Below, piece by piece: positions 1-64,000 of a stretch of DNA of 64,000 nt. Numbering within the stretch: the first letter of the stretch is position 1; every line of letters starts with the position of its first letter. The stretch is from positions 186,001 through 250,000 of the forward strand of contig NZ_PTJD01000007.1 in NCBI RefSeq assembly GCF_002934625.1, written 5' to 3'. A program made the translations under genes and the position numbers. The notes beneath the pieces were generated by a model, which had not been told where the DNA came from, made no database searches, and saw nothing but the letters and a program-made list of their open reading frames with translations. This DNA comes from Kineococcus xinjiangensis (GTDB taxonomy: Bacteria > Actinomycetota > Actinomycetes > Actinomycetales > Kineococcaceae).

Positions 1-1
1 C

Positions 2-28
2 GTGGTGCGGGCCGTGACCGGCCGCTGA
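2..28 (+). CDS. Possible 3' end of an upstream gene (partial)
   Basis: Frame 2 reads eight codons and then TGA at 26-28 (tail VVRAVTGR). The window starts inside it, so no family can be assigned. It is listed only because the next stretch to base 219 carries no gene and an upstream gene must end near here. Confidence 0.2.
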   Translation: MVRAVTGR

Positions 29-108
29 GCCCCACCCGCCGCCGAGCCCCACCGCCGCTGGGCTCGTCCACCCGCCGCGCCCGGCATGGGCGAGGATCGG
101 CCCCCTGA

Positions 109-1391
<1,283 letters not shown>

Positions 1392-1392
<1 letters not shown>

Positions 1393-1408
1393 ACCCGTTC
1401 TCCGGGTT
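1392..1408. terminator. Small hairpin between trmI and arc
   Basis: A 6-bp stem (AACCCG/CGGGTT) with a 5-base loop starts at the trmI stop codon. A TAGTGT box at 1408-1413 directly follows and could be the -10 of the ATPase gene, giving a leader of about 55 bases. No good -35 is visible. The hairpin is weak. Confidence 0.35.
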
Positions 1409-1474
1409 AGTGTCGAGTGCATCCACCGTCCCGGGGCAGGACGCCCGGGGGTCGATCGACGGGAGAGGTGCGCC

Positions 1475-3196
1475 ATGACGGATCCCCACGGTCAGCAGCA
1501 GGGCCAGCAGTTCGGCGAGCAGTCCCCCCGCCAGTCCTGGGGCGGAGCCGAACGGGAGCACCGCCACGCCCTCCTGCTGGAGCAGCAGCTGGAGGCCACC
1601 CGCAGCCGGCTGGCGCAGACGAGCACCCAGAACGAGCGCCTCGCCGCCACCCTGCGCGAGGCCCGCGACCAGATCGTGTCGCTGCGCTCTGAGGTGGACC
1701 GCCTGGGCCAGCCGCCCGCCGGGTACGGCACCTTCGTCGCCGCCCACGAGGACGGCACCGTCGACGTGATGACGTCCGGGCGCAAGATGCGCGTCGCGGT
1801 CAGCCCCGCGGTGGAGCTCGCGGCGCTGCGATCGGGCCAGGAGGTCATGCTCAACGAGGCCCTCAACGTCGTGGCCGCCTGCGGCTTCGAGCAGGTCGGC
1901 GAGCTCGTCGCCGTCAAGGAGCTCCTCGACGGCGACCGGGCGCTGGTGCTGGCCCGCGCCGACGAGGAGCGGGTGGTGCGCCTGGCCGCCCCGCTGCTGG
2001 ACGGGCCGCTGCGCGTCGGCGACTCCCTCACCGTCGACACCCGCTCCGGGTTCGCCTACGAGCGGGTGCCCAAGGCCGAGGTCGAGGAGCTCGTGCTGGA
2101 GGAGGTCCCCGACATCGACTACGCCGACATCGGTGGCCTCGCCAGCCAGATCGAGCAGATCCGCGACGCGGTGGAGCTGCCGTTCCTGCACGAGGACCTC
2201 TTCCACGAGCACGGGCTGAAGGCCCCCAAGGGCGTGCTGCTGTACGGCCCTCCCGGCTGCGGCAAGACGCTGATCGCCAAGGCGGTGGCGAACTCCCTGG
2301 CGAAGAAGGTCGCGGCGCTGCGCGGCAACACCGAGTCCAAGAGCTACTTCCTCAACATCAAGGGCCCGGAGCTGCTGAACAAGTACGTCGGTGAGACCGA
2401 GCGCCACATCCGCCTCATCTTCGCCCGCGCCCGGGAGAAGGCCTCCCAGGGCACCCCCGTCGTGGTGTTCTTCGACGAGATGGAGTCCCTCTTCCGCACG
2501 CGCGGTTCCGGGGTGAGCTCCGACGTGGAGACGACCATCGTCCCGCAGCTGCTCAGCGAGATCGACGGCGTGGAGCGGCTGGAGAACGTCATCGTCATCG
2601 GCGCCTCCAACCGCGAGGACATGATCGACCCCGCGATCCTGCGGCCCGGACGCCTCGACGTGAAGATCAAGATCGAGCGTCCGGACGCGGAGGGCGCGCG
2701 CGACGTCTTCGCCAAGTACCTCACCGCGGACCTGCCGATCCACCCCCACGACCTCGCCGAGCACGGCGGTGACCCGCAGGCCGCGGTCAACGCCATGATC
2801 CAGGCCACGGTCGAGCGGATGTACACGGAGAGCCCGGAGAACGAGTTCCTCGAGGTCACCTACGCCGGCGGGGACAAGGAGGTCCTGTACTTCAAGGACT
2901 TCAACTCCGGCGCGATGATCCAGAACATCGTCGACCGCGCGAAGAAGATGGCCATCAAGGACTTCCTCACCACGGGCCAGAAGGGCATCCGGGTGGAGCA
3001 CCTGCTCGCCGCGTGCGTGGACGAGTTCAAGGAGAACGAGGACCTGCCCAACACCACCAACCCCGACGACTGGGCGCGGATCTCGGGCAAGAAGGGCGAG
3101 CGGATCGTCTTCATCCGCACGCTCATCCAGGGCAAGAAGGGCACCGAGGCGGGCCGCTCCATCGCCACCGTCGCCAACACCGGTCAGTACCTCTGA
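1475..3196 (+). CDS. arc: Proteasome-activating AAA ATPase ARC/Mpa
   Basis: This hexameric ring ATPase binds Pup-tagged proteins, unfolds them and threads them into the 20S proteasome. The 573-residue product has an N-terminal coiled coil (about residues 25-75) that captures Pup, then the tandem OB region, then one AAA domain. Walker A GPPGCGKT lies near residue 258 and Walker [10 protein letters not shown] near 330. The extreme C-terminus is GQYL, the motif that docks between PrcA subunits and opens the gate. The reading frame stays open far upstream, but ATG 1475 is chosen because GGGAGAGG lies at 1461-1468 and the coiled coil starts soon after. Confidence 0.97.
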
Positions 3197-3248
3197 GCGG
3201 CGACCGCAGAGCCCGAGCCGCCCGGCGCGGCGGTTGGGGCTCGTCGGC

Positions 3249-4451
3249 TCAGGCCGGCGGTCGCCCGCCGTGCAGCGTTCCGGCGTGCGTCACCCGGTTG
3301 CGGCCGAGGCGCTTGGACGCGTACAGCGCCGCGTCGGCGTGCTCCAGGAGCGACTCCGCATCGGGTGCGGAGGCGGTGAGGGTCGCCACCCCGATGCTGG
3401 TCGTCACGCCGTCGACGTCGTCCTCCACGGCACGGCGCACCCGCTCCGCGAGGGCGAGGACGTCGTCGGTCGCCGCCGGCAGCAGCAGGGCGAACTCGTC
3501 GCCGCCGATGCGGTAAGCGGCGCCGCCGTCGGACGAGGCGGTGACCTCGCGCAGGACGAACGCGACGGCGGTGAGGACCCGATCGCCCCGGCGGTGCCCG
3601 TGCGTGTCGTTGACCTGCTTGAAGCCGTCGAGGTCCACGAGCGCCAGGGCCAGCGGCCGGCACTGGCGCGTGGCGGCGTCGAGCCGCTCCCGCAGGTCCT
3701 CGTGGAAGGTGCGGTGGTTGCCCAGCCCGGTCAGTCCGTCGGTGCTGGAGGTCTCCAGGGCCTGCCCGTGCCGGGTGCTCAGGCGGCGGCCGCCGAGGAG
3801 GTAGAAGGCGGGAACGGCGAGCAGGAGCACCAGTGTCGTCGTGGTGAGGGTCACGCGCCGCAGGTCGGCCACCTGCAGCTGCAGGTCCTGCGCGGACTTG
3901 ACCACCTCCAGCACGTGGGTGCTCCCGTCCAGGCGCACGGGGACGCGCACGACGGTGTCCTGGCCGAGCAGCTCTGCCGTCCGGCGCTCGCGGACGCTCA
4001 CCTCGCGCACCCGAGCGGCGGTGTCGGGGCCCGCACGCTCGCCGACCACCCCCGGCGGATCCGCCCCTTCCGTGGCCCCGTCCGTGGCGGTACCACCCGC
4101 GGCGTCGTGGCCCGTGCTGCGGTGCCGGGGCTGCCCGACCGCCACCACGGTCGCGTCCGGGGCGAGCAGGGAGACGCGGTGCACGCCCGGACGGGCCGCG
4201 ATGTGGTCGAGCAGCTCCCGCACCGCGGGCAGGCCGCCGTCGGGGGCGTCGTGCAGCTCCCGCAGCACCATGGCGTCGGCGGAGGAGCTCACCGCCGTCT
4301 GCTGCAGCGCGCGCTCGGTCAGGGCGCGGGCCATCAGCGCGTACTGCGCGACGCCCGCGCCGACGAGGGTGAGCGCCAGGGTGAGCATCATGCTCGCCGC
4401 GAAGCGCAGCGACTTCCGCCGCCGCGCCCGGCTCCCTCCCATGCGCGCCAC
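3249..4451 (-). CDS. Membrane-bound diguanylate cyclase (GGDEF)
   Basis: The 400-residue protein has an N-terminal transmembrane segment (about 17-38), an extracytoplasmic region, a second transmembrane segment (about 200-220) and a GGDEF domain. The signature RIGGDEFALLLP and the upstream metal/substrate motif LVDLDGFKQVNDTHGH are intact, so it should make cyclic di-GMP. The RxxD inhibitory site expected five residues before GGDEF is absent (SSDGGAAY instead), so simple product inhibition is unlikely. The extracytoplasmic part has no domain I recognise. The start is GTG 4451 or ATG 4442. It ends 52 bases from the end of arc, which converges on it. Confidence 0.9.
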   Translation of the reverse strand: MARMGGSRARRRKSLRFAASMMLTLALTLVGAGVAQYALMARALTERALQQTAVSSSADAMVLRELHDAPDGGLPAVRELLDHIAARPGVHRVSLLAPDATVVAVGQPRHRSTGHDAAGGTATDGATEGADPPGVVGERAGPDTAARVREVSVRERRTAELLGQDTVVRVPVRLDGSTHVLEVVKSAQDLQLQVADLRRVTLTTTTLVLLLAVPAFYLLGGRRLSTRHGQALETSSTDGLTGLGNHRTFHEDLRERLDAATRQCRPLALALVDLDGFKQVNDTHGHRRGDRVLTAVAFVLREVTASSDGGAAYRIGGDEFALLLPAATDDVLALAERVRRAVEDDVDGVTTSIGVATLTASAPDAESLLEHADAALYASKRLGRNRVTHAGTLHGGRPPA

Positions 4452-4764
4452 ACGGTTCGCATCGGGAGGAGCAGGGCCCGGCTGGAGCTTCCTCGCAGGA
4501 CGTCACCCGGGAAGCGCAGCCCGCGCCCGGCCTGCACCGGGCGGCACGCGACACCATCCACGCGGGAGTCCCCCGCCCCCTCCAGCGCGCGCTCCCGCCC
4601 CGCGGCCGGATGCACGTCGCCGAGGCCGGTAGTAGCGTCCCCCGGAAGCGAGGAGAACCACGCGGGGCGGCTGGCGGGGCGACCTGTTCCCCGTGTCCGA
4701 GCAGTTCACCCGGCCCGGCCCCGGCCGGGAAAGCCCCACGAACCCCGCACCTGGAGGGCACGTC
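4452..4764. other. Divergent intergenic region, 313 bases
   Basis: This lies between the cyclase (minus) and the small membrane protein (plus). A TAGCGT box at 4633-4638 could be a -10 for the plus-strand gene, but no -35 matches at 16-18 bases. I see no operator or RNA gene. Confidence 0.4.
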
Positions 4765-5259
4765 ATGGACAGGCACGAGACGGAAAGCACCACCGCGAAG
4801 AAGCCGAGCACCGCGAAGATGATCGGACGCGGCATCCTCGCCGGTGTCGTCGGCACCGTGGTGATGACCGCCTTCCAGAAGCTCGTCGAGATGCCGCTGA
4901 CCGGGCGCGAGGACAGCTACGCCCCGGCGGACTTCGCGCAGCGCCTCCTGCCGATCCAGGCGTCGACCCCGCAGCAGCGCACGACGTTGAACTACGCCAC
5001 CCACTTCGCGCTGGGCGCGATGTGGGGAACCGCCTACGGGGTCGCGGCCAGCCAGGGCATGCGCGGGCAGAGGGCCGTCAACACCGTCTTCGCCACCGTC
5101 TACACCGGCGACGTCCTGCTGAACACCGCGCTCGGGCTCTACCAGCCGACGCAGTGGAGCGCCAAGGACTGGGCGATCGACCTCGTCGACAAGTACGTCC
5201 AGGCCCAGGCCACCGGACTCGCCTTCGACCGCCTCCTCGACCCGGCGCCGCCGGCCTGA
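4765..5259 (+). CDS. Small integral membrane protein, unknown function
   Basis: The 164-residue product has three or four hydrophobic helices: about residues 22-42, a segment around 'HFALGAMWGTAYGVAA', and one around 'VFATVYTGDVLLNTALGLY'. ATG 4765 is chosen over an in-frame start at 4693 because GGAGGG lies at 4753-4758. It resembles the broad YagU/DUF1440-like class of membrane proteins, but I cannot name a family with certainty. The SDR gene follows 50 bases later on the same strand, so they may be cotranscribed. Confidence 0.75.
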   Translation: MDRHETESTTAKKPSTAKMIGRGILAGVVGTVVMTAFQKLVEMPLTGREDSYAPADFAQRLLPIQASTPQQRTTLNYATHFALGAMWGTAYGVAASQGMRGQRAVNTVFATVYTGDVLLNTALGLYQPTQWSAKDWAIDLVDKYVQAQATGLAFDRLLDPAPPA

Positions 5260-5309
5260 CCCGCAACGCGCAGCAGCGGAACCACCACCGGAACCGGGGA
5301 GGCAGGAAC

Positions 5310-6290
5310 GTGCGTCGCAGGGTCGTGCACCAGGTCGTGGTGATCGCCGGGGCCTCCAGCGGCATCGGCCGCGGCGCGGCGCTCGCCTTCGCCGCCCGCG
5401 GCGCGGACGTCGTCCTCGCGGCACGCGGCGTGGAGACGTTGGAGGAGGTGGCCCGGCAGTGCCGCGAGGCCGGTGGGCGCGCACTGGTCGTGCCGACCGA
5501 CGTCACCGACGAGGCGGCCGTGCAGTCGCTGGCCCGCCGGGCGGTCGAGGAGTTCGGGCGCATCGACGCCTGGGTGAACGCCGCCGCGGTGTGGAGCTAC
5601 GGGCGCTTCGAGGACACGCCCGGCCCGGTGTTCCGGCAGGTCGTGGACACCACCCTGTTCGGGCAGGTCCACGGCGCCCGGGCCGTCCTGCCGCAGTTCC
5701 GGCTCCAGGGGCGTGGGGTGCTCGTCAACATCGTCTCGATCTACGGGCAGCTCTCCTCGCCCTACGTCTCCTCCTACGTGGCGGCCAAGTGGGGGCTGCT
5801 CGGGCTCACGGAGGTCCTGCGCCAGGAACTGCGGGACGCCCCGGGCATCTCGGTGTGCGCGGTCCTGCCCGGGGCGGTCGACACCCCCATCTACCGCCAC
5901 GCGGCCAACTACGTCGGGCACCGGATCCGCCCGCTGCCGCCGGTGGTCGCCCCGGAGCGGGTCGTGGCCGCGGTCGTGCGTGCGGTGGACCGTCCCGAGC
6001 CGATGATCTACGTCGGGCGGGCGCACCACCTCGCCGCCCGCCTGCACCGGCTCACCCCCCGCCTCTACGGCGCGCTCGTGAAGCCGTTCATGGACGAGTT
6101 CGCGCTGCAGGACGCCCCCGCGGCGCCGCGCGAGGGCAACGTGTTCGCCCCCGACACCCGCGTCAGCGGCGTCGACGACGGCTGGCGCCGGCACGACCGC
6201 CGTCGAGCGGGCAGGGCTGCCACCGCCGCCGTGGCCCTCGCGGCCGCAGGCGCCGCGGCCTCCGGGCTGCTCCGCGGCCGCACGTCCTGA
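5310..6290 (+). CDS. Short-chain dehydrogenase/reductase with C-terminal membrane anchor
   Basis: This is a classical SDR that should use NAD(P)H. It has the cofactor motif GASSGIG near residue 15, NAAA in place of NNAG, the catalytic serine in VSIYGQ, and the YVAAK (YxxxK) pair. GTG 5310 is chosen because GGGGAGG lies at 5296-5302. At 326 residues it is longer than the usual 250; the extra C-terminal part ends in an Ala-rich hydrophobic stretch (last 30 residues) followed by Arg residues, which looks like a tail anchor. The substrate cannot be inferred. Confidence 0.88.
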   Translation: MRRRVVHQVVVIAGASSGIGRGAALAFAARGADVVLAARGVETLEEVARQCREAGGRALVVPTDVTDEAAVQSLARRAVEEFGRIDAWVNAAAVWSYGRFEDTPGPVFRQVVDTTLFGQVHGARAVLPQFRLQGRGVLVNIVSIYGQLSSPYVSSYVAAKWGLLGLTEVLRQELRDAPGISVCAVLPGAVDTPIYRHAANYVGHRIRPLPPVVAPERVVAAVVRAVDRPEPMIYVGRAHHLAARLHRLTPRLYGALVKPFMDEFALQDAPAAPREGNVFAPDTRVSGVDDGWRRHDRRRAGRAATAAVALAAAGAAASGLLRGRTS

Positions 6291-6346
6291 CGCGCCCCAC
6301 CGCTGCTGCCCCGAGGTGAGCACCCGCGGGGCGGGAGCGGAGCGGA

Positions 6347-8320
6347 TCAGCGGGCGTCGGCCGAGGGCTCCTGCCCCGGCTGCACCAGCCACACCGCCGC
6401 GTACGGCGGCAGCCACATGTTCCCGTCGTCGCCGTAGTGCGGCCCCGCCCCGTGGCGCCCGGCCTCCGGCAGGCGCAGCACGTCGTCCGCGCCGCCGAGG
6501 CCCAGCGCCTCCAGTCGGGTGCGCGGGAAGGAGCGCCACCCGCCGGTGACGTTGTAGAGGGCCAGGAACGGGCCCAGCGGGTGGCGTCGCAGCACCGGCA
6601 GCACCCCGGGGTCGGTGACGTCGAGGACCTCCGCGGGCACCGAGGCGTGCAGGTGCGGCAACCCGGCGCGGACCGAGCCGATGCGCCGCACCCCGCCGAA
6701 GACGCGGGCGGGAACGCTGCCGGGGCAGTGCCGCTGCTCCAGCGCCTCCTCGGGCAGGCGGGGCCGGTGCGCCCAGCGGTTGTCGCCGCCGTGACCCTCC
6801 TCCGCGGCCCAGTCCGGGTCGTTGCCCAGGCCGAGTTCGTCCCCGCTCCACACCACGGGGATGCCGCCCCAGCCCATCACGACGGCGTGGGCCAGCAGGT
6901 GCCGCGCCAGCGCCTCGGAGACGGCCGCGGCGTCGCCGTCCTCGACCGCCGCTTCCAGCCCGCTCAGTGCCGCCGCGGTCCCGCTGATGCGCCGGTCCCC
7001 CGTGGCCGGGTTGTGCTGGAACACCAGTCCCCGCGCGCCGGAGCCGGGGAAGAGCCCGGAGTAGTGGTCCGACAGGAAGGAGCGGTGCCCGGCGCCGGAG
7101 AGGCCCACGGCCGCGGCGTCGGCGTCGTCGATCGCCCAGCCGATGTCGTCGTGGCAGCGGGCGTAGGTGATCCACGCAGTCGACGCCGGCACCGGCGGCA
7201 ACTGCCGCAGCGCGTGCGCGGCCAGCGTCACGTCGCCCGCGGCGAGCATCGACCAGACCTGCACCATCAGGCTGTTGTGGTACGCCAGGTCGGAGACCTT
7301 GCCGTGGTGCGGCCCGGTGCCGAGGTAGTGCACCAGGTCCGCGGGGGCCACGATCGCCTCGGCCTTGAACACCGTCGCGGGGCAGGCGATGCGCACCAGG
7401 GCCCGCAGCGCGCGGGTGAGGGCGTGCACCTCCGGCTCGTTCTGGCAGCTGGTGCCCATCCGCTTCCACAGGAACGCGATCGCGTCCAGGCGCAGCACCT
7501 CCACGCCGAGGCCGGCGAGGAAGAGGACGATGTCGGCGTACTCGGAGAAGACGTGCGGGTTGGCCCAGTCCACGTCCCACTGCCAGGAGTTGAACGTCGT
7601 CCACACCCAGCCGCCGAGCTCGTCGTCGTAGGTGAAGTTGCCCGGGGCGAAGTCGGGGAACACCTCCGGCAGGGTGCGCTCGAAGGCGTCGGGCACCTCC
7701 CGGTCGCCGAAGACGTGGAAGTAGCCGCGGTGGTGGGAGTCCCCGGCGCGCGCCGCCCGCGCCCACTCGTGCTCGCGGGCGACGTGGTTGAGCACCAGGT
7801 CCAGCACCAGACTGATGCCGACGGAGCGCAGTTCCCGCGCCAGTTCGCGCAGGTCCTCCACGGTGCCCAGGTCGGCGCGCACGCGGCGGTAGTCGGCCAC
7901 CGCGTAGCCGCCGTCGTTGTCACCCTCCCTCGGCTGCAGCAGCGGCATCAGGTGCAGGTAGCCGACGCCGAGCTCCTGCAGGTAGGGGATCCGCCCGCGC
8001 ACGGCCTGCAGGTCCCCGGCGAAGCGTTCGGTGTAGGCGGCGTAGCCGATCAGGCCGGGTTCCTGGAACCAGTCCGGGCGCAGGGTGCGGACCGCGTCCA
8101 GCCGCGCCAGGTCGGGGTCGCGGTCGCGCACGCAGGCGGCCGCCGCCCGGGCCAGGCGCCGCTCGAGCGCCTCCGCCTCGACCGGGGGGTAGACCGCGCT
8201 GAGCCCCGCGTGCAGGTCGGGCCACCAGCGCTGCACGCGCAGCTCGAACAGCTCCCTGCGGTCCGCGGTGGCCGTGGCCAGGAGGTCGGCGGCCTCACGG
8301 ACGGCGTGCGCTGCCTGCAC
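6347..8320 (-). CDS. Amylosucrase (GH13 family)
   Basis: Amylosucrase splits sucrose, builds alpha-1,4-glucan and releases fructose. The 657-residue protein matches the Neisseria enzyme in length and block order: nucleophile Asp279 in VEVLRLDAIAF, acid/base Glu321 in FKAEAIV, and the amylosucrase-specific HDD at 390-392 in CHDDIGW. The blocks KRMGTSCQNEPE and GDRRISGTAAAL are also typical. There is no signal peptide, so it acts in the cytoplasm. GTG 8320 has AGGAGGT at 8324-8330 and overlaps the lacI gene by 26 bases. A sucrose hydrolase activity within the same subfamily is the main alternative. Confidence 0.9.
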   Translation of the reverse strand: MQAAHAVREAADLLATATADRRELFELRVQRWWPDLHAGLSAVYPPVEAEALERRLARAAAACVRDRDPDLARLDAVRTLRPDWFQEPGLIGYAAYTERFAGDLQAVRGRIPYLQELGVGYLHLMPLLQPREGDNDGGYAVADYRRVRADLGTVEDLRELARELRSVGISLVLDLVLNHVAREHEWARAARAGDSHHRGYFHVFGDREVPDAFERTLPEVFPDFAPGNFTYDDELGGWVWTTFNSWQWDVDWANPHVFSEYADIVLFLAGLGVEVLRLDAIAFLWKRMGTSCQNEPEVHALTRALRALVRIACPATVFKAEAIVAPADLVHYLGTGPHHGKVSDLAYHNSLMVQVWSMLAAGDVTLAAHALRQLPPVPASTAWITYARCHDDIGWAIDDADAAAVGLSGAGHRSFLSDHYSGLFPGSGARGLVFQHNPATGDRRISGTAAALSGLEAAVEDGDAAAVSEALARHLLAHAVVMGWGGIPVVWSGDELGLGNDPDWAAEEGHGGDNRWAHRPRLPEEALEQRHCPGSVPARVFGGVRRIGSVRAGLPHLHASVPAEVLDVTDPGVLPVLRRHPLGPFLALYNVTGGWRSFPRTRLEALGLGGADDVLRLPEAGRHGAGPHYGDDGNMWLPPYAAVWLVQPGQEPSADAR

Positions 8321-9575
8321 GCTGACCTCCTCGGGGTGTGCGGGTCTGCCCGGACTGGGACTGGGACTGGGACTGGGACTCGGGTGGGGTGGGCCCCGGA
8401 ACCGGGGTGGTGGGGGCGTCGGCGCGCGGGCTGCGACCCACCGCGGCGGCGGCGCCCGCGCGTCGGCGGGGCCGGGGCTCGGTGCGCGGCGCGGCGGTGC
8501 TGGAGCGCAGCACCATGGCCGTGGAGAGCACCACGTCGCGGGCGGGGGCCGCCCGCGTGCCGGAGGCGAGGTGCGCCAGCAGCATCTCGGCGGCGATGCG
8601 CCCCTGGGAGCGCACCGGTTGCGCCACCGTGGTCAGCCCGTGGGTGACGGCCATCTCGTGGTCGTCGATGCCCACCACCGAGAGGTGCCGCGGGACGCTC
8701 CAGCCCAGCGCCCGGGCGGCGCAGAGCACGCCGATGGCCATCTCGTCCGAGGCGGCCAGGATGGCCGTCGGCGGCAGGCGGCGCGCCAGCAGCCCCTCCG
8801 CGGCCCGCCAGCCGCCCGTGACCGTCCAGTCGGCCACCGCGTCCAGCTCCGGCTCCAGCGCGAGGCCCGCCGCGGCGAGGGCGTGGTGCACGCCGCGGGC
8901 CCGGTCGACCGCCGTGGCCCGGCGCACGTCGTTGCTGGAGTCGCCACCGACGTAGCCGATGCGCCGGTGCCCCAGCGCCAGCAGGTGCTGGGTGGCGCTC
9001 TCCGCAGCCGCGACGTCGTCGATGCCGACGCGGTCGCAGCCGGGCAGGGAGGCGCTGATGGTCACCACCGGCAGGGCCAGGCGGCGCAGGACGGACGCCT
9101 CCGCGGCCTCCAGGTCCACGCCGAGGACGATGATGCCGTCGATGCGCTTGGCGAGCAGGCGCTGGTCGAGGACCATGCTGTCCTCGCCGCTGCGGTCGCC
9201 GATGTTGAGCAGCAGGACCTGGAAGCCGCTGCGGCGCAGGACGTCCTCGATCTCGGAGACGATGGTCGCGAAGAACCAGCGGTCGAGGAAGGGCAGCACG
9301 ATCCCGACGACGGACGTGCGCCCGGTGGCGAGGCTGGCGGCGGTGGGGGAGGCGACGTAGTCCAGGGCCTCAGCGGCCCGCAGCACCCGCTCGCGGGTGT
9401 CCTCGCTGACGCGGTCGAGACCGCGCAGCGCGCGCGAGACCGTGGCCACGGAGACGCCCGCGGCGAGGGCGACGTCGCGGATGCTGCTGGGCGGGCTGCC
9501 GGGGTGGCGGGCGCGTTCGGCACCGCCACCCCGGGCCCTGTCCTCCGCTCCCCGTGGTGCGCGCGGGGAGTTCAT
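8295..9575 (-). CDS. LacI-family transcriptional regulator, sugar island 1
   Basis: The protein has a LacI helix-turn-helix (SIRDVALAAGVSVATVSRAL, about residues 31-50) followed by a periplasmic-binding-protein-like sensor domain. At 426 residues it is longer than the usual 340: an N-terminal extension of about 30 residues and a low-complexity C-terminal tail ending in a Ser-Gln repeat. ATG 9575 directly follows the permease gene by 2 bases and has only a weak GGGGTAGGG. It is the fourth gene of the importer operon and probably represses it through the operator at 13065-13082. Confidence 0.92.
   Translation of the reverse strand: MNSPRAPRGAEDRARGGGAERARHPGSPPSSIRDVALAAGVSVATVSRALRGLDRVSEDTRERVLRAAEALDYVASPTAASLATGRTSVVGIVLPFLDRWFFATIVSEIEDVLRRSGFQVLLLNIGDRSGEDSMVLDQRLLAKRIDGIIVLGVDLEAAEASVLRRLALPVVTISASLPGCDRVGIDDVAAAESATQHLLALGHRRIGYVGGDSSNDVRRATAVDRARGVHHALAAAGLALEPELDAVADWTVTGGWRAAEGLLARRLPPTAILAASDEMAIGVLCAARALGWSVPRHLSVVGIDDHEMAVTHGLTTVAQPVRSQGRIAAEMLLAHLASGTRAAPARDVVLSTAMVLRSSTAAPRTEPRPRRRAGAAAAVGRSPRADAPTTPVPGPTPPESQSQSQSQSGQTRTPRGGQRAGSARRP
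8352..8380. repeat. Hexanucleotide microsatellite inside the lacI 3' end
   Basis: Nearly five tandem copies of GGACTG (plus strand) encode a Ser-Gln dipeptide repeat near the C-terminus of the LacI-type protein. The repeat lies only about 30 bases upstream of the amylosucrase start on the minus strand. Gain or loss of whole units stays in frame. Confidence 0.9.
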
Positions 9576-9577
9576 CC

Positions 9578-10489
9578 CTACCCCTTCAGCCCGCCGGCGA
9601 GCAGGCCCTTCACGAAGTAGCGCTGCAGGGAGAGGAAGACCACGAGCGGCACGATGATGGAGACGAAGGCGCCCGCGGAGAGCAGGTGCCAGGCCGTGCC
9701 GCGGGTCCCGGCGAGGTTGCTGAGGGCCACGGTGATCGGACGGTTCTCCGATCCGCCGAAGACGAGGCCGACGAGCAGGTCGTTCCACACCCAGAGGAAC
9801 TGGAAGATGCCGAAGGCCGCCAGTGCGGGGGCCAGCAGCGGCAGCAGGACCGAGAAGAGGATCTTCACGTGCCCGGCGCCGTCGACGCGAGCGGCCTCGA
9901 TGAGCTCCCGGGGGATCTCCCGCATGAAGTTGTGCAGCAGGAAGATCGCCAGCGGGAGGGCGAACGTGGAGTGCGCCAGCCACATGCTCGCGAACTCACC
10001 CGCGATGCCGAGGTCGACGAACAGGGTCAGCAGCGGGATCAGCGTGACCTGGATGGGCACGATCTGCAGCGCGAAGATCGCGACGAACAGCACGTCGCGG
10101 CCCTTGAAGTCGATCCACGCGATCGCGTAGGAGGCCAGCGTCGCCAGCGTCATCGGGATGACGACGGCGGGGATGACGATGATGAAAGAGTTGACGAAGT
10201 ACGGGAAGAGGGCGTTGGCGCCCTCGCTGGCCAGCACCTTCTCGTAGTTGGCCAGGGTGACCTGCGGGTCGGAGAAGAACGTCCACCAGCCAGTGGTCTT
10301 GATGGCCCGCTCGGGGCGGAAGGAGGAGACGAGCAGACCGAAGGTCGGGATCGTCCACAGCACCGCCAGGACGATGGCCGCCAGCGACGCCCACGGCTTG
10401 CTGAGCTTCTTCCGCGCCAGCGTGCCCGCCGGGATGGCCGGGGCCTTCGGCGAGGTGCCGGCGGAGACGGGCGGGGTCGTGGTGCTCAT
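9578..10489 (-). CDS. Carbohydrate ABC transporter permease, MalG type
   Basis: The 303-residue inner-membrane permease has six transmembrane helices. The EAA loop (ELIEAARVDGAGHVKILFSV) that contacts the ATPase is intact. The start ATG 10489 overlaps the stop of the upstream permease by ATGA, and GGAGG lies just before it. No ATPase gene is present in this operon, so a shared MsiK-like ATPase encoded elsewhere is expected, as is usual for actinobacterial sugar importers. Confidence 0.93.
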   Translation of the reverse strand: MSTTTPPVSAGTSPKAPAIPAGTLARKKLSKPWASLAAIVLAVLWTIPTFGLLVSSFRPERAIKTTGWWTFFSDPQVTLANYEKVLASEGANALFPYFVNSFIIVIPAVVIPMTLATLASYAIAWIDFKGRDVLFVAIFALQIVPIQVTLIPLLTLFVDLGIAGEFASMWLAHSTFALPLAIFLLHNFMREIPRELIEAARVDGAGHVKILFSVLLPLLAPALAAFGIFQFLWVWNDLLVGLVFGGSENRPITVALSNLAGTRGTAWHLLSAGAFVSIIVPLVVFLSLQRYFVKGLLAGGLKG

Positions 10490-11454
10490 CGTGCCTCCGA
10501 GGAACGCAGGTGGCGGACGTTGTAGGCGACGATGGGGATGACGAGGAGGAAGAGCAGCACCGCGAGCGCGGCGCCGAGCCCCTGGTTGTCGCTGCGGAAG
10601 GTCTGGCTGTAGAACTCGTTCGCGATGACGCTGGTGTTGAACTGCCCGCCGGTCATGACCTGGACGATGTCGAAGATCTTCAGCGTCGCGATGCCGATCG
10701 TGGTGAGGACCACCACGACCGCCGGGCGGATGGTGGGCAGGGTCACGAAGCGGAACATCTGCACGACGCCGACGCCGTCGAGGCGGGCCGCCTCGATGAT
10801 CTCGTCGGGGATCGCCTTGATGGCGGCCGAGAGCACGGTCATCGCGAAGCCCGCCTGGATCCAGATGAGGATCACGATGAGCAGGACGGTGTTCAGCGGC
10901 GACTCGATGAGCAGCTGCACGGGTTCCCCGCCGAGCCAGACGATGATCTGGTTCACGAGGCCGATCTGCTGCACGTTGCCCTGCAGCGGGCGGAACTCGT
11001 AGACGAACTTCCAGATGATGGCGGCGCCGACGAACGAGATGGCCATCGGGAGGAAGATGAGGGCCTTGGCCGGGGCCTCCAGCCGGGCGCCGTTGACGAG
11101 CAGCGCGTAGATCAGGCCGATCGCGGTCGACACGAACGGCGTCAGGACCACCCACAGGACCGTGTTGCGCAGGACCGTGAGCTGGTCGGGGCTGGTGAAG
11201 ATCGTCGCGTAGTTCGCCAGGCCGACGAAGTTGTCACCGCGGGCGTCGAGGAACGACTGGTAGACCGTCATCAGGGCGGGGAAGACCAGCCCCACCGACA
11301 GCAGCAGCACCACCGGGGCCATGAACGCCCAGGCGGTGCCGCGACCGCCGTTGCGCTCCCCGAACGTGCGGGCGAGGAACAGGATGACCGCGATCACGGC
11401 CGCGAACGCCACGAGGGCGATCAGCATGCTGAGGAACTTCTCGGCGCTCGTCAT
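10486..11454 (-). CDS. Carbohydrate ABC transporter permease, MalF type
   Basis: The 322-residue permease carries an extra N-terminal helix (residues 6-28) before the usual core, as MalF-type subunits often do. The EAA motif (EIIEAARLDGVGVVQMFRFV) is present. ATG 11454 has GGAGGTGA upstream. It is separated from the binding-protein gene by a strong hairpin at 11484-11526 and overlaps the next permease by four bases. Confidence 0.93.
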   Translation of the reverse strand: MTSAEKFLSMLIALVAFAAVIAVILFLARTFGERNGGRGTAWAFMAPVVLLLSVGLVFPALMTVYQSFLDARGDNFVGLANYATIFTSPDQLTVLRNTVLWVVLTPFVSTAIGLIYALLVNGARLEAPAKALIFLPMAISFVGAAIIWKFVYEFRPLQGNVQQIGLVNQIIVWLGGEPVQLLIESPLNTVLLIVILIWIQAGFAMTVLSAAIKAIPDEIIEAARLDGVGVVQMFRFVTLPTIRPAVVVVLTTIGIATLKIFDIVQVMTGGQFNTSVIANEFYSQTFRSDNQGLGAALAVLLFLLVIPIVAYNVRHLRSSEAR

Positions 11455-11483
11455 GAGTGCCCTTCACCTCCAGTGAGATGGCG

Positions 11484-11526
11484 GAAGGCCCGGGCGCGCT
11501 CCGGGGCGGAGCGGGCCCGGGCCTTC
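11484..11526. terminator. Intercistronic hairpin between binding protein and permease genes
   Basis: Two 19-base arms (11484-11502 and 11508-11526) pair with a single mismatch around a 5-base loop. On the minus strand it lies 76 bases after the binding-protein stop and about 30 bases before the first permease start. In ABC importer operons such structures commonly protect the upstream message or attenuate, giving more binding protein than permease. Confidence 0.85.
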
Positions 11527-11601
11527 TGCGGTGTCAGTGCCGGGGGTGGGCCCGGCGCCCCCGCGGGGGGACGGTCGGGCCCACCGGGTGGGACCGGAGG
11601 G

Positions 11602-12999
11602 TCAGGACGCCGGCCAGGCGGCCTCGATGGCGTTCAGGGCGTCGGTGGTCGAGGTACCGGTGATCCAGTTCGTCGACTGCTTCCAGAACTCGTTGGAGCC
11701 GATCGCGGCCGGCATCATGTCGGAGCCGTCGAAGCGGAACACCGCGTTCGGGTCCTGCAGGATCTCGGCGGAGAGCTGGTCGATCGGGCTGGTCAGCTTG
11801 CTCGCGTCGAGCTCCTTGTTGGCGCTGACCCACCCGCCGGAGGGGGAGAGGCTGGCGCGCAGGTTGGCGTACTCCGGGGTGGTCAGGTACGTCTGGAACG
11901 CCTGGACCTCGGGACGGTCGGCGAACGCGGTGATGAACTCGCCACCGCCGAGGACCGGCTTCTCGTCGGCGGTCTCGCCCGGCAGGTAGAAGGCGAAGAC
12001 GTCGCCGTCCTCGGCCACCGTGGTGCCCTCGGGCCAGTTGGCCGCGTAGAAGCTCGCCTGGCGGTGCAGGGAGCAGGCGCCGTCGAGGATCGGCAGACCG
12101 GCGTCCTGGAACGTCGTCGTGGCGATGCTCTTGACGTCGCCGAAGCCGCCGTTGACGTACTCGGCGTTCTTCAGGTACTCGCCCGCGGCGTCGAGCGCGG
12201 CGGTGGCCTCGGGGCCGTTGAAGGGGATCTCGTGCGCGACCCACTTGTCGTAGGCCTCCGGACCGGCGGTCCGGAGCATGAAGTCCTCCATCCAGTCGGT
12301 GACCGGCCACCCGGTGGCCTCACCGCTGGAGATGCCCGCGCACCACGGCGTCTTGCCGTCGGCGACCATCTTGTCGCTGAGGGCCTTCAGCTCGTCGAGG
12401 GTGGTGGGGATCTCGTAGCCGGCCTCCTCGAACTCGGCCGGGGAGTACCACACCAGCGACTTCACGTTGGCGCTGTTCGGCGGCGCGTAGAAGGTGCCGT
12501 CGACGGTGCCGTAGGCCTTCCAGTCCTCGCCCCAGTACTCGTCGACGTTCTTCGACGCGGCCTCGGGTGCGGCAACGACCGAGCCGGTCTCGACGAGCTG
12601 GGCCAGCAGGCCGGGCTGCGGGACGATCGCGATGTCGGGGGCGTTGCCGGCGCGGGCGCGCACCAGGACCTGGGTCTCGAAGGCCTTGTCGCCCTCGTAC
12701 TCCACGGTGGCGCCGGTGCAGTCCTCGAACGCCTTGAACGCCTCCTGGTACGGGGCGTCCTCCGGCGTGACGATGCCCGTGTAGAGGGTGACGGTCTTGC
12801 CGTCGATGTCGCCGAACTGGTCGAACGGGGCCTGCTCGAAGATGCCGCAGTCGATGGCCGCCTCGGTGGCGCCGTCGGTGCCACCGGTCGCGGTGTCGCC
12901 GGGGTCGGTGTCGCCGCCGCAAGCCGCGAGCGTGAGGCCCAGGGTCAGCGCGCTGGCGAGGGCCGCGGTGCGACGGGTTGCCTTGGGGCGAAGGCTCAT
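11602..12999 (-). CDS. Sugar-binding lipoprotein of ABC importer, island 1
   Basis: The 465-residue protein has a lipoprotein signal peptide with lipobox LAAC (Cys27) and an acidic Thr/Gly-rich linker. The mature part is an extracellular solute-binding protein of the MalE/UgpB class. It should hand a sugar to the MalF/MalG-type permeases downstream. Coupling to amylosucrase suggests sucrose or a related alpha-glucoside, but that is inference from context. AGAGAGG precedes ATG 12999. Expression should be controlled by the promoter at 13092-13121 and its operator. Confidence 0.93.
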   Translation of the reverse strand: MSLRPKATRRTAALASALTLGLTLAACGGDTDPGDTATGGTDGATEAAIDCGIFEQAPFDQFGDIDGKTVTLYTGIVTPEDAPYQEAFKAFEDCTGATVEYEGDKAFETQVLVRARAGNAPDIAIVPQPGLLAQLVETGSVVAAPEAASKNVDEYWGEDWKAYGTVDGTFYAPPNSANVKSLVWYSPAEFEEAGYEIPTTLDELKALSDKMVADGKTPWCAGISSGEATGWPVTDWMEDFMLRTAGPEAYDKWVAHEIPFNGPEATAALDAAGEYLKNAEYVNGGFGDVKSIATTTFQDAGLPILDGACSLHRQASFYAANWPEGTTVAEDGDVFAFYLPGETADEKPVLGGGEFITAFADRPEVQAFQTYLTTPEYANLRASLSPSGGWVSANKELDASKLTSPIDQLSAEILQDPNAVFRFDGSDMMPAAIGSNEFWKQSTNWITGTSTTDALNAIEAAWPAS

Positions 13000-13064
13000 G
13001 CCCGATGCCTCTCTCGTCTCCCCGGCCCGCGAGCGGGTTCGCGCGGCGTCCGGGACACTCCATC

Positions 13065-13082
13065 GTGTAAAAACGTTTACAC
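13065..13082. promoter_or_regulatory. LacI-type operator for island 1
   Basis: GTGTAAA and TTTACAC form 7-bp arms around AACG. The site starts nine bases after the -10 box of the minus-strand promoter, so it covers the transcription start. Bound repressor, probably the LacI protein of this operon, would block initiation. It is an AT-rich island in otherwise GC-rich DNA. Confidence 0.85.
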
Positions 13083-13091
13083 CGAGATCGG

Positions 13092-13121
13092 AAGCTACCT
13101 CCCGGTACCGGCGGGAGACAA
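13092..13121 (-). promoter_or_regulatory. Promoter of sugar island 1
   Basis: On the minus strand TTGTCT (13116-13121) and TAGCTT (13092-13097) are separated by 18 bases. Transcription should start near 13085, leaving a leader of about 85 bases before the binding-protein gene. Confidence 0.7.
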
Positions 13122-13211
13122 GCCGGCGCGGGCATCTCTACCGATCCGTGACCGAACCTGGAACTCTTCGTGACGGCATGCCGGAAACCGGCGGTGCGCC
13201 GCCGCCGCGGC

Positions 13212-13787
13212 TCAGCCCTGCCAACCTCCCGGCCACAGCTCCAGCAGCCGCCGGCTGTCCGGCACGAACGGCCACGCCGGGTCGCACAGCAGCCGGTCCA
13301 GCCGCGCCGGCGGCATCCACTCCCCGCCCGCGACCTCCTCCGGCTGCAACCGCAGCGGCCCGTGGCGTTCGGGGTCGTAGCGCGCCTCGTAGACGTGGGC
13401 CAGGTAGTGGGTGCGCTCGTCGCGGTACCAGGCGCGCAGCACGGGCCTCAGGTCGGCGCCGCGCACACCGAGTTCCTCCGCGAGCTCCCGCCGTGCGGCG
13501 GCGGCCGGATCCTCCCCGGCCGCGACCACCCCGCCCGCCAGGCAGTCGTAGCAGCCGGGGAAGACGTCCTTGGTGGCGGTGCGCCGGTGCACGAAGACCT
13601 CACCGGCGCCGTTGCGCAGCAGCACCCCGGTGGCCGCGTGCGGCAGGTTGTGCCGGCGCACCTCGGCCCGGGGCGCGGCGCCGACGACCACGCCGTCCGG
13701 GTCCGTGGGGTCGAGCAGCGCCACCAGCTCCCGTGCCGCCGCCGCCGCCGCCGCTGCCGCCGCGCCCGTCCGCTCCGCTGCGCTCAC
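13212..13787 (-). CDS. Nudix hydrolase (YfcD-like)
   Basis: The 191-residue protein contains the Nudix box GVVAAGEDPAAAARRELAEE (fits Gx5Ex7REUxEExGU), so it should hydrolyse a nucleoside-diphosphate-linked substrate. The block HNLPHAATGVLLRNGAG is typical of the IDI/YfcD-like subgroup. GTG 13787 is chosen because TAGCGT sits seven bases before it, which fits a leaderless message; a poly-Ala stretch follows at residues 9-18. The gene is divergent from the efflux adaptor gene, with 54 bases between the starts. Confidence 0.88.
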   Translation of the reverse strand: MSAAERTGAAAAAAAAAARELVALLDPTDPDGVVVGAAPRAEVRRHNLPHAATGVLLRNGAGEVFVHRRTATKDVFPGCYDCLAGGVVAAGEDPAAAARRELAEELGVRGADLRPVLRAWYRDERTHYLAHVYEARYDPERHGPLRLQPEEVAGGEWMPPARLDRLLCDPAWPFVPDSRRLLELWPGGWQG

Positions 13788-13794
13788 CCGGACG

Positions 13795-13800
13795 ACGCTA
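13795..13800 (-). promoter_or_regulatory. -10 box of leaderless Nudix gene
   Basis: TAGCGT on the minus strand lies seven bases before GTG 13787, so transcription starts at or next to the start codon. No Shine-Dalgarno sequence is present. Confidence 0.7.
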
Positions 13801-13829
13801 TGCGCGTCCTCCGCCCTCCGCGCGCGGCT

Positions 13830-13835
13830 TAGGGT
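13830..13835 (+). promoter_or_regulatory. -10 box of leaderless efflux operon
   Basis: TAGGGT lies six bases before GTG 13842 and no Shine-Dalgarno sequence is visible. It is only about 30 bases from the divergent Nudix -10 box, so the two promoters share upstream DNA. Confidence 0.72.
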
Positions 13836-13841
13836 GAAGCA

Positions 13842-15253
13842 GTGCGTCACCCCGCCTCCGGCCCCGTCCCCCCCTCCGTCGAGGCCCCCCGTTCCGCGGG
13901 TTCCCGCCGCCGCGCCCGCCGCGCCGGTGCCGGCACGCTCGCCGTGCTGCTGGCCACGCTGGTGAGCGGGTGCAGCGAGGAGGAGGGCGTCGCGGTGCGC
14001 ACCGCCACCGTCGAGCGCGGCGACGTCGTGGAGATCGTGGAGGCGCCCGGCACGATCGTGCCGAGGGCGGCCGCCGTGCTGACCGCACCCGCCGCCGGCA
14101 CCGTCGCCACGCTCTCCGTCAGCGACGGGCAGGAGGTCCACGCCGGGCAGGAGATCCTCGTCATCGAGTCCCCCGACGCCCGCGACGCCCTCGCCCGCGC
14201 CCAGGCCGCCGACGCGCAGGCCGCCCGCTCCGCCCGCACGCCCGCCCCGGGCCGCCGGGGCACCACCGCCGAGCAGCGCCGCGCCCGCGAGGAGGCGCTG
14301 CGCGGGTTCGCCGACGCCCGCGCCCGCGCGGAGCAGATCCCCGACGAGGCGGCCCGCACCCAGGCGCTGGCCGCCCTCGACGCCGCCCGCGCCCAGTACG
14401 ACCTGCTCAGCGCCCAGTCCGAGCAGCTCGCCGGGCAGGTCGAGGCGGGCCTGGCCAGCGTCGGCTCGGCCCTCAGCTCCCTCGGGCAGGCGCAGCGGGT
14501 GCAGACCCGCGCGGCGGTGGAGGCGGCGCAGCGGGTCGTGGACTCCCTCGTGGTGCGGGCGCCCATCGCCGGGCGCGTCTGGCTGGCCGGCGGCGGCGGC
14601 GGTGGTGGCGGTGCGGCGGCGCTGCCCCCGGGGGCGGCGGGCCTGCTCGCGGCGGGCGGGGTGCAGCTGCCGGACGCGGGCGACGCCGGCGGCGCGAGCG
14701 CCGGGCCGCTGACCGAGGGGACGCCCGTCGCCGCAGGCGCCCGCCTGGCCGTCGTCGTCGACGCCTCCACCCTCAGCGTGACCGCCGACATCGACGAGAC
14801 CGACGTGCTGCAGGTGCGCCCGGGCACCGGCGCCGACCTCTCCCTCGACGCCGTGCCGGACGCCGACTACGGCGCCACCGTGACCGCCGTCGACCCGGAG
14901 CCCAGCCCCGGCAACGGCGGGGCCGTCTCCTACACCGCCCGGATGACCTTCGACGGGGGCACCCTGCCCGGCGGTGAGCCGGCACCGGCGCCGCTGCCCG
15001 GCATGTCGGCCGTCGTCTCCCTGCGCGTGCGGGAGGCACCGCAGGCCCTGCGAGTGCCCGCCTCCGCGGTGCTGCGCGCCGAGGCCGGGCGCAGCGAGGC
15101 CGTCTGGGTGGTCGAGGACGGACGCGCGCAGCGGCGCGACGTCAGCGTCGGCGCCCGCGGCGAGGAGAGCGTCGAGGTGCTCTCGGGCCTGCGCGAGGGC
15201 GAGACGGTGGCCGTCTCCGGCCTCGACGCGCTGCGGGACGGGGCCGAGGTTCC

Positions 15254-15257
<4 letters not shown>
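13842..15257 (+). CDS. Periplasmic adaptor (HlyD/MacA-like) lipoprotein
   Basis: The 471-residue protein has a signal peptide with lipobox LVSGC (Cys44). A lipoyl/barrel-sandwich segment follows (about 60-115), then an Ala/Arg-rich helical hairpin (about 120-220), then beta-barrel and membrane-proximal parts. It should link the ABC transporter encoded next to its substrate outside the membrane. An eight-Gly run near residue 250, in the second half of the lipoyl domain, is an odd low-complexity insertion. GTGA overlap with the ATPase gene shows translational coupling. Confidence 0.88.
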
Positions 15258-16017
<760 letters not shown>

Positions 16018-16021
<4 letters not shown>

Positions 16022-17202
16022 AGGGTTGGGAGGCCTTCCGCGTCGCCCTGGACGCCCTGCGCGCCAACCGGCTGCGCAGCCTGCTGACGATGCTCGGCGT
16101 CATCATCGGCGTCGCGGCGGTCGTCGTCGTCGTCTCCATCGGCGCCGGGGCGCGCGAGCAGATCGAGTCGCAGGTGGAGGGGCTGGGCTCCAACCTCATC
16201 CTCGTCGTGCCCGGCGAGGCGGGACAGCGCGGGGCGCCCACGGTCTCGCGGATGACCCTGGCCGACGAGCAGCTGCTCGAACGGGTCGTGGGCGACCCCG
16301 CCGCCGTCACCGCCCGCCTCAGCTCCGGCGAGCGCATCCGCGCCGGTGCCGCCAGCGCCTTCACCACCGTCCACGGCGCCGACGCCGACATGCCCCGCGT
16401 CTTCGACCGCCCGCTGGCCGACGGCAGCTACCTCACCGCCACCGACGTCGACACCCGCCGCCGCGTCGCCGTCCTCGGCTCGCGCACCGCCGAGCAGCTC
16501 TTCGCCGACGCCGACCCCGTGGGCCGGCAGGTCACCGTGGGCGGGACCCGCTTCCGCGTCATCGGGGTGCTCGCCGAGCAGGGGGAGTCCTTCGGCGTCA
16601 GCCAGGACGACGAGGTGCACATCCCCATCACCACCGCCCAGCGCATCCTCGGGGTGGACCGCGTCGACGCCTTCGCGGTGCGGGCCCCGAACTCCGAGGT
16701 GGTGCCGGCCGTGAGCCGGCAGCTGCACGCGGCGCTGAAGGAGCGCTACCCGGACCAGCCCTTCAGCGCGATCACCCAGACGCAGATCCTCGGCGTCATC
16801 GGCAACATCCTCGGGCTGCTGACGTCGGTGCTCGCCGCCATCGCCGGCATCTCCCTGCTCGTCGGCGGGGTCGGGGTCAGCAACATCATGCTCGTGTCCG
16901 TGCGGGAGCGGACCAAGGAGATCGGGCTGCGCAAGGCCCTCGGCGCGCGCCAGCGCGACGTGCTGGCGCAGTTCCTCGTCGAGGCGGTGCTGCTGACCAC
17001 CATCGGCGGTGTCCTCGGCATCCTCATCGGCGTCGTCGGCTCGGTCCTGCTCGACCGGTTCTCCCCGCTGCCCGCGGCGGTGGAGTGGTGGAGCCCGGTG
17101 GTCGCCTTCGCCGTCTCCGCGGCCGTCGGGGTCTTCTTCGGTGTCTTCCCCGCCCGCCGGGCCGGGCGGCTGGACCCCGTCGTCGCGCTGCGCACGGAGT
17201 GA
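16018..17202 (+). CDS. ABC transporter permease, FtsX/MacB type
   Basis: The 394-residue permease has one N-terminal transmembrane helix (about 20-45), a large MacB-type extracytoplasmic domain (about 50-260) and three C-terminal helices. The conserved ERTKEIGLRKALGA block before the last helices is intact. It works with the preceding ATPase and adaptor. Substrates of such actinobacterial systems include peptides and antibiotics; none can be inferred here. Confidence 0.94.
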
Positions 17203-17323
17203 CCCGACCGGAGCGACCCGCCCGGCGGCGCGGCAGGGTTCGCCCGCGCGGGCGGGGGTAGTAGTCCTGCAGGCGGTGACCACCCGGTCACCGCGGCCGA
17301 GCCAGGAGCAGGAGGAGGGCACG

Positions 17324-17533
17324 ATGACGAGCCCGGACGACGCGACCCCGGACCAGCCGAACCTGGACGACGTGATGCAGCCGACGGAGTCCACCCCGCG
17401 TGACCGCCAGGAGCACGGTAAGATGCCCGCGCGCCCCCGCGACGACCAGCTCGAGCAGCTCGTCGAGCACGAGCGCGAGATGATCCACGGCGAGGACCCC
17501 GACGCCACGGAGATCCCACCCGCCACGGACTGA
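17324..17533 (+). CDS. Small acidic protein upstream of dop, unknown function
   Basis: The 69-residue product is rich in Asp, Glu, Pro and Gln and looks largely disordered apart from a short helix (DDQLEQLVEHEREMIHG, about 41-57). ATG 17324 has a strong GGAGGAGGG at 17311-17319, which supports a real gene. It has no GGQ/GGE tail, so it is not a second Pup. It ends 15 bases before a terminator hairpin and 67 bases before dop. I do not recognise the family. Confidence 0.72.
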   Translation: MTSPDDATPDQPNLDDVMQPTESTPRDRQEHGKMPARPRDDQLEQLVEHEREMIHGEDPDATEIPPATD

Positions 17534-17547
17534 GCGGCGCGGCCGCC

Positions 17548-17580
17548 CGCCCGTCCCGCCCCCACCGGGCGGGGCGGGCG
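17548..17580. terminator. Terminator hairpin between small acidic gene and dop
   Basis: Fourteen-base arms (17548-17561, 17567-17580) pair with one G-U around a 5-base loop. The dop -10 box begins nine bases after the stem. Confidence 0.75.
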
Positions 17581-17588
17581 CTCGCGGT

Positions 17589-17594
17589 TAGGGT
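17589..17594 (+). promoter_or_regulatory. -10 box of leaderless dop
   Basis: TAGGGT lies six bases before GTG 17601, so the dop message should start at its start codon. No -35 or Shine-Dalgarno sequence is evident. Confidence 0.7.
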
Positions 17595-17600
17595 CGGTAC

Positions 17601-19187
17601 GTGAGCGTGCGCAGGGTGACCGGCATCGAGACCGAGTTCGGGGTCACCGCCCCCGGTGACCCCGCGGCGAACCCGATGCTGCTGTCGGCGCAGGTCGTCA
17701 ACGCCTACGCGGCCCCGCTGGGCGGCAAGCCCGGCGGCACGGCGGTGCGGGCGCGCTGGGACTACGAGGACGAGGCGCCCCTGCGCGACGCCCGCGGCTT
17801 CGAGCTGGAGCGCGCGGCCGCCCACCCCAGCCAGCTCACCGACGCCCCCGGCCGCAAGGGCGTCGGGCGCACCGCGGACTTCGCGGAGACCGAGGACCCG
17901 ACGATGGCCAACGTCATCCTCACCAACGGCGCCCGCCTCTACGTCGACCACGCCCACCCCGAGTACTCCACGCCCGAGGTCACCACCCCCCGCGACGCCG
18001 TGCTGTGGGACCGGGCGGGGGAGCGCGTCGTGCTGGAGTCCGTGCGCCGCATCGGCGCCACTCCCGGCCTGTCGCCGGTCAACGTGTACAAGAACAACAC
18101 CGACGGCAAGGGCGCGTCGTACGGCACCCACGAGAACTACCTCATGGACCGGGCCACGCCCTTCGCCGACATCGTGCGCCACCTCACGCCGTTCTTCGTC
18201 TCCCGCCAGGTCTTCAGCGGCGCCGGGCGGGTCGGGATCGGGCAGGACAGCCGCCGGGCCGGTTTCCAGATCAGCCAGCGCGCGGACTTCTTCGAGGTCG
18301 AGGTGGGCCTGGAGACCACGCTGAAGCGGCCCATCATCAACACCCGCGACGAGCCGCACGCCACGGCGGAGAAGTACCGCCGCCTCCACGTCATCATCGG
18401 CGACGCCACGATGTGCGAGGTCGCCACCCTGCTCAAGGTGGGCACGACCTCCCTGGTGCTCGCGATGGTCGAGGCGGGCGCGCTGGACGGCGGCCCGGCG
18501 GGGGAGCTGTCCGTGGCGCAGCCCGTCGCGGAGCTGCACGCCGTCTCCCACGACCCGTCGCTGCGGCACCTGGTGCGCCTGCGCGACGGGCGGCGGATGA
18601 GCGCGGTGCAGCTGCAGTGGGCCTACCTGGAGGCGGCGGCCGCGTTCGTCGCGAAGGAGCAGGGCGAGAGCCCCGACCCGGACACCGCCGAGGTGCTGCA
18701 GCGCTGGGAGTCGGTGCTGCAGCGGCTGGAGCGCGACCCGGCGCTGTGCGCGCGGGAGGTGGACTGGGTGGCCAAGCTGCGCCTGCTGCAGGGCTACCGG
18801 GACCGCGACGGCCTGGAGTGGGACTCCGCCCGGCTGCAGGCCATCGACCTGCAGTGGTCGGACGTGCGCCCGGAGAAGGGTCTCTACCAGCGCCTCGCCG
18901 CCCGCGGGCAGGTGGAGCTGCTGCTGGACGAGGCGCAGATCGCCGCGGCCGTGACGCAGCCGCCGGAGGACACCCGGGCCTACTTCCGGGGTCAGTGCCT
19001 GGCCCGGTACGGCTCCCAGGTGGCGGCGGCGAGCTGGGACTCGGTGATCTTCGACGTCGCCGGGCGCGGCGCGTTGCAGCGGGTGCCGACCCTCGAGCCG
19101 CTGCGCGGCACCCGCGAGCACGTCGGCGCCCTGCTGGAGCGCTGCCGCACGGCGGAGGACCTGGTCGCCGCCCTCACCGGCACCTGA
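17601..19187 (+). CDS. dop: Deamidase/depupylase of Pup
   Basis: Dop converts the C-terminal Gln of Pup to Glu and also removes Pup from tagged proteins. The 528-residue protein starts with the glutamine-synthetase-like motif GIETEFGV (8-15). The insertion between about residues 40 and 90 is the Dop-loop that separates it from PafA. The catalytic Asp is probably D116 in LYVDHAHPEYSTPE, and KNNTDGKG is the nucleotide-binding block. Pup in this window ends in GGQ, so Dop is essential for the pathway here. pup follows 227 bases later. Confidence 0.97.
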   Translation: MSVRRVTGIETEFGVTAPGDPAANPMLLSAQVVNAYAAPLGGKPGGTAVRARWDYEDEAPLRDARGFELERAAAHPSQLTDAPGRKGVGRTADFAETEDPTMANVILTNGARLYVDHAHPEYSTPEVTTPRDAVLWDRAGERVVLESVRRIGATPGLSPVNVYKNNTDGKGASYGTHENYLMDRATPFADIVRHLTPFFVSRQVFSGAGRVGIGQDSRRAGFQISQRADFFEVEVGLETTLKRPIINTRDEPHATAEKYRRLHVIIGDATMCEVATLLKVGTTSLVLAMVEAGALDGGPAGELSVAQPVAELHAVSHDPSLRHLVRLRDGRRMSAVQLQWAYLEAAAAFVAKEQGESPDPDTAEVLQRWESVLQRLERDPALCAREVDWVAKLRLLQGYRDRDGLEWDSARLQAIDLQWSDVRPEKGLYQRLAARGQVELLLDEAQIAAAVTQPPEDTRAYFRGQCLARYGSQVAAASWDSVIFDVAGRGALQRVPTLEPLRGTREHVGALLERCRTAEDLVAALTGT

Positions 19188-19259
19188 GCGGCACCCGCCG
19201 CACCGCGGGCCCCGCACCCGACCCCCTGCGCCGCAGCCGAGCGCGTCGCACGGACGGGG

Positions 19260-19348
19260 CGCAGGCGCCGTCCCACCGTGGCCACGGTCCGAGACGGGAT
19301 CGTTGCCCTCCGTTCGGGGCAGTCACAGCGCCGGTGTCGGCGCCTGCG
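19260..19348. repeat. Separated 11-bp inverted repeat ahead of pup
   Basis: CGCAGGCGCCG at 19260-19270 and its exact complement at 19338-19348 are 67 bases apart. The right arm overlaps the putative pup promoter. It could form a long stem after dop or be chance in GC-rich DNA. Confidence 0.45.
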
Positions 19349-19356
19349 GCTACTGT
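19335..19356 (+). promoter_or_regulatory. PafBC-type (RecA-NDp-like) promoter of pup
   Basis: TGTCGG at 19335-19340, exactly ten bases, then TACTGT at 19351-19356. This fits the RecA-independent damage promoter form TGTCRG-N10-TANNNT that PafBC activates in mycobacteria. Transcription would start near 19363, with a leader of about 50 bases before pup. PafB and PafC are encoded at 34.5-36.6 kb. Confidence 0.6.
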
Positions 19357-19414
19357 CGCTTGCAGGGCCGCGGTCACACAGGCCGCCGGCGACGGACAGC
19401 ACCAGGGGGCAGCC

Positions 19415-19603
19415 GTGCCTGCACACGAGCAGCAGCGACCTCACCGCCGCGAGGACGAGCCGGAGGAGCTCGAGACCGCGCCCACCGCGCAGACGAGCAC
19501 CCACGACGAGGACGTCGACGCGCTCCTCGACGAGATCGACGACGTGCTGGAGACCAACTCCGAGGAGTTCGTCCGCGGCTTCGTGCAGAAGGGCGGGCAG
19601 TAG
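19415..19603 (+). CDS. pup: Prokaryotic ubiquitin-like protein Pup
   Basis: Pup is the small disordered modifier that is ligated through its C-terminus to lysines of target proteins. The 62-residue product has the conserved C-terminal half, including DVDALLDEIDDVLETNSEEF (the coil that binds ARC), and ends in FVQKGGQ. The terminal Gln must be deamidated by Dop. GTG 19415 with AGGGGG at 19404-19409 is chosen; it gives the family's usual length of about 64. It converges with the GH3 gene with only 22 bases between stop codons. Confidence 0.96.
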   Translation: MPAHEQQRPHRREDEPEELETAPTAQTSTHDEDVDALLDEIDDVLETNSEEFVRGFVQKGGQ

Positions 19604-19625
19604 CCGCACCCGCCGCGGCCCGCGC

Positions 19626-22034
19626 TCAGCCCCGCGGGCGCCGCACCGCCACCCGCACCAGCCGGCGGTCGGCCGTGGTGACGGCGTGGGCCGCGCCGGT
19701 GAGTTCCACCTCGGCCTCCGCGTCGACGCGGGAGCAGTCCGGGCCCAGCAGGAGCCGGACCCGGCCCGGCTCCACCGTCCGCCGCAGCGCCCGGTCGCTG
19801 GCCGCCAGGCGCGAGGCGGGCACGTCGAGCTCGACCTCCGCGGACTCACCCGCGTCCAGCTCCACCCGCGCGTAGGCCAGCAGCCGCACCAGCGGGCGGG
19901 TGGTGGAGCCCGTGGCGGCGCTGCCGTAGAGCTGCACCACGTCCGCTCCCGCCCGGGTTCCGGTGTTGGTGACCCGGCAGCTCACCACCACGGAGCCGTC
20001 GGTCGGCACCCGCGCCGCCGCCACGCCCAGCAGCGAGCGCTCGAAGGACGTGTAGGACAGCCCGTGCCCGAACGGCAGCGGCGGGGCGGTGTCCAGGTTG
20101 CTCACCGGGCTCGCCGCGCCGAGCCGGGGGTGCAGGTAGCTGTAGGGCTGCGCGCCGGCGGAGCGCGGCAGGCTCAGCGGCAGCCGCCCCGAGGGGTTGA
20201 CCCGCCCCGAGAGCACGCCGGCCACGGCGGCGGCGCCCTCCTCGCCGGGGAAGAACGCCTGCACGACGGCGGCGGCGCGCCCCAGCAGCGGCCCCACCGC
20301 GTAGGGCCGCCCGGTCAGCAGCACCAGCACCACCGGCGTGCCGGTGTCCAGCACCTCCTCCACGAGCCGCTGCTGCACGCCGGGCAGGCGCAGGTCGTCG
20401 GTGTCGCAGCCCTCCCCGGAGGTGCCGCGACCGAACAGTCCCGCCCGGTCGCCGGCGACCACGACGGCGACGTCGGCCGAGGCGGCGGCGGCCACCGCCG
20501 CCGCGATGCCGGAGGGGTCGTCGCCGTCGACGGTGCAGCCGGGCACGTGCTCCAGCGTCGCCCCGGGCAGCTCGGCCCGCAGTGCCTCCAGCACGGTGGG
20601 GGCGTGCAGGCGGGCGGGCACCTGCGGATGCTGGTCGAGGACGTGGTTGACGAAGCTGTAGCAGCCGAACAGTGCCGCCTGCGCGTCGGCGTTGGGGCCG
20701 AGCACCGCCACCCGCGCAGCCGCGCCGCCGGCCGAGCCCGCGCCCAGCGGCAGGGTCCCGTCGTTGGACAGCAGCACCACCGAGCGGTCGGCGAGTTCCG
20801 CGGCCAGCGCCCGGTGCCCCGGCGGGTCGAGGTCGAAGGGCCCGGCCGGGGTGGGGTCGTAGCCGGGGTCGAGCAGCCCGAGGGCCGCCTTCTGCCGCAG
20901 CACCCGGCGCACCGCGCGGTCCACCAGCGCCTCCGGCACCCGCCCTGAGCGCACCCGCTCCGCCAGCGGCTCCAGGTAGGCACTGCCCGTGGGCAGCTCC
21001 ACGTCGATGCCGGCGGCCAGCGCCTGCGCGGCGGCGTCACCGAGGTCGGCGGCCACCGCGTGCAGGGTGTGCAGGAACGCGACGGAGAAGTAGTCGGCGA
21101 CCACGGTGCCGGTGAAGCCCCACCGCTCGCGCAGCACCCCGGTGAGCAGGTCGGCGTCGGTGGCCGCGGGCAGCCCGTCCACCTCGGCGTAGGAGTTCAT
21201 CACCGACTGCGCGCCCGCGTCGAGGACGGCCATCTCGAACGGGGGCAGCAGCACGTCGGCCACCTCGCGCGGCCCGGCGTGCACGGGGGCGAGGTTGCGC
21301 CCGGCGCGGGAGGCGGAGTAGCCGACGAAGTGCTTCAGCGTGGCGACGACCCCGCTGGACTGCAGGCCGCGCACGTAGGCGGCCCCGATCGTGCCCACGA
21401 CGTAGGGGTCCTCGGAGATGCACTCCTCCACCCGGCCCCAGCGGGCGTCGCGGACCACGTCGAGGACCGGGGCGAGCCCCTGGTGCACGCCCAGGCCGCG
21501 CATGCTCTCCCCGACGGCCGCCGCCATGCGCTCGACGAGGTCGGGGGAGAAGGAGGCCCCCCACGCCGGCGGCGCCGGGAACGTCGTGGCCTGCCAGGCC
21601 GCCAGCCCCGTCAGGCACTCCTCGTGCACCAGCGCCGGGATGCCGAGGCGGGTGTTCGCCTGCAGCCACCGCTGCCGCTGCGCCAGCAGCGCCGCCCCCG
21701 CGCCAGGCTCCACCGGCGCCGTGCCGAAGGGGCGGGTCAGCTGGCCCAGCCCCTCGCGGGCGAAGGACGTGAAGCGCTCGTCGGCGGAGCCGTCCTGCCC
21801 GGCGCCCATGGCCGCGGCCATCGGGGCGACGTCGCCGTCGGAGCCGTCCTCCTCGCGCAGCCACAGCCCGACGAGCTGGGCGAGCTTCTCCTCCACGCTC
21901 ATGCGGGCGAGGAGGTCGTCCACGAGCCGCTGCGACGCGGCGTCGGCTCCGGGAACCGTCGGCGCGGGCTCCGTCGGCGCGGGGCTCGGCACGGCGGGGG
22001 TCGAGGGGGCGGGCGGGTCGAGCTGGGTGGTCAC
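19626..22034 (-). CDS. Glycoside hydrolase family 3 (beta-glucosidase/beta-xylosidase)
   Basis: The 802-residue enzyme has the GH3 N-terminal barrel, the alpha/beta sandwich and a C-terminal fibronectin-III-like domain. KHFVGY and the nucleophile region GTVVADYFSV are in place, and the nucleophile is the Asp in that motif. Blocks such as GEGCDTDDLRLPG and FPGEEGAAAVAGVL are typical of the sandwich domain. No signal peptide is seen, so it acts on imported glycosides. GTG 22034 is preceded by GAGAGGA; it is the last gene of the island 2 operon. Confidence 0.93.
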   Translation of the reverse strand: MTTQLDPPAPSTPAVPSPAPTEPAPTVPGADAASQRLVDDLLARMSVEEKLAQLVGLWLREEDGSDGDVAPMAAAMGAGQDGSADERFTSFAREGLGQLTRPFGTAPVEPGAGAALLAQRQRWLQANTRLGIPALVHEECLTGLAAWQATTFPAPPAWGASFSPDLVERMAAAVGESMRGLGVHQGLAPVLDVVRDARWGRVEECISEDPYVVGTIGAAYVRGLQSSGVVATLKHFVGYSASRAGRNLAPVHAGPREVADVLLPPFEMAVLDAGAQSVMNSYAEVDGLPAATDADLLTGVLRERWGFTGTVVADYFSVAFLHTLHAVAADLGDAAAQALAAGIDVELPTGSAYLEPLAERVRSGRVPEALVDRAVRRVLRQKAALGLLDPGYDPTPAGPFDLDPPGHRALAAELADRSVVLLSNDGTLPLGAGSAGGAAARVAVLGPNADAQAALFGCYSFVNHVLDQHPQVPARLHAPTVLEALRAELPGATLEHVPGCTVDGDDPSGIAAAVAAAASADVAVVVAGDRAGLFGRGTSGEGCDTDDLRLPGVQQRLVEEVLDTGTPVVLVLLTGRPYAVGPLLGRAAAVVQAFFPGEEGAAAVAGVLSGRVNPSGRLPLSLPRSAGAQPYSYLHPRLGAASPVSNLDTAPPLPFGHGLSYTSFERSLLGVAAARVPTDGSVVVSCRVTNTGTRAGADVVQLYGSAATGSTTRPLVRLLAYARVELDAGESAEVELDVPASRLAASDRALRRTVEPGRVRLLLGPDCSRVDAEAEVELTGAAHAVTTADRRLVRVAVRRPRG

Positions 22035-22127
22035 GGGACGTCCTCTCGTCGGCGGCGCGCGGGCGCGCCGCGCGGCTGGCCGGGCGCGGGTGGTCGGGCC
22101 GGGGTGCTGGAGCCGGGCGGGTCGGGC

Positions 22128-22146
22128 GGGCCCGGAGTGCGGGCCC
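22128..22146. terminator. Small intercistronic hairpin
   Basis: A 7-bp GGGCCCG/CGGGCCC stem with a 5-base loop lies just after the Gfo/Idh/MocA stop on the minus strand, ahead of the GH3 gene. It may trim or attenuate the operon message. Confidence 0.45.
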
Positions 22147-22149
22147 CCG

Positions 22150-23322
22150 TCAGGCGGCGCTCGCCGGTGCGGCCGCGTGCAGCTCCCGCAGGGGCACCGG
22201 GTCCGGACGCTCGCAGGTGCCGGCGACGTCCACCCGCCGCCCCCGCGCGGCGGAGTCCAGCAGCGACTCCAGGACGTCGAGCACGTGCAGCCCGACCCGT
22301 CCGCTCGCTCGCGGCTCCCGCCGGGTGCGCTCGGCCAGGTCCAGCAGCCCGATCCCGCGCCCGCCCGCGCGGTACCCCGCACTCACCGGCACCAGCTGCC
22401 AGCCGTCCCCGCCGAGGGGGTGCAGCAGCACGTCCCCGTCGAAGTGGTTCGGGTCGGGCACCACCAGGGAGCCGCGCTCGCCGTGCACCTCGATGCTGGA
22501 GCCGCGCGTGGCGACCGCGTCGAAGCTCATGACGAGGGTGGACAGCGCCCCGCTCGCGTGGGTGAGCACCCCGGTGACGTGGGTGTCGGTGGTGACGGGG
22601 ACGCGCTCCCCGGCGCGCGGGCCCCGGCCGATCGTGCGGCTGGTCCGGGTGTGCGAGGCCGCCCCCACCGCCGAGACCACGGGCCCGAGCAGGCTCACCA
22701 GGGCGCTGACGTAGTACGGGCCCATGTCCAGCAGCGGCCCGCCGCCGGGGGCGTAGTAGAAGTCCGGGTCCGGGTGCCAGCGTTCGTGCCCGGGGGTCAG
22801 CATCGTCGCCGTGGCCGCCACCGGCGCCCCGAGGAGGCCGTCGTCGAGGACACGGCGCGCCGTCTGCAGCCCGCTGCCGAGCACGGTGTCCGGCGCGCAG
22901 CCCAGCCGCACCCCGGCCGCCTCCGCCGCCGCCACCACCCTCGCCGCCTCGGCGGTCGTGGCCGCCAGCGGCTTCTCGCCGTAGACGTCGCGGCCCGCGG
23001 CGATCGCGGCCAGCGCCACCTCCGCGTGGGCCGCGGGGACGGTCAGGTTCAGCACGACGTCGACGTCGTCGGCGGCCAGCAGGTCGGCGATGCCCAGCGC
23101 GCGCACGCCCGGGTGGGCGGCGGCCACCGCCTGCGCGCGCGCGGGGTCGAGGTCGGCCGCGGCCGTGACCGCCAGTTCCGGCAGCCGCGCCAGCGTCGCC
23201 AGGTACTGGGTGCTGATGTGCCCGCAGCCCACGATCCCCACCCGCAGCGGCCCGGCGTCCGCGGTGGTGTCGGGCGCGCTGTCGTGCGTGGTGTCGTGCG
23301 CGTGGTTCAGCGGCTGGCCCAC
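22150..23322 (-). CDS. Gfo/Idh/MocA-family sugar oxidoreductase
   Basis: The 390-residue protein has the NAD(P)-binding motif VGIVGCGHIS near residue 25 and the family motif GEKPLAATT with its catalytic Lys. The C-terminal alpha/beta domain includes GGGPLLDMGPYYV. Members oxidise or epimerise sugars, often at C3. GTG 23322 overlaps the ThuA-like gene by 16 bases; GAGAGGGG lies just upstream. Its pairing with ThuA recalls rhizobial ThuAB, which act on trehalose-type sugars. Confidence 0.9.
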   Translation of the reverse strand: MGQPLNHAHDTTHDSAPDTTADAGPLRVGIVGCGHISTQYLATLARLPELAVTAAADLDPARAQAVAAAHPGVRALGIADLLAADDVDVVLNLTVPAAHAEVALAAIAAGRDVYGEKPLAATTAEAARVVAAAEAAGVRLGCAPDTVLGSGLQTARRVLDDGLLGAPVAATATMLTPGHERWHPDPDFYYAPGGGPLLDMGPYYVSALVSLLGPVVSAVGAASHTRTSRTIGRGPRAGERVPVTTDTHVTGVLTHASGALSTLVMSFDAVATRGSSIEVHGERGSLVVPDPNHFDGDVLLHPLGGDGWQLVPVSAGYRAGGRGIGLLDLAERTRREPRASGRVGLHVLDVLESLLDSAARGRRVDVAGTCERPDPVPLRELHAAAPASAA

Positions 23323-24023
23323 AGCAGGCCCCTCTCGACGATGGTGCGCACGCTGGGGTGCTGGAGGACCTCCACGCGGTGCCCGGGGGTGCAGACGAAC
23401 ACCCGCCCGCGGCCCCAGCGCCGCGTCCACACCGCCGGGGAGGTGACGGGACGGTGCCAGGGGTCCCACGGTCGCACCGCCTGCGTGGTGGTGGCGAGGA
23501 CGTCGACGTAGTCGTCGGAGAGCACCCAGTACTGCTCCGTCACGAGCTCGAAGTCGGCCAGGCCCGCGGTGACGGGGTGGGCCGCGCCCTCGGCGGTGAT
23601 CTCCACGCGGTGGGGCACGTCGTTGTCGTCCATCCCCCCGGTGCGCTCCTCCGGCGCCCGGCCCGGGTGGCAGGCGAACTGCCCCCCGACCAGGTGCAGG
23701 TAGTCGGAGGAGGCGCGGTAGGAGTCGGCGATGCCGCCGTGCCAGCCGGCCAGGCCCGTGCCCGCCTCCACGGCGGCCGTCAGCCCGGCGAGCTCCTCCC
23801 GCTCGATGGTGGACATCGTCACGCACTGCACGACGAGGTCCGTGGCCGCCATGACGGCGGGGTCGGCGTACACCGTCGGGGAGTCCTCCAGCCGCACCTG
23901 GAAGCCGTGCGCGCGCAGGAACGGGACGAAGAGGTCGGTGGCCTCCACGGGCTGGTGGCCCTCCCAGCCGCCGCGCACCACCAGCGCCCGGCGCTGCGCG
24001 CCCCGGACGCCCGGAGCGCTCAC
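23307..24023 (-). CDS. ThuA-like domain protein (trehalose utilisation family)
   Basis: The 238-residue protein is a ThuA-like fold related to class I glutamine amidotransferases. Conserved blocks are VRGGWEGHQP at the N-terminus, AGWHGGIAD in the middle and VWTRRWGRGRVFV near the end. ThuA proteins act with Gfo/Idh partners on keto-sugar intermediates; the exact chemistry here is not known. The start overlaps the upstream permease stop (GTGA), so it is in the operon. Confidence 0.88.
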   Translation of the reverse strand: MSAPGVRGAQRRALVVRGGWEGHQPVEATDLFVPFLRAHGFQVRLEDSPTVYADPAVMAATDLVVQCVTMSTIEREELAGLTAAVEAGTGLAGWHGGIADSYRASSDYLHLVGGQFACHPGRAPEERTGGMDDNDVPHRVEITAEGAAHPVTAGLADFELVTEQYWVLSDDYVDVLATTTQAVRPWDPWHRPVTSPAVWTRRWGRGRVFVCTPGHRVEVLQHPSVRTIVERGLLWASR

Positions 24024-24907
24024 TTGCTGAACCCGGCGGTGAGACCCGCGACGAGCTGGCGGCGGCCGATGACGTAGAGCACCAGCACCGGCAGCGTCGA
24101 GAGCACCACGGCGGCCAGCGTCGCCGGGACGTTGACCTGGTACTGCCCCTGGAACGCCGACAGCGCCAGCGGCAGGACGCGCTTGTCCGGGCTCTGGGTG
24201 AGGACCAGCGGCAGCAGGAAGCTGTTCCACACCTGCAGGCCGTTGTAGATCGACACCGTGACGATCGCGGGCCTGGTCAGCGGGAACGCCAGGCGCCACG
24301 CGGTGCTCCACTCGCTGCAGCCGTCCAGCCGCATCGACTCGAACAGCTCGTTCGGCACGTCGCGGATGAAGTTGGTCAGGATCAGCACCGTCAGCGGGAC
24401 GGCGAAGGCGATGGACGGCAGGATCAGCGCCATCAGCGTGTCGTAGAGCTCGAGCCTGATGATGATGAGGTAGACGGGGATGATGGTGGCCTGCAGCGGG
24501 ATCGCGAGCCCCATGAGGAAGAGGGCGTTGACCCCCCGCAGGAACCTGCCCCCGCCGCGCACGATGGCGAACGCGGCCATGAAGGACATGAGCACCGCCG
24601 GGGCCACCGTGCCCCCCGTGACGATGACGCTGTTGAGGAAGTAGCGCAGGAAGTCCGACTCCAGCACCTGCCGGTAGGCGCCGAGCGTCGGCGACGTCGG
24701 CGGTGCCAGCGGGTTGGAGGCGAAGTACTCCGCCTGCGGCTTGAAGGTCGTGATCACCAGCCAGTAGACGGGGACGATGATGACCGCGAGCCACAGCCAG
24801 CCGAAGAGGCCACCGAGCCAGTTGCGCTCGCGGACCCTGCCACCACCGGCGGCGACCGGGGCGGGTGGGGCGGGGCGGCGGGTGGACGGGGGAGCGGTGG
24901 TCGCCAT
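24020..24907 (-). CDS. Carbohydrate ABC transporter permease, MalG type, island 2
   Basis: The 295-residue permease has six transmembrane helices. Its EAA loop (ELFESMRLDGCSEWSTAWRL) is a variant with ESM in place of EAA. ATG 24907 follows the upstream permease stop by one base. It forms the membrane channel with its MalF-type partner; no ATPase gene lies in the operon. Confidence 0.92.
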   Translation of the reverse strand: MATTAPPSTRRPAPPAPVAAGGGRVRERNWLGGLFGWLWLAVIIVPVYWLVITTFKPQAEYFASNPLAPPTSPTLGAYRQVLESDFLRYFLNSVIVTGGTVAPAVLMSFMAAFAIVRGGGRFLRGVNALFLMGLAIPLQATIIPVYLIIIRLELYDTLMALILPSIAFAVPLTVLILTNFIRDVPNELFESMRLDGCSEWSTAWRLAFPLTRPAIVTVSIYNGLQVWNSFLLPLVLTQSPDKRVLPLALSAFQGQYQVNVPATLAAVVLSTLPVLVLYVIGRRQLVAGLTAGFSK

Positions 24908-24908
24908 C

Positions 24909-25859
24909 TCAGGCCCCTTCCAGCTGGCTGGCGCCGGCGTCGCGGCCCCCGAGGCGCTGCAGCCCCAGGGCGAGCAGCAGCCCGACGGCGACGAGGATCA
25001 CGGCGATGACGCTGGCCAGGCCCATCTGGCTGGCCCGGAACCCGCGCACGTACATGTCGAGGGCGAGGACGCGGGTCGCGTCGCCGGGCCCGCCCGCGGT
25101 GAGCACCCAGATGAGGTCGAAGAAGGTCAGCGACCCCACGACCATCAGCGTCGACGACGTGATGATCGTGTACTTCAGCTGCGGCAGCGTGATCGAGAAG
25201 AACTGCCGCACCTTCCCCGCGCCGTCGATCTGGGCGGCTTCGTACATCGACGCCGGGATCTGGCGCACCCCGCCCTGGTAGATGAGGGAGTGGAACGGCA
25301 CGAACTGCCAGGAGACGATGAAGACGACGACCGCGAGGGCGAGGGTGGGGTCGCCCAGCCAGTTCTGCCGCAGGACGTCGAGGCCGAGGCCCGCGCCGAT
25401 GCCGAAGTTCGGGTCGAGCAGCGCCTTGTAGACGATGGCGACGGCGGCCGAGCTCAGCAGCAGCGGGATGAAGTACAGCACGGCGAGGAAGGCCCGGTAG
25501 CGCTGCCGGCCGGCGGTGAAGACGCCGATGAGCAGGCTGACCGGTGTCTGGAACAACCACGACAGCGCCATCACGAGGAACGTCACCCACAGGGCGTGCA
25601 GCAGCCCGGGGTCGGCGAGCACCGCCCGCCAGCTGGTGAGGCCGGTGAAGGTGATGTCGCCGATGCCGCTCCAGGAGGTGAAGCTGAGGACGAGCACCCC
25701 GACGAGCGGGACGATGCCGAAGGCGATGAAGAAGAGCAGCGCGGGCAGCACCAGCCACACCAGCGAGCCGGTGCGGCGCCCGGTCGCCGTGACCGGGGCT
25801 GCCGGGACCGGCGGGATCGCACCGACCCCGCCGGTCGCCACGGGAGCGGCGCTGCTCAC
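24909..25859 (-). CDS. Carbohydrate ABC transporter permease, MalF type, island 2
   Basis: The 316-residue permease has a Pro/Ala-rich cytoplasmic N-terminus, six helices and the EAA motif YEAAQIDGAGKVRQFFSITL. GTG 25859 overlaps the binding-protein stop by four bases (GTGA), giving tight coupling. The frame stays open upstream but runs antisense-like through the binding-protein gene, so the internal GTG is right. Confidence 0.92.
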   Translation of the reverse strand: MSSAAPVATGGVGAIPPVPAAPVTATGRRTGSLVWLVLPALLFFIAFGIVPLVGVLVLSFTSWSGIGDITFTGLTSWRAVLADPGLLHALWVTFLVMALSWLFQTPVSLLIGVFTAGRQRYRAFLAVLYFIPLLLSSAAVAIVYKALLDPNFGIGAGLGLDVLRQNWLGDPTLALAVVVFIVSWQFVPFHSLIYQGGVRQIPASMYEAAQIDGAGKVRQFFSITLPQLKYTIITSSTLMVVGSLTFFDLIWVLTAGGPGDATRVLALDMYVRGFRASQMGLASVIAVILVAVGLLLALGLQRLGGRDAGASQLEGA

Positions 25860-27187
25860 TGGCCCAGGACCGCGTTCATGTTGGCGGCGAACTCCTCGGG
25901 GGTGATGCTGAGCTGGAACAGCCGGGCGATGTTGTCGAGCAGCTCCTCGGCGGCGGCGGGGCTGAGCGCCTGGTCCCAGGACTGCTGGAACGACTTCGCG
26001 TTCAGGGCGGTCTCGTAGACCCAGGTGACCCACTCGGGGTTCTCGGAGGCGGCGAGCTGGTCCTCGATGCCCTTGAACACCGGCACCTCGCCGATGCCGA
26101 TCCAGCCCTCGATGACGGCGTCGGAGGTGACGCCGTCCTTGAGGTACTGCTTCGCGATCTCCTTCTGCTCGTCGGTGGCCTCGGAGTAGATGGAGAGGTA
26201 CTGCGCCGGGTTTCCGACGGTGTTGCTGGGGTCGCCCTTGCCACCGGTGACGGCGGGGAAGTTCATGTAGCCGAGGTCGCCGCCGGGGACGAACTCGCCG
26301 CCGTCGCTCTTCATGCTGCCGTACGTCCAGGTGCCGTGCAGCATCATGGCGGCCTTGTTCGTGTAGAGCAGGGCCTGATCGGCGTTCTGGTCGGCGACGA
26401 CGGAGTCGAAGCCCTCGATGAAACCTCCGGCGCGGACGAGGTCCTGGGCCATGGTGAGGGCCTCGAGGGCGTCGGGGTTCGACCACGCGTCCTCGTCGCC
26501 CTCGTAGACGGCGGTGAACAGCTCCGGGCCGCCGACGCGGTCGAAGAGGAACTCCAGCCACATCATCGTCGTCCAGCGGGACTGCCCCGCCAGCGAGATG
26601 GGGGCGATCCCCGCCTCGTTGAAGACGGGGACGAGCGCCATCAGGTCGTCCCACGTCTTCGGCGGCTGGGCGCCGACCTGCTCGAAGAGGGGCTTGTTGT
26701 AGAAGAGGACGATCGGCGCCATGGTCTGCATGGGCATCGCGTAGATCTTGCCGTCGACGGTGCCGGCCCCCCAGGCGGAGTCGATGACCTTGGCCTTGAG
26801 GTCGGGGTTCTCCTCGAACCACGAGGTGAGGTCGTCGACCTGGCCCGCCTCGGCGTAGCCGGCCAGCGTGCCGCCGCCCCAGCCCCAGATGAGCGTCGGG
26901 GCCTGCCCGGCGCCCACCGCGGTGCGGATCTTCGTCTTGTAGTCGTCGTTGGCGAAGAACGTCGCCTCGACCCGCCCGTCGGGGTGGCTCTCGTTGAACG
27001 TCTCCACGGCGGTCTTGCGGACGTCCTCGGCCGGCTGGCCGCTCAGGTACCAGATGCTCGCCGTGCCGGCCGAGGGCTGGCCGGGTCCGGCGGTGCCACC
27101 GCTGCAGGCGGTGAGCGTGCCGGCGGTGAGCGGGGCCGCGAGGACGAGGCCGAGGAACGAGCGGCGGGAGGTGTTCTTGCGATCCAC
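25856..27187 (-). CDS. Sugar-binding lipoprotein of ABC importer, island 2
   Basis: The 443-residue solute-binding protein has an N-terminus with a twin-arginine-like motif (SRRSFLGL, residues 7-14) and a lipobox LTAC (Cys28). It may therefore be exported folded and then lipidated. GTG 27187 has GGAG ten bases upstream. It is the first gene of the island 2 operon and lies downstream of the promoter at 27281-27309 and the operator at 27246-27258. The sugar is unknown; a beta-glucoside is suggested by the GH3 gene. Confidence 0.92.
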   Translation of the reverse strand: MDRKNTSRRSFLGLVLAAPLTAGTLTACSGGTAGPGQPSAGTASIWYLSGQPAEDVRKTAVETFNESHPDGRVEATFFANDDYKTKIRTAVGAGQAPTLIWGWGGGTLAGYAEAGQVDDLTSWFEENPDLKAKVIDSAWGAGTVDGKIYAMPMQTMAPIVLFYNKPLFEQVGAQPPKTWDDLMALVPVFNEAGIAPISLAGQSRWTTMMWLEFLFDRVGGPELFTAVYEGDEDAWSNPDALEALTMAQDLVRAGGFIEGFDSVVADQNADQALLYTNKAAMMLHGTWTYGSMKSDGGEFVPGGDLGYMNFPAVTGGKGDPSNTVGNPAQYLSIYSEATDEQKEIAKQYLKDGVTSDAVIEGWIGIGEVPVFKGIEDQLAASENPEWVTWVYETALNAKSFQQSWDQALSPAAAEELLDNIARLFQLSITPEEFAANMNAVLGQ

Positions 27188-27245
27188 GATGATCTCCAGA
27201 GCGTCGAGCCGCGGCGGCGCGGGTGGCGGGGGGAGCGAAGGGCGC

Positions 27246-27258
27246 TCGAAAAGTTTCG
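27246..27258. promoter_or_regulatory. LacI-type operator O1, island 2
   Basis: TCGAAAAGTTTCG (CGAAA-AG-TTTCG) lies about 16 bases downstream of the predicted start of the binding-protein operon. It is identical in its 13-base core to the site at 27411-27424. Confidence 0.85.
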
Positions 27259-27280
27259 CAACTTGTTCGGCGTGCGCGAG

Positions 27281-27309
27281 ACCGTACGCCGTGGCCGTGG
27301 GGGCGTCAA
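27281..27309 (-). promoter_or_regulatory. Promoter of sugar island 2 operon
   Basis: On the minus strand TTGACG (27304-27309), a 17-base spacer and TACGGT (27281-27286) form one of the best housekeeping promoters in the window. Transcription should start near 27274, just ahead of operator O1. Confidence 0.85.
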
Positions 27310-27378
27310 GGGTCGAGTGCGCAGGTGATGGGAGCGCTCTCTCGCTGGGACCGCGCCGAAACGGGCCGGCGGGTGCGC

Positions 27379-27408
27379 TTGACGGTCCGGCGCGCAGCGA
27401 GCCACACT
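27379..27408 (+). promoter_or_regulatory. Promoter of the island 2 lacI gene
   Basis: TTGACG (27379-27384), 18 bases, CACACT (27403-27408). The -10 box is weak but the start would fall inside operator O2, as expected for autoregulation. Confidence 0.55.
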
Positions 27409-27410
27409 CG

Positions 27411-27424
27411 TCGAAAAGTTTCGA
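27411..27424. promoter_or_regulatory. LacI-type operator O2, island 2
   Basis: TCGAAAAGTTTCGA has 6-bp inverted arms around AG, 13 bases before the lacI start codon and directly upstream of its AGGAGG. Repressor here would block both initiation and access to the ribosome site region. Confidence 0.85.
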
Positions 27425-27437
27425 GCAGGAGGTCGAG

Positions 27438-28541
27438 ATGGCTGGCGGCAACGGACAGCGGCGCGCGACGCTGGCGAGCGTCGCGCGACTGGCCGGGGTG
27501 TCCGTGCCGACCGTGTCGAAGGTCCTCAACGACCGCGACGACGTCGCCGAGGAGACCCGGGAGCGGGTGCGCCGCGCCCTGACGGAGAGCGGCTACGCCG
27601 CGCAGCGGCGCACGCAGCCCCCCGGCCCGCCCGTCGTCGACCTGGTCGTGGAGGGGCTGACCAACCGCTACACCGTGGAGGTCCTCGGCGGGATCATCGA
27701 CGGCGCCGCCGACCTCGGCGTGGAGGTGGTGCTCTCCAGCGTCTCCCCGGCCCGCTTCCGCGAGGCCGACCACGGCCAGTGGGCCGAGCGCCTCGCCGCC
27801 GCCGGGCGCCGCGGTCTCGTCCTCGTCTCCTCCGAGGTGCAGGAGGCGCAGGTCCGGCAGTTCTCCCGCCGCAACCTGCCCGTCGTCGTCGTCGACCCCC
27901 TCAGCCCGCCCGTGCCCTCGATCGTCAGCGTCGGCTCCACCAACTGGGCCGGGGGCAAGGCGGCCACCGAGCACCTCATCGGCCTGGGGCACCGCCGCAT
28001 CGCCCACGTCGGCGGCCCCGTCGGCGCCGAGTGCAGCCAGGCCCGCCTGCACGGCTACCTCGCCGCCCACATGAGCGCCGGACTGCCCGCCGACCAGGAC
28101 CTGGTCCTCGCCGGCGACTTCGTCCACGCCACCGGCGTGGCCGGGCTGGAACGGCTCCTGCAGCTGCCCTCACCGCCCACGGCCGTCTTCTGCGGCAACG
28201 ACGTCATCGCCCTCGGCGTCCTCGACGAGGCCCGCCGCCGGGGCCTGCGCGTGCCCGCCGACCTCAGCGTCGTCGGCTTCGACGGCACCGACCTCACCGA
28301 GCACGCCCACCCCCGGCTGACGTCCGTGGCGCAGCCGCTGCGCGAGATGGGCCTGACCGCCCTGCGGGCCGTGGTCCGCCTCGCCGAGGGGGAGGACCTG
28401 GAGTCGCACTACGTGGAGCTGGCCACCCAGCTCGTCGTCCGCGACTCCACCGCCCCGCCGCAGGCCCCCGCCGCCCCACCGGCCGCCGCTGCCCCTGCCG
28501 CGCGCCGCGCCCGCCCCGCGCCTGCGACAGGGCGCCGGTAG
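27438..28541 (+). CDS. LacI-family transcriptional regulator, sugar island 2
   Basis: The 367-residue protein has a LacI helix-turn-helix ([20 protein letters not shown], about 10-29) and a full sensor domain. ATG 27438 has AGGAGG at 27427-27432. It is divergent from the transporter operon and should bind the two TCGAAAAGTTTCG sites between them. The last 25 residues are an Ala/Pro/Arg-rich tail. Its TAG stop codon forms the first half of the prcB -10 box, so sugar island 2 abuts the proteasome genes with no spare DNA. Confidence 0.94.
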
Positions 28542-28544
28542 GGT
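28539..28544 (+). promoter_or_regulatory. -10 box of leaderless prcB
   Basis: TAGGGT overlaps the stop codon of the preceding lacI gene and lies seven bases before GTG 28552. No Shine-Dalgarno sequence is present, so the prcBA message is probably leaderless. Confidence 0.7.
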
Positions 28545-28551
28545 CGCGAAC

Positions 28552-29445
28552 GTGACCTCCGACCCCAGCGGACGGCTCCCGGCGGCCTATCTGGTGCCGG
28601 GTTCCTCGTCCTTCTCCGAGTTCGTGCGCGAGCACGCCCCCGACCTGCTGCCCGCCCGCCGCCTCGCCGGCGCCCCGGCGCCCGCACCGGCCGGCGCGGG
28701 CGAGCGGGCCCCCCACGGCACGACGATCGTGGCCGCCACCTTCGACGGCGGAGACGGCGGCGGGGGAGTCGTGATGGCCGGCGACCGCCGCGCCACCGCC
28801 GGCAACCTCATCGCCCAGCGCGACATCGAGAAGGTCTTCCAGGCCGACGAGCACTCCTGCGTCGGCATCGCCGGCACCGCCGGGCTCGCCATCGAGATGG
28901 TGCGCCTCTTCCAGGTCGAGCTGGAGCACTACGAGAAGATCGAGGGCGCCCTGCTGTCCTTCGAGGGCAAGGCCAACAGGCTCTCCACGATGATCCGCGG
29001 CAACCTCGGCCTCGCCATGCAGGGCCTGGCGGTCGTGCCGCTGTTCGCCGGCATGGACCTGGCGCTGGGCCGCGGGCGCATCTTCAGCTACGACGTCACC
29101 GGCGGGCGCTACGAGGAGCTGCACCACCACAGCGTCGGCTCCGGCTCCGTCTTCGCCCGCGGGGCGCTGAAGAAGCTGTGGCGCCCCGGCCTCGACGCCG
29201 ACGGCGCCGTCCGCGTCGCCGTCGAGGCACTGTGGGACGCCGCCGACGACGACTCCGCCACCGGCGGGCCCGACCTGGTCCGCCGCATCTGGCCCGTGGT
29301 GGCCGTCGTCACCGCCGAGGGGTTCCGCCGCGTCGGCGAGGAGGAGCTGGAAGCCGTGGTCACCGACGTCGTCGCCCGCCGCCACGGCGACCCGGGCGGC
29401 TCCCGGGCCCTCCTGCGCGCGCAGGACGGGGGTGAGTCCGCATGA
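28552..29445 (+). CDS. prcB: 20S proteasome beta subunit
   Basis: PrcB is the catalytic subunit of the proteasome core. The 297-residue precursor has a 56-residue propeptide; cleavage at HG|TT exposes Thr57 as the N-terminal nucleophile. The segments [13 protein letters not shown] and IEKVF (with the catalytic Lys) and [13 protein letters not shown] match the family. Blocks [12 protein letters not shown] and [15 protein letters not shown] are nearly identical to mycobacterial PrcB. The stop overlaps the prcA start (ATGA). Confidence 0.97.
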
Positions 29446-30161
29446 GCACGCCCTTCTACGTCTCGCCCGAGCAGTTGATGAAGGACAAGGCGGACTACGC
29501 CCGCAAGGGCATCGCCCGCGGCCGCGCCGTCGTCGTCCTCGCCTACGCCGGAGGCATCGTCTTCGCCTCGGAGAACCCCTCCCGCGCACTGCACAAGATC
29601 TCCGAGATCTACGACCGCGTCGCCTTCGCCGCCGTTGGCAAGTACAACGAGTTCGAGAACCTGCGCGTGGGCGGGGTCCGCTACGCCGACCTGCGCGGCT
29701 ACTCCTACGACCGCAGCGACGTCACCGCCCGCGGCCTGGCCAACGTCTACGCCCAGACCCTCGGCACCATCTTCACCACCGAGTCCAAGCCGTACGAGGT
29801 CGAGCTGGTCGTCGCCGAGGTCGGGGCCACCCCGGCCGCGGACCAGATCTACCGCCTCACCTACGACGGCTCCGTCGCCGACGAGCACGGCTTCGTCGCC
29901 ATGGGCGGCTCCGCCGAGCAGATCGGCGCCAAGCTCGGCGAGCGCTGGAGCGAGGGTCTGGACCTCGGCGCCGCCCTGCGCCTGGCCGTGGAGGCCCTGG
30001 GCTCCGACGCGGCCGCGGAGGCCGCGGGCGGCGGCCCCCGCGCCATCGGCCCCGAGCAGCTGGAGGTCGCGATCCTCGACCGCACCCGGACCCGGCGCAC
30101 GTTCCGCCGCCTCACCGGGCCGGTGCTCGCCGCGGCGCTGTCCGCCCCCACGGGCGGCTGA
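29442..30161 (+). CDS. prcA: 20S proteasome alpha subunit
   Basis: PrcA forms the outer, non-catalytic rings and the gate that ARC opens. The 239-residue protein begins with the conserved gate segment ([20 protein letters not shown]) and includes [17 protein letters not shown]. The Ala/Gly-rich part near residue 185-200 is variable in the family. It is translationally coupled to prcB by a four-base overlap and is followed by a strong hairpin before pafA. Confidence 0.97.
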
Positions 30162-30202
30162 GCCGAGCGCACGGGCCCGCCCGCGCCCCCGTCACCACCA
30201 CG

Positions 30203-30238
30203 GCCCCGGTCCGGCGCTTCACAGCGCCGAACCGGGGC
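30203..30238. terminator. Strong hairpin between prcA and pafA
   Basis: Sixteen-base arms (30203-30218, 30223-30238) pair with a single C/A mismatch around the tetraloop TCAC. It lies 41 bases after the prcA stop and ten bases before the pafA -10 box. It probably ends the prcBA message. Confidence 0.85.
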
Positions 30239-30247
30239 ACTCGTGCC

Positions 30248-30253
30248 TATGGT
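30248..30253 (+). promoter_or_regulatory. -10 box of leaderless pafA
   Basis: TATGGT lies six bases before ATG 30260, with no Shine-Dalgarno sequence. Confidence 0.7.
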
Positions 30254-30259
30254 GGGGAC

Positions 30260-31621
30260 ATGGACCGCCGGATCTTCGGCCTCGAAACGGAGTTCGGCGT
30301 CACGTGCGCCTTCGAGGGCCAGCGCAAGCTGTCCCCCGACGAGGTCGCCCGCTACCTGTTCCGCAAGGTCGTCTCCTGGGGCCGCTCCAGCAACGTCTTC
30401 CTCAAGAACGGCGCCCGCCTCTACCTCGACGTCGGCTCCCACCCGGAGTACGCCACGCCCGAGTGCGACGACGTCCGCCAGCTCGTCGTCCACGACCGCG
30501 CGGGAGAGCGGACCCTGGAGGGGCTGCTCACCGACGCCGAACGGCGCCTGCACGAGGAGGGCATCCGCGGCGAGGTCTACCTCTTCAAGAACAACACCGA
30601 CTCGGCGGGCAACTCCTACGGCTGCCACGAGAACTACCTCGTCTCCCGCCACGGGGAGTTCTCCCGCCTCTCCGACGCCCTCATCCCCTTCCTGGTCACC
30701 CGCCAGCTCGTCGTGGGCGCGGGCAAGGTCGTGCAGACCCCGCGAGGCGCGGCGTACTCCCTCTCGCAGCGGGCCGACCACATCTGGGAGGGCATCTCCT
30801 CGGCCACCACCCGCAGCCGTCCCATCATCAACACCCGCGACGAACCGCACGCCGACGCCGAGCGCTACCGCCGCCTGCACGTCATCGTCGGCGACTCCAA
30901 CATGTCGGAGACGACGACGCTGCTGAAGGTGGGCGCCACCGACCTGGTGCTGCGCCTCATCGAGACCGGCGCCGCCCTGCGCGACATGACGCTGGAGAAC
31001 CCCATCCGGGCCATCCGCGAGATCAGCCACGACACCACCGGCCGCCGCCCCCTCAAGCTCGCCAACGGCCGCGAGGCCTCCGCCCTGGAGATCCAGGAGG
31101 AGTACCTCACCTGCGCCAAGGCCTTCGTCGAGGGCCAGGGCCTCCAGACGCCCACCGTCAAGCGGGTGCTCGACCTGTGGGAGCGGGCGCTGCTGGCCGT
31201 GCGCAGCCAGGACCTCTCACTGGTGGAGCGAGAGGTGGACTGGGTCATCAAGAAGCGCCTCCTGGAGCGCTACATGGCCAAGCACGACCTCACCCTCAGC
31301 TCCCCGCGCATCGCGCGCCTCGACCTGGCCTACCACGACATCCACCGCAAGCGCGGCCTGCACTACCTGCTCACCGCCCGCGGCCTCGCCGAGCGCGTCT
31401 GCCACGACCTGGAGGTCTTCGAGGCCACCGCCGTGCCGCCGCAGACGACCCGGGCCAAGCTGCGCGGGGACTTCGTGCGCGCCGCGCAGGCCAAGCACCG
31501 CGACTTCACCGTCGACTGGGTGCACCTCAAGCTCAACGACCAGGCGCAGCGCACCGTGCTGTGCAAGGACCCCTTCCGCTCCGTCGACGAGCGCGTGGAA
31601 CGGCTCATCGAGAGCATGTGA
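30260..31621 (+). CDS. pafA: Pup-protein ligase
   Basis: PafA uses ATP to phosphorylate the C-terminal Glu of Pup and joins it to a lysine of the target. The 453-residue protein begins with GLETEFGV (7-14) and has the catalytic Asp57 in [16 protein letters not shown]. It lacks the Dop-loop, which separates it from the Dop paralogue at 17.6 kb. ATG 30260 is chosen because it follows the -10 box by six bases; the open frame upstream runs through prcA in another frame. Confidence 0.97.
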
Positions 31622-31655
31622 GGCCCGCGCCCAGGTTCCTCCCAGGTGCCGTGGC

Positions 31656-31661
31656 TAGGCT
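31656..31661 (+). promoter_or_regulatory. Possible -10 box for the FKBP lipoprotein gene
   Basis: TAGGCT lies between pafA and the FKBP gene; a start near 31668 would leave an 80-base leader. No matching -35 is seen. Confidence 0.4.
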
Positions 31662-31748
31662 GGCCCGGATCGAGGGCCGACGTCGCTCCGGCGCCGCGAG
31701 GCCCTGCCAGCCGACCTCCTGACTGCCGAACCCCTGCGAGGACCTTTC

Positions 31749-32756
31749 GTGCGCCGCCTCACCGCCCTGCCCATCGCCGTCGTGCTCGCGCTCGCCGGGT
31801 GCGCCTCGCAGCCGGAGTCGACGCCGGCGCCCAGCGAGTCCAGCCCCCCCAGTCCGACCAGCCCTGCGGAGCAGACCCCCGAGCCGCAGGTGACCCCCGC
31901 CGCCGAGGACCCCTCGCTCGGTGTGGAGGTCACGGGCGCCCCCGACGCCAAGCCCGAGGTGAAGATCACCACGCCGCTGTCGGTCGAGGACTCCGTCCGC
32001 AAGATCGTCACCAAGGGCGAGGGGGAGCCCGTCGACCTCGGCGACAACGTCGTCCTGAACTTCAGCCTGTACAACGGCCGCGACGGCGCCGAGCTGGACA
32101 GCACCTACGGTGCCGCCCCGCAGACCTTCCCCATCACCGAGGGCCTCCTGCGCGGCGTGGCCAGCGGCCTGCTCGGCGCCCACGTCGGCGACCGCCTCGC
32201 CATCGCCATCGCCCCCGACGAGGGCTTCGGCGAGCGCGCGACCAGCAACTACCCCGGCCTCAACCCGGACGACACCATGGTCCTCGTCGCCGACCTGCAG
32301 CGCGCCTACACGCCGCTGCAGCAGGCCGAGGGCGAGGCCGTGCCCGCCAAGCCGGGCCTGCCCACCGTCGAGACCGACGACGAGGGCAAGGTCACGGGCA
32401 TCACCGTGCCCGAGGACGCCAAGACGCCGCCCACCGAGCTCGTCGTGCAGCCCCTCATCCAGGGGTCCGGCCCGAAGGTGGAGGCCGGGCAGCGCATCAC
32501 CGTGCACTACACCGGCGTGCGCCTGGAGGACGGGGAGAAGTTCGACTCCTCCTGGGACAAGGGCCAGCCGTTCCCGACGGTCATCGGCCAGGGCCAGGTC
32601 ATCGCCGGCTGGGACCAGGGCCTCGTCGGGCAGAACGTCGGCAGCCGCGTGCTGCTGGTGATCCCCCAGGAACTCGCCTACGCCGACGCCAAGCCCGGCG
32701 ACGCCCAGCCCTCCGGCCCGCTCGTCTTCGTCGTCGACATCCTCGACGCCCAGTGA
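31749..32756 (+). CDS. FKBP-type peptidyl-prolyl isomerase lipoprotein, two FKBP domains
   Basis: The 335-residue protein has a short lipoprotein signal (LAGC, Cys18) and a Pro/Ser/Thr linker. The first FKBP domain (about 90-190) is divergent and has lost several aromatic pocket residues. The second (about 220-335) keeps VHYTGVRLEDGEKFDSSWD and VIAGWDQGLVGQNVGSRVLL. It should act as a folding helper at the outer face of the membrane. GTG 31749 has GAGGA upstream. Confidence 0.92.
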   Translation: MRRLTALPIAVVLALAGCASQPESTPAPSESSPPSPTSPAEQTPEPQVTPAAEDPSLGVEVTGAPDAKPEVKITTPLSVEDSVRKIVTKGEGEPVDLGDNVVLNFSLYNGRDGAELDSTYGAAPQTFPITEGLLRGVASGLLGAHVGDRLAIAIAPDEGFGERATSNYPGLNPDDTMVLVADLQRAYTPLQQAEGEAVPAKPGLPTVETDDEGKVTGITVPEDAKTPPTELVVQPLIQGSGPKVEAGQRITVHYTGVRLEDGEKFDSSWDKGQPFPTVIGQGQVIAGWDQGLVGQNVGSRVLLVIPQELAYADAKPGDAQPSGPLVFVVDILDAQ

Positions 32757-32763
32757 CCGAGCC

Positions 32764-32798
32764 GCCGGGGCCCGCCGCACCCCGCGGCGGGCCCCGGC
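32764..32798. terminator. Perfect 15-bp hairpin between the two FKBP genes
   Basis: Arms 32764-32778 and 32784-32798 pair perfectly around a 5-base loop, eight bases after the first FKBP stop. It is probably a terminator or attenuator. Confidence 0.85.
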
Positions 32799-32851
32799 GC
32801 GCCGTCCGCCCCGACCCTGACCCCGCACCACCGCACCCCCTGAGGAGAGCC

Positions 32852-33229
32852 GTGCCCGAGCTCAGCAAGCCCGAGGTCGACTTCCCCGTCGGCCAGCCGC
32901 CCGCCGACCTGGAGATCACCGACATCACCGTCGGCGACGGCCCGGAGGCGGTGCCCGGCAGCACCGTCACCACCCACTACGTCGGCGTGGCCTTCTCCAC
33001 CGGCGAGGAGTTCGACGCCTCCTGGAACCGCGGCGAGCCGCTGGAGTTCCCCCTCGGCCGCGGCATGGTCATCGCCGGCTGGGACCGGGGCATCGCCGGC
33101 ATGCGCGTCGGCGGCCGCCGCCGCCTCGTCATCCCCGCGGAGCTGGCCTACGGCGAGCGCGGCGCCGGTTCCGTCATCAAGCCCGGTGAGACGCTGATCT
33201 TCGTCGTCGACCTCGTCGGCGTGCGCTGA
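32852..33229 (+). CDS. Cytoplasmic FKBP-type peptidyl-prolyl isomerase
   Basis: The 125-residue single-domain FKBP has THYVGVAFSTGEEFDASWNR, FPLGRGMVIAGWDRG and YGERGAGSVIKPGETLIFVV, with the pocket aromatics intact. There is no signal peptide. GTG 32852 has GAGGAGAG at 32842-32849. FKBPs of this type commonly lie just after pafA in actinobacteria. Confidence 0.95.
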   Translation: MPELSKPEVDFPVGQPPADLEITDITVGDGPEAVPGSTVTTHYVGVAFSTGEEFDASWNRGEPLEFPLGRGMVIAGWDRGIAGMRVGGRRRLVIPAELAYGERGAGSVIKPGETLIFVVDLVGVR

Positions 33230-33248
33230 CAGCACCGCAGCCCGCACC

Positions 33249-33311
33249 CGGGGCGGGGACGTCGAGCGCGCAGGGCACGCCGGTGCCCCGCCGCCCGACG
33301 TCCCCGCCCCG
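33249..33311. terminator. Nested bidirectional terminator
   Basis: An outer 16-bp perfect stem (33249-33264 with 33296-33311) encloses a second 6-bp hairpin (GGGCAC/GTGCCC, 33273-33288). It lies between the convergent FKBP and DUF3866 genes and can serve both. Confidence 0.85.
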
Positions 33312-33327
33312 CGGTGCTCCCGGCGCC

Positions 33328-34476
33328 TCAGTCGAGCAGCTCCGCCGCGTGCCGGCCCGCCGCCGCGGCCGCCAGGAACGCCGCCCGGTCACCGGCCAGG
33401 TCGCGGCCCATCGTCGACAGACGCACCGGGCAGCCCGCCAGCGCCTCGTCCAGTCCCGCGCCCCGCACCGCCACCAGCCGGTGCGGCTGCACCCGCGGCC
33501 CCGACGGCGCGCACAGGGCCGCCGCCTGCGCCCGCACCCCGTCCCAGAAGGCGCCCGCCTCGTCCGGCACCACCACGTCCACCGGGGCCAGCGCCACCCG
33601 CCCCACGCTCGTCGCCGAGTGGTGCGACACCCCCCGGTGGCGCCCCCGGGCATCGGCCTGCGACACCCGCAGCGCCGCCACCGCCCGTCCCCGCAGCACC
33701 GACGCGGCGTTGAGCGCCTCGCCCACCGCCACCCCCGAGAAGCCCCAGCGCGTGCCCGTGCCCAGGTTCCCCGGGCCCTGCGCCACCACCGCGACGTCCG
33801 CCCCGGCCACCAGCCGCGCCGCCAGCAGGCCCGAGTGCACGCTCACCGCCTCCAGGTCCCCGCCGAAGGCCTGCCCGGCCGTGACGCACGCCGCCAGCCA
33901 GCCCGCCTCCCGCAGCCCCGCCACCGCCCGGGAGAACGCCGCCGGCAGCGCCCCCCCGTCCGTCATGACGTAGGCCACCCGCGCGCCCGGGCGACGCTCC
34001 AGCAGCCCCGCCAGCACCGCCGGCACCGCCGAGTGCAGGTCCGCCACCACCACCGGCATCCCGCCGAGGTCGTCGGCTTCCCGCAGCAGCCCGTGGTGGG
34101 GCGACTCCTGCTCGTCGGCCCCCAGCACCATCGCCTGCAGCGGCGTGTAGCGCGCCTTCACCAGGTGCCCCGGTCCGCGCGGTGCCTCCGCGGGCAGCCG
34201 CTCCGGCAGGGCCACCACCAGGGCGTAGCCGCCGGTGCCCAGGCCGCGCTCCAGCGCCGCGGTGTTGAGCAGCACCCGGTCCCCGACGGCCGGCTCACCC
34301 ACGAGGCCGGGATGGGCCAGCGCCCGCACCTGGGCCCCCGCGGGCAGCCCGCCCGCGCCCTCCGCCGCCTCCGGACCGGGCGCGGCGCCGCGGGCGTCGA
34401 GCTCCACCCGGCACTCCTGCGCCCCCGGCCACGCACGGCCCAGCTCCAGCACCCGCCCCGATCGCCAGCGCACCAC
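33328..34476 (-). CDS. DUF3866-family protein
   Basis: This 382-residue protein belongs to a conserved actinobacterial family of unknown function that is often found beside pafB-pafC. Visible features are HPGLVGEP, an ADLHSAVPAVLAGL block, and GPGNLGTGTRWGFSG, which looks like a phosphate- or nucleotide-binding loop. No signal peptide or membrane segment is seen. GTG 34476 lies six bases after TAGGGT. It is divergent from pafB, with 68 bases between the starts. Confidence 0.8.
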   Translation of the reverse strand: MVRWRSGRVLELGRAWPGAQECRVELDARGAAPGPEAAEGAGGLPAGAQVRALAHPGLVGEPAVGDRVLLNTAALERGLGTGGYALVVALPERLPAEAPRGPGHLVKARYTPLQAMVLGADEQESPHHGLLREADDLGGMPVVVADLHSAVPAVLAGLLERRPGARVAYVMTDGGALPAAFSRAVAGLREAGWLAACVTAGQAFGGDLEAVSVHSGLLAARLVAGADVAVVAQGPGNLGTGTRWGFSGVAVGEALNAASVLRGRAVAALRVSQADARGRHRGVSHHSATSVGRVALAPVDVVVPDEAGAFWDGVRAQAAALCAPSGPRVQPHRLVAVRGAGLDEALAGCPVRLSTMGRDLAGDRAAFLAAAAAGRHAAELLD

Positions 34477-34482
34477 GGGACG

Positions 34483-34488
34483 ACCCTA
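34483..34488 (-). promoter_or_regulatory. -10 box of leaderless DUF3866 gene
   Basis: TAGGGT on the minus strand lies six bases before GTG 34476. Confidence 0.7.
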
Positions 34489-34529
34489 GGGGCTGCCCGG
34501 CCCGCCCTGGCGGCGGCGCCCGGCTCCGG

Positions 34530-34535
34530 TAGCGT
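34530..34535 (+). promoter_or_regulatory. -10 box of pafB
   Basis: TAGCGT lies nine bases before ATG 34545, leaving at most two or three leader bases. No Shine-Dalgarno sequence is present. Confidence 0.65.
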
Positions 34536-34544
34536 TCCGCAACG

Positions 34545-35576
34545 ATGGTCAACCCCAACGCCAGCCGGCGCACCGAGCGGCTGCTGAACCTCGTCATCGC
34601 CCTGTCCGCCACCCGCCGGTGGCTGACCAAGGAGCAGATCCGGCGTGCCGTGCCCCAGTACGACGACTGCGCCACCACCGTCGCCTTCGAGCGGATGTTC
34701 GAGCGCGACAAGGAGGACCTGCGCGAGCTCGGCATCCCGCTGTCCACCGGCGGGGAGGACGTCCTGTTCGGCGATGAGCAGGGCTACCGCATCGACCGCG
34801 ACGCCTACGCCCTGCCCGACATCGCCTTCACCCCCGGTGAGCTCGCCGTGCTGTCCCTGGCCAGCCGCGTCTGGCAGCAGGCCAGCCTCGCCGGTCCCGC
34901 CACCCGCGCCCTGGTGAAGCTGCGCAGCCTGGGCGTGGAGGCCGACGAGTCCTCCCTCGTCGGCCTGGAGCCGCGGGTGCGCACCAGCGAACCGGCGTTC
35001 GAGCCGCTCTACGCCGCGGCCCGCGACCGCGCCCCCGTCACCTTCGAGTACCGCCGTGCCGACGGTGAGCCCGCCCAGCGCGCCGTGGAGCCGTGGGCCA
35101 TCGTCAGCTGGCACGGGCGCTGGTACCTGGTCGGCCACGACCGCGACCGGGGAGCCAGCCGCGTGTTCCGGCTCTCCCGCATCCAGGGGGCGGTGCGCCG
35201 CATCGGCAAGCCCGGCTCCTACGAGGTCCCCGCGGACCTGGACCCGCGCTCGGTCGTCGGCGCCACCGTGCGCGAGCGCGCGCCGCAGGCCGCGGTGCTG
35301 CGGGTGCGCTCGGGCGCGGGCCTGGCGCTGCGGCGGCGGGCGCGCAGCGTCGAGGCGGCCGACCTGGGCGGTTTCGACGAGGTCGTCCTCGACGTGTCCG
35401 ACGTGGAGGCGGCCGCCGACGAGATCGCGGGCTTCGGCGCCGACGTGGTGGTGCTGGAGCCGGAGGACCTGCGCGCGGCGGTGCTGCGCCGGCTGCGCGG
35501 GGCACTGGCGGCCAACGGGGGCGGTTCGGGCGTGCCGGGTGCCGGCGCGGCGGCGGTACAGGGGGGTGCGGCGTGA
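34545..35576 (+). CDS. pafB: WYL-domain transcriptional activator PafB
   Basis: With PafC, this protein activates the RecA-independent DNA-damage response in mycobacteria by adapting RNA polymerase to non-consensus promoters. The 343-residue protein has an N-terminal winged helix (about 1-85), a WYL domain (EPWAIVSWHGRWYLVGHDRD, about 185) and a C-terminal WCX extension. The stop overlaps the pafC start (GTGA). Despite the name it is not part of the pupylation machinery itself. Confidence 0.95.
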   Translation: MVNPNASRRTERLLNLVIALSATRRWLTKEQIRRAVPQYDDCATTVAFERMFERDKEDLRELGIPLSTGGEDVLFGDEQGYRIDRDAYALPDIAFTPGELAVLSLASRVWQQASLAGPATRALVKLRSLGVEADESSLVGLEPRVRTSEPAFEPLYAAARDRAPVTFEYRRADGEPAQRAVEPWAIVSWHGRWYLVGHDRDRGASRVFRLSRIQGAVRRIGKPGSYEVPADLDPRSVVGATVRERAPQAAVLRVRSGAGLALRRRARSVEAADLGGFDEVVLDVSDVEAAADEIAGFGADVVVLEPEDLRAAVLRRLRGALAANGGGSGVPGAGAAAVQGGAA

Positions 35577-36565
35577 GCGGACGGGCGTCGACGGAGCGGC
35601 TGTCGAGGCTGCTGGCCATGGTGCCGTACCTGCTGCGCCATCCCGGCCTGCCGCTGGCCGAGGCCGCCGCCCACTTCGAGATCGGCGAGGACGAGCTGGT
35701 CCGCGACCTGGAGCTGCTCTTCGTCTGCGGCACCCCCGGCCACCTCCCCGACGACCTCATCGAGGCGGAGTGGGAGTCCGGCAAGGTCTACATCGGCAAC
35801 GCGGAGGCCATCGACCGGCCGTTGCGGCTGGCGGTGGACGAGGCGGTGGCGCTGCTGGTGGGGCTGCGCACCCTCGCGGAGGTCCCCGGCCTGCACGACC
35901 GCGACGCCCTGGACGGGGCGCTGGCGAAGCTGTCGGCGGCCGCCGGTGACGCCGCGCGGGCCGCGCAGTCGCTGGCGGTGGACGTGCGCGTCGACGACAC
36001 CGACCCCGGCGCGGCCGAGCAGATCCTGGCCACCTGCCGCGCGGCGCTGCGCGAGCACCGGCGGCTGCGCCTGCGCTACCTGGTGCCCTCCCGAGACGAG
36101 AGCACCGAGCGCGAGGTGGACCCGATGCGGCTGCTCACCGTCTCCGGCCGCTGGTACCTGGAGGGGTGGTGCCACCGCAGCGAGGGCGTCCGGCTGTTCC
36201 GGCTCGACCGCATCGAGGCGGCCGAGGTGCTCGACGCGGACGGCACCCCGCCTGCGCAGGCGGTCTCGCGGGACCTGGCCGAGGACCTGTTCCGGCCGAG
36301 CCCGGACGACGTCGTGGTGACCCTGGACCTGGCCCGTCAGGCGCGCTGGGTGGTGGAGTACTACCCCACGGAGTCGGTGGAGCCGGCGCCGCCGGGGGAG
36401 TGGGCTCCGGCGGAGCTGCGGGTGCGCCTGCGGGCCGCGGACACGCGCTGGGTGCGGCGCCTGCTGCTGCGTTTGGGCGACGGTGCACGCGTGGTGGACC
36501 CCCCTGGGCTCGCCGAGTCGGTGAAGGACGCAGCACACGCCGCTCTTGTCGCGTACGGTGGTTGA
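35573..36565 (+). CDS. pafC: WYL-domain transcriptional activator PafC
   Basis: The 330-residue partner of PafB has a degenerate N-terminal winged helix, a WYL domain with the blocks VDPMRLLTVSGRWYLEGW and RLFRLDRIEAAEVL, and a C-terminal WCX domain. GTG 35573 is fixed by its four-base overlap with pafB and by a GGGGGGT just upstream. The pair should form the active heterodimer. Confidence 0.95.
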   Translation: MSGRASTERLSRLLAMVPYLLRHPGLPLAEAAAHFEIGEDELVRDLELLFVCGTPGHLPDDLIEAEWESGKVYIGNAEAIDRPLRLAVDEAVALLVGLRTLAEVPGLHDRDALDGALAKLSAAAGDAARAAQSLAVDVRVDDTDPGAAEQILATCRAALREHRRLRLRYLVPSRDESTEREVDPMRLLTVSGRWYLEGWCHRSEGVRLFRLDRIEAAEVLDADGTPPAQAVSRDLAEDLFRPSPDDVVVTLDLARQARWVVEYYPTESVEPAPPGEWAPAELRVRLRAADTRWVRRLLLRLGDGARVVDPPGLAESVKDAAHAALVAYGG

Positions 36566-36614
36566 ACGGGCACCGTGAGTAGTCCACTAGGGGGCGCATT
36601 CAAGGGATCCGCCC

Positions 36615-36646
36615 CTGCTGCCGACAACTGGTGTGTCGGGCAGCAG
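36615..36646. other. Hairpin in the leader of the zinc-ribbon gene
   Basis: CTGCTGCCGACA (36615-36626) pairs with 36634-36646 with one bulged G and a 7-base loop. It lies about 40 bases before ATG 36683. A structured leader or a pafBC terminator are both possible. Confidence 0.6.
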
Positions 36647-36682
36647 GACCGCCGCCCAAGAGGACTGAGAGGTGCAACTCCC

Positions 36683-37021
36683 ATGACGACCATCAAGGCT
36701 TCGTGCCCGTGCTGCGGTGACGTCGAGCTGACCCCCAAGCAGGTCCGGCTCGTGGTCTGCACTGTGAAGTCCCGCTCCTTCTACGCCTTCAACTGCCCCA
36801 CCTGCAAGGACGAGGTCCGCAAGCCGGCCGGCGAGGACGTCGTCGCCCTGCTGGTCTCCGGCGGCGTGCCCGTCGAGCGCTGGGTCATCCCGACCGAGGC
36901 GCTGGAGGAGCACACCGGCCCCACCATCTCCTGGGACGACGTCCTCGACTTCGCTCTCGTCCTGGACTCCGTGGACGACCTGGCCGGCATCGCCGGCGAC
37001 CGTCCGCGCCGCATGGCCTGA
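36683..37021 (+). CDS. Small zinc-ribbon-like protein between pafC and tatA
   Basis: The 112-residue cytoplasmic protein has two Cys knuckles, CPCCG near residue 8 and CPTC near residue 39, which probably bind one zinc. The C-terminal half is acidic and helical. ATG 36683 has GAGAGG at 36667-36672 and gives a start right before the first knuckle. I do not know the family's role; its place in a conserved pafBC-tatAC block is the main clue. Confidence 0.8.
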   Translation: MTTIKASCPCCGDVELTPKQVRLVVCTVKSRSFYAFNCPTCKDEVRKPAGEDVVALLVSGGVPVERWVIPTEALEEHTGPTISWDDVLDFALVLDSVDDLAGIAGDRPRRMA

Positions 37022-37034
37022 CGGCCACCCCCGG

Positions 37035-37087
37035 TCCGGGACCACCGCGCGGCCAGCCGCCGCCGGCTCCGGGACCACCGCGCGGCC
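37035..37087. repeat. 20-bp direct repeat after the zinc-ribbon gene
   Basis: TCCGGGACCACCGCGCGGCC occurs at 37035-37054 and exactly again at 37068-37087, a 33-base period. The function is unknown. Confidence 0.9.
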
Positions 37088-37125
37088 CGATGGTCCGCGC
37101 CACCTGAGACACCGCTCGTCCGTGG

Positions 37126-37164
37126 AGGGCGCCGGCGGGGAGGTCCTGCTCCCGCCGGCGCCCT
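37126..37164. terminator. Terminator ahead of tatA
   Basis: Fourteen-base perfect arms (37126-37139, 37151-37164) surround an 11-base loop. It is the strongest stem between the zinc-ribbon gene and tatA. Confidence 0.8.
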
Positions 37165-37242
37165 TCGCCGTTCCGGGGCGGCACCGCCCGACACCCCGAG
37201 CCGTTCGTCGCCCGGACGGCTCGCGGCCCCCCGGCCGCGGCA

Positions 37243-37248
37243 TAGGAT
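37243..37248 (+). promoter_or_regulatory. Possible -10 box of tatA
   Basis: TAGGAT would give a start near 37255 and a leader of about 24 bases that holds AGGAGG. No clear -35. Confidence 0.5.
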
Positions 37249-37278
37249 GCTGCTGTCCCGCCCGAGTCAGGAGGACTC

Positions 37279-37566
37279 ATGTTCAACCGGCTTCTCGACA
37301 GCCCTGTGCACCTGATCATCCTGCTCGTCCTCGTGCTGCTCCTCTTCGGCGCCAAGCGCCTGCCCGACGCCGCCCGCGGCCTCGGCCGCTCGCTGCGCAT
37401 CTTCAAGAGCGAGGTCAAGGAGATGAAGCGGGACGACGCGCCGCCGAGCGCTGACAGCTCCGCCCCGCTCGAGGGCCGCGTGGTCGTCGACACCGACGCC
37501 CCCAAGCACACCCCCTCGGGCTCGCACACCGGTGCGCCCGGCTCCGACCCCCACCGCAACGCCTGA
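37279..37566 (+). CDS. tatA: Twin-arginine translocase subunit TatA
   Basis: The 95-residue protein has one N-terminal transmembrane helix (about 9-24), the hinge [14 protein letters not shown], an amphipathic helix and a disordered acidic tail. It forms the protein-conducting part of the Tat pathway with TatC encoded next. ATG 37279 has AGGAGG upstream. No tatB gene is in the window. Confidence 0.95.
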
Positions 37567-37594
37567 ACCCCCGCGCCGCCTGCCGGGCTGACCT

Positions 37595-38419
37595 GTGGCC
37601 GTGACCTCCCTCCGCCGCGCCCCCAAGGACCCCGAGGGGCGCATGGCGCTGCGCGAGCACCTCGAGGAGCTGCGCAAGCGCGTCACCCGGGCTGCCATCG
37701 GCCTCCTCCTCGGCGCCATCGCCGGGTGGTGGCTGTGGCAGGACATCGTCTACCCCGCCCTTCAGGCACCCCTCGTCGACTTCGCCGAGGCCAACGGCAT
37801 CCAGGCGCAGATCAACTTCGGGGCCCTCGGCTCCGCCCTGGACTTCCAGATCAAGGGCTCGCTGTGGGTCGGCGTGCTCGTCTCCTCCCCGGTGTGGCTC
37901 TACCAGCTCTGGGCGTTCATCACCCCCGGCCTCACCAACAAGGAGCGCCGCTACGCCCTCGGCTTCATCGCCGCCGCCGTCCCCCTCTTCCTCGCGGGGG
38001 CCTGGCTCGCCTGGTGGGTGCTGCCCAACGCGGTGAAGTTCCTCATCGAGTTCACCCCCGTCGGCGCCTCGAACATCATCGACGCGACGATCTACCTCAG
38101 CTTCGCGATGCGCATCATCCTGGCGTTCGGCATCGCCTTCGTGCTGCCGGTCGTCCTCGTCGGGCTGAACTTCGCCGGCCTCATGACCGGGCGCGCCGTG
38201 CTCAAGCAGTGGCGGATCACCGTCTTCCTCTGCTTCGTCTTCGCCGCCATCGCCTCGCCCACCCCGGACGCCCTGACGCTGTTCACGCTCGCGGTGCCGA
38301 TGATCGCGCTCTTCTTCGCCGCCGTCGGCGTCTGCCTCCTCAACGACCGGCGCCGCGCCCGCAAGTCCGACGAGCCCGACTACGGCGCGCTCGACGACGA
38401 CACCGCCAGCCCCCTCTGA
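37595..38419 (+). CDS. tatC: Twin-arginine translocase subunit TatC
   Basis: The 274-residue membrane protein has six helices and recognises twin-arginine signals. The conserved N-terminal block MALREHLEELRKRV and the first periplasmic loop are intact. The start is GTG 37595, or GTG 37601 two codons later. It follows tatA by 28 bases. The island 2 binding protein at 25.9-27.2 kb carries a twin-arginine-like signal and may be a client. Confidence 0.95.
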   Translation: MAVTSLRRAPKDPEGRMALREHLEELRKRVTRAAIGLLLGAIAGWWLWQDIVYPALQAPLVDFAEANGIQAQINFGALGSALDFQIKGSLWVGVLVSSPVWLYQLWAFITPGLTNKERRYALGFIAAAVPLFLAGAWLAWWVLPNAVKFLIEFTPVGASNIIDATIYLSFAMRIILAFGIAFVLPVVLVGLNFAGLMTGRAVLKQWRITVFLCFVFAAIASPTPDALTLFTLAVPMIALFFAAVGVCLLNDRRRARKSDEPDYGALDDDTASPL

Positions 38420-38435
38420 GCCCGGAGACCTCCCC

Positions 38436-39362
38436 GTGAGTCCCGCCGGCCGCGTCGGCCTCCTCGTCAACCCCACCGCCGGCCGCGGCGACGGAGCCGA
38501 GGCAGGTGCGCGCACGCTCGCCGCACTGCGCCGCCTCGGCCACCGCGTCGTCGACCTCACCGGCCCCGACCTCGACACCTCCACGCAGCACGCGCACGCC
38601 GCCGCCGGAGACCTCGACGCACTCGTGGTCGTGGGCGGTGACGGACTCGTGCACGCCGGGGTCCAGGTCACCGCCGGCACCGGCGTCCCCCTCGGGATCG
38701 TCCCCGCGGGCACCGGCAACGACATCGCCCGCGGCCTCGACCTCCCGCTGGGCGACCCGCCCGCCGCCGTGCAGGTCCTCGCCGCCGCCCTGGCCGACGG
38801 GCGCCACCGGGACCTCGACGCCGTGCGGGTGGACAGCGCCGAGCGCAGCGGCTGGTACGCCAGCATCCTCAGCTCCGGCGTCGACGCCCTCGCCAACGAG
38901 CGCGCCAACGCCTGGCGCTGGCCCAAGGGCCCCAGCCGCTACACCCTCGCCACCGTCCGCGAGCTCGCCGCGGTGCGCCCCGTGCACCTCGACCTCAGCC
39001 TCGACGGCGACTCCCGCAGGGTCGAGGCGCTCCTCGTGGCCGTCGCCAACACCCCCAGCTACGGCGGCGGTGTCCGCGTCGCCCCCGGGGCCGACCCGCA
39101 GGACGGGCTCCTCGACGTCGTCGTCGTCGACGCCATGTCCACCGCGGCGGCGTTCCGGCTGATGCCCGCCGTCCTCGGCGGCCGGCACGTGGGCCACCCC
39201 GCGGTCACCGTCCACCGCGCGCGCACCGTCCGCCTGTCCGTGGCCGAGGACACCGGCACCCGCCGCTCCCGCCGGCCCCGCCCCCACGCCGACGGCGAAC
39301 CCGCCGGCTCCCTGCCGCTGACGTGCACCGCCGTCCCCGGCGCCCTGCGCATCCTCCGCTGA
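38436..39362 (+). CDS. Diacylglycerol kinase-like lipid kinase
   Basis: The 308-residue protein belongs to the DagK_cat/YegS family. It has the N-terminal NPTAGRG motif, VVVGGDGLVHAG (GGDG with L in place of the common T) and IVPAGTGNDIARGL. It should phosphorylate diacylglycerol or a related lipid at the membrane. GTG 38436 follows tatC by 16 bases. Confidence 0.92.
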   Translation: MSPAGRVGLLVNPTAGRGDGAEAGARTLAALRRLGHRVVDLTGPDLDTSTQHAHAAAGDLDALVVVGGDGLVHAGVQVTAGTGVPLGIVPAGTGNDIARGLDLPLGDPPAAVQVLAAALADGRHRDLDAVRVDSAERSGWYASILSSGVDALANERANAWRWPKGPSRYTLATVRELAAVRPVHLDLSLDGDSRRVEALLVAVANTPSYGGGVRVAPGADPQDGLLDVVVVDAMSTAAAFRLMPAVLGGRHVGHPAVTVHRARTVRLSVAEDTGTRRSRRPRPHADGEPAGSLPLTCTAVPGALRILR

Positions 39363-39446
39363 CGGCGCCACCCCCGCCGCGCGGCGTCCCGGAAGGCGCC
39401 GCAGCGGCGGGTCGCCCTCGACGCGCGGGGGGCGCAACGGGTGTCG

Positions 39447-39452
39447 TACTGT
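39447..39452 (+). promoter_or_regulatory. -10 box of leaderless helY
   Basis: TACTGT lies six bases before ATG 39459, without a Shine-Dalgarno sequence. Confidence 0.65.
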
Positions 39453-39458
39453 CGCGAC

Positions 39459-42236
39459 ATGGCGAGCCCCGCGGAACGCTACGCGGCTGCGCGCCGCCGA
39501 GATGCCGAACGGCGCACCCACCTGGCGACCTTCACGGACGGCATCGGCTTCGAGCTGGACCCCTTCCAGGTGCAGGCCTGCCAGGCGCTGGAGGCCGGCC
39601 GCGGCGTCCTGGTCGCCGCCCCGACCGGCGCCGGCAAGACCGTCGTCGGCGAGTTCGCGGTGCACCTGGCCCTGGTCACCGGGCGCAAGGCGTTCTACAC
39701 CACCCCGATCAAGGCGCTGAGCAACCAGAAGTACACCGAGCTGGTCGCCCGCCACGGCGCCGCCTCCGTGGGCCTGCTCACCGGTGACAACACCGTCAAC
39801 GGCGACGCCCCGGTGGTGGTGATGACCACCGAGGTGCTGCGCAACATGCTCTACGCGGGATCCAGCACCCTCGCCGGGCTCGGCTACGTCGTCATGGACG
39901 AGGTGCACTACCTCGCCGACCGCTTCCGCGGCGCCGTGTGGGAGGAAGTGATCATCCACCTGCCCTCCGACGTGCTGGTGGCCTCCCTCTCGGCCACCGT
40001 CTCCAACGCCGAGGAGTTCGGCGCCTGGCTGGACACCGTCCGCGGTGACACCGAGATCGTCGTCTCCGAGCACCGCCCCGTCCCGCTGTGGCAGCACCTC
40101 GCCGTCGGCACCCGCCTCTACGACCTGTTCACCGACCCCGCCGGGGACCCCCTGGAGGGCGACGAGGGCTCCCTCGTGCCCGGCGCCATCGTCAACCCGG
40201 AACTGGTCGCGCTCGCCCGCCAGCAGGTGCGCGCCGACCGACTCACCCGCGGTCCCGGCCGCGACCGGCGCCGCGGCCCCGTGCGCGGGCCGCGCCCCGG
40301 CACCCCCGGGCGCGCGCAGGTCCTGGAGGTCCTCGACGCCGCGGGCCTGCTCCCGGCCATCACCTTCATCTTCAGCCGCGCCGGCTGCGACGCCGCCGTC
40401 CAGCAGTGCATGGCCTGGGGGATCAAGCTCACCACCCCGGAGGAGCAGCGGGAGATCCGCCGCCGCGTCGAGGAGCGCTGCGCCGACATCCCCTCCGCCG
40501 ACCTCGCCGTCCTCGGCTACTGGGAGTGGCTCGACGGTCTCGAGCACGGCCTCGCCGCCCACCACGCCGGGCTGCTGCCGACCTTCAAGGAGACCGTGGA
40601 GCACCTCTTCGCGGCGGGTCTCGTCAAGGCCGTCTTCGCCACGGAGACCCTGGCCCTCGGCGTGAACATGCCCGCCCGCTCGGTGGTCCTCGAGAAGCTC
40701 GTGAAGTGGAACGGTCAGGCCCACGTCGACATCACGCCGGGGGAGTACACCCAGCTCACGGGCCGCGCCGGTCGCCGCGGGATCGACGTCGAGGGCCACG
40801 CCGTCGTGCTGTGGACGCCCGGCACGGACCCGGAGGCGGTCGCCGGCCTGGCGTCGCGGCGCACCTTCCCGCTGCGCTCGAGCTTCCGCCCCACCTACAA
40901 CATGGCCGTCAACCTCGTCGAGCAGGTCGGGCGCCAGCCCGCCCGCGACATCCTGGAGACGTCCTTCGCGCAGTTCCAGGCCGACCGCGCCGTCGTCGGC
41001 CTCGCCAAGCGCATCCGCACCCAGCAGGAGGCCCTGGCCGGCTACCGCGAGGCCATGACCTGCCACCTCGGCGACTTCGCGGAGTACCACCGGCTGCGAC
41101 AGGAGGTCTCCGAACGGGAGAAGGACATGTCGCGTGCCACGCAGGTGCAGCGGCGCGCGGAGGCGGCCGCCTCCCTGGAGGGGCTGAAGCCCGGTGACGT
41201 GATCCGCCTGCCCGGCGGCCGGCGCGCCGGTTTCGCGGTGGTCCTCGACCCGGGCGCCCCCCGGGGCTTCGAGGGCCCGCAGCCGCGCATCCTGACCGCC
41301 GACCGGCAGGTGAAGCTGCTGACGGCCGCCGACGTGACCACCGCGGTGGAGCGGATCGCGCGCGTGAAGGTGCCGAAGGACTTCAACTGGCGCAGTCCGC
41401 ACGCCCGCCGCGACCTCGCCTCCAGCCTGCGCAACGCCCTGGCCGAGATCGGCGGGGGAGAGCCCCTGCCGGGCCGCGGCCGGGCGCGCTCCGGCGCCGC
41501 GGACGACGAGCGCCTGGTGGAGCTGCGCGCGGCACTGCGCGCCCACCCCTGCCACGGTTGCGCTGACCGCGAGGAGCACGCCCGCTGGGCGCAGCGGGAG
41601 GAGAAGCTCGCCCGCGAGACCCGCGCCCTGGCCAAGCGCGTGGAGAGCCGCACCGCGACGATCGCGCGGACCTTCGACCACGTCTGCGACGTCCTGACGA
41701 CGCTCGGCTACCTGACCCCCGACGGTTCCGCGGTCACCGACCAGGGGCGGTTGCTGCGCCGCATCTACGCCGAGACGGACCTGCTCGTCGCCCAGTGCGT
41801 GCGCCACGGCGCCTGGCGCACCCTGGACGGCCCTGGCCTCGCCGCCGTCGTGTCGTCCCTCGTCCACGAGGCCCGCCGGGAGGAGGTGGGCCAGAGCGCC
41901 CGGCTGCCGCGCGGCACCGACGAGGCGATGGCCGCCACCGTGCGGCTGTGGAGCGAGCTGACCGACCTGGAGGAGGCCCACCACGTCCCCCTCACGCGGG
42001 AGCCCGATGCCGGCCTGGCCTGGGCCGTGCACCGCTGGGCGCGCGGGCACCGCCTCGACGAGGTCCTGCGCGACGCGGACCTGTCCGCGGGCGACTTCGT
42101 GCGCCGCTGCAAGCAGCTCGTCGACCTCCTGGACCAGATCGCCGAGGCTGCGGGGGACGACCCCCTGCGCGCGGTCGCCCGGGACGCACTGGACAGCGTG
42201 CGCAGGGGGGTCGTGGCCTACTCCTCGGTGGGCTGA
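39459..42236 (+). CDS. helY: DEAD/DEAH-box RNA helicase, HelY (Ski2/Mtr4-like)
   Basis: The 925-residue superfamily 2 helicase has Walker A APTGAGKT near residue 53, the DEVH box (MDEVHYLADRF) and the motif VI region QLTGRAGRRG. The C-terminal part contains a DSHCT-like domain seen in Ski2/Mtr4 relatives. It may help RNA turnover. The start ATG 39459 is chosen from the leaderless -10 box; an in-frame ATG at 39441 lies before that promoter. The Cys pair HPCHGC near residue 695 is conserved in actinobacterial HelY. Confidence 0.93.
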   Translation: MASPAERYAAARRRDAERRTHLATFTDGIGFELDPFQVQACQALEAGRGVLVAAPTGAGKTVVGEFAVHLALVTGRKAFYTTPIKALSNQKYTELVARHGAASVGLLTGDNTVNGDAPVVVMTTEVLRNMLYAGSSTLAGLGYVVMDEVHYLADRFRGAVWEEVIIHLPSDVLVASLSATVSNAEEFGAWLDTVRGDTEIVVSEHRPVPLWQHLAVGTRLYDLFTDPAGDPLEGDEGSLVPGAIVNPELVALARQQVRADRLTRGPGRDRRRGPVRGPRPGTPGRAQVLEVLDAAGLLPAITFIFSRAGCDAAVQQCMAWGIKLTTPEEQREIRRRVEERCADIPSADLAVLGYWEWLDGLEHGLAAHHAGLLPTFKETVEHLFAAGLVKAVFATETLALGVNMPARSVVLEKLVKWNGQAHVDITPGEYTQLTGRAGRRGIDVEGHAVVLWTPGTDPEAVAGLASRRTFPLRSSFRPTYNMAVNLVEQVGRQPARDILETSFAQFQADRAVVGLAKRIRTQQEALAGYREAMTCHLGDFAEYHRLRQEVSEREKDMSRATQVQRRAEAAASLEGLKPGDVIRLPGGRRAGFAVVLDPGAPRGFEGPQPRILTADRQVKLLTAADVTTAVERIARVKVPKDFNWRSPHARRDLASSLRNALAEIGGGEPLPGRGRARSGAADDERLVELRAALRAHPCHGCADREEHARWAQREEKLARETRALAKRVESRTATIARTFDHVCDVLTTLGYLTPDGSAVTDQGRLLRRIYAETDLLVAQCVRHGAWRTLDGPGLAAVVSSLVHEARREEVGQSARLPRGTDEAMAATVRLWSELTDLEEAHHVPLTREPDAGLAWAVHRWARGHRLDEVLRDADLSAGDFVRRCKQLVDLLDQIAEAAGDDPLRAVARDALDSVRRGVVAYSSVG

Positions 42237-42246
42237 GGCGCAGCCG

Positions 42247-42276
42247 GGACCGATCCGCAACGTGGCGGATCGGTCC
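42247..42276. terminator. Convergent terminator after helY
   Basis: A perfect 12-bp stem (42247-42258, 42265-42276) with a 6-base loop lies ten bases after the helY stop. Bases 42277-42419 show nothing else recognisable, apart from a locally AT-richer patch near 42330-42360. Confidence 0.82.
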
Positions 42277-42419
42277 TGCCCCCGGATCCGGCCGATCGGC
42301 ACGAAGGAGCCTGGGGCGTCGCGTGCGCTACATCTTCGTACTTCCAGTTATCGGTATCAGCGCTCACGTCTCGCGATCCTCGGGGCCGCAGCGCGGCCGC
42401 CCGCACGGACGACGGGACC

Positions 42420-43337
42420 TCACGACGGGAGTGCCGCGAGGAGCCGCTGCACGCTGCTCGCCAGCCCCCAGCGCTCGGCGAGGACCTGCAGGTGCTGCGG
42501 GTCCGCCGCGGTGCGGGGCAGCAGGTCGCCCTGTCCGTCGGGGAGGGGGACGTCGCGCACGCAGCGCACGACCGCGGGGGCCGCGCTGAGGTACTCGCCG
42601 GCGGCGAGCAGCTTCCTGCGCTGGGCGGGGGTGAGGTCGCCGTCCGGGTCGGCGGCGGCGGCGAGCACGCCCGCGAGGTCGCGGTGGCGGGCCAGCAGCG
42701 TCGCCGCCGTCTTCTCGCCGATCCCGGCGACCCCGGGCAACCCGTCGGAGGGGTCGCCGCGCAGGACCGCCAGGTCGGAGTAGGCGGCGCCGGAGCCGAC
42801 GCCGTAGCGCTCCCGCAGGGCGGCGGTGTCCACCGTCTCCAGGCGCTTGAGGCCGCGGCCGGTGTAGAGGACGCGGACGTGCCCGGTGTCGTCGACGAGC
42901 TGGAAGAGGTCGCGGTCGCCGGTGACGACGTCGACGGCGCGGCCGGCGGCCACGGCGCGGGTGGTCAGGGTGGCGATGACGTCGTCGGCCTCGTAGCCGG
43001 GGCTGCCGAGCCGGGCGATGCCGACGGCGGCGAGGACGTCGGCGATGAGGGGGACCTGCGGGCGCAGGGCCTCCGGGGTCTCCTCGCCGCCGTCGGCGCC
43101 GACGCGGTGGGCCTTGTAGGTGGGCAGGGCCGCGACGCGGAAGTCCGGCCGCCAGTCGTCGTCCCAGCAGGCGACCAGCCGCTCGGGGCGGTGCTCGCGC
43201 AGGAGGGCGGCGATGGTGTCGCAGAAGCCGCGCACGGCGTTGACGGGAGTCCCGTCGGGGGCGGTCACCGACTCCGGCACGCCGTAGAAGGCCCGGTAGT
43301 ACAGCGACGCGGCGTCCAGCAGCATCACGCGCTCCAC
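42420..43337 (-). CDS. 5'-3' exonuclease (FEN/PolI N-terminal type)
   Basis: The 305-residue stand-alone flap exonuclease has the acidic metal sites of the family: LLDAASLYYRAFYG at the N-terminus, GYEADDVIATL, TGDRDLFQLV and GDPSDGLPGVAGIGEKTA with the helix-hairpin-helix. It should remove RNA or flap DNA at the 5' end. The start is GTG 43337; CAGGAT seven bases upstream could be a -10 box for a leaderless message. It converges on helY. Confidence 0.94.
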   Translation of the reverse strand: MERVMLLDAASLYYRAFYGVPESVTAPDGTPVNAVRGFCDTIAALLREHRPERLVACWDDDWRPDFRVAALPTYKAHRVGADGGEETPEALRPQVPLIADVLAAVGIARLGSPGYEADDVIATLTTRAVAAGRAVDVVTGDRDLFQLVDDTGHVRVLYTGRGLKRLETVDTAALRERYGVGSGAAYSDLAVLRGDPSDGLPGVAGIGEKTAATLLARHRDLAGVLAAAADPDGDLTPAQRRKLLAAGEYLSAAPAVVRCVRDVPLPDGQGDLLPRTAADPQHLQVLAERWGLASSVQRLLAALPS

Positions 43338-43611
43338 GGGCGCATCCTGCCAGCAGGCCCGGACGAGGCCGCTCCGGCGCCCCCGGGCGGTCCGCGGGGC
43401 TCAGGGGCGGTGCCGGTGTGCGCCGGGTGTGGAGGTCCGGTGCAGTGTGCCCGCCCGCGCTCATCCCCTCGTCGCAGCGGGGAACATCGATGGGGGGATG
43501 ACTGCTGTCCGGGGTGGACGCACAGTGGGGTACGTGGCACCGACGCATCCGAAGCACTCCGGCTCCGCTCACGATCCGCACCCGACGCCGTTCCGCACCG
43601 AGGAGACCCCC
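43338..43611. other. Divergent intergenic region, 274 bases
   Basis: This lies between the exonuclease (minus) and the lipoprotein (plus). I see no consensus promoter or operator. A GGAAC at about 43482 has no GTC/GTT at the right distance. Confidence 0.4.
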
Positions 43612-44484
43612 ATGGGCACGTCCACCGCCGTCCCGGCCCGCCGCACCCGCCGCCGCGCAGCGGGGGTCCTCGTGGCCGGTGCCGCGACCCTCACCCTCGG
43701 GCTGACCGCCTGCACCGGGTCCGACTCCGACGGCTACGCCCAGTCCACCGAGCGCACGCCGCTGCAGGTGGTCAACGCGTCCTTCGAGAAGTCCAGCCAG
43801 GCACAGAGCGGCAAGTTCGCGATGTCCGTGGAGTTCTCCGGTGAGGGCGAGGGCGAGAGCGGCAACGTCCAGGCCGAGGGCGCCTTCGACGGTGCCGCGG
43901 AAGCGGTGGAGATGCGCATGACCGTCGACGCGCCCGGGGCGGAGGGTCTCGCGCCCGTCCTGCGCATCGTCGGCGGCCAGCTCTACGTCTCCGGCGTGCC
44001 AGGCGTGGAGCCGCAGCAGTGGATGCAGGTGCCGCTGGAGCACGCCGACGCCATGGGCATGGACACCTCCCAGCTCGACCCGACCGCGCAGCTGGAGCAG
44101 CTGCGCGCGGTGTCCGAGGACGTGGAGGAGATCGGCACCGCCACCGTCCGCGGCGTGGAGGCGCACGGCTACGCCGGTGTGATCGACATGCAGAAGGCGC
44201 TGGAGATCGCCACGTCGCCAGAGGAGAAGGCCGAGGCGCAGGAGGCGCTGGACGAGGCGGGCCTGCAGAAGGTGCCCTTCGAGCTCTACGTCGACTCCGA
44301 GGACCGCCCCGTGCGCATGGTGGTGTCGATGGACGTCGCCGAGGGCGAGCAGAAGGCGTCGGCGAAGGTGCGCGTGGACTACTTCGACTGGGGCACCCCC
44401 GTCTCGATCGCCGCACCCGCGCCGGACTCCGTCGTACAGGCCCCGGCCGGCCTCCACGAGGGCGCTGACACCCCCGCCGCCTGA
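43612..44484 (+). CDS. Secreted lipoprotein, LppX/LprG-like
   Basis: The 290-residue protein has a signal peptide with lipobox LTAC (Cys34). The mature part has alternating beta strands and helices with 'SGKFAMSVEFSG', 'MRIVGGQLYV'-like hydrophobic strands and a C-terminal VRVDYFDWGTPVSI, which resembles the LppX/LprG/DUF6612 group of lipid carriers. The assignment is by pattern only. ATG 43612 has GAGGAG at 43600-43605. A very strong terminator follows. Confidence 0.75.
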   Translation: MGTSTAVPARRTRRRAAGVLVAGAATLTLGLTACTGSDSDGYAQSTERTPLQVVNASFEKSSQAQSGKFAMSVEFSGEGEGESGNVQAEGAFDGAAEAVEMRMTVDAPGAEGLAPVLRIVGGQLYVSGVPGVEPQQWMQVPLEHADAMGMDTSQLDPTAQLEQLRAVSEDVEEIGTATVRGVEAHGYAGVIDMQKALEIATSPEEKAEAQEALDEAGLQKVPFELYVDSEDRPVRMVVSMDVAEGEQKASAKVRVDYFDWGTPVSIAAPAPDSVVQAPAGLHEGADTPAA

Positions 44485-44497
44485 GCGGGGACCCACG

Positions 44498-44536
44498 ACC
44501 GCTGGGGCGGGCCGCGACGCGGCCCGCCCCAGCGGT
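44498..44536. terminator. Perfect 18-bp terminator hairpin
   Basis: Arms 44498-44515 and 44519-44536 pair perfectly around a 3-base loop, 13 bases after the lipoprotein stop. TGTCT follows. It is among the strongest terminators in the window. Confidence 0.9.
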
Positions 44537-44603
44537 GTCTCCGGGCGGCGTCCTCGCTCCCGGTCGTTCCCGGGCCGTGCGCGGGGCCGCGGGGAGCCCT
44601 TCG

Positions 44604-44609
44604 TAGGGT
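44604..44609 (+). promoter_or_regulatory. -10 box of leaderless amidohydrolase gene
   Basis: TAGGGT lies six bases before GTG 44616, with no Shine-Dalgarno sequence. Confidence 0.7.
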
Positions 44610-44615
44610 GGCGCG

Positions 44616-46259
44616 GTGAGCGATGGAGCGAATCGGCGCCGCCTGTACCGCGGCGGCAGCGTCTACAGCCCAGCGGACCCCTTCGCCACGGCGATGCTCG
44701 TCGACGGGGACCGCGTCGCCTGGGTCGGCCCCGACGAGGCGGCCGCGGCCCACGCCGGTGACGCCGCGGAGGTGGTCCACCTCGAGGGCCGCCTGATCAC
44801 CCCCGCCTTCGTCGACGCCCACGTGCACACGACCGAGACCGGTCTGGCGCTGGGCGGGCTGGACCTCTCCGGCTGCTCCGGGCCGCAGGAGCTGCTCGAC
44901 GCCGTCGCAGCCGAGGCGGCCCGCCACCCGGGGGCGCCGGTGCTGGGCCACGGCTGGGACGAGAGCGGCTGGCCGCCCGGGCAGCGCCCGCCGAGCGCGG
45001 CCGAGTTGGACCGCGCCGGTGGCGGGGCGGAGGTGTACCTGTCCCGGGCCGACGTGCACTCGGCGCTGGTGTCCTCCTCCCTCGCCGCCCGCGCCGGGCT
45101 GGGCGCGCTGCGCGGCTGGGAGGAGTCGGGCTGGGTGCGCACCGACGCCCACCACGCCGCCCGGGACGCGACGCGGGCGGCGCTGGGGCCACTGCGGGAA
45201 CGGGCCCAGCGGCTGGCGCTGCGCGCGGCCGCCGCGGTGGGCATCGGCACCGTGCACGAGATGTCCGGCCCGCACATCGCGGCGCCCGGCGACCTCGCCG
45301 CACTCGTCCGGCTGGCCGGGCCGCAGGGTGAGGAGCCCCTGCCCGACGTGGTGCCCTACCTGGGGGTGGCGGCCGAGGACCGCGGGCGGGTCGCCGAGGT
45401 GCTGGCCGCTGCGCGCGCCGAGGGGGTGGAGCTCGCCGGGCTGGCCGGGGACCTGTGCGTCGACGGCGCGCTGGGTTCGCGCACGGCGGCGCTGCGCCGG
45501 CCCTACGCCGACGCCGCGACGAGCGGCGTGCTGCACCTGGACGCGGAGCGGGTGCGCCGCCACGTGCTGGCGTGCGCGGGGGCGGGGGTGCAGCCGGGTT
45601 TCCACGTCATCGGGGACGCCGCCGTGGACGTGGTGGTGGAGGCACTGCTGGCGGCGGAGGCGCAGATCGGCGCGCCGGCGGTGGCTGCGGCCGGTGTCCG
45701 GCTGGAGCACGTGTGCGCCGCCGACGCCGAGGCGATCGCGGTGTTCGCCCGGCTGGGGGTCAGCGCGAGCGTGCAGCCGGCCTTCGACGCGACGTGGGGC
45801 GGGTCCGGGGGCACCTACGCCCGGCGCCTGGGCTGGTCGCGGGCGGCGGGGCTGCACCCGTTCGCGGCGCTCGCGGCGGCGGGGGTGCCCATGGCCCTGG
45901 GCTCGGACGCGCCGGTGACCCCGCTGGCGCCGTGGGCGGGGGTGCGGGCGGCGGCGTTCGCGGCGGTGCCGGAGCACCGCATCAGCGTGCGTGCGGCCTT
46001 CCTGGCGCACACCCGCGGCGGGCACCGCCTGGCCGGGCGCGTGGCGGAGCCGGGGGTGCTGGTGCCGGGCGCGCCTGCCAGCTACGCGGTGTGGGAGGCG
46101 GAGGAGCTGGTGGTGCAGGCGCCGGATGCGCGGGTGGCGGCGTGGAGCACGGACGCGCGCTCCGGAACTCCGGGGCTGCCGGACCTCAGCCCGGGCCTGC
46201 CGCTGCCGCAGTGCCGGCGCACGGTCGTGCGCGGGGTCCCCGTCCATGACGAGTTGTGA
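44616..46259 (+). CDS. Amidohydrolase family 3 (YtcJ-like) metal-dependent hydrolase
   Basis: The 547-residue enzyme has the metal-binding HxH in DAHVHTTE near residue 69, GFHVIGDAAVD with a conserved His near 330, RLEHVCAAD, and LGSDAPVTPL with the catalytic Asp. The family hydrolyses amide or ester bonds of diverse small molecules; no substrate can be named. The C-terminal composite beta domain (PASYAVWE) is complete. There is no signal peptide. Confidence 0.9.
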   Translation: MSDGANRRRLYRGGSVYSPADPFATAMLVDGDRVAWVGPDEAAAAHAGDAAEVVHLEGRLITPAFVDAHVHTTETGLALGGLDLSGCSGPQELLDAVAAEAARHPGAPVLGHGWDESGWPPGQRPPSAAELDRAGGGAEVYLSRADVHSALVSSSLAARAGLGALRGWEESGWVRTDAHHAARDATRAALGPLRERAQRLALRAAAAVGIGTVHEMSGPHIAAPGDLAALVRLAGPQGEEPLPDVVPYLGVAAEDRGRVAEVLAAARAEGVELAGLAGDLCVDGALGSRTAALRRPYADAATSGVLHLDAERVRRHVLACAGAGVQPGFHVIGDAAVDVVVEALLAAEAQIGAPAVAAAGVRLEHVCAADAEAIAVFARLGVSASVQPAFDATWGGSGGTYARRLGWSRAAGLHPFAALAAAGVPMALGSDAPVTPLAPWAGVRAAAFAAVPEHRISVRAAFLAHTRGGHRLAGRVAEPGVLVPGAPASYAVWEAEELVVQAPDARVAAWSTDARSGTPGLPDLSPGLPLPQCRRTVVRGVPVHDEL

Positions 46260-46280
46260 CGTCGTCGCGGAGAGTGCATC

Positions 46281-46319
46281 TGTCGTACGGCGTGTCGGGC
46301 TGCGACACGCCGTACGACA
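46281..46319. terminator. Perfect 17-bp hairpin after the amidohydrolase gene
   Basis: Arms 46281-46297 and 46303-46319 pair perfectly around GGCTG. The stem contains CGTACG and is less GC-biased than the other terminators, so it may be more than a terminator. Confidence 0.88.
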
Positions 46320-46400
46320 CGCCGATGCGCAGCTGTGACCTGAGGGGCGGAAGGGGGCGCTGACCTGCGCGAAGACCCCGCGTGACACGGCGTGCATCGG

Positions 46401-46428
46401 TTGACACGCCCGCTCTGCTGAGTAGTTT
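46401..46428 (+). promoter_or_regulatory. Near-consensus sigmaA promoter in non-coding DNA
   Basis: TTGACA (46401-46406), 16 bases, TAGTTT (46423-46428). Transcription should start near 46435, over 350 bases before the next start codon. Copies of GACACG at 46304, 46316, 46384 and 46403 precede or overlap the -35. Confidence 0.75.
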
Positions 46429-46434
46429 CCACAA

Positions 46435-46700
46435 CTAGCCCACGTCGAGGAAGACCGTCCGGCCCTGCCCGCACCGGCGGTGCGCCGCCCCACAGCGCAC
46501 AGCCCCTCGTGGCGCGGCCGAACGGGAGTGGGCGGGGTTGGATCCGCGCGCCCTTAGACAACGGTGTGCGCCTCGTGGCCGACGGGGCTCACGGCGGCCC
46601 GAGGGGCGCGCGGGTCCGGCCTGCTTCTCGCGCAGTCAGCCGGCCCGGCACCACCGGCGGCTGACTGCGTGAGAAGCAGGCTCCACCCCTCTGCCACGGT
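46435..46700 (+). ncRNA. Candidate structured non-coding RNA or lnt leader
   Basis: The range is an estimate: from the predicted start after the promoter at 46401-46428 to just past the 24-bp hairpin at 46619-46681. A smaller GCACC/GGTGC hairpin lies at 46471-46483. There is no good open frame with a ribosome site. No known RNA family was recognised. Confidence 0.35.
46619..46681. terminator. 24-bp hairpin upstream of lnt
   Basis: Arms 46619-46642 and 46658-46681 pair over all 24 positions (one G-U in RNA) around a 15-base loop. It is the longest uninterrupted stem in the window. No long T tract follows. Confidence 0.88.
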
Positions 46701-46779
46701 GGCGCCCCTGCGCCGTCGCCGCCCCTGCCGTGCTGCACCCGGTCGGGGGTGCCTGCCCCCTGGCCGCGCCGCAGGGACG

Positions 46780-46785
46780 TACGCT
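46780..46785 (+). promoter_or_regulatory. -10 box of leaderless lnt
   Basis: TACGCT lies seven bases before GTG 46793. Confidence 0.6.
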
Positions 46786-46792
46786 CGGGGAC

Positions 46793-48427
46793 GTGCCGCG
46801 CCCCGCCGACCGCCCCCTGCCGCTGCTGCCGGCCGCCCTGCTCGCCGCCGCCGGCGGAGGCCTGTCCGCGGCGGCGTTCCCGGGGCTGGGCTGGTGGCCG
46901 CTGGCGCCGGTGGGTGTGGCCGCCCTGGTGCTGGCGGTGGCCGGGCAGCGCCCGCGCCGGGCCGCGCTGCTGGGCCTGCTGCACGGCTGGGCGTTCTTCG
47001 TCCCCCTGCTGCAGTGGAGCGGCGTCTACGTCGGGGCACTGCCGTGGCTGGCGCTGGCGACGCTGTGCGCCCTCTTCCACGTCCTGCTGGCCGCGCTGCT
47101 GCCCCGGGCCCTGCGCGCGCCGTGGGGGCTGGCGCCGCTGGCCGTGGCCGGCACGTGGGTGGCGGTGGAGGCCCTGCGCGCGCGGGTGCCGTTCGGGGGC
47201 TTCCCGTGGGGGCGGCTGGCGTTCTCCCAGGCCGACGCGCCCACGCTGGGCCTGGCCTCCCTGGGGGGCAGCCCGCTGGTGTCCTTCGCGGTCGCGCTGA
47301 GCGGGGCGCTGCTGGCGCTGGCGGTGACGACGCTGGCCCGGCGCGGGCGGCTGGTGCAGCTGCCGGACGTGCGCCTGCCCAGTCGGGGGACCGGTGGGCG
47401 CGCCACCCGCGCCGCGGCCGCGGCCGCGGCGCTGGCCGTGGCGGCGATGGGCGCCGGTGCGCTGCTGCCGCGGCCGGTGGACGCCTCGGAGGGGACCGCG
47501 CAGGTGGCGGCGGTGCAGGGCAACACCCCCGAGCCGGGGCTGGACTTCAACGCCGAGCGACGCGCGGTGCTGGACAACCACGCCCGCGCGACCCTGGAGC
47601 TGGCCCGGGAGGTGCGCGCCGGGCGCGCGCCGCAGCCGGAGCTCGTGCTGTGGCCGGAGAACTCCAGCGACATCGACCCCCTCCTCAACCCCGACGCGGC
47701 CGCGGTGATCTCCCGCGCGGTGGAGGCGGTGGACGCCCCCACCCTCGTCGGGGCGGTGCTGCAGGGCCCGGGGGAGGGGCTGTCCAACGCGGGCATCGTG
47801 TGGCGGCCCGGCACCGGCCCCACGGAGCGCTACGTGAAGCAGCGCCCGGCGCCGTTCGGGGAGTACATGCCCTACCGCTCCTTCTTCCGGATCTTCTCCG
47901 ACAAGGTGGACCTGGTCCGGCAGGACTTCGTGGCGGGCACGAGCACGAGCCTGCTGCCGATGGGACCGGCGCTGGTCGGCGACATCATCTGCTTCGAGGT
48001 CCTGTTCGACGACCTGGCCCGGGAGGCGGTCGCGGCGGGGGCGGACCTGCTCGTGGTGCAGACCAACAGCGCCACCTTCGGCACCTCGAACATGGCGCCG
48101 CAGCAGCTGGCGATGTCGCGGCTGCGGGCGGTGGAGACCGGCCGCAGCGTCGTGCACGTCTCCACCGTCGGCATCAGCGCCCTGATCACCCCCGACGGGG
48201 TGGCCCACCAGAGCACCGAGCTGCTCACCTCGGCCGTCCTGCAGGGGGAGCTGCCGCTGCGCAGCGGGCTGACCTTCGCGGTGCGCCACGGCCTGGCGGT
48301 GGAGCTGTTCCTGTGCGGTGTGGGGGTGCTGCTGCTGCTGGCCGCGCGGCGGCGGCCGAGGGCGGCCGCCGTGGCGAGCGGGCCGCCGGTGGCCGTGGAC
48401 CTCGACGTCCCCGCGGTGCGGGCATGA
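46793..48427 (+). CDS. lnt: Apolipoprotein N-acyltransferase
   Basis: Lnt adds the third acyl chain to the N-terminal Cys of lipoproteins. The 544-residue protein has about six N-terminal transmembrane helices, a nitrilase-like catalytic domain and a final C-terminal helix. The catalytic triad is visible as Glu in WPENSS, Lys in YVKQRPAPFGEYMP and Cys in GDIICFEVLFDD. GTG 46793 fits the leaderless -10 box. Several lipoprotein genes in this window encode likely substrates. fxsA overlaps the stop codon. Confidence 0.93.
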   Translation: MPRPADRPLPLLPAALLAAAGGGLSAAAFPGLGWWPLAPVGVAALVLAVAGQRPRRAALLGLLHGWAFFVPLLQWSGVYVGALPWLALATLCALFHVLLAALLPRALRAPWGLAPLAVAGTWVAVEALRARVPFGGFPWGRLAFSQADAPTLGLASLGGSPLVSFAVALSGALLALAVTTLARRGRLVQLPDVRLPSRGTGGRATRAAAAAAALAVAAMGAGALLPRPVDASEGTAQVAAVQGNTPEPGLDFNAERRAVLDNHARATLELAREVRAGRAPQPELVLWPENSSDIDPLLNPDAAAVISRAVEAVDAPTLVGAVLQGPGEGLSNAGIVWRPGTGPTERYVKQRPAPFGEYMPYRSFFRIFSDKVDLVRQDFVAGTSTSLLPMGPALVGDIICFEVLFDDLAREAVAAGADLLVVQTNSATFGTSNMAPQQLAMSRLRAVETGRSVVHVSTVGISALITPDGVAHQSTELLTSAVLQGELPLRSGLTFAVRHGLAVELFLCGVGVLLLLAARRRPRAAAVASGPPVAVDLDVPAVRA

Positions 48428-49116
48428 GCCACGCCGCGCTGCCCGCCGGTGCCGGGGGGTCCCCGCGCCGGCCGCGCCGCCGCCGCCGGGTGCTGCTGCC
48501 GGCCGGCGTCGCGCTGGCGGCGCTGCTGGTGGTGGAGGTGCTGCTGCTGGGGCGGCTGCAGGAGCTGCTCGGCGCGTGGGGGGTGCTGGCGCTGCTGCTG
48601 ACCACGGCGGTGGCGGGTGCGCTGCTGCTGCGCCGCGCCGGGCGGGCGACCGTGCGTGCCGCCCGGGCGGCGGCGGGCGGCCTGCCGGCGGAAGCGGCCG
48701 CCGCGGCGGGGGTGGGGCGGGCGGCGGCGATCGGTGCCGCCGGGGCCCTGCTGCTGGTGCCGGGGGTGCTCACCGACGCCGCGGCCGTGGTGCTGCTGGT
48801 CCCGCCGTCGCGGCGGCTGCTGGGCCGCGCGGGGCGCCGCTTCCTGCAGCGCCGCCTGGAGCGGGCGCTGGCCTCCGCGGTGGCCGAGGCCGGCGGAGGG
48901 CGTCTGGTCGTGGGCGACGTGCTCGTCGACCGCGAGGGGGCGGGGCACCGGCGCGGAGCCGGGCGCCGTGGTGGTGCCGGGCGCGGCTCCCGGGGCGCGG
49001 CGGCCAGCCGCAGCGGCTACGGCGACGTGGTGGAGGGGGAGGTCCTCGACGCCGAGATCGTCGAGGAGGACCCCGGCACTCCCCGTCGCGACCCGCAGGA
49101 GCCGACCGGGCGCTGA
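48424..49116 (+). CDS. fxsA: FxsA-family membrane protein
   Basis: The 230-residue protein has three hydrophobic helices (about 25-45, 48-68, 95-125), with the family signature LLLVPGVLTDAAAVVLLVPP followed by a basic stretch. Escherichia FxsA affects exclusion of phage T7 by F plasmid; the general role is unknown. The C-terminal tail is Arg/Gly-rich, then acidic (GEVLDAEIVEED). The ATGA overlap couples it to lnt. Confidence 0.9.
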   Translation: MSHAALPAGAGGSPRRPRRRRRVLLPAGVALAALLVVEVLLLGRLQELLGAWGVLALLLTTAVAGALLLRRAGRATVRAARAAAGGLPAEAAAAAGVGRAAAIGAAGALLLVPGVLTDAAAVVLLVPPSRRLLGRAGRRFLQRRLERALASAVAEAGGGRLVVGDVLVDREGAGHRRGAGRRGGAGRGSRGAAASRSGYGDVVEGEVLDAEIVEEDPGTPRRDPQEPTGR

Positions 49117-49150
49117 GGGGCGAGCCGGCCCGCACGTCGCCGCAACGCGC

Positions 49151-49189
49151 ACGGCCACGGCGGGCCCTTCCGTGGCCGGCCGTGGCCGT
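49151..49189. terminator. Convergent terminator between fxsA and rbpA
   Basis: ACGGCCACGG (49151-49160) can pair with 49180-49189 over 10 bp, or with 49070s-type copy at 49170-49178 over 9 bp with a shorter loop. It serves both converging genes. Confidence 0.65.
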
Positions 49190-49206
49190 CGCTCGCGCGG
49201 AGCCGC

Positions 49207-49551
49207 TCAGGCGCTGCGGCGGACCTGCCCGCTGCGCAGCAGCCGCAGGCGCTCGTCGAGCAGCACCTCCAGCTCGGCGATGGTGCGCCGCTCCAGCAGC
49301 ATGTCCCAGTGCGTGCGCACGGGACGGACGGCCTTCTTCTCCGGCATCTCGGCGTCGTCGCGCAGCGCCTCGGCGCCGCAGCGGCACTCCCAGACGGGGG
49401 GCACGTCCGCCTCGGCGGACATGGGCACGACGACCACGTGCCCGTGCGGACAGTGGTAGGTGACCCGCTGGCGCTCGGCCGGCTCGACGCCGGACTCGCT
49501 CTCCAGGCTGGCGGACCCGAGGCGGCTGCCCCGCAGGTTGCGATCGCTCAT
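49207..49551 (-). CDS. rbpA: RNA polymerase-binding protein RbpA
   Basis: RbpA is an actinobacterial activator that binds RNA polymerase and the housekeeping sigma factor and stabilises open complexes. The 114-residue protein has the central RbpA core fold with HCPHGH and CRCGAE, a basic linker (PEKKAVRPVR) and the sigma-interaction helix-turn-helix (THWDMLLERRTIAELEVLL). ATG 49551 has GGGAGGT upstream; an in-frame ATG nine codons earlier lies before the ribosome site and is rejected. Confidence 0.96.
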   Translation of the reverse strand: MSDRNLRGSRLGSASLESESGVEPAERQRVTYHCPHGHVVVVPMSAEADVPPVWECRCGAEALRDDAEMPEKKAVRPVRTHWDMLLERRTIAELEVLLDERLRLLRSGQVRRSA

Positions 49552-49623
49552 TGCAGACCTCCCGACGATCCCCTCCATCGCAGGCCCGATCGCCTCGGAG
49601 TCTGGAGGGGTTCCACTTGGTTG

Positions 49624-49649
49624 AACGCGGGCGGGGCCGGTGCTGTTCC
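49624..49649 (-). promoter_or_regulatory. SigmaR-like (ECF) promoter of rbpA
   Basis: On the minus strand GGAAC (49645-49649), exactly 18 bases, GTT (49624-49626). This fits the SigR consensus GGAAY-N18-GTT. In Streptomyces rbpA belongs to the SigR (thiol-oxidative stress) regulon, so context supports the match. The leader would be about 65 bases. The rest of 49552-49758 shows no other clear element. Confidence 0.65.
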
Positions 49650-49758
49650 GGCTCCGTTGCGCCGACGGTGTGAACGTCGTGTGGGAGGTGGCGGGTGAGT
49701 GGGGCCGAACGGGTGGCCCGGCGTGCGGACGGGAGTGCGGACCGGCGTGCGGGCCCGG

Positions 49759-51195
49759 TCAGGTCGAGGGCGCCTCGCCCGGTGGTGCGGGTGCCTTCGC
49801 GGCCGCCGCGGTGCCCCGCGCGACGTCGACGCGGGCCAGCAGGACCGCGCCGACGACGAAGAAGGCCAGCAGCGTCGTCAGCGCCGGCCGGTAGGAGCCG
49901 GTGAGCTGGAACACCAGCCCGAACGCCAGCGTCCCCACCCAGCTCGTGCCGCGCTCGGCGGCCTGGTAGAGGCTGAAGAACTCCGCCTCCTGCCCCAGCG
50001 GCACGAGCTGGCTGTACAGGGAGCGGGAGAGGGCCTGGGTGCCACCGAGGACGAGGCCGATGCCCACCGCCAGCAGCAGCCACCCGCTGAAGGCGCCGCG
50101 CTGCAGGGTGAGCGCACCGAGCAGGACGAGGACCCACAGGCCAAGCCCGCCCAGGATCGTGCGCTGCGCCCCGAAGCGGGCCGCGATCCGGCCGAAGGCC
50201 AGCGCCCCGAGGAACGCCACGCCCTGCACGATGAGGATCGTGGTGATCAGCTGCGACTGGCTGAAGCCGAGCTCCTCCTGCCCGTAGATGCTGGAGGCGT
50301 AGATCACCGTCTGGATGCCGTCGTTGAAGATCAGGTAGGCCAGCAGGAAGCGCAGCGTCTGCGGGTAGCGGCGGATGCCGCGCAGGGTGTGGACGAGCTG
50401 GCGGAAGGGCGCCAGCAGGCCGCGGCCGGCACCGGCGGGGGCCAGGGCGCGCTCGCCCAGGACGCTGACCGCCCGGGTCGGCAGGTTCCGCAGCCCGAGC
50501 ACCGGGATGATCGTGAACACCGCCCACCACAGCCCCGCGATGGCCAGCGAGGCCCGCACCGCGCCCTCGGTGTCCAGCCCCACCGCGCCGGGGGCCGAGA
50601 CCAGCGCCAGGTTCGCCGCGAGCAGCAGGAAGCCGCCGAGGTAGCCCAACGCCCACCCGCGCGAGGAGGTCCGGTCGCGCAGGTGCGGGGGTGAGACGTC
50701 GCAGAGCAGTGCGTCGTAGACCACGAGGGAGGAGGCCAGGCAGGTGGTGGCCACCATGAGCAGCAGCACCCCGAGCTGCCAGCGGGTGCCGCTGACGAGG
50801 ACCATCGCGGTGGCGGCCGCGGCGCCCGTCCAGGCGAGCACGCCGAGCAGGCGCGCGCGGTGGGCGGTGCGGTCGGCGATCGCCCCGATGAGCGGCAGCA
50901 GCAGCGCCGCCAGGAGCGTCGCGGCCGTCACCGCGTACAGCGCCACCGACCCCGGCGCCACCGGCACCCCCAGCACCGACAGCATCCGGGTGCAGACCTG
51001 CCCGGTGGGCAGGTCCGGGCAGGCCGCGCGGCGGGCCACCGACGTCAGGTAGGGGCCGAAGAGGACGGTGGCGGTGGTGGTGACGTAGGCGGAGTTGGCC
51101 CAGTCGTAGACGTACCAGCTGCGCCTGGCCCGGCGCAGCGCGGCGGGCTCGGGTGCGGCGGGGCCCGGGACGGCCGCGGTGGTCTCCGCGCTCAC
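49759..51195 (-). CDS. MFS transporter, UMF1 (Atg22-like) family
   Basis: The 478-residue protein has about 12 transmembrane helices and the family N-terminal signature YVYDWANSAYVTT. Blocks FNDGIQTVIYASSIYG and GGTQALSRSLYSQLVP are typical of bacterial UMF1 proteins, which are putative exporters. GTG 51195 overlaps the GDPD stop codon by four bases, so the two are cotranscribed. The substrate is unknown. Confidence 0.92.
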   Translation of the reverse strand: MSAETTAAVPGPAAPEPAALRRARRSWYVYDWANSAYVTTTATVLFGPYLTSVARRAACPDLPTGQVCTRMLSVLGVPVAPGSVALYAVTAATLLAALLLPLIGAIADRTAHRARLLGVLAWTGAAAATAMVLVSGTRWQLGVLLLMVATTCLASSLVVYDALLCDVSPPHLRDRTSSRGWALGYLGGFLLLAANLALVSAPGAVGLDTEGAVRASLAIAGLWWAVFTIIPVLGLRNLPTRAVSVLGERALAPAGAGRGLLAPFRQLVHTLRGIRRYPQTLRFLLAYLIFNDGIQTVIYASSIYGQEELGFSQSQLITTILIVQGVAFLGALAFGRIAARFGAQRTILGGLGLWVLVLLGALTLQRGAFSGWLLLAVGIGLVLGGTQALSRSLYSQLVPLGQEAEFFSLYQAAERGTSWVGTLAFGLVFQLTGSYRPALTTLLAFFVVGAVLLARVDVARGTAAAAKAPAPPGEAPST

Positions 51196-51977
51196 GACCA
51201 CTGCCCCCGCGCGGTCAGGACGTCGCGCAGCAGGTCGGCGCGGTCGGTGATGAGGCCGTCGACGCCCAGGTCGAGCAGGGCGTGCATCTGGGCGGGCTCG
51301 TCGACGGTCCACACGTGCACCTGCAGGCCCTGCTCGTGGGCGCGGGCCAGGAATCGCTCGGTGACGACGGGCACGCCGTACGCGCGCACCGGCACCTGCA
51401 GGGCGCAGGCGCGGCGGGCGGCGACCCGGCGCACCAGCGCCGCGCGCGCGGCCGTGCCGGTCAGGAACGCGGCGGTGCCCAGCAGGGACGTGGAGGTCGC
51501 CACCGGTGGCCCCCCGTCGGCGTCCAGCGCGGCGACCACTGCCCGGCGCCGCGACTCCGCGAAGGAGGCCACGCACACCCGCTCCCGCGCGCCGGTGCCG
51601 CGCAGCACCTCCACCAGCGGCGCGATGGCGGAGGCGTGCTTGACGTCGATGTTGAGCCGGGCGGTGGGGAAGGCGTCCAGCACCTCGGCCAGCAGCGGCA
51701 CCGGCTCCCGCCCCGCCACCCGCGCCTGCCGCACCCGAGACCAGGGCAGCTCGGCGATGCGCCCGGCCGCGTCGGTGACCCGGTCGAGGGAGGAGTCGTG
51801 GAAGGCGACGAGCTCACCGTCGGCGGTGGCGTGCACGTCGGTCTCCAGGTACCGGTAGCCGAGGTCGACGGCCGCCTGGAAGGCGGGGAGGGTGTTCTCC
51901 AGCCCGTCGAGGGAGAAGCCGCGGTGCGCCATCGCCACGGGGTGGCCCGCGCTGAGGAAGGGATGCTCGCCGATCAC
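51192..51977 (-). CDS. Glycerophosphodiester phosphodiesterase
   Basis: The 261-residue enzyme cleaves glycerophosphodiesters to glycerol-3-phosphate and an alcohol. It has the catalytic AHRGFSLDGLENTLPAF, the metal-binding ETDVHATADGELVAFHD and a TIM-barrel layout ending in WTVDEPAQM. GTG 51977 is chosen; CAGACT just upstream may be a -10 box for a leaderless message. There is no signal peptide, so it acts in the cytoplasm. Confidence 0.93.
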   Translation of the reverse strand: MIGEHPFLSAGHPVAMAHRGFSLDGLENTLPAFQAAVDLGYRYLETDVHATADGELVAFHDSSLDRVTDAAGRIAELPWSRVRQARVAGREPVPLLAEVLDAFPTARLNIDVKHASAIAPLVEVLRGTGARERVCVASFAESRRRAVVAALDADGGPPVATSTSLLGTAAFLTGTAARAALVRRVAARRACALQVPVRAYGVPVVTERFLARAHEQGLQVHVWTVDEPAQMHALLDLGVDGLITDRADLLRDVLTARGQWS

Positions 51978-52044
51978 CGGGGCAGTCTGCCCGGTGCAGC
52001 CCGGAGCGGGCGCGCGCCGCGCGCACCGGCGGGCCGGCGCGGGG

Positions 52045-52107
52045 CCCCCGCACGCGGCAGGCGCCCGCCCCCGCGACGGGGGACGGGCGCCTGGGCGCGT
52101 GCGGGGG
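52045..52107. terminator. Very long compound terminator hairpin
   Basis: Three stacked stems of 12, 9-10 and 6 bp (outer arms 52045-52056 and 52096-52107) close on a 3-base loop. It lies eight bases after the peptidase stop on the minus strand. Confidence 0.9.
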
Positions 52108-52114
52108 AGCGGTC

Positions 52115-53473
52115 TCAGCCGACGTACTCCCAGTGCCACGGCTCGAACGGCCCGCTGCCGCCCTTGTCCGCCCACGAGGGGTGGATCCAGCCGTAGACCG
52201 CGGAGTTCTGCTTCAGCCAGTTGAAGGTGGGGGTGCCGTAGACGTTGACCCCGTCGCACAGGTCCACGGCGATGCCGAGGCCGTGGCGGCTGGTGCCGGG
52301 GCGGGCAGCCAGGCCGGGCTTGCGCGCGGCCACGGAGATCTGGTCGGCCAGCGGGCGGTAGGAGTCCGTGACGCACATCGCGCGGCCGAAGTGCGCGGCG
52401 TAGGCCTGGCTGAGCTGGTTGAAGGCGTGCGCCGCGTCGGCGCGCAGGACGTGCCGGGGCGAGCCGAACAACGGGCACAGCGCGCTGCGGGGGATGGTGC
52501 CGTTGGCGTAGCCGGTGACGTCGCCGCCGGCGCACGCGCCGATCTCGCCGACCAGGCCACCGGAGACGGAGCGGGCGCCGGCGGCCAGCGCGGCGGCGGC
52601 GGCGGCCTCGGCCTGCAGGCGGGCGGCGGCGAGGTTGGCGGCCTGGGTGGCCTTGGTGGTGGCGTCACCCTCGGCGGCGGCCTGCAGGGCCAGCATCTCG
52701 GCGAGCTTGCCCTTCTGCTTCTCCACGAGCGCCTCGGCGTCCTTCTTGGCCGCCTCGGCCTTCTCCGACTCCACCCGAGCGGTCTCGGCGTGCACCTTGG
52801 CCCTGGCGGTGGCCTCCTCCTGCGTCAGCTTCGCCGCGCGGTAGGTGCTCACCGCGTTGTCGCGGTTGGCGCCGACGCGGTTGACGGAGGCCAGCAGGCT
52901 GGGGACCTCGTTGGTGTCGCGGGACTCCAGCACGGTGACGAGCGCGGAGTACTCCTCCAGGGAACCGCCGTCCTTGTACGCCTCCGACGCCCAGCGGCCG
53001 AGCTGCTTCTTGCTCTCGGCGAGCTGGCGCTCGGCCTCGGCGAGGCGCTCGCGCTCGTAGCGCTCCTGCTCCTCCGCGAGGCGCTTGGCCTCCACCGCCT
53101 GCCCGTAGCGCTCCAGCGCGGCGCTGGCCTGGGCGGCGACGGCGTCGAGCTCCTCCTGCGCCTTGGTGGTGCGGGTGCGGGCGGCCTGCGCCTCGGCGGT
53201 GCTGGCCTCGGCGGCGCGGCGGGCCTCCTCGACCTCCTGCGGCGTCGGGGTGCGGGCCGAGACCGGCACCGCCACGGGGGCGGCGGGGTCGGCGAGCGCG
53301 GGCTGCGTCAGCCCCGCGGCCATGCACGTGACGCCGATGCCGGCGGCGGTGGCGAGCACGACGCGGCGGAGGGCGGAAGGCAGCTGCAAGGCGGGTACGT
53401 CCAGTGCGCTCGGGGGCCGGGGGCCCTGTTCGTCTGGTGCGGCGGGTGGTGCTGTCGGTCTGCTGGTGCTCAT
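52115..53473 (-). CDS. Coiled-coil D-alanyl-D-alanine carboxypeptidase-like (VanY/M15) protein
   Basis: The 452-residue secreted protein has a signal-like hydrophobic segment (about 35-58), a long Ala/Glu/Lys-rich coiled coil (about 80-270) like the N-terminal part of RipA/PcsB-type hydrolases, and a C-terminal M15 peptidase domain. The zinc ligands are visible in SRHGLGIAVDLCD and the terminal PWHWEYVG. It should trim peptidoglycan peptides at the cell surface. ATG 53473 is chosen; upstream codons in the frame lie in the promoter. Confidence 0.9.
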   Translation of the reverse strand: MSTSRPTAPPAAPDEQGPRPPSALDVPALQLPSALRRVVLATAAGIGVTCMAAGLTQPALADPAAPVAVPVSARTPTPQEVEEARRAAEASTAEAQAARTRTTKAQEELDAVAAQASAALERYGQAVEAKRLAEEQERYERERLAEAERQLAESKKQLGRWASEAYKDGGSLEEYSALVTVLESRDTNEVPSLLASVNRVGANRDNAVSTYRAAKLTQEEATARAKVHAETARVESEKAEAAKKDAEALVEKQKGKLAEMLALQAAAEGDATTKATQAANLAAARLQAEAAAAAALAAGARSVSGGLVGEIGACAGGDVTGYANGTIPRSALCPLFGSPRHVLRADAAHAFNQLSQAYAAHFGRAMCVTDSYRPLADQISVAARKPGLAARPGTSRHGLGIAVDLCDGVNVYGTPTFNWLKQNSAVYGWIHPSWADKGGSGPFEPWHWEYVG

Positions 53474-53519
53474 CCGGTGCTCGTGGTGCGGGAGTCGCGG
53501 GGTGAGGATCCGGTTACGG

Positions 53520-53525
53520 ACCTTA
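53520..53525 (-). promoter_or_regulatory. -10 box of the VanY-like gene
   Basis: TAAGGT on the minus strand gives a start near 53513 and a leader of about 40 bases. The -35 position reads CAAGGT, a poor match, which suits an activator-dependent promoter. Confidence 0.55.
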
Positions 53526-53577
53526 CCTACACCTAGCTCGGCACCTTGGCATTGGCTCCACAGCCCCGCGCGTCGCA

Positions 53578-53593
53578 TGTGAGACAGGTCACA
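53578..53593. promoter_or_regulatory. CRP-type binding site (TGTGA-N6-TCACA)
   Basis: A perfect TGTGA-N6-TCACA palindrome is centred about 72 bases upstream of the predicted start of the VanY-like gene, a helical-phase position used by CRP activators. Actinobacterial CRP/GlxR proteins recognise this motif. Confidence 0.7.
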
Positions 53594-53671
53594 CCCTCGG
53601 CGGGTTTGGGTTCGGGTGAAGCGCCCCGCGCGGACCTGCGCTCCTGATAGTGCGCCCCGAACGCCCGGGGA

Positions 53672-54982
53672 TCAACGACGCACCGCCCGCAGGACCACGA
53701 ACTTCGGGTGCCCGGCGACCACGTCGACCGCGCCGAAGAGGCGCCGCAGGCTCACGTGGTGGCCGAGGTGGCGGTTGCCGACCACCCACAGCTCCCCGCC
53801 CGGACGCAGCACCCGCCGGGCGTCGCGGAACATCCGGTGCGCGGTGGAGGCGGTCACCGACCCGTGCACGTGGAACGGCGGGTTGTTCAGCACCACGTCC
53901 ACCGACCCTGCCGGCACCTGCTCACCCGTGCCCTGCTCACCCGCGTCCCGACCAGCCCCCGCCCCGGTCCCGGCCCCGGTCTCGGCCCCGGTCGAGGCCG
54001 TCGCCGAGTCGCCCACCAGGAACCGCGCCCGGGCCCCCGCCGGGGCGTTGTCCCGCCACGTCGCCGCCGCCGAGGCCACCGCCAGGTCGGAGTCGTCCAC
54101 GAACGTCACCTCCACCCCCGGCTGCGCCCGCGCCGCGGCCAGCCCCAGCACCCCGTTGCCGCAGCCCAGGTCGAGGACGTGCTCGCCGGCGCGGAAGCGG
54201 CGCCGCGCCCCCAGGACCTCCAGGAGGAGGCGCGTGCCCACGTCCAGGCCGCCCGCGGAGAAGACACCCCCGTGCTGCACGACCCGCACCCCGGCCAGCG
54301 GCTCCGGCGCATCGTCCAGCAGCAGCGACCGCGGCCACGGGCAGGGCCGGGGCGCGCCCAGCACCTCCGCGCTCGGCGCGCACACCAGCAGCCGGGCCTT
54401 GCGCCGCGCCCGGGAGGTGCGCACCGGACCCAGCAGCTCCTCGAACAGCATCAGCGTGGAGGTGTGGACCTCCTTCACCATGCCCGCGGCGACGACCACC
54501 GAGCCCGGGTGCAGGGCCGGGCGCAGCCGGTGCAGCTGCTCCTCCAACAGCGACAGCGTCTTCGGCAGGCGCACCAGCAGCACGTCCACTCGCCCCGGCC
54601 AGCGCTCACCCGCGCCCAGCAGCGGCACCACCGCCTCCGGGGCGTGCCGGGCCAGGTTCGCGCGCGCCGCCGCCCGCGCGACGGCGGAGTCGGTGACGGA
54701 GACGGGGGAGTGCTCCGCCAGCGCCGTGGCCAGCGCCCCCCAGCGGTCGTCCAGCAGCACCAGCGACCCCGCCCGCGCCGCCTCGGCCAGGTCCACGCCC
54801 GCCGGCAGGCCGCTGAGCTCGGCCAGCTCCCGCGCGGGTTCACCGCTGCTCAGGACGTGGTCGAGCAGGTACTCGTCGGCGGCGTCGAAGGCGCGCAGCA
54901 GCTCGCGCGGCTCGTGCGGATAGCGCTGCAGCCGCAGCGGGCGGCCCGCCACCACCAGCTCGGACTCGTCGGGGGCCGGCAC
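53672..54982 (-). CDS. rRNA guanine-N2-methyltransferase-like protein (RsmC/RlmG type)
   Basis: The 436-residue protein has the two-domain layout of RsmC/RlmG: an N-terminal pseudo-methyltransferase (about 1-215) and a C-terminal catalytic domain with LDLGCGNGVLGLAAA and the catalytic NNPPFH. It should methylate a guanine of 16S or 23S rRNA. A low-complexity Thr/Gly/Ala/Glu insertion (about residues 330-355) interrupts the catalytic domain between the SAM site and NPPF. GTG 54982 follows TAGGTT by six bases. Confidence 0.9.
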   Translation of the reverse strand: MPAPDESELVVAGRPLRLQRYPHEPRELLRAFDAADEYLLDHVLSSGEPARELAELSGLPAGVDLAEAARAGSLVLLDDRWGALATALAEHSPVSVTDSAVARAAARANLARHAPEAVVPLLGAGERWPGRVDVLLVRLPKTLSLLEEQLHRLRPALHPGSVVVAAGMVKEVHTSTLMLFEELLGPVRTSRARRKARLLVCAPSAEVLGAPRPCPWPRSLLLDDAPEPLAGVRVVQHGGVFSAGGLDVGTRLLLEVLGARRRFRAGEHVLDLGCGNGVLGLAAARAQPGVEVTFVDDSDLAVASAAATWRDNAPAGARARFLVGDSATASTGAETGAGTGAGAGRDAGEQGTGEQVPAGSVDVVLNNPPFHVHGSVTASTAHRMFRDARRVLRPGGELWVVGNRHLGHHVSLRRLFGAVDVVAGHPKFVVLRAVRR

Positions 54983-54988
54983 CGCGCC

Positions 54989-54994
54989 AACCTA
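54989..54994 (-). promoter_or_regulatory. -10 box of leaderless RsmC-like gene
   Basis: TAGGTT on the minus strand, six bases before GTG 54982. Confidence 0.62.
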
Positions 54995-55030
54995 CCCAGC
55001 CCCCACCGCCGCGCACCCGGGGCGGCTGCC

Positions 55031-55969
55031 TCAGCCGCGGCCGAAGCCGCGCCGGTAGCCGCTGGGGGTCGTGCCCAGCTCCTGCCGGAAGCGCGCGCGC
55101 AGGTTCGCCGCGCTGCCCAGGCCGCTGCGCCCGGCGACCTCCTCCACGCTCAGCGCCGTGCTCTCCAGCAGCTCCCGCGCCCAGGCCAGGCGCGCGCCGA
55201 GCAGCCACTGCCGCGGCGTGCTGCCCGTCTCGGCGCCGAAGCGGCGGGCGAAGGTGCGGGGGGAGACGCAGGCGTGGCGGGCCAGCGCCTCCACGGTCAG
55301 CTCCTCCGCCAGCCGCTGCAGCGCCCACTGCCGGGTGGCCTCCAGCGACGTGCCCGGCGCCCGGGCGACGGGCGCGCTGAGGTACTGCCGCTGCCCGCCC
55401 TCCCGGTGCGGGGCGGCGACGATGCTGCGGGCGACGTCGTTGGCGGCGCCCGCCCCGTGGTCGCGGCGCACGAGGTGCAGGCACAGGTCGATGCCCGCCG
55501 AGACCCCCGCCGACGTCAGCACGCGCCCCTCGTCGACGTAGAGGGCGTCCGGTTCCACCCGCACCGCCGGGTGCGCCTCGGCCAGCGCCTGCGCGTGCGC
55601 CCAGTGGGTGGTGGCCCGCCGCCCGTCCAGCAACCCCGTCGCGGCCAGCGCGAAGGCGCCCGTGCAGATGGAGACCACCCGCCCCCCGGCCTCGTGCACC
55701 GCGCGCAGCGCCGCGGGCACCTGCGCGGGCACGGGGGCGTCGGCCGGGGCGTAGCCGGGCACGATCACGGTGTCGGCGTCGCGCACGGCCTCCAGGCCCG
55801 CCGGCACCAGGAACGAGAACCCCGACGCCGAGGCCACCTCCCCGGGCCGCACCCCGCACATCGACAGCGCGTAGCCCAGCCGGGGGTAGCGGGAGAACAC
55901 CTGCGCGGGGATGCCCGCGTCCAGCGGCAGCACGCCGTCGAGGAGCAGGACCGCCACGCGATGGGGCAC
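55031..55969 (-). CDS. GlxA-family AraC-type transcriptional regulator
   Basis: The 312-residue regulator has an N-terminal DJ-1/PfpI-like domain with the nucleophile elbow SICTGAF and a C-terminal AraC helix-turn-helix pair (about 215-312). It is divergent from a stand-alone PfpI-like gene whose product resembles its own N-terminal domain (shared VSAGIDxxLHLV block). GTG 55969 follows TAGGGT by six bases. Confidence 0.93.
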   Translation of the reverse strand: MPHRVAVLLLDGVLPLDAGIPAQVFSRYPRLGYALSMCGVRPGEVASASGFSFLVPAGLEAVRDADTVIVPGYAPADAPVPAQVPAALRAVHEAGGRVVSICTGAFALAATGLLDGRRATTHWAHAQALAEAHPAVRVEPDALYVDEGRVLTSAGVSAGIDLCLHLVRRDHGAGAANDVARSIVAAPHREGGQRQYLSAPVARAPGTSLEATRQWALQRLAEELTVEALARHACVSPRTFARRFGAETGSTPRQWLLGARLAWARELLESTALSVEEVAGRSGLGSAANLRARFRQELGTTPSGYRRGFGRG

Positions 55970-55975
55970 ACTCGC

Positions 55976-55981
55976 ACCCTA
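55976..55981 (-). promoter_or_regulatory. -10 box of leaderless GlxA-type regulator
   Basis: TAGGGT on the minus strand, six bases before GTG 55969. Confidence 0.7.
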
Positions 55982-56019
55982 GTGGCAGGAAAGTTGCGCA
56001 GCGCGTCCCGACTGCCACT
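55981..56019. promoter_or_regulatory. 8-bp inverted repeat in the divergent glxA-like/pfpI gap
   Basis: AGTGGCAG (55981-55988) and CTGCCACT (56012-56019) are perfect complements 23 bases apart. The left arm abuts the regulator's -10 box. It is a candidate operator for the regulator itself. Confidence 0.55.
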
Positions 56020-56053
56020 GGTCCGGGCGGCCGGGGCCCAGCACGCTGACGCC

Positions 56054-56656
56054 ATGAGCACCGCGACCCCGCGCACCATCGGCATCGTCCTCTTCGACGA
56101 CGTGGAGGAGCTCGACGCCGTCGGCCCCTACGAGGTCCTGGCCTACTGGACCCGGCAGTTCCCCGAGGACGGCTACGCCGTGACCTGCCTCTCCCGCGAC
56201 GGGCGCCCCGTCACCGCCGCCAAGGGCTTCGTCCTCGGCGCCCACACCTCCTTCGCCGACGCCGACCGCCTCGACGTCCTCCTGCACCCCGGCGGCTCGG
56301 GCACCCGCCCCCTGCTGCGCGACCCCGACCACCTCGACCTCGTGCGCTCCTGGAGCGCCGCCGCCACCCTCACCACCAGCGTCTGCACCGGCTCCCTCGT
56401 CCTCGCCGCCGCGGGCCTGCTCAAGGGCCGGCCCGCCACCACCCACCACGGCTGCCTGGACGAGCTCGCCGCCCTCGACGACAGCATCGACGTCCGCCCG
56501 CGGCAGCGCTTCGTCGACGACGGCGACGTCATCACCTCCGCCGGGGTCTCCGCCGGCATCGACATGGCCCTGCACCTCGTCGCCCGCCTCGCCGGTCCCG
56601 AGCGCGCCCGCGCCACCCGCCACGGCATCCAGTACGACCCCGAGCCCCCCGTCTGA
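56054..56656 (+). CDS. DJ-1/PfpI family protein
   Basis: The 200-residue protein has the DJ-1/PfpI fold with the nucleophile elbow TSVCTGS (Cys near residue 113) and FDDVEELDAVGPYEV at the N-terminus. The isocyanide hydratase-like subgroup is a possibility, but the function is open. ATG 56054 has no clear ribosome site; CACGCT before it is a poor -10 box. Confidence 0.88.
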   Translation: MSTATPRTIGIVLFDDVEELDAVGPYEVLAYWTRQFPEDGYAVTCLSRDGRPVTAAKGFVLGAHTSFADADRLDVLLHPGGSGTRPLLRDPDHLDLVRSWSAAATLTTSVCTGSLVLAAAGLLKGRPATTHHGCLDELAALDDSIDVRPRQRFVDDGDVITSAGVSAGIDMALHLVARLAGPERARATRHGIQYDPEPPV

Positions 56657-56679
56657 ACCGCCCGCGCGGGCCGCGCCGG

Positions 56680-57462
56680 TCAACCGGGCCGGCGGGCCAC
56701 CGCGAACACCCGCCGGTACGGCAGCACCGTCCCGAACCCCTCCTGCGGGTACGCCACCCGCAGCAGCGCCCCGTACTCCGCGCAGAACTCCTCCTGCTCC
56801 GCCTCCTCCAGCACGCTCAGCACCGGCCGCAGCGCCGTGCCCCGCATCCACCCCAGCACCGCGTCCGGGCCCGCGAGGACGTGCAGATACGTCGTCTCCC
56901 ACACGTCCACCGCCGCCCCGGTCGCGGCCAGCACCCGCAGGTACTCCACCGGTTCCGCGCTGCCCGCCTCCGCCGGCCCGTCCAGCCGCCGCGCCCACCG
57001 CGGCGACGAGCACACCCGCCGCAGCAGCGCGTGCGTCGGCGCGGCGAAGTTCGCCGGCACCTGGACCGCCAGCTCACCCCCGGCGGCCAGCATCGACACC
57101 AGCCGCGGCAGCAGCTCCAGGTGCCCGGGGATCCACTGCAGCACCGCATTGGAGACGAGCACGTCCACCGGCGCGGCCGGCTCCCACTCGCGCGCGTCCC
57201 CCGCCACGTACTCCACCCGCTCGTGCGCGGCGTCGCGGCGGGCCCGCTCCAGCATCTCCGCGGAGCTGTCGACGCCGACGACCCGGGCGCCCGGCCAGCG
57301 CCGTGCCAGCACCACCGTCAGGTTGCCCGCCCCGCAGCCCAGGTCCACCACGGCGCCCGGCCGCTCCGCCGCCACCCGCGCCAGCAGGTCGGCGAACGGG
57401 CGGGACCGCTCCCCGGCGTGGCGCAGGTACACCTCCGGGTCCCAGCGCGTTCCCTCCGTCAC
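56680..57462 (-). CDS. Trans-aconitate methyltransferase-like SAM methyltransferase
   Basis: The 260-residue methyltransferase has VVDLGCGAGNLTVVLA near residue 40 and the Tam-type block SNAVLQWIPGH, followed by GGELAVQVPANF. The Tam enzyme methylates trans-aconitate in the cytoplasm. GTG 57462 overlaps the DUF4037 stop codon by four bases, so both lie in one operon. Confidence 0.88.
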   Translation of the reverse strand: MTEGTRWDPEVYLRHAGERSRPFADLLARVAAERPGAVVDLGCGAGNLTVVLARRWPGARVVGVDSSAEMLERARRDAAHERVEYVAGDAREWEPAAPVDVLVSNAVLQWIPGHLELLPRLVSMLAAGGELAVQVPANFAAPTHALLRRVCSSPRWARRLDGPAEAGSAEPVEYLRVLAATGAAVDVWETTYLHVLAGPDAVLGWMRGTALRPVLSVLEEAEQEEFCAEYGALLRVAYPQEGFGTVLPYRRVFAVARRPG

Positions 57463-58583
57463 GGTCCCACCCCTTCCACCGCAGCCTCGACCCCAACCCC
57501 GTCCCGTGCCCGCTCGTCGGCCCCGTCGCGGTACAGCGCGCGCAGCCGCAGGCAGGCGGCGGGGGAGCCGAACAGGTCCGTGCTGTCGGCCACCTGGTCC
57601 ACCGAGCCCAGCAGCGGCAGGGCCCGCAGCGCCGGCTCCGTCACCGCCTCCCGGCACGCGGCGGCGAAGCGGTCGGCGTCCAGCACCCGCGCCGGGCGCT
57701 CGTGGAAGCCGCGCACCCGCGGATCCAGCTCCTCCGCGAGGCTCGTCGCGTTCTGCCGCCGCGCCAGCGCCTCGTACGCCGCGCAGAGGGCCTCCTCCCG
57801 CCCGCCCGCGTCCACCGCCCGCACCGCGCGGCGCAGGTGCCCGTCGAGGCCGTCGGCGTGCTCCAGCCGACCGAACGCCGTGCCCAGCCACTTGAAGTAC
57901 GGCGCGTACCGCCCGGCCAGCAGCAGCGCCAGCCGCATCGCCTCGCGCACCAGCCGCGCCGCCACCACCGCCGACCCCAGCTCGTCGCCCACCTCCGCGG
58001 TGCGCTGCACGAACGGCTCCTCCTGCGCCAGCCGCCGCCACTGGCACGCCAGCAACCAGCGGTGCACGTCGTCGGGGAACCACGCCAGCGCCGCGCGGGC
58101 CCGCGCCACCTCCCCGCCCGGGTCCGCGAACACCGCCCCCGCCACCACCTCCAGGAGCCGCTGCTGCGGAACCAGCAACCAGTCCCGCCACGACATCGCC
58201 TGCGGATCGGCGAACCCGATCTGCCGCTCCAGCCACCCCGGCCACGTCGTCACCTCGACCTGCGAGCGGGGCCGCATTCCGTCCCACCCGAAGCGCACCT
58301 CCCGGCCGCGGTAGCGCTGCGGCAACCCCGCCTCCACCAGGGCGGCGGCACGCTCGACGTCACCGGCGGCGACGAACACCTGCAGCCGCGGCCCCCAGCC
58401 GTGGTCGGTGGAACGCGGCGTGTCGTAGCCCAGCACGTCCGAGCCCCACCCCAGCAGGGCGCTCGCGTGCGGCACGTCCGCGAGCAGGGGGGAGACGACC
58501 TCGCGCGCGAACCCGGCGGCCAGCTCCAGCCCGGGCGTGAACGGCTGCCCCGGGGCTCGGGACGTCGGCGTCGGCTCCTGCAC
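57459..58583 (-). CDS. DUF4037 protein (nucleotidyltransferase-like)
   Basis: The 374-residue protein has an N-terminal nucleotidyltransferase-like segment (LLGWGSDVLGYDTPRSTDHG, about 44-63) followed by the all-helical DUF4037 part with QIGFADPQAMSWRDWLLVP and GRYAPYFKWLG. Members are thought to be minimal nucleotidyltransferases of unknown target. GTG 58583 is chosen because TAGCGT sits seven bases upstream. Confidence 0.85.
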   Translation of the reverse strand: MQEPTPTSRAPGQPFTPGLELAAGFAREVVSPLLADVPHASALLGWGSDVLGYDTPRSTDHGWGPRLQVFVAAGDVERAAALVEAGLPQRYRGREVRFGWDGMRPRSQVEVTTWPGWLERQIGFADPQAMSWRDWLLVPQQRLLEVVAGAVFADPGGEVARARAALAWFPDDVHRWLLACQWRRLAQEEPFVQRTAEVGDELGSAVVAARLVREAMRLALLLAGRYAPYFKWLGTAFGRLEHADGLDGHLRRAVRAVDAGGREEALCAAYEALARRQNATSLAEELDPRVRGFHERPARVLDADRFAAACREAVTEPALRALPLLGSVDQVADSTDLFGSPAACLRLRALYRDGADERARDGVGVEAAVEGVGP

Positions 58584-58590
58584 CCGCCCG

Positions 58591-58596
58591 ACGCTA
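58591..58596 (-). promoter_or_regulatory. -10 box of leaderless DUF4037 gene
   Basis: TAGCGT on the minus strand, seven bases before GTG 58583. Confidence 0.65.
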
Positions 58597-58694
58597 CCGG
58601 CCGGCGCCGCTGCGGCCGGGCTGCTCACCCGCCGGGTGCCACCGGCCCCCACGTCGTTGCCGGCCGCGCATGCCCGGAGGACGCCGGCAGCATC

Positions 58695-59189
58695 GGGCTG
58701 GGGCTCGCCGGAGCGGTGCTGGCGCCACGGCTGGCCGCTCCCGGTGCCTGCGGACGCGGCGGCACCCCGAGCGCGCTGGTGCGCCTGACGGCGCTGGACC
58801 TGTGGGGCGGCGCGTGGTGCAACAACACCCCCGCGGCGGCGCGCTGGTACCACCGCCTGTGGCAGGGAGCGCGCCGGCGTCTGCTCTTCTGCGCCGCGCA
58901 CCTGCACCCTTTCGCCGTCGCCTGGCTCGACGGTGAGCGGGCTGGGCGGCTGCGGTGGACTCGCGCCTGCGTCCAGTACGGCTACCTGCTGCTGGCGGCC
59001 ACGGCGATCGAGGGCGCTCCCGGCCCGCGCTCCCGCCGGGTCCTCGGTGTGTCGGCGACGGCGGGCGGGTGGTGCCCGACCGGGCGCTGGGCCCGTCGCC
59101 GAGCGCGCCGTGGTTCGCGCCGGGCTGCTTCACCAAGCTGCTCGCCGGTCATGCAGCGGGCGCGGCACAGCTCCCGGTCGATCCCCTGA
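58695..59189 (+). pseudogene. Decayed gene for a conserved hypothetical membrane protein
   Basis: Frame 3 reads protein-like sequence (LVRLTALDLWGGAWCNNTPA, CAAHLHPFAVAWLDG, YGYLLLAATAIEGAPG) with no start codon. Near 59067-59076 the sense moves to frame 2 (DRALGPSPSAPWFAP, TKLLAGHAAGAA), which fits a one-base indel. The other frames are low-quality. It looks like a remnant of a membrane protein; the family is not known to me. Bases 58597-58694 and 59190-59270 hold nothing else. Confidence 0.6.
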
Positions 59190-59270
59190 GGCGAGGAGCG
59201 GAGGTGCTGCCCCGTGAGAGGGCCGGGGTTCGCTGCGTTCGCCGGCACTCGACCACCAGGTACCCCGGCG

Positions 59271-59340
59271 CTGCTCCCGTTCCGGGGCTGCTGACGAGTC
59301 TGGGGCTGCTCCTCTTCCGGGGCTGCTGACGGGTCTGCGG
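59271..59340. repeat. 35-bp tandem duplication
   Basis: Two adjacent 35-base units (59271-59305, 59306-59340) match at 31 positions. They lie between the pseudogene and the SGNH hydrolase gene; bases 59341-59442 show no other element. Confidence 0.85.
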
Positions 59341-59442
59341 GACACCACCACGACGTCGTCGGACCTGAGCGGGGGACCGGCCAGTGGCCCTTCACCGCGG
59401 TGCTCGGCGCAGACCGCGACCGGATCGGCTTGACTGGGGTCG

Positions 59443-60057
59443 ATGCCCCTCCACCTCGCCCTCCTCGGTGACTCCCTCGCCCACGGCACCGGCGCCACCC
59501 GCGCCACCGATGCGCTCGGACCACGCCTGGCCACCGCGCTGACCGCGGCCGGGGTGCCCGCGGAGAGCAGGGTGTTCGCCGTGCCCGGCGCGCTCAGCGA
59601 CGCCCTGGCGAGGCAGGTCACCGCCGCCGTCGCCTGGCGCCCCGGCGTGGCCCTCGTCGTGATCGGCGGCAACGACGTCAGGGGCCTGGTCCCCCCGGAG
59701 CGGGCCGCCGCAGCGCTGGCGCAGGCCGTGCGGGCGCTGCGCACCGCCGGCGCCGCGGTCGTCGTCGTCCCCGCACCCGACCTCAGCGTCGTGTCCCACG
59801 TGCCCCCCGCCCTGCAGGACCTCGTCCGGGCCGCCAGCGCCGCGATGCGGTCGGCGCAGAGCGCGGCGGCGGCCGCCGAGGGGGCCCGCATCGCCGACCC
59901 CGGCCCGCGCGCGGCCGCGGCGTTCGCCTCCGACCCGGGTCTCTTCAGCGCCGACCGCTTCCACCCGTCCAGCGCGGGGTACGCGCTGATCGCGGAGGCG
60001 GTGCTGCCGGTGGTGCGCGCCGCCGCCACCGACGTGCTGAGCCGCCGGGGGGACTGA
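59443..60057 (+). CDS. SGNH/GDSL hydrolase
   Basis: The 204-residue esterase/lipase has the block I serine in LLGDSLAHG (Ser11), the block III GGNDV and the block V DRFHPSSAGY with catalytic Asp and His. There is no signal peptide, so it probably acts inside the cell. It converges with the Nramp-like gene. Confidence 0.92.
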   Translation: MPLHLALLGDSLAHGTGATRATDALGPRLATALTAAGVPAESRVFAVPGALSDALARQVTAAVAWRPGVALVVIGGNDVRGLVPPERAAAALAQAVRALRTAGAAVVVVPAPDLSVVSHVPPALQDLVRAASAAMRSAQSAAAAAEGARIADPGPRAAAAFASDPGLFSADRFHPSSAGYALIAEAVLPVVRAAATDVLSRRGD

Positions 60058-60252
60058 ACCGCCGGCGGAGCGGAGACGGAATCTCCCCGGGCCCCTGCGA
60101 ACCCCGACCACCTGGGCGTGACCACCGTGATGGCCCTGCGGCGCCCGGCAGCGAGAGGATGCGGCCATGAGGTCGACCGGGGGAGCGCCGAGGCAGGGTG
60201 ACGACGGCCGCACCTGACCTCCCACTGATCCGGGCGTCGCCGCTGCGCTCCC

Positions 60253-60289
60253 CGCGCCGGACCGGGTTCCCGCGACCCGGTCCGGCGCG
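60253..60289. terminator. Perfect 15-bp terminator of the Nramp-like gene
   Basis: Arms 60253-60267 and 60275-60289 pair perfectly around a 7-base loop, eight bases after the stop on the minus strand. The rest of 60058-60252 shows nothing I can name. Confidence 0.85.
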
Positions 60290-60297
60290 CGCCGGGA

Positions 60298-61734
60298 TCA
60301 GCCGCCGAACAGCTTCGAGAGCTGCTGGTCGAACGTCAGCGCCGACAGGGTCCCGAAGAGCAGCACCGCCCACACCAGCATCCCCACCCGCAGCGCACCG
60401 GGGCGGATCTGGCGGGGGAGGACCTTGCGGTTGAGCAGGATGAGCAGCCCCGAGTAGATGAACATCATGAAGCCGCCCACCACGGCGGAGATGACCAGCA
60501 GCGCCAACGGCTGCGCGAAGCCCACCAGCAGCACGAGGCAGCCGAAGAGGACCAGGCCCCACACCAGCGCGAAGTACACCTTGCTCTCGGAGGTGTTGCG
60601 CAGGTAGCCGACCCGCAGCACGTCCGCGCCGAGGCGGCTGGTGTAGTCCACGATGCCCAGCGCCGCGGCGAAGAGGGAGATGACGCCGATGACCCAGAAC
60701 AGGGTGCCGAACCAGTCGCCGACGTTCTCCTTCAGCGCCTGTCCCTCGGCCTGCACGAAGGAGATGTCGCTGGCCAGGTCCGGGTTGCCGAAGACGGTGC
60801 CGTAGGCCAGCAGGGACGTGAAGAAGATGGTGACGAACGTGATGGCCACGAACGTCACCAGCTGCTCGATGTTGGCGACCTTCCACCACCGCTGCCAGCG
60901 GCTCATGTTCTCCGCGTCCGGCTCGAACACGTAGCCCGTCGTGGGCGCCGCCTCCGGCTTGCCGGTGATGGGGCTGACGATGCGGGGCACGTAGGCGCCC
61001 ATGCCGAAGCCCTTGTCCCGGATCCAGTTGCTCTGGCAGAGGTTCTGCCCGCCCCCGGCGCCCGCGAACGCCAGCGCCCCGAGCAGCAGGGCGAAGCCGA
61101 GTTCCTCGACGGGGATGCGGGCGTCGGTGACGACGGTGGAGACGTCGCCCCAGGTGCCGGAGTCGATGGCGAACGTCGCCCCGATGACGATGAGCAGCAG
61201 CACCGCCGCCACCTTGAACATCTCGATCTTCTCGAGCGCCACGTAGACCACGGGGGCCAGGGTGAGCGTGACGCCGATGAGCACCAGCATCCCGATGGCG
61301 ATGGGTGTCACGCTTCCGCCGACGAGGTAGGTCAGCAGCGTCGCCGAACTGGTCACCCAGCCGGGCCACAGGTTGGCGAAGTACGCCATGAGCGCGAACA
61401 CGAGACCCCAGTGCCGGCCCAGCCTGCTGAACCCCGTCAGCACCGTCTCACCCGTGGCGAGGGTGTAGCGCTCGATCTCCATGTTGATGAAGAACTGGGT
61501 GACCAGTCCCACGAGCGCCGCCCACACGAAGACCAGGCCGACCTGGGAGGCGATGAAGGGGTAGATGATGAACTCGCCGCTGGCCAGTCCCACGCCCGCG
61601 GCGACGATGCCGGGGCCGATGATGGGGCCGATGCGCGTCGGAGCGGGGGGCAGGTCCCGCAACTGCGGCGCTGGTAGGTGCTTGCTGGCGAAGCGTTGGG
61701 CGACGGACCCTTCTGCGTGCCCGGCTTGGGACAT
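60298..61734 (-). CDS. Nramp-like transporter with atypical metal site
   Basis: The 478-residue protein has about 11-12 transmembrane helices and the overall Nramp (SLC11) pattern. The helix 1 motif is GPGIVAAGVGLASGEF (40-55), with ASGE where canonical Nramps have DPGN. The helix 6 motif is GGQN where they have MPHN. The metal-binding Asp, Asn and Met are therefore absent. ATG 61734 has GAGGAGG upstream. It may move another ion (the Nramp-related Mg2+ transporters also have altered sites) or something else. Confidence 0.85.
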   Translation of the reverse strand: MSQAGHAEGSVAQRFASKHLPAPQLRDLPPAPTRIGPIIGPGIVAAGVGLASGEFIIYPFIASQVGLVFVWAALVGLVTQFFINMEIERYTLATGETVLTGFSRLGRHWGLVFALMAYFANLWPGWVTSSATLLTYLVGGSVTPIAIGMLVLIGVTLTLAPVVYVALEKIEMFKVAAVLLLIVIGATFAIDSGTWGDVSTVVTDARIPVEELGFALLLGALAFAGAGGGQNLCQSNWIRDKGFGMGAYVPRIVSPITGKPEAAPTTGYVFEPDAENMSRWQRWWKVANIEQLVTFVAITFVTIFFTSLLAYGTVFGNPDLASDISFVQAEGQALKENVGDWFGTLFWVIGVISLFAAALGIVDYTSRLGADVLRVGYLRNTSESKVYFALVWGLVLFGCLVLLVGFAQPLALLVISAVVGGFMMFIYSGLLILLNRKVLPRQIRPGALRVGMLVWAVLLFGTLSALTFDQQLSKLFGG

Positions 61735-61784
61735 GACGTCCTCCTCGACGTGAGACCTCCCGGCAGCGTGCGAGTGCGTTGCGC

Positions 61785-61813
61785 ACGCTACTCCGCGTCA
61801 CCGCTCGCGCCAA
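61785..61813 (-). promoter_or_regulatory. Promoter of the Nramp-like gene
   Basis: On the minus strand TTGGCG (61808-61813), 17 bases, TAGCGT (61785-61790). A start near 61778 leaves a 44-base leader with a good ribosome site. Confidence 0.7.
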
Positions 61814-61831
61814 CGAGGCGCGGACAGCGGC

Positions 61832-61862
61832 GTGCCCCCGCCGCGCAGGGCGACGGGGGCAC
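61832..61862. terminator. Terminator of the LLM gene
   Basis: GTGCCCCCG (61832-61840) and CGGGGGCAC (61854-61862) form a 9-bp stem with a 13-base loop, 20 bases after the stop on the minus strand. The Nramp-like promoter lies just beyond it. Confidence 0.75.
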
Positions 61863-61882
61863 ACCGGGGGCCCGACGGAGCC

Positions 61883-62872
61883 TCAGCGCAGCGCCGGTGC
61901 CACCTCGCGGGCGAACAGCTCGATGCCGGAGGTGTCGTAGGCGGCCTCGGCGAAGTACGTGATGGCGTACGTCATGCCGAGCCCCGCCATGTGCCGCAAG
62001 ACCTCCACGACCTGCTCGGGCGTTCCCACCGCCGGGCCGCTGCGCAGGCTCTCGACGGTCTCGGCGAGCTTGTCGGCCGGCAGGTGCGGGCGCAGCCGCT
62101 CCTCGATCCCGCGCAGCCGCTCCTCCACCTCGGCGGCGTCGCGACCGATGACCACGTTGTAGTTCGCCGAGCGCACGATGGAGTCGTAGTCCGTGCCGAG
62201 GTCGCGGCAGTGCCCGGCCAGCACCTCGCTCTTGTGCGCGAACACCTCCGGCGTGCCGTCGAAGTTGGTGTAGGAGGCGTACTTCGCGGCCGTGCGCAGC
62301 GTCTTGCGCTCCCCGCCGCCGGCGATCCACAGCGGGATGCCGCCCGGCTGCAGCGGGAGCGGCTGCACGATGGCACCGTCCACGGTGTAGTGCTTCCCGT
62401 GGACGGTGGCGGTGCCCGTCGTCCACGCCTGGCGCATCACCTCCACCCCCTCCTCCAGCGCCCGCAGCCGCTCGCCGGCGGAGGGGAACCCGTAGCCGTA
62501 GGCGCGCCACTCGTGCTCGTACCAGCCGGCCCCGATGCCCATCTCGGTGCGGCCGCCGGAGACGACGTCGACGGTGGCGGCGACCTTGGCCAGGTAGGCG
62601 GGGTTGCGGTACGCCATGCACGTGCACATCTGACCCAGCCGCACCCGGGAGGTGCTGGCGGCGAACGCGGCCATCAGCGTCCACGCCTCGTGGGTGGCCT
62701 GGTCGGTGGGCACGGGGACGGTGTGGAAGTGGTCGTAGACCCAGATCGACTCCCACACGGGGTCCTCGTCGGCGAGCCGGGCCAGGGACGACATCACCTC
62801 CCACTGCCGCTGCGGTGCGATGCCGACGAGGTCGTGACGCCAGCCCTGGGGGACGAACAAGCCGAAGCGCAT
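61883..62872 (-). CDS. LLM class F420-dependent oxidoreductase
   Basis: The 329-residue protein has the luciferase-like monooxygenase barrel with WVYDHFH, LGQMCTCMAYRNP, GGRTEMGIGAGWYEHEW and LWIAGGGERKTL, which bind the deazaflavin/flavin. Actinobacterial members commonly use coenzyme F420. The substrate is unknown. ATG 62872 follows TAGGGT by six bases. The gene reads toward the Nramp-like gene on the same strand. Confidence 0.92.
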   Translation of the reverse strand: MRFGLFVPQGWRHDLVGIAPQRQWEVMSSLARLADEDPVWESIWVYDHFHTVPVPTDQATHEAWTLMAAFAASTSRVRLGQMCTCMAYRNPAYLAKVAATVDVVSGGRTEMGIGAGWYEHEWRAYGYGFPSAGERLRALEEGVEVMRQAWTTGTATVHGKHYTVDGAIVQPLPLQPGGIPLWIAGGGERKTLRTAAKYASYTNFDGTPEVFAHKSEVLAGHCRDLGTDYDSIVRSANYNVVIGRDAAEVEERLRGIEERLRPHLPADKLAETVESLRSGPAVGTPEQVVEVLRHMAGLGMTYAITYFAEAAYDTSGIELFAREVAPALR

Positions 62873-62878
62873 GGCCCG

Positions 62879-62884
62879 ACCCTA
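62879..62884 (-). promoter_or_regulatory. -10 box of leaderless LLM gene
   Basis: TAGGGT on the minus strand, six bases before ATG 62872. Confidence 0.7.
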
Positions 62885-62952
62885 GGACCGGCCCGGGTGG
62901 GGGACCAGTGCTGAGCCGCGCAGACAGCCCGCCCCGGTGCTCGCTGCGGGGG

Positions 62953-63984
62953 TCAGAGGCCCACGTGGGCGGCGGGGTTGTCGACCTCGGGGCCGCTGCC
63001 GCGCACGCACGCGCTCAGCGCGAGCGTCGATCGGTGCCCGGTCTGGCGCATCACCGAGCGGTCCGGCAGGCCCGCCTGCACGGCCGCGGTCGCGAACCCG
63101 GCGCGCAGGCTGTGCCCGGAGAACATCCGCGGGTCCAGGCCGGCGTCCTCGGCGCGCCGCTTGATCATCCTTGCGATGGACTGCCCGGAGAGCCTGCGCT
63201 GCTTCAGGCTCGCCCCGCCCTTGGTCACCGAGAGGAACGCGGGGCCTGAACCCAGCCCTGCCGCCTCGGCCCACGCCTGCCATGACCGCACCGGGCAGGT
63301 CGCGCGCCGGGTGCCGTGGGGCAGCACGACCGTTCGCCCGCCGTCCTCGGCGGCCGCGGGGGTGGCGTGGACGGCGACGCGCAACCCCTCCTCCGCGACC
63401 TCGACGTCGGCCACGTCCAGGCCGCTGAGCTCGCTGCGGCGCAGTGCCCCGGCGAACCCCATCACGAGCAGTGCCCGGTCGCGGCGGTCGAGGAGGGAGT
63501 CCCCCAGGGGGGCGACGATCTCAGCGAGCACGGAGGTGACGATCGGATCCACCCGCCGCACCGGCGAGACGGGCCCCAGGGTGCGGCGCATCCCGGCCCA
63601 CGTGAGGCGCACCGTCTGCGTCTCGGTGGGGGAGGGAACTCCCAGGACGCGGTGGGCGACGCTCAGGGCGGCGAGCCGGCGCTGCAGGGTGGCGAGGCTG
63701 AGTTCCTCGCAGCAGCCGAGGAGGTATGACGTCACCGTGGCGGGTTCGGCGGGCAGGGGCGTCGCACCCGTGTCGGCGCACCAAGCGGCGAAGTGGGCGA
63801 GGTCGGATCCGTAGGCGCGCCAGGTGGTCTCGGACCGCCCCGTGCGGTGCCCGGCGGGGAGGGTGCGCATCCACTCCTGCAGGGCAGGGGGTTCCAGCGA
63901 CGGCGGGGGCGGCGCGGGGGCGAGGTCGACCAGCGCCAGCTCCGCGCCGGTGCGCCCGTACAGGTCGAGCTGCGGTTCCGCCAT
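62953..63984 (-). CDS. Tyrosine recombinase-like integrase with Cys at the nucleophile position
   Basis: The 343-residue protein has an N-terminal SAM-like core-binding domain (about 45-130) and a catalytic domain with Arg in GALRRSEL, HSLR and TGHRS. The residue nine positions after the His of TGHRS, where Tyr is expected, is Cys326 (codon TGC, 63007-63009). The rest is intact. No att repeat, tRNA or phage gene adjoins it within the window. ATG 63984 follows TATGGT by six bases. Confidence 0.9.
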   Translation of the reverse strand: MAEPQLDLYGRTGAELALVDLAPAPPPPSLEPPALQEWMRTLPAGHRTGRSETTWRAYGSDLAHFAAWCADTGATPLPAEPATVTSYLLGCCEELSLATLQRRLAALSVAHRVLGVPSPTETQTVRLTWAGMRRTLGPVSPVRRVDPIVTSVLAEIVAPLGDSLLDRRDRALLVMGFAGALRRSELSGLDVADVEVAEEGLRVAVHATPAAAEDGGRTVVLPHGTRRATCPVRSWQAWAEAAGLGSGPAFLSVTKGGASLKQRRLSGQSIARMIKRRAEDAGLDPRMFSGHSLRAGFATAAVQAGLPDRSVMRQTGHRSTLALSACVRGSGPEVDNPAAHVGL

Positions 63985-63990
63985 GGTTCC

Positions 63991-63996
63991 ACCATA
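63991..63996 (-). promoter_or_regulatory. -10 box of leaderless integrase gene
   Basis: TATGGT on the minus strand, six bases before ATG 63984, at the window edge. Confidence 0.65.
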
Positions 63997-64000
63997 CGTC

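Follow-up and report, generated by a model that had tools for sequence, protein, structure and literature searches.

A candidate structured RNA gene upstream of lnt in Kineococcus xinjiangensis with a core hairpin conserved in Actinomycetes

Described RNAs and the locus upstream of lnt

Orphan large structured RNAs such as raiA and OLE are conserved, can stand alone and have a function that is not evident from their context. The 6S-like Ms1, for which a hairpin structure with a bubble at its center and two short hairpins at the ends is given, adjoins a HAD hydrolase gene and is listed in Table 4 of its source for Kineosporia and Angustibacter, not for Kineococcus (PMC9130861); the Streptomyces coelicolor Ms1 (scr3559) is encoded at another locus than the one considered here (PMC9130861, PMC11077062). 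The Lnt RNA motif (RF01711) was named after lnt and comes from Chlorobi (PMC2864571). Nine conserved intergenic regions with a promoter, a terminator and an RNAz signal that are not annotated in Rfam have also been reported (PMC11678152).

The locus analyzed here lies in a 64,000-nucleotide stretch of K. xinjiangensis DNA (the window), in which positions 46260–46792 separate an amidohydrolase gene from lnt, both on the plus strand. The RNA predicted from this intergenic stretch shares with Ms1 (scr3559, MTS2823) its independence, its actinobacterial setting and a length of roughly 200–300 nt. It differs in being flanked by Amidohydro_3 and LNT_N genes, whereas Ms1 has a HAD hydrolase or morphological-differentiation neighbor, and, with Ms1 compared by its description only, appears to differ in consisting of two tandem hairpins with another core instead of a bubble hairpin. 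6C RNA and the other actinobacterial sRNAs of Rfam are likewise independent and built of hairpins, but none of their models matches here at threshold. With the Lnt motif the RNA shares the association with the name lnt, and it differs in phylum and in the lack of a model match. RaiA, OLE and similar RNAs serve as work-alikes, with no relation in sequence or structure according to Rfam.

Rfam 15 returned no family at its gathering score in the window or at 39 loci from relatives (the RNA is present at 36 of these), and the models for 6S RNA (RF00013), 6C RNA (RF01066) and the Lnt motif had no match in the same set. The preliminary description of this DNA had recognized no known RNA family at the locus, and the search agrees with it. 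Several sub-threshold matches were rejected, namely mir-3130, found twice on a 24-bp hairpin (E = 2e-4 and 6e-4; 30–32 bits against a gathering score of 95), and, with E values up to 5, mir-3957, mir-343 on locus L007, MIR9666 on locus L149, a viral pseudoknot, an lncRNA model and Caulobacter CC1840 (E = 3.9). The possibility that the streptomycete sRNA scr1434 is the same RNA was set aside by gene number only (ppm1 is SCO1423). No description of the RNA was found in the open literature, in which an unnamed entry in a Streptomyces supplementary table is possible.

Consensus promoter and terminator scans of the locus gave no matches. A 51-aa frame (46509–46664) overlaps the covarying stems and has a non-coding look, as judged by eye in the family alignment. 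The window contains five perfect inverted repeats that are 14 bp or longer (loop 3–20), against none in three mononucleotide shuffles. One of 18 bp with a loop of 3 (44498–44536) lies between a gene that appears lipoprotein-like by eye, ending at 44484, and the amidohydrolase start, and is probably a terminator. Others of 14–16 bp lie at 32763–32799, 37126–37164 and 60253–60289.

Predicted RNA and its conserved core

With 46255–46800 as the query, a DNA search matched each of the 11 remaining family genomes (E = 2e-31 to 1e-18). Weak matches (E = 5e-5 to 1e-3), a part of them perhaps genuine, were seen in 8 of 47 genomes from the same order. The conserved block in the family alignment begins upstream of the promoter and stops at 46621, and the promoter, start and stems align across all 12 family sequences (Table 1).

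Table 1. Positions of genes, control elements and predicted RNA features in the window
Feature	Position	Strand	Remark
Amidohydrolase gene	44616..46259	+	Upstream neighbor; Pfam Amidohydro_3
Box array	46291..46323		CGTGTCG (46291–46297), CGACACGCC (46303–46311), CGACACGCC (46315–46323); forms the "17-bp hairpin"
32-bp palindrome TGACCTGC-N16-GCAGGTCA	46361..46392		Window keeps left half-site only
−35 element TTGACA	46401..46406	+	8 bp past palindrome position
−10 element TAGTTT	46423..46428	+	16-bp spacer from TTGACA
Predicted RNA, ~187 nt	46435..46621	+	Start inferred from promoter, end from loss of conservation
Hairpin A (5' domain)	46438..46533	+	Closed by GCCCAC/GUGGGC; varies between families
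Hairpin B	46536..46621	+	Class-wide conserved core; model R2 and covariation
Internal loop, 5' side	46554..46564	+	UUAGACAACGG in window, GUAGACAACGG in most relatives
Apical hairpin CCUCGU-GGCCG-ACGGGG	46571..46587	+	
Internal loop, 3' side	46595..46604	+	CGGCCCGAGG in window, CGGNCCGAAGG in most relatives
24-bp hairpin	46619..46681	+	Between RNA and lnt; 22 consecutive pairs in fold; not conserved
Leaderless lnt −10, TACGCT	46780..46785	+	7 nt before GTG at 46793
lnt, apolipoprotein N-acyltransferase	46793..48427	+	Pfam LNT_N, CN_hydrolase; neighbor, outside RNA gene

The alignment of the 12 family sequences (A1, 192 columns) has two tandem hairpins as its consensus. With its 61-pair structure, 91.5% of cells pair, compared with 88.1% after shuffling (reached by 0 of 500 shuffles) and at most 44% with slid partners; because the structure was derived from the same sequences, A1 favors it on this count. 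Pairs with double changes number 14 against 8.6 in shuffles (0 of 500). The count of further pair types, a weak measure of covariation, is unremarkable, being reached by 115 of 500 shuffles.

The preliminary description had drawn attention to two other hairpins, and the test of conservation and covariation went against both, whereas other stems of the same predicted transcript passed it. The first, a 17-bp perfect inverted repeat with arms at 46281–46297 and 46303–46319, is present as described. It is not conserved as RNA. The inverted and direct CGACACG boxes that form it hold fixed positions relative to the downstream promoter, so a DNA element is its best reading. The 24-bp hairpin does occur within the originally predicted transcript; it is not conserved and sits 3' of the conserved RNA, where it is possibly a terminator or spacer. 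Region 46436–46800, which includes it, folds below dinucleotide shuffles with z = −6.3, and 46260–46436 with z = −2.8. Of the 12 stretches that separate the RNA from lnt, 3 (window, L005 and L012) fold at z ≤ −3 against mononucleotide shuffles, and these are unrelated in sequence. The two hairpins were accordingly rejected as functional RNA, the conserved part lying between them.

A covariance model (R1) was built from A1, which contains only sequences of the window's family, and it detected hairpin B at 12 of 80 named lnt loci with E < 0.01. These lie in other groups, including Kineosporia, Pseudokineococcus and Streptomyces, and all are upstream of lnt on the same strand. On the window's other strand, R1 gives a weak score as well (E = 0.028). 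The conserved letters of hairpin B are those of its internal loop, UAGACAACG / CGGNCCGAAGG, whose consensus contains an AGUA/GAA pair that we take to resemble the sarcin–ricin (bulged-G) motif. A strict pattern of this loop occurs in 139 of 394 genomes of the class, at most once per genome, and never in the reversed control. When a sample of the phylum was searched, the pattern was found in 9 of 296 genomes, all within the class, with one match in the reversed control; the 270 genomes outside the class had none.

Alignment A2 comprises the core in 66 sequences, including the window, supports three helices and is the basis of a second covariance model, R2. In A2, 87.2% of cells are paired compared with 68.8% in shuffles and at most 47% with slid partners, and there are 245 double-change cells against 91 (0 of 500 shuffles). 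The number of pairs with double changes, a weak measure, was reached by 50 of 500 shuffles. R2 scores 68.5 bits on the window, itself a row of A2, as the sole match in its genome. It matches 42 of 60 Actinomycetes genomes, covering 36 of 49 genera and 25 of 34 sampled families (our count); 19 of the 60 contributed rows to A2, and 23 of the other 41 match (our count). The remaining 18 of 60 genomes had no R2 match, the RNA being absent from them or beyond detection. The match is single copy in 40 of the 42 genomes. The two others are G068, with a weak second match, and G079, with an equal-scoring second place on another contig. The weak one (G068:C25:39503-39582, E = 1.3e-5) is a possible paralogue.

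Outside the core, the 5' domain is variable both in its length (124–223 nt, median 184, at strict-core loci) and in its sequence, and an GCCAGGTCC-like motif was found in it at 43 of 69 loci, compared with 4 in shuffles. AGAAAAC replaces AGACAAC in the diverged forms L195, L196, L044, L045, L048 and L049. At L195 the 5' domain, read by eye, is nearly absent, from which hairpin B may be the minimal unit.

The reach of the RNA across the class was not visible in the preliminary description because that worked from one sequence only. Its claim of a candidate new RNA has held up, supported by conservation, covariation, the conserved promoter and the lack of a threshold match in Rfam 15. A conserved promoter and covarying stems, as expected of an independently transcribed RNA, were both found, and the stretch is very probably an independent structured RNA gene.

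Promoter and control region

The sequence TTGACA-N16-TAGTTT, put forward in the preliminary description as a near-consensus promoter, is present, and the promoter is conserved in 12 of 12 family sequences, though TAGTTT is a weak −10 element. A strict sigma-70 scan reported no site at the locus, so the assignment rests on comparison and not on consensus. In the alignment, all 12 sequences carry GTTGACA and G(A/G)GTAG(C/T)(T/G)TC. Across the class, TTGAC-N16-20-TAnnnT was found upstream of the RNA at 46 of 69 distinct strict-core loci, compared with none when each was shuffled once, and GTCCA follows within 22 nt 3' of the −10 element at 34 of these 46 promoter-bearing loci.

Of the 12 family genomes, 9 carry the palindrome upstream of the −35 element in intact form, each with a single site that lies at the RNA locus. 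In the class, its pattern occurs in 71 of 384 genomes, and the reversed control gave 13 (our count), so some matches are due to chance. Fifty palindrome loci were examined, 30 taken automatically and 20 picked by hand. R2 finds the RNA at 38 of them, 16 of these 38 coming from genomes with rows in A2. The gap between the palindrome (32–33 bp) and TTGACA is exactly 8 bp at 36 of the 38 RNA loci; one has 9 bp and one has TTGACT. Among the 12 palindrome loci with no R2 match, only L195 has the 8-bp geometry, and a short diverged hairpin is seen there by eye. The palindrome also led to diverged RNAs at 15 of 16 loci that were fetched by hand from family f45 (R2 E of ~5e-6 or lower). From this arrangement, we infer that the palindrome is an activator-type site of a dedicated DNA-binding factor.

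The arrangement CGACACGCC-N1-5-CGACACGCC is found at the RNA locus in 11 of 12 family genomes, one of which has a further site at another place. CGACACG or CGTGTCG occurs within 160 bp upstream of the palindrome at 36 of 53 loci, compared with 4.3% of shuffles; most of these boxes lie near −46, −58 and −69, and 17 of the 53 loci have none. The motif of WhiA has been reported as GACAC (PMC3781837). WhiA as a binder of the boxes would be only a lead, since the likeness extends over five letters, and L060, which is the single locus from a named Streptomyces in the set of 53 palindrome loci, has no CGACACG upstream.

Association with lnt and possible function

The 95 distinct RNA loci, 81 with lnt, form a biased set, many having been found via lnt. 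Fifty loci fetched by the RNA pattern (the 30 best and 20 chosen for diversity) were considered by themselves. In 42 of these 50, lnt lies downstream on the same strand, ~1 kb away in a few. The RNA is kept without lnt in seven, with the next gene converging in two; the remaining locus, L134, ends at a contig edge. At L144–L148, from the streptomycete-like family f37, the amidohydrolase gene and the RNA stay and lnt is gone; at L144 the next gene, on the same strand as the RNA, encodes a ppm1-like Glycos_transf_2 protein. The RNA converges at L158 with ABC transporter genes (Pfam identifies an ATP-binding subunit, and the permease was recognized by eye) and at L159 with a TauE gene on the other strand. 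At L195, lnt is missing downstream while the diverged short RNA stays, and the next gene is ppm1-like by eye. A further observation concerns Kineococcus rubinsiae, in which an lnt copy (L037, 3501–5045) on a 26-kb contig has unrelated upstream sequence and no R1 or R2 match; it is possibly a second lnt.

The strongest alternative is that the RNA is a regulatory 5' leader, either an attenuator or a riboswitch, of an lnt-ppm1-fxsA operon, sensing a signal and controlling read-through into lnt. The ancient synteny, in which 42 of 50 loci have lnt following in the same orientation, favors this, the large conserved internal loop is riboswitch-like, and the same-strand gene at L144 indicates that the RNA could lead another gene where lnt is absent. 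Nevertheless, a leader would belong to the mRNA of the downstream gene in every genome, and the convergent genes at L158 and L159 show otherwise. As lnt is lost or the next gene converges at some loci, the RNA can stand alone, unlike a pure leader. Moreover, lnt appears to have its own promoter downstream of the RNA. The preliminary description had proposed a leaderless one, and the leaderless-type TACGCT-N7-GTG is indeed there. An in-frame TAnnnT-N5-8-start was found at 41 of 81 lnt genes, compared with 1.45 (at most 7) in mononucleotide shuffles, and by the same test the box was not found at the other 40. Finally, R2 matches 21 of the 80 lnt loci at E of ~0.001 or lower, 14 of them rows of A2, and found no RNA in the fetched DNA of the other 59. 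On this balance, a leader is unlikely, and the old tie to lnt may still matter for the role of the RNA.

Somewhat less likely again is a base-pairing sRNA acting in trans, in which C-rich loops, GUCCACC and GCCAGGUCC would make antisense contact. The GTCCA conserved close to the 5' end (34 of 46) and the GCCAGGTCC-like motif (43 of 69 against 4 shuffled) would suit such contacts, but the most conserved letters form the internal loop of a stable hairpin and not an open seed, and the 5' domain is nearly absent at L195, as read by eye.

The length of ~190–300 nt, the mostly single copy and the conserved, regulated promoter would also fit a 6S- or Ms1-like RNA that binds RNA polymerase, as would the genera listed for Ms1, which include Kineosporia and Angustibacter and not Kineococcus (PMC9130861). 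This is improbable to a slightly greater degree, given that no 6S model matches at the Rfam threshold, that Ms1 adjoins a HAD hydrolase gene and not lnt (PMC9130861), that the consensus fold gives two tandem hairpins and not one rod with a central bubble, that the internal loop is conserved in sequence, and that in S. coelicolor Ms1 (scr3559) is encoded elsewhere (PMC9130861, PMC11077062).

That there is no RNA, the GC-rich hairpins being terminators or DNA sites conserved by their neighborhood, is very improbable: GC-rich stems are common and the window's prominent hairpins are not conserved as RNA, but covariation, the slid controls, the conserved promoter and the conserved unpaired loop letters speak against it.

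In the best overall explanation, to which we assign a probability of about 0.6 from the comparative evidence, a dedicated activator controls an independent structured RNA that acts in trans. This evidence consists of the conservation, the covariation, the geometry of promoter and operator, the mostly single copy and the persistence of the RNA without lnt. Counting against its independence is the very old synteny with lnt (42 of 50 pattern-fetched loci), which could mean a role in cis. Further points against the explanation are the leaderless box missing at 40 of 81 lnt genes, the variable 5' domain, the 18 of 60 genomes in which the RNA was not found, the half-lost palindrome of the window, the two weak covariation measures and the opposite-strand score of R1.

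In this explanation, a promoter with a consensus −35 element and an upstream control region (box array and palindrome) would drive an RNA of ~190–300 nt. A factor on the palindrome, directly upstream of the −35 element, would switch this separate transcription unit; the notion of a dedicated activator draws on the 32-bp palindrome, a single-site element in the genomes of the window's family. Hairpin B would form the 3' end of the RNA, and the large, asymmetric internal loop of this hairpin, AGUAGACAACGG / CCGGNCCGAAGG, nearly invariant throughout the class, would be the working part. The RNA is predicted to act in trans, with its loop bound by a protein or by a large complex, for example RNA polymerase or the ribosome. 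Binding of the loop to a protein is suggested because the loop is nearly invariant inside a stable hairpin, and this trans-acting, protein-binding mechanism is plausible at somewhat less than even odds. A contextual hint comes from S. coelicolor, in which the FxsA-family gene SCO1422 is described as a direct target activated by CutR and linked to secretion stress (PMC10433416, PMC5882110). SCO1422 is numbered next to ppm1 (SCO1423), and the CutR ChIP peak was assigned to SCO1422.

What is novel here is the RNA family, with no threshold match in Rfam 15 and no description found in the literature searched; stand-alone structured RNAs as a kind have precedent. The class Actinomycetes includes the main antibiotic producers. 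A near-invariant, mostly single-copy core and a palindrome at fixed spacing in many groups point to a basic function missed by annotation. Tentatively, and as a reading that we consider possible but not probable, this may be an ancestral RNA of Actinomycetes, overlooked in model organisms including Streptomyces, which a dedicated DNA-binding activator has as its chief or only target and whose loop docks onto a core component of the cell, tying the lipoprotein and mannosylation status of the envelope to gene expression. The outcome is a covariance model, a promoter and an operator of fixed geometry, which can be tested in Streptomyces.
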